19,954 nt of DNA from positions 25,983 through 45,936 of the forward strand of contig DCFC01000054.1 of NCBI GenBank assembly GCA_002314325.1. Reading direction: 5' to 3'. Positions 1-19,954 of this stretch are shown one piece after another; the stretch's first letter is position 1, and each line of letters begins with the position of its first letter. The stretch is from Megamonas hypermegale. Its GTDB lineage: Bacteria; Bacillota; Negativicutes; Selenomonadales; Selenomonadaceae. A program made the translations under genes and the position numbers. Below the pieces are notes generated by a model. That model worked only from the letters and a program-made list of their open reading frames with translations. It did no database searches and had not been told where the DNA came from.

Positions 1-44
1 AATATAAACTATTATACTACTTTAGGTAATCAACTAGCACAATA
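1..44 (-). repeat. Dispersed palindromic element, copy A (cut by window edge)
   Basis: This is the right-hand part of the palindromic element found complete at 5816-5941, 8510-8641 and 13671-13800. Positions 1-20 read AATATAAACTATTATACTAC and correspond to one inner stem arm. They are followed by an A/T linker with AATCAACTAG and the terminal GCACAATA at 37-44. Taking the copy at 5816-5941 as the + orientation, this copy is reversed, like the one at 13671. It shares the variant AAACTATTATAC with the 8510 copy, so these two may be closely related. The left half lies outside the window. It sits 88 bp upstream of the first CRISPR repeat. Confidence 0.7.
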
Positions 45-74
45 GGTCACAGTTGGTAAAAAACACTAAAAACC

Positions 75-103
75 TTGCTAAATAAACGGTTTGAGAATAT
101 ACT
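75..103 (+). promoter_or_regulatory. Candidate CRISPR leader promoter
   Basis: TTGCTA at 75-80 and TATACT at 98-103 are separated by exactly 17 bp. Initiation would be near position 110, about 20 bp before the first CRISPR repeat. The surrounding AT-rich 45-131 has the character of a leader. This is the main sequence argument that the array is read on the plus strand. It was found by eye only. Confidence 0.45.
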
Positions 104-131
104 GATAAACAGAAATGTTAATTTTTCGTTA

Positions 132-426
132 GATTAAAAGTATCATTAGATGAATTTGAATTATTTTACGGCGTAGGTATACATGTGGTGCAACACCGAT
201 TAAAAGTATCATTAGATGAATTTGAATACATTTTGTTCATCTCTCCTTAGCTAAACAGTCTATGATTAAAAGTATCATTAGATGAATTTGAATGAACACC
301 TTACAAAACGTTTTGCACTTACCATATCACGATTAAAAGTATCATTAGATGAATTTGAATTTTGATTAGAAAAGCTGCTAAACTTAGTCAATCTAAGATT
401 AAAAGTATCATTAGATGAATTTGAAT
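132..426 (+). CRISPR. CRISPR array: 5 identical 30-bp repeats, 4 spacers
   Basis: Repeats at 132-161, 198-227, 264-293, 331-360 and 397-426 are identical. Each begins GATTAAAAGT and ends GATGAATTTGAAT. Spacers at 162-197, 228-263, 294-330 and 361-396 are 36, 36, 37 and 36 bp and unrelated to each other. Repeat and spacer lengths, and the weakly structured AT-rich repeat with an ATTTGAAT 3' end, are what type I-B or type III arrays show, but the type cannot be fixed without cas genes, and none is in the window. Plus-strand reading is inferred from the leader promoter at 75-103 and the terminator at 449-488. No repeat is degenerate, so the end of the array is not marked. I saw no match between spacers and the rest of the window. 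Confidence 0.93.
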
Positions 427-448
427 AATGTAAAAAACGAGCCAAAAT

Positions 449-488
449 AAAAAGGTTATCTCCCATCAATTCGGGAGATAACCTTTTT
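449..488. terminator. Bidirectional intrinsic terminator between CRISPR array and sdhB
   Basis: A perfect 16-bp inverted repeat, AAAAAGGTTATCTCCC (449-464) against 473-488, encloses an 8-nt loop. The A-run on one side and T-run on the other make it work in both directions. It follows the sdhB stop by 12 bp on the minus strand and the last CRISPR repeat by 22 bp on the plus strand, so it can end both converging transcripts. Confidence 0.85.
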
Positions 489-500
489 GTATATCTTGGC

Positions 501-1256
501 TTATTTATCGAAGATGTTTCTCAAAGCCTGTTTGTTTACGTCACGGTTCAGCTGTGCGAGGTAAGTCGTCAGTTTAATGTGTTTCGGACATACTTCTACG
601 CAGTTCTGGCTGTTGCCGCAGCTAGTGATGCCGCCTTTTTCCATAAGGGCATTAAGACGTTTTTCTTTGTCGAATTTGCCGTACGGATGAAGGTTGAACA
701 GATAAGCTTGTACAGTCGGAGCAGGGCCGATGAAGTCGGACTGAGGTCCAACGTTAGGGCAAGCTTCGAGGCAGCAGCCGCAAGTCATGCAGTGAGAGAT
801 TTCGTATGCAGTAGCAGCAGTGTACGGGTTCTGAATAGGAGCTTCACGGTTTTCCCAGCTGCCGTCAACATTAATCCAGCCCTGAATACGTTTGAGGCTT
901 TCAAACATAACAGTACGGTCGATTAAGAGGTCGCGGATTACAGGGAAAGTACGAGCCGGAGCAATGCGGATTGGCTGCGGCATTTTATCGATAAGAGCTG
1001 CGCAAGCCTGACGAGCGCGGCCGTTGATAACCATCATGCAGGCACCGCAAACTTTTTCCAGACAGTTGCATTCCCAAACTACAGGAGTAGTTTTTTTGCC
1101 GTCTTTTGTTACAGGATTTTTCTGGATTTCCATTAAAGCAGCAACGACGTTGAGCGCCGGGCGATAAGGAATTTCAAATTCTTCAGTGTATGGTTTACTA
1201 GTAGGACTGTCCTGACGTTCAATAATGAGATGAACAGTTTTTTTAGTATCTGCCAT
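501..1256 (-). CDS. sdhB: Succinate dehydrogenase/fumarate reductase iron-sulfur subunit
   Basis: This 251-residue subunit carries electrons between the flavin of SdhA and the membrane cytochrome through three Fe-S clusters. The N-terminal plant-ferredoxin-like domain has the [2Fe-2S] cysteines C63, C65, C70, C73 and C85 (ECNCLEKVCGAC). The C-terminal domain has the [4Fe-4S] set C156, C159, C162, C166, and C213, C219, C223 for the [3Fe-4S] cluster with the shared CP motif. Length is normal for the family. The ATG overlaps the sdhA stop by one base (TAATG) and is preceded by GGAGG, so the two are translationally coupled. It is the last gene of sdhC-sdhA-sdhB, before the terminator at 449-488. 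In an anaerobe the complex probably runs mainly as fumarate reductase, so frdB is an equally good name. Sequence alone does not decide direction. Confidence 0.95.
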   Translation of the reverse strand: MADTKKTVHLIIERQDSPTSKPYTEEFEIPYRPALNVVAALMEIQKNPVTKDGKKTTPVVWECNCLEKVCGACMMVINGRARQACAALIDKMPQPIRIAPARTFPVIRDLLIDRTVMFESLKRIQGWINVDGSWENREAPIQNPYTAATAYEISHCMTCGCCLEACPNVGPQSDFIGPAPTVQAYLFNLHPYGKFDKEKRLNALMEKGGITSCGNSQNCVEVCPKHIKLTTYLAQLNRDVNKQALRNIFDK

Positions 1257-3055
1257 TATTTTTTGCCTCCTTTAGTGATATCATAACGACGTGGACGAGG
1301 TTTTACTAAGGAGTGATCGAAATCAATGTATTCGATAATCGGTTCACAAGTTTCAGGATTGATGTGAACAAGAGTTGTCTTTAAGAAATGTTCGTCATCA
1401 CGGTTAGGATATTCTTCTTTGAAGTGAGCGCCGCGGCTTTCATTACGCATGAGGGCTGCTTTGCAGATTGCCATAGCGTAGATAATCATGTTGCGGAGCT
1501 GACGTACAAACATTGCTTCCTGGTTTGCCCAGCGGCCTTTATCTGTAAGACCGATATGATCCCATTTCTTGAGGATTTTCTTGATTTCTTCATAGCAGAA
1601 TTCCAGGTTTTTATTGATACGTTCAACGAAGCAGTAACGCAGCATCAAATCGGATAATTCTTTATGCAGCATATGAGCGTTTACGTCGCCGTCCATGCTC
1701 ATGATTTTTTCGAATTCGTCAACAGTTGCCTGTTTAGCAGCAGCCAGTTCAGCTTCAGTCAATGCGTCGCCGTTGTCTTCAGCAAGAACTTTGCCTTCGA
1801 TTTCCCAAACACTGTCGCCGTTTGCCCAGCTGATAGCTTCCGGACCGGAAACTGTACCGGAGTGAGCAGCGGAAAGGAGGGAGTTAGCGCCGAGACGGTT
1901 AGCACCGTGATACTGATAGTCGCATTCGCCGGAAGCGAACAGACCAGGAATATTCGTTCTATGTTTGCGGTCTACCCAGATACCACCCATGGAATAGTGA
2001 ATGGAAGGGAAAATCTGCATTGGAACTTTACGCGGGTCATCGCCTACGAATTCTTCGTAAATTTCCATGATACCGGCGAGTTTGCGGTTTAAGTAATCAG
2101 CATCTATATGGGAAAGGTCGAGGTATACGCGGTTTTCGCCGTTAATGCCCAGACCCATATGAACGCATACTTTGTAGATTTCGCGGGCTGCGATATCACG
2201 CGGTACGAGGTTGCCGTAAGCCGGATATTTTTCTTCGAGGAAATACCAAGGTTTGCCGTCTTTGTAAGTCCATACACGGCCGCCTTCACCGCGGGCTGCT
2301 TCGGACATTAAGCGGTTTTTATCTTCGCCCGGGATAGCTGTCGGGTGAATCTGAATGAATTCAACGTTACCGAGGTAAGCACCTTCCTGATAAACATCGG
2401 AAACAGCGGAGCCGTTGCAGATAGTGGAAGCTGTGCATTTACCGTAAATCATACCAGGACCGCCTGTTGCGAGGATTACAGCGTCAGCAGGGAAAGCCTG
2501 AATTTCCATGGAGTTCATGTTCTGAGCTGTGATACCGCGGCAAACGCCCTGTTTGTTTCTGATGATATGAACGAATTCCCAGAATTCGTATTTTTTAACT
2601 TTTCCTTTTACTTCGAGTTTACGAACCTGTTCATCGAGAGCATAAAGGAGCTGCTGGCCTGTTGTAGCACCGGCGAAGCAGGTACGTTTGTGTTTTGCAC
2701 CGCCGAAGTTGCGAAGGTCGAGGTTACCTTCCGGTGTACGAGTGAACGGAACGCCCATGCGGTCGAACATTTTGATGAGTTTCGGAGCGTTTTCACACAT
2801 GCCTTTAACAGCGAGCTGGTCAGCTAAGAAGTCGCCGCCGTAAATTGTATCGTCGATATGGTCCCAAATAGTATCGTGTTCACCTTTGGAGTCCATGCAA
2901 GCGTTAATACCACCCTGTGCGCAGAGGGAGTGAGAACGTTTTACCGGGCAATAAGAGAATAAATCTACAATACCGCCGGATTCACAAATTTTAATCGTAG
3001 CCATAAGACCGGATAAACCGCCGCCGACAACGATGATTTTTTTGGTAGATTTCAC
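1256..3055 (-). CDS. sdhA: Succinate dehydrogenase/fumarate reductase flavoprotein subunit
   Basis: This 599-residue catalytic subunit interconverts succinate and fumarate at a covalently bound FAD. Visible features are the N-terminal dinucleotide fold GGGLSGL (11-17), H42 in SHSLCAQGG as the expected FAD-linkage histidine, H237 in QIHPTA, the SEAARGEGG segment (251-259), R286 as the likely proton-shuttle arginine, H353 in IHYSMGG and R387 in NRLGANSLL. These are the positions expected for substrate binding and catalysis in the SdhA/FrdA family. The start is GTG at 3055-3053, supported by AAGGAGA about eight bases upstream and by the FAD motif beginning at residue 7. It lies 31 bp after sdhC and overlaps sdhB by one base. 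It is likely the cytoplasmic-face flavoprotein of a menaquinone-linked complex. Confidence 0.96.
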   Translation of the reverse strand: MKSTKKIIVVGGGLSGLMATIKICESGGIVDLFSYCPVKRSHSLCAQGGINACMDSKGEHDTIWDHIDDTIYGGDFLADQLAVKGMCENAPKLIKMFDRMGVPFTRTPEGNLDLRNFGGAKHKRTCFAGATTGQQLLYALDEQVRKLEVKGKVKKYEFWEFVHIIRNKQGVCRGITAQNMNSMEIQAFPADAVILATGGPGMIYGKCTASTICNGSAVSDVYQEGAYLGNVEFIQIHPTAIPGEDKNRLMSEAARGEGGRVWTYKDGKPWYFLEEKYPAYGNLVPRDIAAREIYKVCVHMGLGINGENRVYLDLSHIDADYLNRKLAGIMEIYEEFVGDDPRKVPMQIFPSIHYSMGGIWVDRKHRTNIPGLFASGECDYQYHGANRLGANSLLSAAHSGTVSGPEAISWANGDSVWEIEGKVLAEDNGDALTEAELAAAKQATVDEFEKIMSMDGDVNAHMLHKELSDLMLRYCFVERINKNLEFCYEEIKKILKKWDHIGLTDKGRWANQEAMFVRQLRNMIIYAMAICKAALMRNESRGAHFKEEYPNRDDEHFLKTTLVHINPETCEPIIEYIDFDHSLVKPRPRRYDITKGGKK

Positions 3056-3086
3056 GTGAGTCTCTCCTTATATCTAAAATTAAAGA

Positions 3087-3707
3087 TTAAAACCAATACA
3101 TTGCCATGGAAGCAAGTACTATAAGCGATAATACTACCCATAAAAGCATGAAAATGCGGGAGCAGAATGTCTGAATACGAGGACCTTTTGCAATACCCCA
3201 GGTCATGGCAAATGTAGTAAGACCGTTGCAGAAATGGAATGCAGTTGCAATCATAGCGATAAGGTAAGCAGCCCAGATAATCGGATTGGACAGATAAGCC
3301 TGCATCAGTTCGAAGGAAATCGGAGTGCCGCCGCCTTTTACCATAATGCGGAGATAAACAACATGCCAGATTAAGAATACAAAGATAATAACAGCCGTTA
3401 TTCTTTGCAGGAAGAAGTTCCAGTTGCGGGCATAGCCGTAACCGCTTGTAGCATTGTTTTTAGCTTGCATTAAAATATAAAGACCATACAAGCCGTGGAA
3501 GAGAAACGGAATTAAGATAAAGCAGATTTCAAGCGGCAGCATAATAGCGTGCGGAATAGCAGCCAAATGACCTACTGCCGTATTGAATACTTCCGGTCCG
3601 CCCAATACAGTGGCGTTTGTAAAAATGTGTTCGAGTAAGAATAAACCTACAGGAACGATACCGCAGAGAGAGTGAAGTCTGCGAACGTAAAATGTTGTGT
3701 GAATCAT
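3087..3707 (-). CDS. sdhC: Succinate dehydrogenase/fumarate reductase cytochrome b subunit
   Basis: This 206-residue protein has five predicted membrane segments (about 13-33, 55-80, 100-122, 142-165, 180-204). It anchors SdhAB to the membrane and exchanges electrons with quinone through two b hemes. It belongs to the single-subunit diheme type known from Bacillus subtilis SdhC and Wolinella FrdC. Histidines H27, H71, H115 and H158 sit in four different helices and fit the four axial heme ligands. The ATG at 3707 follows AGGAGG with a seven-base gap. It is the first gene of the operon, 31 bp before sdhA. A candidate promoter lies at 3798-3829. Diheme anchors of this type normally pair with menaquinone, which fits anaerobic fumarate respiration. 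Confidence 0.92.
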   Translation of the reverse strand: MIHTTFYVRRLHSLCGIVPVGLFLLEHIFTNATVLGGPEVFNTAVGHLAAIPHAIMLPLEICFILIPFLFHGLYGLYILMQAKNNATSGYGYARNWNFFLQRITAVIIFVFLIWHVVYLRIMVKGGGTPISFELMQAYLSNPIIWAAYLIAMIATAFHFCNGLTTFAMTWGIAKGPRIQTFCSRIFMLLWVVLSLIVLASMAMYWF

Positions 3708-3797
3708 CCTTGAACCTCCTGTACATTTTAATTTTCATAGGGAAAATTTACACACTTACGACATGCTGAAAAGCTTCTATTTGAATTCGTTAAAATA

Positions 3798-3829
3798 AAA
3801 ATAGCAATCCCCGGGTGCCTCACGGTTGA
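3798..3829 (-). promoter_or_regulatory. Candidate sdhC promoter with motif shared with the fumarase promoter
   Basis: On the minus strand, TCAACCGT (3829-3822) is followed after nine bases by GGGGATTGC (3812-3804) and directly by TATTTT (3803-3798), a possible -10. The same two blocks occur upstream of fumarase alpha at 5420-5391. No good -35 hexamer is visible at the right distance, which would fit a promoter needing an activator at the TCAACCGT box. The start codon of sdhC is about 90 bp downstream. Confidence 0.4.
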
Positions 3830-3868
3830 CAAAATAAACTGAGCCCCTCTCCAAAAAAAGGAGCTCAG
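3828..3868 (-). terminator. Intrinsic terminator of the fumarase operon
   Basis: Minus-strand stem CTGAGCTCCT (3868-3859) pairs with AGGGGCTCAG (3848-3839) with one G-U pair. It is followed by a T-rich run TTTATTTT. It begins 13 bp after the fumarase beta stop and ends where the sdhC promoter motif starts, so the two transcription units are back to back. Confidence 0.75.
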
Positions 3869-3880
3869 GATTTTGTTTAA

Positions 3881-4456
3881 TTATTTAATTTGGTCGATAT
3901 CGAATTTGCGATAAGGAGCCTGACCGATTTCGTAGAAGTTGTTTCCTTCGGAGTCGATTACAACGATTGCAGGGAAATCTTCAACCGTGAGAGCAGCGAG
4001 TGCTTCAGGTCCGAGTTCAGGATAAGCGATTACTTCGTATTTTTTCACGCATTTGGAGATGAGGGCAGCAGCACCGCCGACAGCAGCAAAGTAAGTAACG
4101 CCGTTTTTCTTCATGGAGTCAACAACTGCTTTGTCGCGGGAGCCTTTACCAATCATGCCTTTAATGCCCTGTTCGAGCATTGTCGGAGTATAAGCGTCCA
4201 TACGACCGGATGTAGTAGGTCCGCACGAGCCAATCGGATTACCAGGTTTTGCAGGAGTCGGTCCGAGGTAATAAACGATTTGGTTATGCCAATCGATAGG
4301 AAGTTTTTCTCCGCGAGCGAGAGCTTCTGTCATAACTTTATGAGCAGCATCGCGCGCGCTGTAGATAACGCCGCTGATGAGAACGCTGTCGCCTGCTCTT
4401 AATTTACGAGACTGTTCTTCAGTCAAAGGTGTGGTAATGCGAATTTTTTCAGCCAT
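3881..4456 (-). CDS. Class I fumarate hydratase, beta subunit
   Basis: This is the 191-residue C-terminal half of the two-subunit, oxygen-sensitive Fe-S fumarase/tartrate dehydratase family, which interconverts malate and fumarate. The diagnostic substrate-binding segment IGSCGPTTSGRMD spans residues 75-87, followed by GMIGKG at 100-105, as in the beta domain of this family. Length is normal for a separate beta subunit. The ATG at 4456 has GGGAGG nine bases upstream. It follows the alpha gene by 21 bp and is closed by the terminator at 3828-3868. L-tartrate dehydratase beta is the nearest alternative, but the position beside sdhCAB favours fumarase. Symbols for split fumarases are not uniform, so none is given. 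Confidence 0.92.
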   Translation of the reverse strand: MAEKIRITTPLTEEQSRKLRAGDSVLISGVIYSARDAAHKVMTEALARGEKLPIDWHNQIVYYLGPTPAKPGNPIGSCGPTTSGRMDAYTPTMLEQGIKGMIGKGSRDKAVVDSMKKNGVTYFAAVGGAAALISKCVKKYEVIAYPELGPEALAALTVEDFPAIVVIDSEGNNFYEIGQAPYRKFDIDQIK

Positions 4457-4477
4457 TTAAATGTACCTCCCGAATAA

Positions 4478-5323
4478 TTATAATACACGTTTAGAATGAC
4501 GGCATGCGTGGCAGCAGATAGTTACTGCAACAGGAAGGCCGGCGATATGAGTCGGACCCCATTCGATGTTTACAGCCAGAGCACTTGTAGTACCGCCGAG
4601 CTGCGGGCCGATACCTGTCTGATTGATCATTTCTAAAAGTTCTTCTTCTAATTTTGCATATTCAGGATGTGCGTTGCGGACGTTGGTTGGACGAAGCAAA
4701 GCTTTTTTGGACATAACAGCAGCGCGGTCCATAGTTCCGCCGATACCGATACCGATAACCATAGGCGGGCAAGGATTGCAGCTTGCATGAAGGATGATGT
4801 CCATAACAGCTTTTTTAACACCTTTAACACCGTCTGCCGGTACGAGCATTTTAAGACCGGATTTGTTTTCGCTGCCGAAACCTTTCGGTTCAACCTGGAT
4901 AGTCAGTTTGTCACCCGGAACAACTTCCGTGTAGATAACAGCCGGAGTATTGTTGCCGGTGTTTTTGCGGTTAAAGAGCGGTTCTTCAACAACGGATTTA
5001 CGAAGATATCCTTCCGTATAGCCTTTAGCTACACCGGCATTGATAGCATCGTTTAAGTTGCCGCCTTCAATGTGAACGTCCTGACCGAGTTCAACGAACA
5101 CGATAGTCATGCCTGTATCTTGGCAGATAGGTCTGTCTTCCGCCTTAGCGATTTTGGCATTTTCGATAATCTGGTCGAGCACGTCTCGGCCTACCGGAGA
5201 CTGTTCGCTGAGTCTGCCTCTTTCGAGAGCCGCGAAAACGTCTCCTGGTAAATAGTAGGCAGCTTCTTTACACATCTGCGCTACTTCTTGGGTAATTGTT
5301 TCTGCTTGGATTGTACGCACCAT
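4478..5323 (-). CDS. Class I fumarate hydratase, alpha subunit
   Basis: This 281-residue subunit carries the catalytic [4Fe-4S] cluster of the split class I fumarase. Cluster cysteines expected by family comparison are C67 in ICQDTG, C185 in NPCPP and one of the C-terminal group C270/C271/C274 (CCHAC). The glycine-rich GIGIGG (191-196) and GPQLGG (239-244) are typical of the family. The ATG at 5323 is preceded by GGAGGGG. It heads the alpha-beta operon. With sdhCAB next door, the pair supplies malate to fumarate to succinate, the reductive branch used for succinate or propionate formation. Tartrate dehydratase alpha cannot be excluded from sequence alone. Confidence 0.92.
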   Translation of the reverse strand: MVRTIQAETITQEVAQMCKEAAYYLPGDVFAALERGRLSEQSPVGRDVLDQIIENAKIAKAEDRPICQDTGMTIVFVELGQDVHIEGGNLNDAINAGVAKGYTEGYLRKSVVEEPLFNRKNTGNNTPAVIYTEVVPGDKLTIQVEPKGFGSENKSGLKMLVPADGVKGVKKAVMDIILHASCNPCPPMVIGIGIGGTMDRAAVMSKKALLRPTNVRNAHPEYAKLEEELLEMINQTGIGPQLGGTTSALAVNIEWGPTHIAGLPVAVTICCHACRHSKRVL

Positions 5324-5384
5324 AACCCCTCCAATAGATTAATTTTTATTCATTGTTTAATTGTGTATATTAAACTTCCTAAGT

Positions 5385-5420
5385 ATTATAGGCAATCCCC
5401 GTTTATGAACGGACGGTTGA
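5385..5420 (-). promoter_or_regulatory. Candidate fumarase promoter with motif shared with sdhC
   Basis: On the minus strand a consensus TATAAT -10 (5390-5385) is preceded by GGGGATTGC (5399-5391) and, 12 bases further up, TCAACCGT (5420-5413). Between them lies the small palindrome CCGTTCATAAACGG. The hexamer at the -35 position (TCCGTT) is poor, so activation by a protein bound near -40 is plausible. The two blocks recur upstream of sdhC. The start codon is about 60 bp downstream. Confidence 0.5.
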
Positions 5421-5815
5421 GGACACAGTTTGTAAAAACTTTTTAGCAAATTTTGATATATTTATATTTGCTGAGAGATTGTCCAGTCTCAAAATTAAGC
5501 ACCGCAACTGAACAATATGCAAAATACCATTCAGTTTGCGGGACATTATCGTTACAATTTTGCGGAATAAAAAATATCCCTGTGTAAAGAAAATTTTAGC
5601 ATATTTTTAAGTGCGTTTCAACACTAAAAAAGCCGTAAAGCCTTAATATTATTAAAGTTGAAGCCTATTCACTTTTATGAATAAAATATATTTATAGAAG
5701 AAAACCATTCAATACTCCATTTATATTATCCGCTTAAACTATAAAGATGATAAATACAAATAGAATATTATTATGCAGATTTATGTTGTCTATAAACAAT
5801 TTTTATTTTATAAAT
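5421..5815. other. AT-rich intergenic stretch without a recognisable gene
   Basis: No reading frame with a ribosome site, no tRNA-like fold and no conserved motif was seen between the fumarase promoter and the palindromic element. The only local structure is an imperfect hairpin, GCAACTGAA (5504-5512) against TTCAGTTTGC (5530-5539), with one bulged base and a 17-nt loop. The end of this stretch (5803-5815) is one copy of the 13-bp direct repeat that flanks the palindromic element. Confidence 0.5.
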
Positions 5816-5941
5816 CCGTTGTGCCGATCAATTTTTTTAGCAGTATGATACTTTATATTTAGTGAGGTTAAGTGCCAACATCGAACGAATATAAAGTATC
5901 ATACTGCTGATATAATTTCGATGTCTTGCCAGCACAACAGA
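5816..5941 (+). repeat. Dispersed palindromic element, copy B, with 13-bp direct repeats
   Basis: This is the reference copy, 126 bp. Terminal inverted repeats are GTTGTGC (5818-5824) and GCACAAC (5932-5938). The inner stem is perfect over 21 bp: 5839-5859 against 5888-5908, left arm beginning AGCAGTATGATACTTTATAT. The 28-nt loop (5860-5887) contains ACATCGAA at 5878-5885, exactly complementary to TTCGATGT at 5917-5924 outside the stem. The element is bounded by direct repeats TTATTTTATAAAT at 5803-5815 and 5942-5954. The right one encodes the stop and last residues of the phosphoesterase gene. The inner stem lacks a T-run, so it is not an ordinary terminator. No protein is encoded. It looks like a MITE-type or structured repeat. 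Confidence 0.85.
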
Positions 5942-6418
5942 TTATTTTATAAATATGCGTTTAATGCGAATTTGTCCGTTTTCGATTGTTGCCGTCATAA
6001 ACGACGGGAAAAGACCGTCGCGCGGCTCGGATACGCTGCCGGGATTTACGAACAGTCTGTTGCCGATAGTTTTTTTCAGCCCGACATGACTGTGTCCGTA
6101 GATGATTAAATCGGCATTCACATCTTCCGCCTGCTCATTCAGATATTCAAGGCCCGTCTTGACATTATAGGCATGACCGTGCGTCATAAAAATACGGATG
6201 CCGCCGATATCTACCAGTATGCTGTCCGGTCCGTCCGCAGTCCAGTCGACATTTCCGGCAACAGCATATACTTTTTTCCCGGAAACTTTTTCCAAATACT
6301 GGGCATCCTCAATACTGTCGCCGGCATGAAACCAGACGTCGACATCGTCAGCCAGACAGACGGCATCGTCAATGGCGTCCAAATTGTAATGACTGTCGCT
6401 CATAATTCCCAGTTTCAT
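5942..6418 (-). CDS. YfcE/MJ0936-type metallophosphoesterase
   Basis: This 158-residue calcineurin-like phosphodiesterase of the YfcE/YsnB group probably uses two metal ions. Motifs in order are SDSH (D8, H10), HAGD (D34), GNVDW (N56), MTHGHAY (H80), GHSH (H109, H111) and NPGS (125-128), the full metal-binding set. The natural substrate is not known for the family. Activity on model phosphodiesters is typical. The ATG overlaps the rdgB stop (ATGA), as in the rph-ysnA-ysnB order of Bacillus subtilis. It is the last gene of the ireB-ruvX-rph-rdgB unit. Its final codons and stop lie inside the right copy of a 13-bp repeat produced beside the palindromic element, so its 3' end has been an insertion site without loss of the frame. 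Confidence 0.9.
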   Translation of the reverse strand: MKLGIMSDSHYNLDAIDDAVCLADDVDVWFHAGDSIEDAQYLEKVSGKKVYAVAGNVDWTADGPDSILVDIGGIRIFMTHGHAYNVKTGLEYLNEQAEDVNADLIIYGHSHVGLKKTIGNRLFVNPGSVSEPRDGLFPSFMTATIENGQIRIKRIFIK

Positions 6419-7011
6419 TTTAAATAGCCTCGCAGTAGATTTTCCATATTTCGCAGTGCTGCACCGCGGTGACTGACGGCATTTTTTTCCGCCAGTGTAA
6501 TTTGCGCCATTGTTTTGTCAAGCTGCGGCAGATAAAAATACGGGTCATAGCCGAAGCCGCCGTCGCCTTTGGCAAAGTTGCGGATTTGGCCGGTGCATCT
6601 GCCCTCGCATTCCAAAACAGAGCCGTCCGTATCGACGAACGCCAGAGCGCAGACGTAATGAGCTCTTGACGAGGTAACATCTTTTTTAGCGAGCTCATCC
6701 ACCATTTTGCGATTGTTGGCGGCATCGTCGGCATGGTAACCGGCAAAGCGGGCGGAATAAATACCCGGCGCGCCGTCCAGTACGTCGATTTCAAGGCCCG
6801 AGTCGTCGGCAAGGCAGGCACAGTTCGTTTCTTTAGCATAAAAAGAAGCTTTTTTCAACGCATTTTCCGCAAAAGTCGTGCCGTCTTCCACAGCATCCGG
6901 CAAAGCGCCGAATTCGCTCAACGAATGAAGTTCTACATCTAAATCTTTAAAGGCCGATATCATTTCTCTGACTTTGCCCTGATTTTTCGTTGCAACAATA
7001 ATTTTTTTCAT
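6415..7011 (-). CDS. rdgB: XTP/dITP pyrophosphatase (non-canonical purine NTPase)
   Basis: This is a HAM1/RdgB-family enzyme of 198 residues that hydrolyses XTP, ITP and dITP to monophosphates, keeping deaminated purines out of DNA and RNA. Visible motifs are the N-terminal ATKNQGK (7-13), TFAENALKKA (46-55), the catalytic ADDSGLEID (68-76) and, towards the C-terminus, GFGYDPYF and HRGAAL. The ATG at 7011 was chosen over the in-frame TTG at 7041 because family members begin at the MKKIIVATKN segment. The nearest ribosome-site-like sequence, AGGAAGG, lies a rather long 14 bases upstream inside the end of rph. It starts 5 bp after the rph stop and overlaps the phosphoesterase by 4 bp, so translation is likely coupled. 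Confidence 0.92.
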   Translation of the reverse strand: MKKIIVATKNQGKVREMISAFKDLDVELHSLSEFGALPDAVEDGTTFAENALKKASFYAKETNCACLADDSGLEIDVLDGAPGIYSARFAGYHADDAANNRKMVDELAKKDVTSSRAHYVCALAFVDTDGSVLECEGRCTGQIRNFAKGDGGFGYDPYFYLPQLDKTMAQITLAEKNAVSHRGAALRNMENLLRGYLK

Positions 7012-7016
7012 CAGTA

Positions 7017-7763
7017 TTAAGGAATCCTTCCTATCTTCCAAACTAAATCATTACCTAAAATATCCTTTTGATAAGAAATAAGCTCATCAATACCTTTTTC
7101 AGCAAAGGCAAGCATCTGAGAAAACTGCTTGTGCGTGAACGGATGTTTTTCGCCCGTTCCCTGAATTTCCACAAATTCGCCGCTGCCCGTCATTACAATA
7201 TTCATATCGGCAACGGCGGAGGAGTCCTCTTCGTAGCATAAATCCAGTATCGGTTCATTGTCTTTGGACAGACCGACGCTCACTGCTGCCAAAAAATCCT
7301 TGAGCGGAAACGGTTTTTTCGGGTCGTAAATCGTTTCAAGCGCCAAAGTAAGCGCGATAAATGCGCCGGTGATGGAAGCGGTGCGCGTACCGCCATCCGC
7401 CTGGATTACATCACAGTCAATCGTAACGGTCCGTTCGCCGAGCGCCTTGAAATCCATGACAGAGCGCAGACAGCGGCCGATAAGACGCTGGATTTCCTGT
7501 GTTCTGCCGTTCTGGCGGCCGCGGGCCGCTTCACGCGGTGAACGGGTAAGCGTGGCTGAAGGTAAAAGCGAATATTCAGCGTTAAGCCAGCCAATGCCGC
7601 TGCCGCGCAGAAACGGCGGTACTCCGTCTGTAAGCGTGGCGGCGCAGATTACTTTCGTATTGCCCGTTTCGATGAGCACGGAACCGGCAGGATACTTTTG
7701 AAAGTATTTTGTTATTTTAAAGCGACGCATCTGGTCGGCTTCGCGTCTGTCAATTCTGGTCAT
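7017..7763 (-). CDS. rph: Ribonuclease PH
   Basis: This phosphorolytic 3'-to-5' exoribonuclease trims tRNA precursors. It is 248 residues from the ATG at 7763. The family core is clear: GNTKVIC, VPPFLRG, the NGRTQEIQRLIGR segment and the phosphate/catalytic region CDVIQADGGTRTASITGA. The upstream in-frame TTG at 7799 would add 12 residues that have no family counterpart and would overlap ruvX. The chosen ATG has GGAGAG 11 bases upstream and a start matching the usual RRxDxRxxxxMR beginning. It lies 19 bp after ruvX and 5 bp before rdgB. The rph-rdgB-phosphoesterase order is conserved in Bacillota. Confidence 0.94.
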   Translation of the reverse strand: MTRIDRREADQMRRFKITKYFQKYPAGSVLIETGNTKVICAATLTDGVPPFLRGSGIGWLNAEYSLLPSATLTRSPREAARGRQNGRTQEIQRLIGRCLRSVMDFKALGERTVTIDCDVIQADGGTRTASITGAFIALTLALETIYDPKKPFPLKDFLAAVSVGLSKDNEPILDLCYEEDSSAVADMNIVMTGSGEFVEIQGTGEKHPFTHKQFSQMLAFAEKGIDELISYQKDILGNDLVWKIGRIP

Positions 7764-7782
7764 ATATCTAAAATCTCTCCAA

Positions 7783-8196
7783 TTATCGTAAACTGTCAAG
7801 ATATCCCTGCAAAATAAATACGGCTGCCATTTTGTCGATTACCTTCTTGCGTTTGGCGCGGCTGATATCCGCTTCCAGCAGGTAGCGGTCGGCGGCGACG
7901 GTGGACAGCCTTTCATCCCAGAAGATGATTTCGGCTTCAGGAATATCCTCTTTTAATTTAGCGGCGAACACTTTGACGATTTCGCAGCGTTCACCAACGG
8001 TGCCGTTCATATTTTTCGGCAGACCGACTACGAATTTAGTCGTTTCAAATTGACGGCTGAGTTCTTTTATGCGGCCTAAATCGTTTTTGTAGGATTTGCG
8101 GCGGATTGTCTCTACGCCTTGCGCCGTAAACAGAAGTTCGTCGCTTACGGCGACGCCTACAGTGCGGTCGCCCACGTCGAGGGACATTATGCGCAT
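7783..8196 (-). CDS. ruvX: Putative pre-16S rRNA nuclease / Holliday junction resolvase-like protein
   Basis: This 137-residue RNase H-like fold protein belongs to the YqgF/RuvX family. Members have been linked to maturation of the 16S rRNA 5' end and proposed as Holliday-junction resolvases. Catalytic acids by family comparison are D7 in [16 protein letters not shown]95 of WDERLST and D121 in VIDKMAAV. The glycine-proline segment [11 protein letters not shown] is at 56-66. The ATG lies 3 bp after the ireB stop. The ireB-ruvX pair beside alaS is a known Bacillota arrangement. Length is normal. Confidence 0.93.
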
Positions 8197-8199
8197 GGA

Positions 8200-8478
8200 T
8201 TATTCTGTTCCCTTCTTGATATTTTCATTATTTTCCAGATAGAAACGCACGAGTTCCTCCAAAAGTTCATCGCGTCCCAGCCGGCGGATTTCATTGCGGG
8301 CATTTCTGTTGCTGGTAATGTACGCCGGGTCATCGGACAGAAGATAGCCAACGAGCTGATTTATCGGACTGTAGCCCTTCTCGAGCATAGCACGGCAGGA
8401 AAGACAGAGTGCTTTTGCTGCTTTATCGTCATCTGCGCCAAAATTAAACATCATGGTTTCATCTTTAATATTGGACAT
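8200..8478 (-). CDS. ireB: IreB/ReoM-family regulatory phosphoprotein (UPF0297)
   Basis: This small protein of 92 residues has the family signature near the N-terminus (DETMMFNFG) and the central ALxEKGYxPINQLVGYLLSDDPAYIT-type stretch. In Enterococcus (IreB) and Listeria (ReoM), a threonine at the position of T8 is phosphorylated by the PASTA-domain Ser/Thr kinase, and the protein links cell-envelope signals to ClpCP degradation of MurA. Here only family membership is visible. The ATG at 8478 is used because AGAGGTGATT sits just upstream. The alternative GTG at 8487 lies inside that ribosome site. It is the first gene of the five-gene unit down to 5942, with palindromic element C in its apparent leader. 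Confidence 0.92.
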   Translation of the reverse strand: MSNIKDETMMFNFGADDDKAAKALCLSCRAMLEKGYSPINQLVGYLLSDDPAYITSNRNARNEIRRLGRDELLEELVRFYLENNENIKKGTE

Positions 8479-8509
8479 CGTAATCACCTCTGAAAAAATT
8501 TATTTCTAA

Positions 8510-8641
8510 TATAATTTATTCGTTGTGCTAGTTGATTTTTCAAAGCAGTATAATAATTTAAATGACAACATCGAACGCATATAAACTATTATACTGCCGG
8601 CTACAGGCACGATGTTTCACTAGCACAACGAATAAATTATA
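8510..8641 (+). repeat. Dispersed palindromic element, copy C
   Basis: This copy has the longest terminal inverted repeat: 8510-8532 and 8619-8641 are perfect 23-bp complements containing CGTTGTGCTAGT. The inner stem is 8545-8564 against 8578-8597 with two mismatches in 20, left arm beginning GCAGTATAATAATTT. The loop is short, 13 nt, lacking the TAGTGAGG half seen in copies B and D, but keeps AACATCG (8567-8573), complementary to CGATGTT at 8610-8616. Relative to copy B it carries compensated changes in the inner stem. It lies between ireB and its candidate promoter at 8689-8717, so it would be transcribed as part of the ireB leader. Confidence 0.85.
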
Positions 8642-8688
8642 AATTGGAGCAGTCAAACGTTATTAGAATACTTTAACTGCATGTCTTA

Positions 8689-8717
8689 ATTATAACAAAA
8701 GTTTCAGTGTAAAGACA
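8689..8717 (-). promoter_or_regulatory. Candidate promoter of the ireB-ruvX-rph-rdgB unit
   Basis: A perfect TATAAT -10 lies at 8694-8689 on the minus strand. The -35 is weak (GTCTTT or TGTCTT at 17-18 bp). It is the best promoter between alaS and ireB by eye. If used, the transcript starts near 8682 and carries about 200 nt of leader including palindromic element C. Confidence 0.4.
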
Positions 8718-8733
8718 GCTAAATATTACACTG
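8705..8733. promoter_or_regulatory. 8-bp inverted repeat overlapping the ireB promoter: possible operator
   Basis: CAGTGTAA (8705-8712) and TTACACTG (8726-8733) are perfect complements whose centres are 21 bp apart, two helical turns. The first arm overlaps the -35 region of the candidate ireB promoter. That geometry suits a dimeric repressor or activator, but no regulator is identifiable here. Confidence 0.3.
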
Positions 8734-8747
8734 CAACAACTCCGCCA

Positions 8748-8773
8748 AAATAAAAGGAGGCGCAAAGCCTCCT
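8748..8773 (-). terminator. Intrinsic terminator of alaS
   Basis: The minus strand forms AGGAGGC (8773-8767), a 5-nt loop and GCCTCCT (8761-8755), followed by TTTATTTT. It begins four bases after the alaS stop. Confidence 0.85.
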
Positions 8774-8776
8774 CTG

Positions 8777-11395
8777 TTATTTGATTTGGTTTTTGATGAT
8801 TTCGTGAGCTTTGTCGAATGCCTGCGGCAGATTTTCCGGCTGTTTGCCGCCTGCCTGAGCCATGTCCGGACGACCGCCGCCGTTACCTCCGGCAGCCTGC
8901 GCCACTTCTTTGACGATTTTGCCGGCGTGGATACCGCGCGATACGGCATCTTTGTTGGCTTTTACGACGAAGTTTACTTTGTCGCCGAGTACGGCGCCGA
9001 GTACGACAACGCCCGGTTTTTCAAATTTGTTGCAGATGAGGTCGGCACTGTTTCTAAGCTCATCCATATTTGAAGCCTGAATTTTGCCGACGATTACGTT
9101 TACGCCGTTGTATTCTTCCAGACCCATCAGGAGTTTCTGGGAGTCGGCTTTGGCGCGTTCAGCCTGAACTTTGGCAAGTTCCTGTTTCATTTCTTTATTT
9201 TCAGCGAGCAGACTGCTGATTTTATCCAAAACGTTGGCTTCCGTCGTTTTCAAGGCGGAAACTGTCTGCGCTAAAAGCTGCGCTTTTTCGTTCATGTAGC
9301 TGACAGCCGCTTTACCGGTGAGTGCTTCAATACGTCTTACACCGGCAGCAACGCCCGTTTCGCTGACGATTTTGAATACGCCGATTTGACCGACGTTCTT
9401 AACGTGGCTGCCGCCGCAGAGTTCCATGCTGAAGCCCGGAACGTTTACGACGCGGACGATATCGCCGTATTTTTCGCCGAACAGAGCCATAGCGCCTTTC
9501 GCTTTAGCTTCATCCTGCTTCATAAGCGAAATTTCCACATTCTGTCCCGTCATGATTTCCGCATTGACCATGTCTTCGACTTCCTTGAGCTGCTCAGCGG
9601 AAATCGGTTCAAAGCTGGAGAAGTCAAAACGCAGATGCTCAGCGTTGACGAAAGAACCAGCCTGATTAATATGGTCGCCGACAACACGTTTCAAAGCCGC
9701 CTGCAGCAGATGGGTAGCCGTATGGTTGCGCGCGGAAGCGAGTTTGTTTTCCATATCGACAGTGATTTCCACCGCATCGCTTGTGTGCAGACTGCCTTCC
9801 GTTACATGAACAATATTATACACGGTGCCGTCCGGCAGTTTTTTCGTGTCGATGACAACGGCGCTGCCCATAGCTGATTTTAATGCGCCGATATCGCCTT
9901 CCTGTCCGCCGCCTTCAGCGTAGAACGGCGTTACGTCCAAAATTACACCGGCTTCGTCGCCGTCTTCCAGACTATCGGTGATTTGAGCGTTTTTCCAGAT
10001 GCAGGCGATTTTTGCCTGACGGGCATTTTCGTCAATTTTCAGTTCGCCGATATTGCTGTCGCGCAAATCAGGAATATCCATGCGCTTGTTTTCACCGCGG
10101 GCGTTGCGGGCGCGGGTGCGCTGCTCGTCCATAGCTTTGTCGAACGCTTCTTTGTCGAGCGTCATATTGTTTTCATGCAGGATTTCATCGGTAAGTTCCC
10201 AAGGGAAACCGTACGTATCGTATAATTTAAAGCCGACTTCGCCGTCAAGAACGGTTTTATTTTCAGCTTTCAATTTAGCAATTTCTTCATTTAAAAGTTC
10301 CATACCCTGATTTAAAGTTGTAGCGAAACGTTCTTCTTCCAGAGTGATGACTTTTTTAATGTAGTCTTTGCGGTTCGTGAGTTCATCATAAACGCCGCTG
10401 TAAATTTCAGCAACAACATCTACGGCACCAGCAAGGAATTTCTTCTGAATACCAAGCATGCGCGCATGGCGAACGGCACGGCGCAACAGACGGCGCAGTA
10501 CGTAGCCGCGTCCTTCGTTGGAAGGCAGAATACCGTCCATAACCATGAAGGAAATGCTTCTTGCGTGGTCGGCGATAACTTTTAAGGAAATATCCGTTTC
10601 CTTATCCTTGCCATATTCAACACCGGCAACACTGCTTGCATATTCAATAATAGGGAACATTAAATCCGTTTCGAAGTTGGACGGTTTGTTCTGCATTACG
10701 GAAGCCAGTCGTTCCAGACCGCAGCCCGTATCGATGTTTTTATGCGTGAGCGGATTGTATTTGCCGTCTTCCGTGCGGTCAAACTGCGTGAATACGAGGT
10801 TCCAGATTTCGAGGAAACGGTCGCAGTCGCAGCCTACGCCGCAGGTCGGCGAGCCGCAGCCGCGTTCTTCACCGAGGTCAATGAAGATTTCCGAGTCAGG
10901 ACCGCACGGACCGCTGCCGATTTCCCAGAAATTATCTTCCAGTTTTACGATGTGGTCAGGATTGATATCTGTTTCAGTTGTCCAGATTTTATATGCTTCA
11001 TCATCATCAGGATAAATGGTCGCCCAGAGTTTATCTTTCGGCAGTTCCATTTCTTCTGTCAAAAACTGCCATGCCCAGCGGATGGCATCGTATTTGAAAT
11101 AATCGCCGAAGGAGAAATTGCCGAGCATTTCAAAATACGTATGATGACGGGCAGTGCGGCCGACATTTTCAATATCGCCCGTACGGACGCAGCGCTGGCT
11201 CGTCGTAATGCGTGTGCACGGCGGCTTCATTTTGCCGGTGAAATAAGCTTTAAACGGAGCCATGCCGGCGCCTATCATCAAAAGGCTCGGGTCATTGTCC
11301 GGAATTAAGGATGCGCTCGGAAGTTCTAAGTGTCCATTTTTCACGAAAAAGTCAAGATATTTTCTGCGGATTTCTTTACCGCTCATATACTTCAA
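8777..11395 (-). CDS. alaS: Alanyl-tRNA synthetase
   Basis: This class II synthetase of 872 residues charges tRNA-Ala and edits mischarged serine or glycine. In order it has the aminoacylation core with motif 1-3 regions (RCVRTGDIENVGRT near 68, GCGLERLA near 225), a cysteine-rich CGSPTCGVGCDCDR insert (about 180-193), the tRNA-recognition region, the editing domain with HTATH (558-562) and C660/H664 of CGGSH, and a C-terminal C-Ala domain with glycine-rich GGNGGGRPDMAQAGG. The start is TTG at 11395: GGAGG lies nine bases upstream, and the resulting MKYMSGKEIR aligns with the usual N-terminus. The ATG at 11386 is too far from the ribosome site and the TTG at 11404 touches it. Its own promoter (11497-11526) and terminator suggest single-gene transcription. 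Confidence 0.96.
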   Translation of the reverse strand: MKYMSGKEIRRKYLDFFVKNGHLELPSASLIPDNDPSLLMIGAGMAPFKAYFTGKMKPPCTRITTSQRCVRTGDIENVGRTARHHTYFEMLGNFSFGDYFKYDAIRWAWQFLTEEMELPKDKLWATIYPDDDEAYKIWTTETDINPDHIVKLEDNFWEIGSGPCGPDSEIFIDLGEERGCGSPTCGVGCDCDRFLEIWNLVFTQFDRTEDGKYNPLTHKNIDTGCGLERLASVMQNKPSNFETDLMFPIIEYASSVAGVEYGKDKETDISLKVIADHARSISFMVMDGILPSNEGRGYVLRRLLRRAVRHARMLGIQKKFLAGAVDVVAEIYSGVYDELTNRKDYIKKVITLEEERFATTLNQGMELLNEEIAKLKAENKTVLDGEVGFKLYDTYGFPWELTDEILHENNMTLDKEAFDKAMDEQRTRARNARGENKRMDIPDLRDSNIGELKIDENARQAKIACIWKNAQITDSLEDGDEAGVILDVTPFYAEGGGQEGDIGALKSAMGSAVVIDTKKLPDGTVYNIVHVTEGSLHTSDAVEITVDMENKLASARNHTATHLLQAALKRVVGDHINQAGSFVNAEHLRFDFSSFEPISAEQLKEVEDMVNAEIMTGQNVEISLMKQDEAKAKGAMALFGEKYGDIVRVVNVPGFSMELCGGSHVKNVGQIGVFKIVSETGVAAGVRRIEALTGKAAVSYMNEKAQLLAQTVSALKTTEANVLDKISSLLAENKEMKQELAKVQAERAKADSQKLLMGLEEYNGVNVIVGKIQASNMDELRNSADLICNKFEKPGVVVLGAVLGDKVNFVVKANKDAVSRGIHAGKIVKEVAQAAGGNGGGRPDMAQAGGKQPENLPQAFDKAHEIIKNQIK

Positions 11396-11430
11396 ACTAA
11401 TCAACCTCCAAATTTCTATGATTGCAATAC

Positions 11431-11472
11431 ATACATATTATTATCCAAGTGATACGGTGAGGAAATATGTAT
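11431..11472 (-). other. Possible stem in the alaS leader
   Basis: ATACATATT (11431-11439) and AATATGTAT (11464-11472) are perfect 9-bp complements around a 24-nt loop, inside the roughly 95-nt leader between the alaS promoter and its start. The leader is too short and lacks the features of a T-box, so no riboswitch is claimed. The stem is A/T-only apart from one C-G pair and may be weak. Confidence 0.3.
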
Positions 11473-11496
11473 ATAAAAATGAAAAAAACTTATCTA

Positions 11497-11526
11497 ATTA
11501 TAGCTTAACTGACAGGTCAAAGTCAA
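11497..11526 (-). promoter_or_regulatory. alaS promoter
   Basis: TTGACT (11526-11521) and TATAAT (11502-11497) on the minus strand are separated by 18 bp. The -35 begins only 24 bp after the recJ stop, giving alaS a start site independent of recJ, whose own end has no strong terminator. Confidence 0.65.
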
Positions 11527-11549
11527 TGAAATAAAGGCTGTATACAGGA

Positions 11550-13541
11550 TTAAAGCCGTTTTGACCCAAATCTTCGCGCAAAGGTCGGCGAAGTATTTAT
11601 ATCCATTTTAGTCTGCAAAGCAGTGTTTAAAATCGCAGTATTTTCATTAGGCAGGGATATGATATTTATTTCCTGCATGATTTTAAGACAGGTCTTTAAA
11701 GCATATTCCGATATATTTATATTGTAGAATTGTTTTAAGGCGCTATTTACGGCGGATACCGCTACAGCCCCATTAGCATTTTGCAGTGTCAGACGGCGCA
11801 TTGCCAAATAAACTTTGCCGACAGTATCGTAGGACGGATATTTTTCGAGAAATATCGGCGCATCGCCGCTTAGATTAATATCGATGAGCTTGAACTGAAT
11901 GTAGTCTTTATCGTTCCAGTGGTTGATTTCCGGCTGAAAAACGATATCGACATATTTGTAGGCAATCTGCTCGGCATACTGCGCCATGTTCCAGCCGATT
12001 GCCGTAAACCGCTGGCCGCTGTATTCAAAGACAAAGCGCAGATGCGTATTTTCGCGCCCGATTGTTTTGCACTGGCTTACGTAAAGGTGCTGGCAAACGA
12101 ATTGCGGTTTCGTGTTGCCCATGCCAAATGGTTCCAAAAGTGAAAGTTCATGGATTAAATCCAAAGTGATGTCCTGCGGATAGACGACAGCTTCTATTTT
12201 GCAGACCGGCGTTAAAATATCCTCCGGCACGTTTTTTTCAGCATAATCTTTGATATGCGCGGTGAAAGCGGCGATTTTTGCCGCTTCGATGGTAAAGCCC
12301 GCTGCCATGGAATGACCGCCGTAGACGACAAAATCGTTTGCGCAGAAATCGAGTGCGTTTTTCATATGAAAACCTTCGATACTGCGACACGAAGCCTTGC
12401 CGATACCGTCATTGACGGCGATAATGATGATGGGACGGTAATATTTTTCCTGCAGACGGGAAGCGGCGATGCCGATTACGCCTTCATGCCAGTTTTCACC
12501 GACGACGATGATGATTTTGTCCTGACCTGTTTGCGCTTTTTCCACCATAGCGACGGCCTGATTGAAGATATCCTCGACGATATCCTGCCGTTTTTTATTT
12601 TCCGCGTCGAGATAGCGGCTTTTTTCAGCGGCAACAGCTTTATCATCCGTCAGCAGAAGTTCGACAGCGTTGCTGGCGTGTGTAAGGCGACCGGCAGCGT
12701 TTAATCGCGGGGCTACGCCAAAGCCGATATGACCTGTATTCACCGTATCCGTTTCGTAGTTGCATATTTTTAAAAGCTCCTGCATGCCGAGATTGCGGAT
12801 ATTATTCAGACCTTTTTGGACGAAACGGCGGTTTTCATCAATCAAAGGCACAATATCGGCGACCGTTCCGAGTGCCACAATATCGAGATACTGCTCCAGC
12901 TCAGCAGGGTCTTTGTGCAAAGTCTGATACAATGCCTGACACAGTTTGAAAGCGACACCGACACCGCAGAGATTTTTGCACGGATACGGGCACTGCGCCT
13001 GATTGGGATTGACGATGGCGAGTGCTTCCGGCAGAGCTTCGCGCGGCAAGTGGTGGTCAGTGATGATGATGTCTATTTTATCCTTGGCGTAGGCGATTTC
13101 CTCAATGGCGGTGATACCGCAGTCGACCGTAACAATTAAATCGTAGCGCGGAATTAATTTATCAAGCGACGCCGTATGCAGCCCGTAGCCCTCGCTGTGG
13201 CGGTCGGGCAGATAATAATCGGCATTCATGCCGAGATTTTTCAGCACCGTAACGAGCAGCGCCGTCGAAGAAATGCCGTCGACATCGTAATCGCCGTATA
13301 TGCAGATTTTTTCCTGCGCCGCCAGTGCTTTTGCCAGACGGGCGCATGCTTTGTCCATATCTTTAAGCAGAAAAGGGTCATGATAAGCCGTCTGCGCCGG
13401 ATTTAAAAATTCTTTCGTTTCCTCCGGCGAAAAATTTTTTCGTGCTAAAATCTGCGCCAACAGCGGCGAAATGTGCAGCGCTTTCATTATTGCTTGCTGC
13501 TTTTTTTCATCAACAGGCAGAATTTCCCAGTATTTTTTCAT
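11550..13541 (-). CDS. recJ: Single-stranded-DNA-specific exonuclease RecJ
   Basis: This 663-residue 5'-to-3' single-strand DNA exonuclease of the DHH family acts in recombination and mismatch/base-excision repair. Metal-binding motifs are GDYDVDG (83-89; D84, D86, D88), VDCG (D140), TDHH (D162, H163, H164) and GTVADIVPL (225-233; D229). Further motifs are NAAGRL and the DHHA1 motif GGHSMAAGF. After the OB-fold region a tail of about 100 residues (from about 565) resembles the C-terminal extension of Bacillota RecJ proteins, making it longer than E. coli RecJ (577) but shorter than B. subtilis (786). The ATG follows GGAGG by seven bases. It is divergent from the glycosyltransferase gene, with palindromic element D between them. 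No convincing terminator follows it. Confidence 0.95.
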   Translation of the reverse strand: MKKYWEILPVDEKKQQAIMKALHISPLLAQILARKNFSPEETKEFLNPAQTAYHDPFLLKDMDKACARLAKALAAQEKICIYGDYDVDGISSTALLVTVLKNLGMNADYYLPDRHSEGYGLHTASLDKLIPRYDLIVTVDCGITAIEEIAYAKDKIDIIITDHHLPREALPEALAIVNPNQAQCPYPCKNLCGVGVAFKLCQALYQTLHKDPAELEQYLDIVALGTVADIVPLIDENRRFVQKGLNNIRNLGMQELLKICNYETDTVNTGHIGFGVAPRLNAAGRLTHASNAVELLLTDDKAVAAEKSRYLDAENKKRQDIVEDIFNQAVAMVEKAQTGQDKIIIVVGENWHEGVIGIAASRLQEKYYRPIIIIAVNDGIGKASCRSIEGFHMKNALDFCANDFVVYGGHSMAAGFTIEAAKIAAFTAHIKDYAEKNVPEDILTPVCKIEAVVYPQDITLDLIHELSLLEPFGMGNTKPQFVCQHLYVSQCKTIGRENTHLRFVFEYSGQRFTAIGWNMAQYAEQIAYKYVDIVFQPEINHWNDKDYIQFKLIDINLSGDAPIFLEKYPSYDTVGKVYLAMRRLTLQNANGAVAVSAVNSALKQFYNINISEYALKTCLKIMQEINIISLPNENTAILNTALQTKMDINTSPTFARRFGSKRL

Positions 13542-13623
13542 AAAAAGCCTCCAATAAGTAAATTTTTTACATAAGATTTATATTGTTTTCATAAAAGAAT
13601 GATATGATATACCGTACATTTGT

Positions 13624-13652
13624 TTTACAGTATAAATTGATTATGCTAAAAT
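13624..13652 (+). promoter_or_regulatory. Candidate extended -10 promoter of the glycosyltransferase gene
   Basis: TTTACA (13624-13629), 17 bp, then TGCTAAAAT with the -10 TAAAAT at 13647-13652. The TG at 13644-13645 makes an extended -10. Transcription would start near 13659 and run through palindromic element D before the gene, a leader of about 180 nt. A second, poorer option lies just upstream (TTGTTT near 13583). Confidence 0.5.
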
Positions 13653-13670
13653 GTAAAATAAATTAAGCAA

Positions 13671-13800
13671 TACTTATTGTGCTTGCAAAACAGCGAGCCT
13701 GTACAGCAGTATAATACTTTATATCCGCTCGATGTTGTCACTTAGCCTCACTAAATATAAAGTATTATACTGTTTTAAAAAATCAACTGCGCAATAAGTA
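13671..13800 (-). repeat. Dispersed palindromic element, copy D
   Basis: This copy is in reverse orientation relative to copy B. Terminal inverted repeats TACTTATTGTGC (13671-13682) and GCGCAATAAGTA (13789-13800) match in 11 of 12. The inner stem is perfect over 18 bp, 13707-13724 against 13755-13772 (CAGTATAATACTTTATAT). The 30-nt loop is nearly identical to that of copy B after reverse complementation, and its GCTCGATGTT (13727-13736) pairs with AACAGCGAGC (13689-13698) in 9 of 10 positions. GCAATAC occurs directly at 13667-13673 and 13802-13808, a possible target duplication. It lies in the leader of the downstream glycosyltransferase gene. Confidence 0.85.
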
Positions 13801-13842
13801 GGCAATACATACTGAATTTAAATGCCAAAGGAGACAATTATT

Positions 13843-14970
13843 ATGTCAGGAAAAAACATTCTTATTGTTACGGCTTCGATGGGGTCGGGACACAATAAAG
13901 CGGCTAATGCTGTTGCAGAGGCGATTAAAAGAAAATATCCTGCCAATAAAATAGATGTAGTCGATTTTATGTCGACGGAAACGGCATATTTCAACAGTCT
14001 GGTAAAAGATATTTATTTGAAAATGCTTGACCATACGCCGAGCGTCTATGAATTCTTCTATAAATTCACGGCGGACGCGGGCAAAGGAAGCATGCTGCAG
14101 ACGGTGTTTGCTCATGCCATGAAAAAGGACATGAAGGAATTAATCAATAAGTATGCAGCTGATATGCTCATCTGCACGCATCCTTTTCCTGTGGCAGCGG
14201 CTTCGTACCTAAAGCAGACTGGCGGAATAAATATCCCGATAATCACGGTCGTCACTGATTTCTGCTTTCACCAGTTCTGGTTTTATAAGAATATAGATAT
14301 CTATTTCGTAGCCAGTGAACAGCTGAAAAGCGATTTCGTGAAACAGGGACTGCCGGAGCAGAAAATTTTCGCTACGGGAATTCCTATCGGCTACAATTTC
14401 TCGCTGGAATACGACAAAAATGAACTGATGCATAAATTCAAACTGGACAAATCCAAACCGGTGGCACTGCTCATGGGCGGCGGTCTCGGTCTCGGCGGTG
14501 TGAAGGACGCCCTTCTTCAACTGGAGGAACTGAAAAACGAATTGCAGATTTTAGTCATAACGGGTGCAAATGTGTCGCTCTGGTCGGAACTCAATGAATA
14601 TGCGCAGCATTCCAAGCATAAAATTGCGGTCTGGGGCTATTCGCACAATGTACAGGAACTGATGGCTGTTTCCACCTTTTTAATCAGCAAGCCCGGCGCA
14701 TTGACGATAAGCGAGGCTCTAGCGATGGAACTGCCGATGATACTGCAAAATCCTATCCCCGGTCCGGAGGCGGACAATGCCAAGTTCGTATCGCAAAACG
14801 GTGCCGCCGTGTGGGTAAAACATCAAGACACACTCGGTGCGGCAATTCGGGAAATCCTGTCGGATACTACGATACTGCCGCGGCTCAGAAATAATGCGAA
14901 ACGATTGAAAAAAGTCAGCGCCGCCGATAATATCGCCGATATTACCGCCGACATGCTAGGACTGGACTAA
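13843..14970 (+). CDS. MGDG-synthase/UgtP-type lipid glycosyltransferase
   Basis: This 375-residue GT-B protein of the family that transfers glucose or galactose from a UDP-sugar to diacylglycerol shares its fold with MurG. The N-terminal acceptor domain starts with TASMGSGHNKAA (10-21), the family hallmark. The C-terminal sugar-nucleotide domain has GGGLGLGG (212-219), the SKPGALTISEA donor-binding segment (282-292) and PGPEADNA. No membrane helix is seen; such enzymes sit on the inner face of the membrane. The start is the ATG at 13843 because AAAGGAGA lies nine bases before it. The in-frame ATG at 13822 precedes that site. The product (mono- or diglycosyl-diacylglycerol) cannot be told. 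It is followed after 17 bp by the DivIC-like gene. Confidence 0.85.
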   Translation: MSGKNILIVTASMGSGHNKAANAVAEAIKRKYPANKIDVVDFMSTETAYFNSLVKDIYLKMLDHTPSVYEFFYKFTADAGKGSMLQTVFAHAMKKDMKELINKYAADMLICTHPFPVAAASYLKQTGGINIPIITVVTDFCFHQFWFYKNIDIYFVASEQLKSDFVKQGLPEQKIFATGIPIGYNFSLEYDKNELMHKFKLDKSKPVALLMGGGLGLGGVKDALLQLEELKNELQILVITGANVSLWSELNEYAQHSKHKIAVWGYSHNVQELMAVSTFLISKPGALTISEALAMELPMILQNPIPGPEADNAKFVSQNGAAVWVKHQDTLGAAIREILSDTTILPRLRNNAKRLKKVSAADNIADITADMLGLD

Positions 14971-14987
14971 GTTTTCGGGTGAATGAA

Positions 14988-15275
14988 ATGACAATATTGA
15001 GAAAAATAATCGAACGGTTTGTCATCTTGTCGTTTGTGCTGATAATAGCCTATCTCGGCTTTATCATTGTGAAACAGGAAGTTTACATGACGGAGCTGAA
15101 CCAGGAAACGGTAGTAACGCAAAGCCGTCTGGACAAGGCCAAAAAGATAAATGACAAACTGAAACAGGAAAAGGCAAATCTGGAAAAAAGAGACTATATT
15201 GAAAAAGTGGCGCGGGAGGAATTGGGCATGACGAAACCGGGAGAAGTGCCGTATATTTCCAGCGAAAATAAATGA
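14988..15275 (+). CDS. DivIC/FtsB-like septum formation initiator
   Basis: This small bitopic membrane protein of 95 residues has a short cytoplasmic N-terminus, one membrane helix (about 9-27), a coiled coil rich in Lys/Glu/Leu (about 35-68) and the terminal block YIEKVAREELGMTKPGEVPY that defines the DivIC/FtsB family. Members form a complex with FtsL and DivIB/FtsQ at the division septum and help activate septal wall synthesis. The ATG at 14988 has a weak GGGTG about six bases before it. A GTG at 14979 in the same frame is possible. Position before the S1-domain gene and tilS-hpt-ftsH matches divIC of Bacillota. It is probably co-transcribed with the glycosyltransferase gene. Confidence 0.85.
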   Translation: MTILRKIIERFVILSFVLIIAYLGFIIVKQEVYMTELNQETVVTQSRLDKAKKINDKLKQEKANLEKRDYIEKVAREELGMTKPGEVPYISSENK

Positions 15276-15285
15276 TAAACTTATG

Positions 15286-15315
15286 TTGACACTAATTATT
15301 GAGCAAGGTTATAAT
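15286..15315 (+). promoter_or_regulatory. Strong promoter of the S1-domain gene
   Basis: Both consensus hexamers are present: TTGACA (15286-15291) and TATAAT (15310-15315), with an 18-bp spacer. It starts 10 bp after the divIC stop and gives a leader of about 40 nt. It probably drives the S1 gene strongly, with tilS-hpt reached by readthrough. Confidence 0.75.
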
Positions 15316-15360
15316 AATAAAAGTCATAGTTATTTATCTTAAGGAGGACATAAAAACAGT

Positions 15361-15822
15361 ATGTCAATCGAAGTGGGCAATATCCTAGAAGGTGTTGTAA
15401 CCGGTATTACTAAATTTGGTGCATTCGTGGAATTACCTGGCGGCAAAGTCGGTTTGGTGCATATTTCAGAAGTGGCTGACGTTTACGTCAAAGACGTGAA
15501 TGACTTTCTCAAAGAAAAAGACAAAGTGAAAGTAAAAGTGCTCAGCGTCGATGAACAGGGAAAAATCGGATTATCCATTAAACAGTTGCAGGAAAAGAAA
15601 AGCGAAGAAAAAAACGTACGCTCAGAACAAAGTGGCAATTATCATCGCCCGACTCCGCGCAAACAATTCAATAACGATTTTCGCAGAAACAACAACAGCG
15701 TATCTTTTGAAGATAAATTATCTAAGTTTTTAAAAGATAGTGATGAAAAACTTACGGATTTGCGCCGTAAAACAGATTCCAAACGCGGCGGCCGCGGCGG
15801 CGGTTCCCGTAAATACGAATAA
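15361..15822 (+). CDS. S1 RNA-binding domain protein (YabR-like)
   Basis: This 153-residue protein has one S1 domain at 1-75: MSIEVGNILEGVVTG at the start, then ITKFGAFVELPGG, GLVHISEVAD and GKIGLSIKQL. The rest is a hydrophilic, basic tail with asparagine/arginine runs and a terminal RGGRGGGSR, which looks disordered and RNA-binding. The domain is very like YabR of Bacillus, which also follows divIC. Its exact role is not established. AAGGAGG lies 13 bases before the ATG, a longish gap, but the family N-terminus begins exactly there. A strong promoter lies upstream and a terminator just after the stop. Confidence 0.9.
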   Translation: MSIEVGNILEGVVTGITKFGAFVELPGGKVGLVHISEVADVYVKDVNDFLKEKDKVKVKVLSVDEQGKIGLSIKQLQEKKSEEKNVRSEQSGNYHRPTPRKQFNNDFRRNNNSVSFEDKLSKFLKDSDEKLTDLRRKTDSKRGGRGGGSRKYE

Positions 15823-15825
15823 AAT

Positions 15826-15861
15826 AAAAAGCACTCTTTAAGCGATTAAGGAGTGCTTTTT
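15826..15861. terminator. Intrinsic terminator after the S1-domain gene
   Basis: A 16-bp stem, AAAAAGCACTCTTTAA (15826-15841) against 15846-15861, has one G-U pair and a GCGA tetraloop, ending in a T-run; it can work in both directions. No clear promoter follows in the 31 bp before tilS, so leakage through this site is probably how tilS and hpt are expressed. Confidence 0.85.
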
Positions 15862-15892
15862 GAGGTTAGACTTCTTTAGGGATTAATTAATA

Positions 15893-17278
15893 ATGATAGA
15901 AAAAGTTGAAAAATTTTGTTTAGAGAACGATTTATTCAGCGCGCATGACCGTCTGGTCGTAGCCTGTTCCGGCGGACCGGATTCCATGGCGCTCGTCGAT
16001 ATACTGCGCCGCCTGCAGCATAAACATGATTTGCAACTGTATATAGCACATGCCGAACATGGTATCAGACAGGAAAGTTCGCTGGAAGATGCCCGCTATG
16101 TGCAAAATTACTGCCGAAAATACAATCTGCCGTTTTATCTGGAACATTTAAACGTGCCGGATTTTGCCCGAGAGCGGAAAATGTCTATGGAAACGGCGGC
16201 GCGAGTTCTGCGCTACCGCTTTTTGCGCAAAGTAAAGGATGCGACATGCTCGGCGAAAATAGCGACAGCTCATCATTTGAACGACCAGGCAGAAACATTC
16301 TTGCAGCATTTAATCCGCGGGGCAGGCAGTGCGGGGCTCAGCGGCATGCGTGCCGTAAACGGCGATATCGTACGGCCGTTTCTGTGCCTGTACCGGCGGG
16401 AAATAGAGGCGTACTGTGAAAAATACGATTTGCAGCCGCGCCTTGACGAAACAAATTTGAGCCTTGAATATGAACGCAATAAAATCCGGCTGGAACTTTT
16501 GCCGCTGCTGGAAAAATATAACAGCGGCATAGTGAAATCCATCTGCAACAGTGCTAAAATAATTGCTGAGCAGAATGATTATATTAATTTTTCGGCACAG
16601 AAAGTATATAATAATATCTGTAAACAAAGCGCCGACAGAAAGGTACACCTGGATGTATTGCAGGTTAAACAAGAGCATATTGCACTGCGAACGGCACTGT
16701 ACAGGCTGATAATCAGAAATGTACAGGGAAATCTGGAAAATATCACGGCAAAGCATGTCGATAAAATCGACCGGTTCGTGCACAGCGGACACGCCGGGCT
16801 TATTTTACAGCTGCCGCAGTATCTGACGGCGGAATACGGCTACGGCGAAGTGATTTTTCAAAAAAATACCGCTGCAAATGCGCCTTCAGCTATTGAAAAC
16901 GGCTACAATATAAAAATAGAGATGAACACAGCTGCCGTATTGCCGGGCGGCTGCATCATTGAAATGAAAAAAGTGGCAAAACCGTTTAAGATAACGGGGA
17001 ATGCTCAGTGCTTTGTCGACGGCGACAAACTGTCGGGAGAAATTTTCGTGCGGACACGCCGCGCCGGTGATAAAATAATGCCGAAGGGCATGAACGGCAC
17101 GAAAAAAGTCAAGGATATCTTTATCGACAGAAAAATTCCGGCAAAACTGCGCGACAGCGTGCCGCTTGTCTGCGACGGGCGCGGCATCATCTGGATAGCC
17201 GGTGTCCAGCAGGACAATTATTATGCGCTTAATAAAGACAGTAAAAATATAATATATTTAAGTATAAAAAATTTATAA
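15893..17278 (+). CDS. tilS: tRNA(Ile)-lysidine synthetase
   Basis: This 461-residue N-type ATP pyrophosphatase attaches lysine to C34 of tRNA-Ile(CAU), changing its codon from AUG to AUA, and is essential in most bacteria. The PP-loop SGGPDS is at 26-31, followed by HAEHGIRQES and HHLNDQAETFLQHLIRGAG, the usual TilS core. The C-terminal substrate-binding domain shows VRTRRAGDKIMP and the KVKDIFIDRKIP segment. Length is in the family range. The ATG at 15893 has only a weak GGGAT upstream. It lies 31 bp after a terminator, with hpt starting 16 bp after its stop. The tilS-hpt-ftsH order is conserved in Bacillota. Confidence 0.94.
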   Translation: MIEKVEKFCLENDLFSAHDRLVVACSGGPDSMALVDILRRLQHKHDLQLYIAHAEHGIRQESSLEDARYVQNYCRKYNLPFYLEHLNVPDFARERKMSMETAARVLRYRFLRKVKDATCSAKIATAHHLNDQAETFLQHLIRGAGSAGLSGMRAVNGDIVRPFLCLYRREIEAYCEKYDLQPRLDETNLSLEYERNKIRLELLPLLEKYNSGIVKSICNSAKIIAEQNDYINFSAQKVYNNICKQSADRKVHLDVLQVKQEHIALRTALYRLIIRNVQGNLENITAKHVDKIDRFVHSGHAGLILQLPQYLTAEYGYGEVIFQKNTAANAPSAIENGYNIKIEMNTAAVLPGGCIIEMKKVAKPFKITGNAQCFVDGDKLSGEIFVRTRRAGDKIMPKGMNGTKKVKDIFIDRKIPAKLRDSVPLVCDGRGIIWIAGVQQDNYYALNKDSKNIIYLSIKNL

Positions 17279-17294
17279 ATGGGTGGTTTTACGA

Positions 17295-17846
17295 ATGAAA
17301 ACAATGCAAGACGATATTCAATCCGTTCTGTATACGGAACAGCAGTTAAAAGAATGCGTGCAGAAAATCGCAGACGAGATTAATCGGGATTATCAAGGCA
17401 AAGAAATATACGCCATCGGCATTTTAAAGGGAGCAATGGTCTTCTACGCTGATTTGGTGCGCGCCATCAATGTGCCGGTAGCTTTTGACTTCATGGCGGC
17501 TTCCAGCTACGGCAAAAGCGCCAGCAGCAGCGGCGAAGTAAAAATCCTGAAGGATTTGGACTTCAGCATTGAAGGCAAAGACGTAATCGTCATTGAAGAT
17601 ATCGTGGATTCCGGTCTCACGCTGTCGTATCTGCTCCGTGTGCTCCAGTCCCGCCATCCGGCCAGCGTGAAACTGTGTGCACTCTTGAACAAACCGGAAC
17701 GCCGCGAAGTCGACGTGAAAGTCGATTACGTGGGCTTTGACGTGCCGAACGAATTTCTGGTTGGCTACGGCCTTGATTATGCCAGCAAATACCGCAATCT
17801 GCCGTATATCGGCATTTTAAAACCGGAAGTCTACACGAAAAAGTAA
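17295..17846 (+). CDS. hpt: Hypoxanthine(-guanine) phosphoribosyltransferase
   Basis: This purine salvage enzyme joins hypoxanthine or guanine with PRPP to give IMP or GMP. It is 183 residues from the ATG at 17295, with the family's normal length. Visible are GILKGAMVF (42-50), the flexible-loop SSYGKS (70-75), and the PRPP-binding VIVIEDIVDSGLTL (97-110) with the two adjacent acidic residues E101/D102. The C-terminal segment has VGFDVPNEFLVGYGLDY. The upstream in-frame GTG at 17283 is less likely because the best ribosome site (GGTGG) overlaps it. An ATG at 17304 is a further possibility. It probably shares a transcript with tilS. ftsH has its own promoter. Confidence 0.93.
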   Translation: MKTMQDDIQSVLYTEQQLKECVQKIADEINRDYQGKEIYAIGILKGAMVFYADLVRAINVPVAFDFMAASSYGKSASSSGEVKILKDLDFSIEGKDVIVIEDIVDSGLTLSYLLRVLQSRHPASVKLCALLNKPERREVDVKVDYVGFDVPNEFLVGYGLDYASKYRNLPYIGILKPEVYTKK

Positions 17847-17874
17847 AAGCATACTATTAAATAATACAGTTCTA

Positions 17875-17883
17875 TGCTATAAT
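17875..17883 (+). promoter_or_regulatory. Candidate extended -10 promoter of ftsH
   Basis: TGCTATAAT is a perfect -10 with the TG extension. The hexamer 17 bp upstream (TATTAA) is a poor -35, as is common when an extended -10 is present. It sits between hpt and the ftsH ribosome site. Confidence 0.5.
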
Positions 17884-17927
17884 TAAGAACTATAATTTGC
17901 AGATATTTGCTGTAAGGAGGCAATCGA

Positions 17928-19880
17928 TTGAATAAATTTTTACGCAATGTAGGTTTTTATCTGCTGATTATCCTGATTGCTATCACCGTGATAGACCATT
18001 TTTCCATGGATACGACGGATAAGCAGGAGATAAACTACACAGAGTTTATAAAACAGGTAGACAGTCAAAATGTCTCGAAAGTTGTAATTCAAAACAATAA
18101 CATCAGAGGAACGCTCAAGGACGGTACGGAATTTACAACGATAACGCCGGGCTTTCCTAACGGTGATGAAAATCTCGTGAAGAATTTACAGGCAAACGGC
18201 GTGGACATCAAAGCGGAAAATCCGCCGGAAACGCCGTGGTGGACGACGCTGTTTTCTTCATTATTACCTATGCTGCTGCTCATCGGCGTATGGTTCTTCA
18301 TCATGCAGCAGTCGCAGGGCGGCGGCAGCCGTGTAATGAGCTTCGGCAAAAGCCGTGCCAAAATGATGGGCGACGGCAAAGTCAAAGTTACATTCAGCGA
18401 CGTTGCCGGTGCGGATGAAGCGAAGCAAGAACTGGCGGAAGTCGTGGAATTTCTCAAGCATCCGAAAAAATTCAACGACCTCGGCGCAAGAATTCCGAAA
18501 GGCGTGCTCTTATTCGGCCCTCCGGGTACAGGCAAGACGCTTCTCGCTAAAGCCGTAGCTGGTGAAGCCGGTGTGCCGTTCTTCACTATCAGCGGTTCCG
18601 ACTTCGTGGAAATGTTCGTCGGCGTCGGTGCTTCCCGCGTGCGCGATTTGTTTGAACAGGCGAAGAAAAACGCACCGTGCATCGTATTCATCGACGAAAT
18701 CGACGCTGTCGGCCGTCAGCGCGGCGCCGGTCTCGGCGGCGGTCATGACGAACGCGAACAGACGCTCAATCAGCTGCTTGTAGAAATGGACGGTTTCGCG
18801 GCAAACGAAGGCATCATCATCATTGCTGCAACGAACAGACCGGATATTCTCGACCCGGCACTGCTGCGTCCGGGCCGTTTCGACCGACAGATTGTCGTGG
18901 ACAGACCGGATGTGCGCGGCCGTGAAGCTATTTTAAAAGTTCACACGAAAGGCAAACCGGTCGATGATGATGTTGATTTGGACGTGCTCGCCCGCCGTAC
19001 ACCGGGCTTTACGGGAGCTGACCTCAGCAACCTCGTCAACGAAGCAGCGCTTTTATCGGCGCGCCGCAATAAAAAATCCATCTCCATGAATGCTCTGGAA
19101 GAATCCATCGAACGTGTAATCGCCGGACCGGAACGAAAATCGAAGGTCATCAGCGACAGGGAAAAACGTCTTACGGCTTATCACGAAGGCGGTCATGCGC
19201 TTGTCGGATTGCTCCTGCCGAACGCTGACCCTGTACACAAGGTAACGATTATTCCGCGCGGCAGAGCCGGCGGCTATACACTCATGCTGCCGAAAGAAGA
19301 CCGTTCCTATGCGACGCGCGGCGAACTTCTGGACAGACTTAAAACCATGCTCGGCGGCCGTGTGGCGGAAGAAGTCGTGCTCAAAGAAATCAGCACAGGC
19401 GCTTCCAATGATATTCAGCAGGCATCGCGCCTCGTCCGCAGCATGATTACGCAGTACGGCATGAGCGACGTGCTCGGCCCTATCTCCTTCGGTGAAGGTC
19501 AGGACCACCAGGTATTCTTGGGACGCGATTTCAATAATCAGCGCAACTACAGTGAAGATATCGCTTGCGAAATCGATAAGGAAGTGCGCCGTTATATCGA
19601 AGAAGCGTATGAAGAATGCCGCCGTCTTATCGTGGAAAATATCGACAAACTGCATTTAATCGCGCAGGCTCTCATGGAAAGAGAAACACTTGAGGAAAAA
19701 GACCTGAAACAGATTATGGAAACAGGCTCTTTGGAAGGCATCTGCGATACGAAAGAAACGCAGATAGCAAAGGCGGTTGAAGAAGCAAAACCGGCTGAAA
19801 ATCCGGAACCTGCTTCGACAGAAGATAAAGATATAAAAGTAAGCGATAAAGATATCGACTCAACATTAAATAAAGTATAA
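17928..19880 (+). CDS. ftsH: ATP-dependent zinc metalloprotease FtsH
   Basis: This membrane-anchored AAA+ protease of 650 residues degrades short-lived and misassembled proteins. Membrane helices are at about 8-24 and 108-126, with the extracytoplasmic domain between. The AAA module has Walker A GPPGTGKT (197-204), Walker [10 protein letters not shown] (252-260) and the second region of homology [20 protein letters not shown] (301-320). The zinc site is HEGGH (419-423), with alanine of the usual HEAGH replaced by glycine but both histidines and the glutamate kept; D495 in SNDIQQ is the third ligand. The C-terminal 45 residues are acidic and low complexity. The start is TTG at 17928, seven bases after AAGGAGG. 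It follows hpt, as in many Bacillota, with its own promoter and terminator. Confidence 0.96.
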
Positions 19881-19883
19881 AAT

Positions 19884-19911
19884 AAAGACACAGGCTTTTG
19901 TCTGTGTCTTT
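19884..19911 (+). terminator. Intrinsic terminator of ftsH
   Basis: AAAGACACAG (19884-19893) and CTGTGTCTTT (19902-19911) are perfect complements around an 8-nt loop, ending in a T-run. The stem begins three bases after the ftsH stop. Confidence 0.85.
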
Positions 19912-19915
19912 TTAT

Positions 19916-19951
19916 GTTCATTTTTCTTTTGCGGTCAAAAGAAAAACGAAC
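19916..19951. repeat. Strong hairpin of unknown role after the ftsH terminator
   Basis: GTTCATTTTTCTTTTG (19916-19931) pairs with CAAAAGAAAAACGAAC (19936-19951) in 15 of 16 positions around CGGT. It directly follows an adequate terminator, so a second one for ftsH is not needed. It could end a converging transcript from beyond the window or be the edge of another dispersed repeat. The window ends three bases later, so its full extent is unknown. Confidence 0.55.
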
Positions 19952-19954
19952 CAA

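Follow-up and report, generated by a model that had tools for sequence, protein, structure and literature searches.

The question raised by this locus is what kind of sequence the four related palindromes are that occur within 19,954 nt of Megamonas DNA (the whole stretch analysed, hereafter the window). They could be copies of a mobile element, structured RNAs of the neighbouring genes, DNA sites at gene borders, or fragments of something larger. A preliminary description had presented them as a dispersed family of intergenic palindromes, matched to no named repeat family and perhaps present in very many copies genome-wide, and this reading was partly supported by our analysis, the dispersed family being supported and the high copy number plausible. 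Alignment and a covariance model agreed that the four copies, here called A to D, are homologous and dispersed over the window. Their positions, together with those of the inner arms of B and the direct repeats beside B and D, are as follows.

1–42, minus strand: copy A, incomplete because the window begins inside it; the model match covers 1–49 on the minus strand with 38.2 bits and is truncated by the window edge. In the alignment, A contains the 'left' end alone, TTGTGCTAGTTGATT up to the first inner arm.
5803–5815, no strand assigned: left 13-bp direct repeat TTATTTTATAAAT flanking copy B, a putative target-site duplication.
5816–5941, plus strand: copy B, a full element bounded by its own 13-bp direct repeats, from alignment and covariance model.
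5840–5859, plus strand: inner arm 1 of copy B, pairing with 5888–5907 (20/20 Watson-Crick).
5888–5907, plus strand: inner arm 2 of copy B, the partner of 5840–5859.
5942–5954, no strand assigned: right 13-bp direct repeat flanking copy B; it coincides with the final 13 bases of a phosphoesterase gene and takes in the stop codon.
8510–8641, plus strand: copy C, full; its outer palindrome extends past TTGTGC into flanking sequence by 13 perfectly paired bp.
13667–13673, no strand assigned: left 7-bp direct repeat GCAATAC flanking copy D, weak.
13671–13800, minus strand: copy D, full, 42 nt upstream of the start codon at 13843 of a gene for an MGDG-synthase-like protein.
13802–13808, no strand assigned: right 7-bp direct repeat GCAATAC flanking copy D, weak.

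The full copies, aligned with their flanks, shared 86/119 bases between B and C, 99/129 between B and D, and 95/115 between C and D, and the divergence between copies was 17–28%. Copy C has lost 15 nt of the loop by deletion, which together with this divergence indicates that the family is old. The element is about 125 bp long, ranging from 106 bp (the core of C, from TTGTGC to GCACAA) to 126 bp (B), and both orientations are present in the window. The GC content of the full copies was 0.34, compared with 0.45 for the window. When up to three mismatches were allowed, the inner-arm motif occurred seven times in the window (0.12 expected), each time inside one of the four copies. The covariance model (R2) recovered B, C, D and the cut copy A as well as the opposite strands of the three full copies, and nothing else below E 0.3; since it was built from the same copies, this search is informative solely on the absence of a fifth copy from the window. 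The divergence and the deletion in C would also fit fragments of a single larger element, either a longer repeat or an insertion sequence in decay, spread by recombination as opposed to transposition of a unit of about 125 bp. However, the same two ends are found in all three full copies, the similarity outside them fades as judged by eye, and the direct repeat of B abuts both ends, so that we regard such fragments as very improbable.

Alignment by eye, in the orientation of B, gave a 5' half with an outer arm (A)YYYR-TTGTGC-(T)AGTTGATTTTT followed by the inner arm GCAGTATRATACTTTATATT, and a 3' half with the loop TAGTGAGGYTAAGTGMCAACATCGAACG, inner arm 2, a linker containing CGATGTTTTGC and, after it, AGCACAA with the outer-arm complement; single copies depart from this consensus. 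The terminal inverted repeat is short, about AYYYR-TTGTGC-TAGT. With regard to the motifs described as shared by all copies, terminal TTGTGC/GCACAA proved to be general except that one end of D reads GCGCAA, but an exact linker motif GTTGATTTTT was confined to C and D, with GATCAATTTTT in B and GTTGATTACC in A. Likewise, the inner arm CAGTATAATACTTTATAT was found exactly in D, while the other copies depart from it. The palindromic character itself was confirmed: folding gave z values of −4.6 to −10.1 relative to shuffled sequences, and 0/200 shuffles were as stable for each of the six strands. Across three copies, 94.4% of the positions in the 12 pairs of the outer helix were paired, indicating that the element has terminal inverted repeats. 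With these 12 outer, 20 inner and 8 loop-linker pairs counted together in the alignment (40 pairs), 93.3% of 119 cells pair.

We next consider where the copies lie. The gene list comprised 18 genes, taken from open reading frames with two starts moved inwards by eye and six proteins checked against Pfam, and on this list 2,412 of the 19,954 bases were intergenic. All copies are confined to this intergenic DNA, as the preliminary description had held, with zero gene overlap when B is bounded at 5816–5941. Note that bounds of 5814–5942 for B would count one base as overlap. Of the six intergenic gaps that reach 100 nt in length, four are occupied by a copy, the first gap, cut by the window, being counted; given this occupancy, a high copy number genome-wide is plausible. 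Copy B lies between a metallophosphoesterase gene, whose stop codon it adjoins, and a fumarase gene. The neighbours of C and D include genes that we take, from their sequence, to be alaS and recJ: C lies between alaS and ireB, 135 nt beyond the alaS stop, and D between recJ and the gene for the MGDG-synthase-like protein. Copy A precedes a small CRISPR array by about 90 nt. Among the best 120 of 1,167 matches, the MGDG-synthase-like protein showed 99% identity to a protein without a name and 79% to Megamonas proteins, and the phosphoesterase was 99% identical to a metallophosphoesterase of Megamonas hypermegale and 61% to a partial Megamonas funiformis protein. The window thus probably derives from M. 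hypermegale or from a species very near to it. The copies do not code for protein: the frames across them are short, with the exception of an 86-aa stop-to-stop frame that runs from B into the adjoining gene. A 46-aa frame across D had no relative in the protein database, and a search of the same database for further copies translated as spurious ORFs found none.

The position of hairpins near gene ends, with B at a stop codon and C behind alaS, would suit a structured site in the DNA at gene borders, either recognised by host proteins or acting like a bidirectional terminator or a REP/BIME. Nevertheless, the regions of B and D were without terminator-like sites, and the two such sites near C belong to a separate hairpin behind alaS (8753–8775). 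The element is also about 3–6 times longer than the 20–40-bp REPs of PMC3733652, and the 13-bp repeat at B, an insertion-like mark, is left unexplained by such a function, which we therefore consider very unlikely. A promoter reading was also tried and rejected: the arm contains TATAAT, but promoter scans exceeded shuffled sequences for the whole B region only (11 vs 4.6), the other regions giving 1 vs 1.9 and 4 vs 2.0.

The clearest mark of insertion is found at copy B. Its 13-bp direct repeat is exact and touches both ends of the element, and 0/20,000 random pairs of intergenic 20-mers from the window reached 13. A variant of this test that allowed overlapping random pairs gave P 0.019 and was superseded by the non-overlapping test. 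The right repeat is part of a gene: the phosphoesterase stop codon, read on the minus strand, ends at base 5942, and R-[ILV]-F-x stands at the position of the repeat in 20/20 of the best phosphoesterase homologues. The C-terminus falls on the same residue in 12 of these 20, and the other 8 extend 3–7 residues further. All 44 homologues were inspected; ten picks of equal length were also aligned and all ended alike (10/10), although selection by length biases C-termini. Since the right repeat is coding and specifies conserved residues, it is probably the old copy and the left one is likely its duplicate. We therefore see in these sequences good evidence for an insertion at B with a putative target duplication.

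The other two full copies differ from B in this respect. The 7-bp repeat at D is only suggestive as a target duplication, since 739/20,000 random pairs do as well, and C has no direct repeat beyond 5 bp, a length met by 7,222/20,000 random pairs. What distinguishes C is its outer palindrome: the 13 bases beside TTGTGC/GCACAA pair unbroken, and 0/50,000 random pairs match that. In the flank of D six contiguous pairs were found (35/50,000 random pairs), and in that of B a single contiguous pair, then a mismatch. About 5 of the 13 outer pairs of C would fit the element end, and 8 would lie beyond it. This palindrome may reflect either insertion into a palindromic site or its own outgrowth, one arm having been copied onto its partner. 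Both C and D have TA at the start of their outer palindromes, so that a TA-type duplication like that of RUP or ERIC is conceivable at these two copies. If this were so, the 13-bp repeat of B would need a separate cause.

With these marks taken into account, we consider it probable, at roughly three in four, that the copies represent a family, so far without a name, of non-autonomous miniature elements that are mobile and about 125 bp long, similar to miniature inverted-repeat transposable elements (MITEs). The features expected of MITEs, as given in PMC2229807 and PMC10969869, are largely those observed here. The copies are short (106–126 bp, where MITEs are <500 bp) and without protein; they are A+T-rich, intergenic and able to form a stable stem-loop, as shown by the GC content and z values above; and a target-site duplication is present at one clear copy of three (13 bp at B, as against 7 bp at D and none at C). 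In the mechanism that we propose, the element would consist of short terminal inverted repeats, a long inner hairpin with 20-bp arms and a loop that pairs with the 3' linker. A transposase encoded elsewhere in the genome would recognise the element ends in trans and insert copies into A+T-rich intergenic DNA, and its partner IS would carry ends reading TTGTGCTAGT. The length of the target duplication would be variable, clear at B, weak at D and not evident at C, whose target or arms are palindromic in themselves. Overall, the family looks like a familiar kind of genome parasite, the miniature transposons, as opposed to a new kind of system. Some observations sit uneasily with this reading: C is without a clear direct repeat, repeats of 13 and 7 bp would not come from a single transposase of the usual fixed-stagger kind, and the reading is based on four copies, one of them cut, from one strain.

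An alternative explanation starts from the pairing within the copies. The reverse-complement form could act in cis as RNA, folding in the untranslated part of the neighbouring mRNAs and altering their stability or translation; the proposed fold has the outer stem, the 20-bp hairpin and a loop-to-linker pseudoknot, and would be kept by selection. Both sides of a pair had changed in 7 of the 40 pairs, pseudoknot included, a number reached by 2/500 shuffles. However, five of the seven affect the outermost pairs, located at the element end or past it, where palindromic targets or arm-to-arm copying explain two-sided changes equally well, and the inner stem and the pseudoknot contribute one each. 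The change in the inner stem, G5847-C5900 of B becoming A-T in C and D, had been pointed out in the preliminary description and is a true two-sided change, the sole one among 20 inner-stem pairs; in the pseudoknot, B has A-U at one pair for which D has G-C. A further change described there, from the loop-closing T-A of B to G-C in C, turned out to be no substitution, because the loss of 15 nt from the loop puts another G beside the stem. The pseudoknot was 87.5% paired, with 3/24 cells unpaired (two in C, one in D). In three full copies, these pairing changes are weak evidence for a selected RNA.

The strand on which such an RNA would fold was also considered. In the orientation of B, the 95 stem cells with letters (32 pairs in three copies) comprised 89 Watson-Crick pairs, four A-C, one G-T and one A-A. 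The four A-C cells become G-U on the reverse-complement strand and the one G-T goes the opposite way, indicating that the opposite strand keeps more pairs via G-U; yet a bias of 4 to 1 is not significant (one-sided binomial, 6/32). For the same reason, of the two uncompensated mismatches reported for C, both in its inner stem, the A-A stands as such, but the A-C becomes G-U on the opposite strand. At B and C the reverse-complement form lies on the strand that codes for both neighbouring genes, and at D it points toward the nearer gene, a pattern that comes from two informative copies. Copy C ends 31 nt and copy D 42 nt before a start codon, and their folds are completed upstream of the ribosome-binding sites, although both of these sites are partly within weak local hairpins in minimum-energy folds. 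No common function is evident among the neighbours (fumarase, IreB, MGDG synthase and the CRISPR array), and a match in Rfam is absent. We therefore consider selection for a cis-acting RNA of this fold unlikely. A combination of the two readings, in which a mobile element bearing a pseudoknotted RNA enters palindromic targets with a duplication of varying length and is retained in one orientation before genes as a mobile 5'-UTR regulator distributed across a large part of the genome, appears less likely still. The genes served by such a regulator would perhaps include the CRISPR array.

Database searches gave no named family for the miniature mobile element that we favour, in agreement with the preliminary description. 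Rfam returned no match at the gathering score for the whole window; the D region had eight weak matches far below gathering, seven of them to miRNA or lncRNA families. A pattern fitting all three full copies had no match in 84,980 GTDB species genomes. Six exact RecJ peptides of the window, which reach close relatives, matched 27 stretches in the GTDB genomes and no relative among them, so that the zero for the pattern covers the searched species only and does not mean absence from Megamonas. Three element patterns had no match in IMG/VR viral contigs, and neither did a scan of viral contigs for AlaS. Looser patterns found five loci with both ends and six with the left end; none of these 11 loci resembles the element between its ends (best model E 1.1), and they were rejected. 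When phage and plasmid sequences were compared with the B, C and D regions in six distant blastn searches, the matches were weak at most, the records being none, 11 (best E 0.07), 18 (best E 0.03), 39 (best E 0.03), 3 (best E 1) and 5 (E 5). The Clostridioides match at E 0.03, covering 24–26% of D, was inspected in one phage, where it had no second arm by eye and no model match, and was thus taken as chance. Model R2 found nothing on the 285-kb Selenomonas plasmid pSRC1, in a search run without a positive control. Among the literature records inspected for Negativicutes, including Phascolarctobacterium, Megamonas, Selenomonas and Veillonella, we saw no description of the family, and two arm sequences used as literature queries gave one yeast paper and no family description. 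The family is thus apparently undescribed so far, and we saw no description of any MITE for Negativicutes in the records inspected.

Among known small repeats, YPAL, ERIC and RUP seem to work most like the Megamonas element; the comparisons below follow the sources cited. YPAL (RU-2) of Yersinia is likewise a small intergenic palindrome, with target duplications of variable length (3–26 bp) and targets that span or adjoin dyad symmetry, as at C (PMC2229807). In contrast to our element, it is about 168 bp long, not A+T-rich, without terminal inverted repeats, and has internal inverted repeats and a contiguous ORF (PMC2229807), so that it is set apart, by description, on length, termini, composition and coding content. 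ERIC (IRU, RU-1), at 127 bp, is similar to the element in length, intergenic position, long palindromic fold, terminal inverted repeats and target-site duplications, and is reported to have an orientation-dependent effect on flanking transcripts; its TA ends and contiguous ORFs are different (PMC2229807, PMC10969869). E. coli is said to carry about 30 ERICs (PMC10969869), and copy D, the one copy compared, had no match at E ≤ 1 among 20,395 E. coli records, which places D outside ERIC. RUP and BOX of Streptococcus pneumoniae are similar in being scattered MITE-class repeats with tight folds that pair the terminal inverted repeats (PMC3049150, PMC2229807). RUP, however, inserts at TA and has ends in common with IS630-Spn1 (PMC3049150, PMC2229807), whereas B has a 13-bp repeat. 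Correia (NEMIS) elements of Neisseria, compared by description, are also small with terminal inverted repeats, and their transcript hairpin is reported to be an RNase III target, but the repeats are 24 bp with TA ends (PMC2229807). REPs are described as palindromes of 20–40 bp that end in GTAG or CGTC and often occur with a RAYT gene; our element is longer and has no GTAG or CGTC at the foot of the inner hairpin. IStrons (PMC4227781) were also considered and are unrelated to the Megamonas element.

The general picture of genome repeats is unchanged by this family. If the density of the window is typical, a Negativicute of the gut would carry a densely packed family of small repeats. Such a family would offer a marker for strain typing, a trace of earlier transposition events, and a natural experiment on the effects that inserted hairpins may have on neighbouring mRNAs.

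Two features of the window that lie apart from the palindromic elements were annotated as follows.

132-426: small CRISPR array (5 repeats and 4 spacers)
8753-8775, detected on both strands: terminator-like hairpin behind alaS

The 30-nt repeat of the CRISPR array, GATTAAAAGTATCATTAGATGAATTTGAAT, was identical in all five copies, and the four spacers were 36-37 nt in length. The first repeat is located approximately 90 nt past copy A, the cut copy of the palindromic element family. No cas gene was seen among the ORFs of the window when the ORF list was looked over by eye, and a 22-nt core of spacer 1, the only one of the four spacers to be searched, had no exact match in IMG/VR.

Leaving aside its first 500 bases, the longest gene-free stretch of the window is 5324-5802 (~480 nt), which separates copy B from the start of the fumarase gene.

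The hairpin behind alaS is distinct from copy C, the element between alaS and ireB. The outer arms of copy C (8510-8532 and 8619-8641) form a palindrome without mismatch across 23 bp, of which about 8 bp seem to fall beyond the element's own limits.
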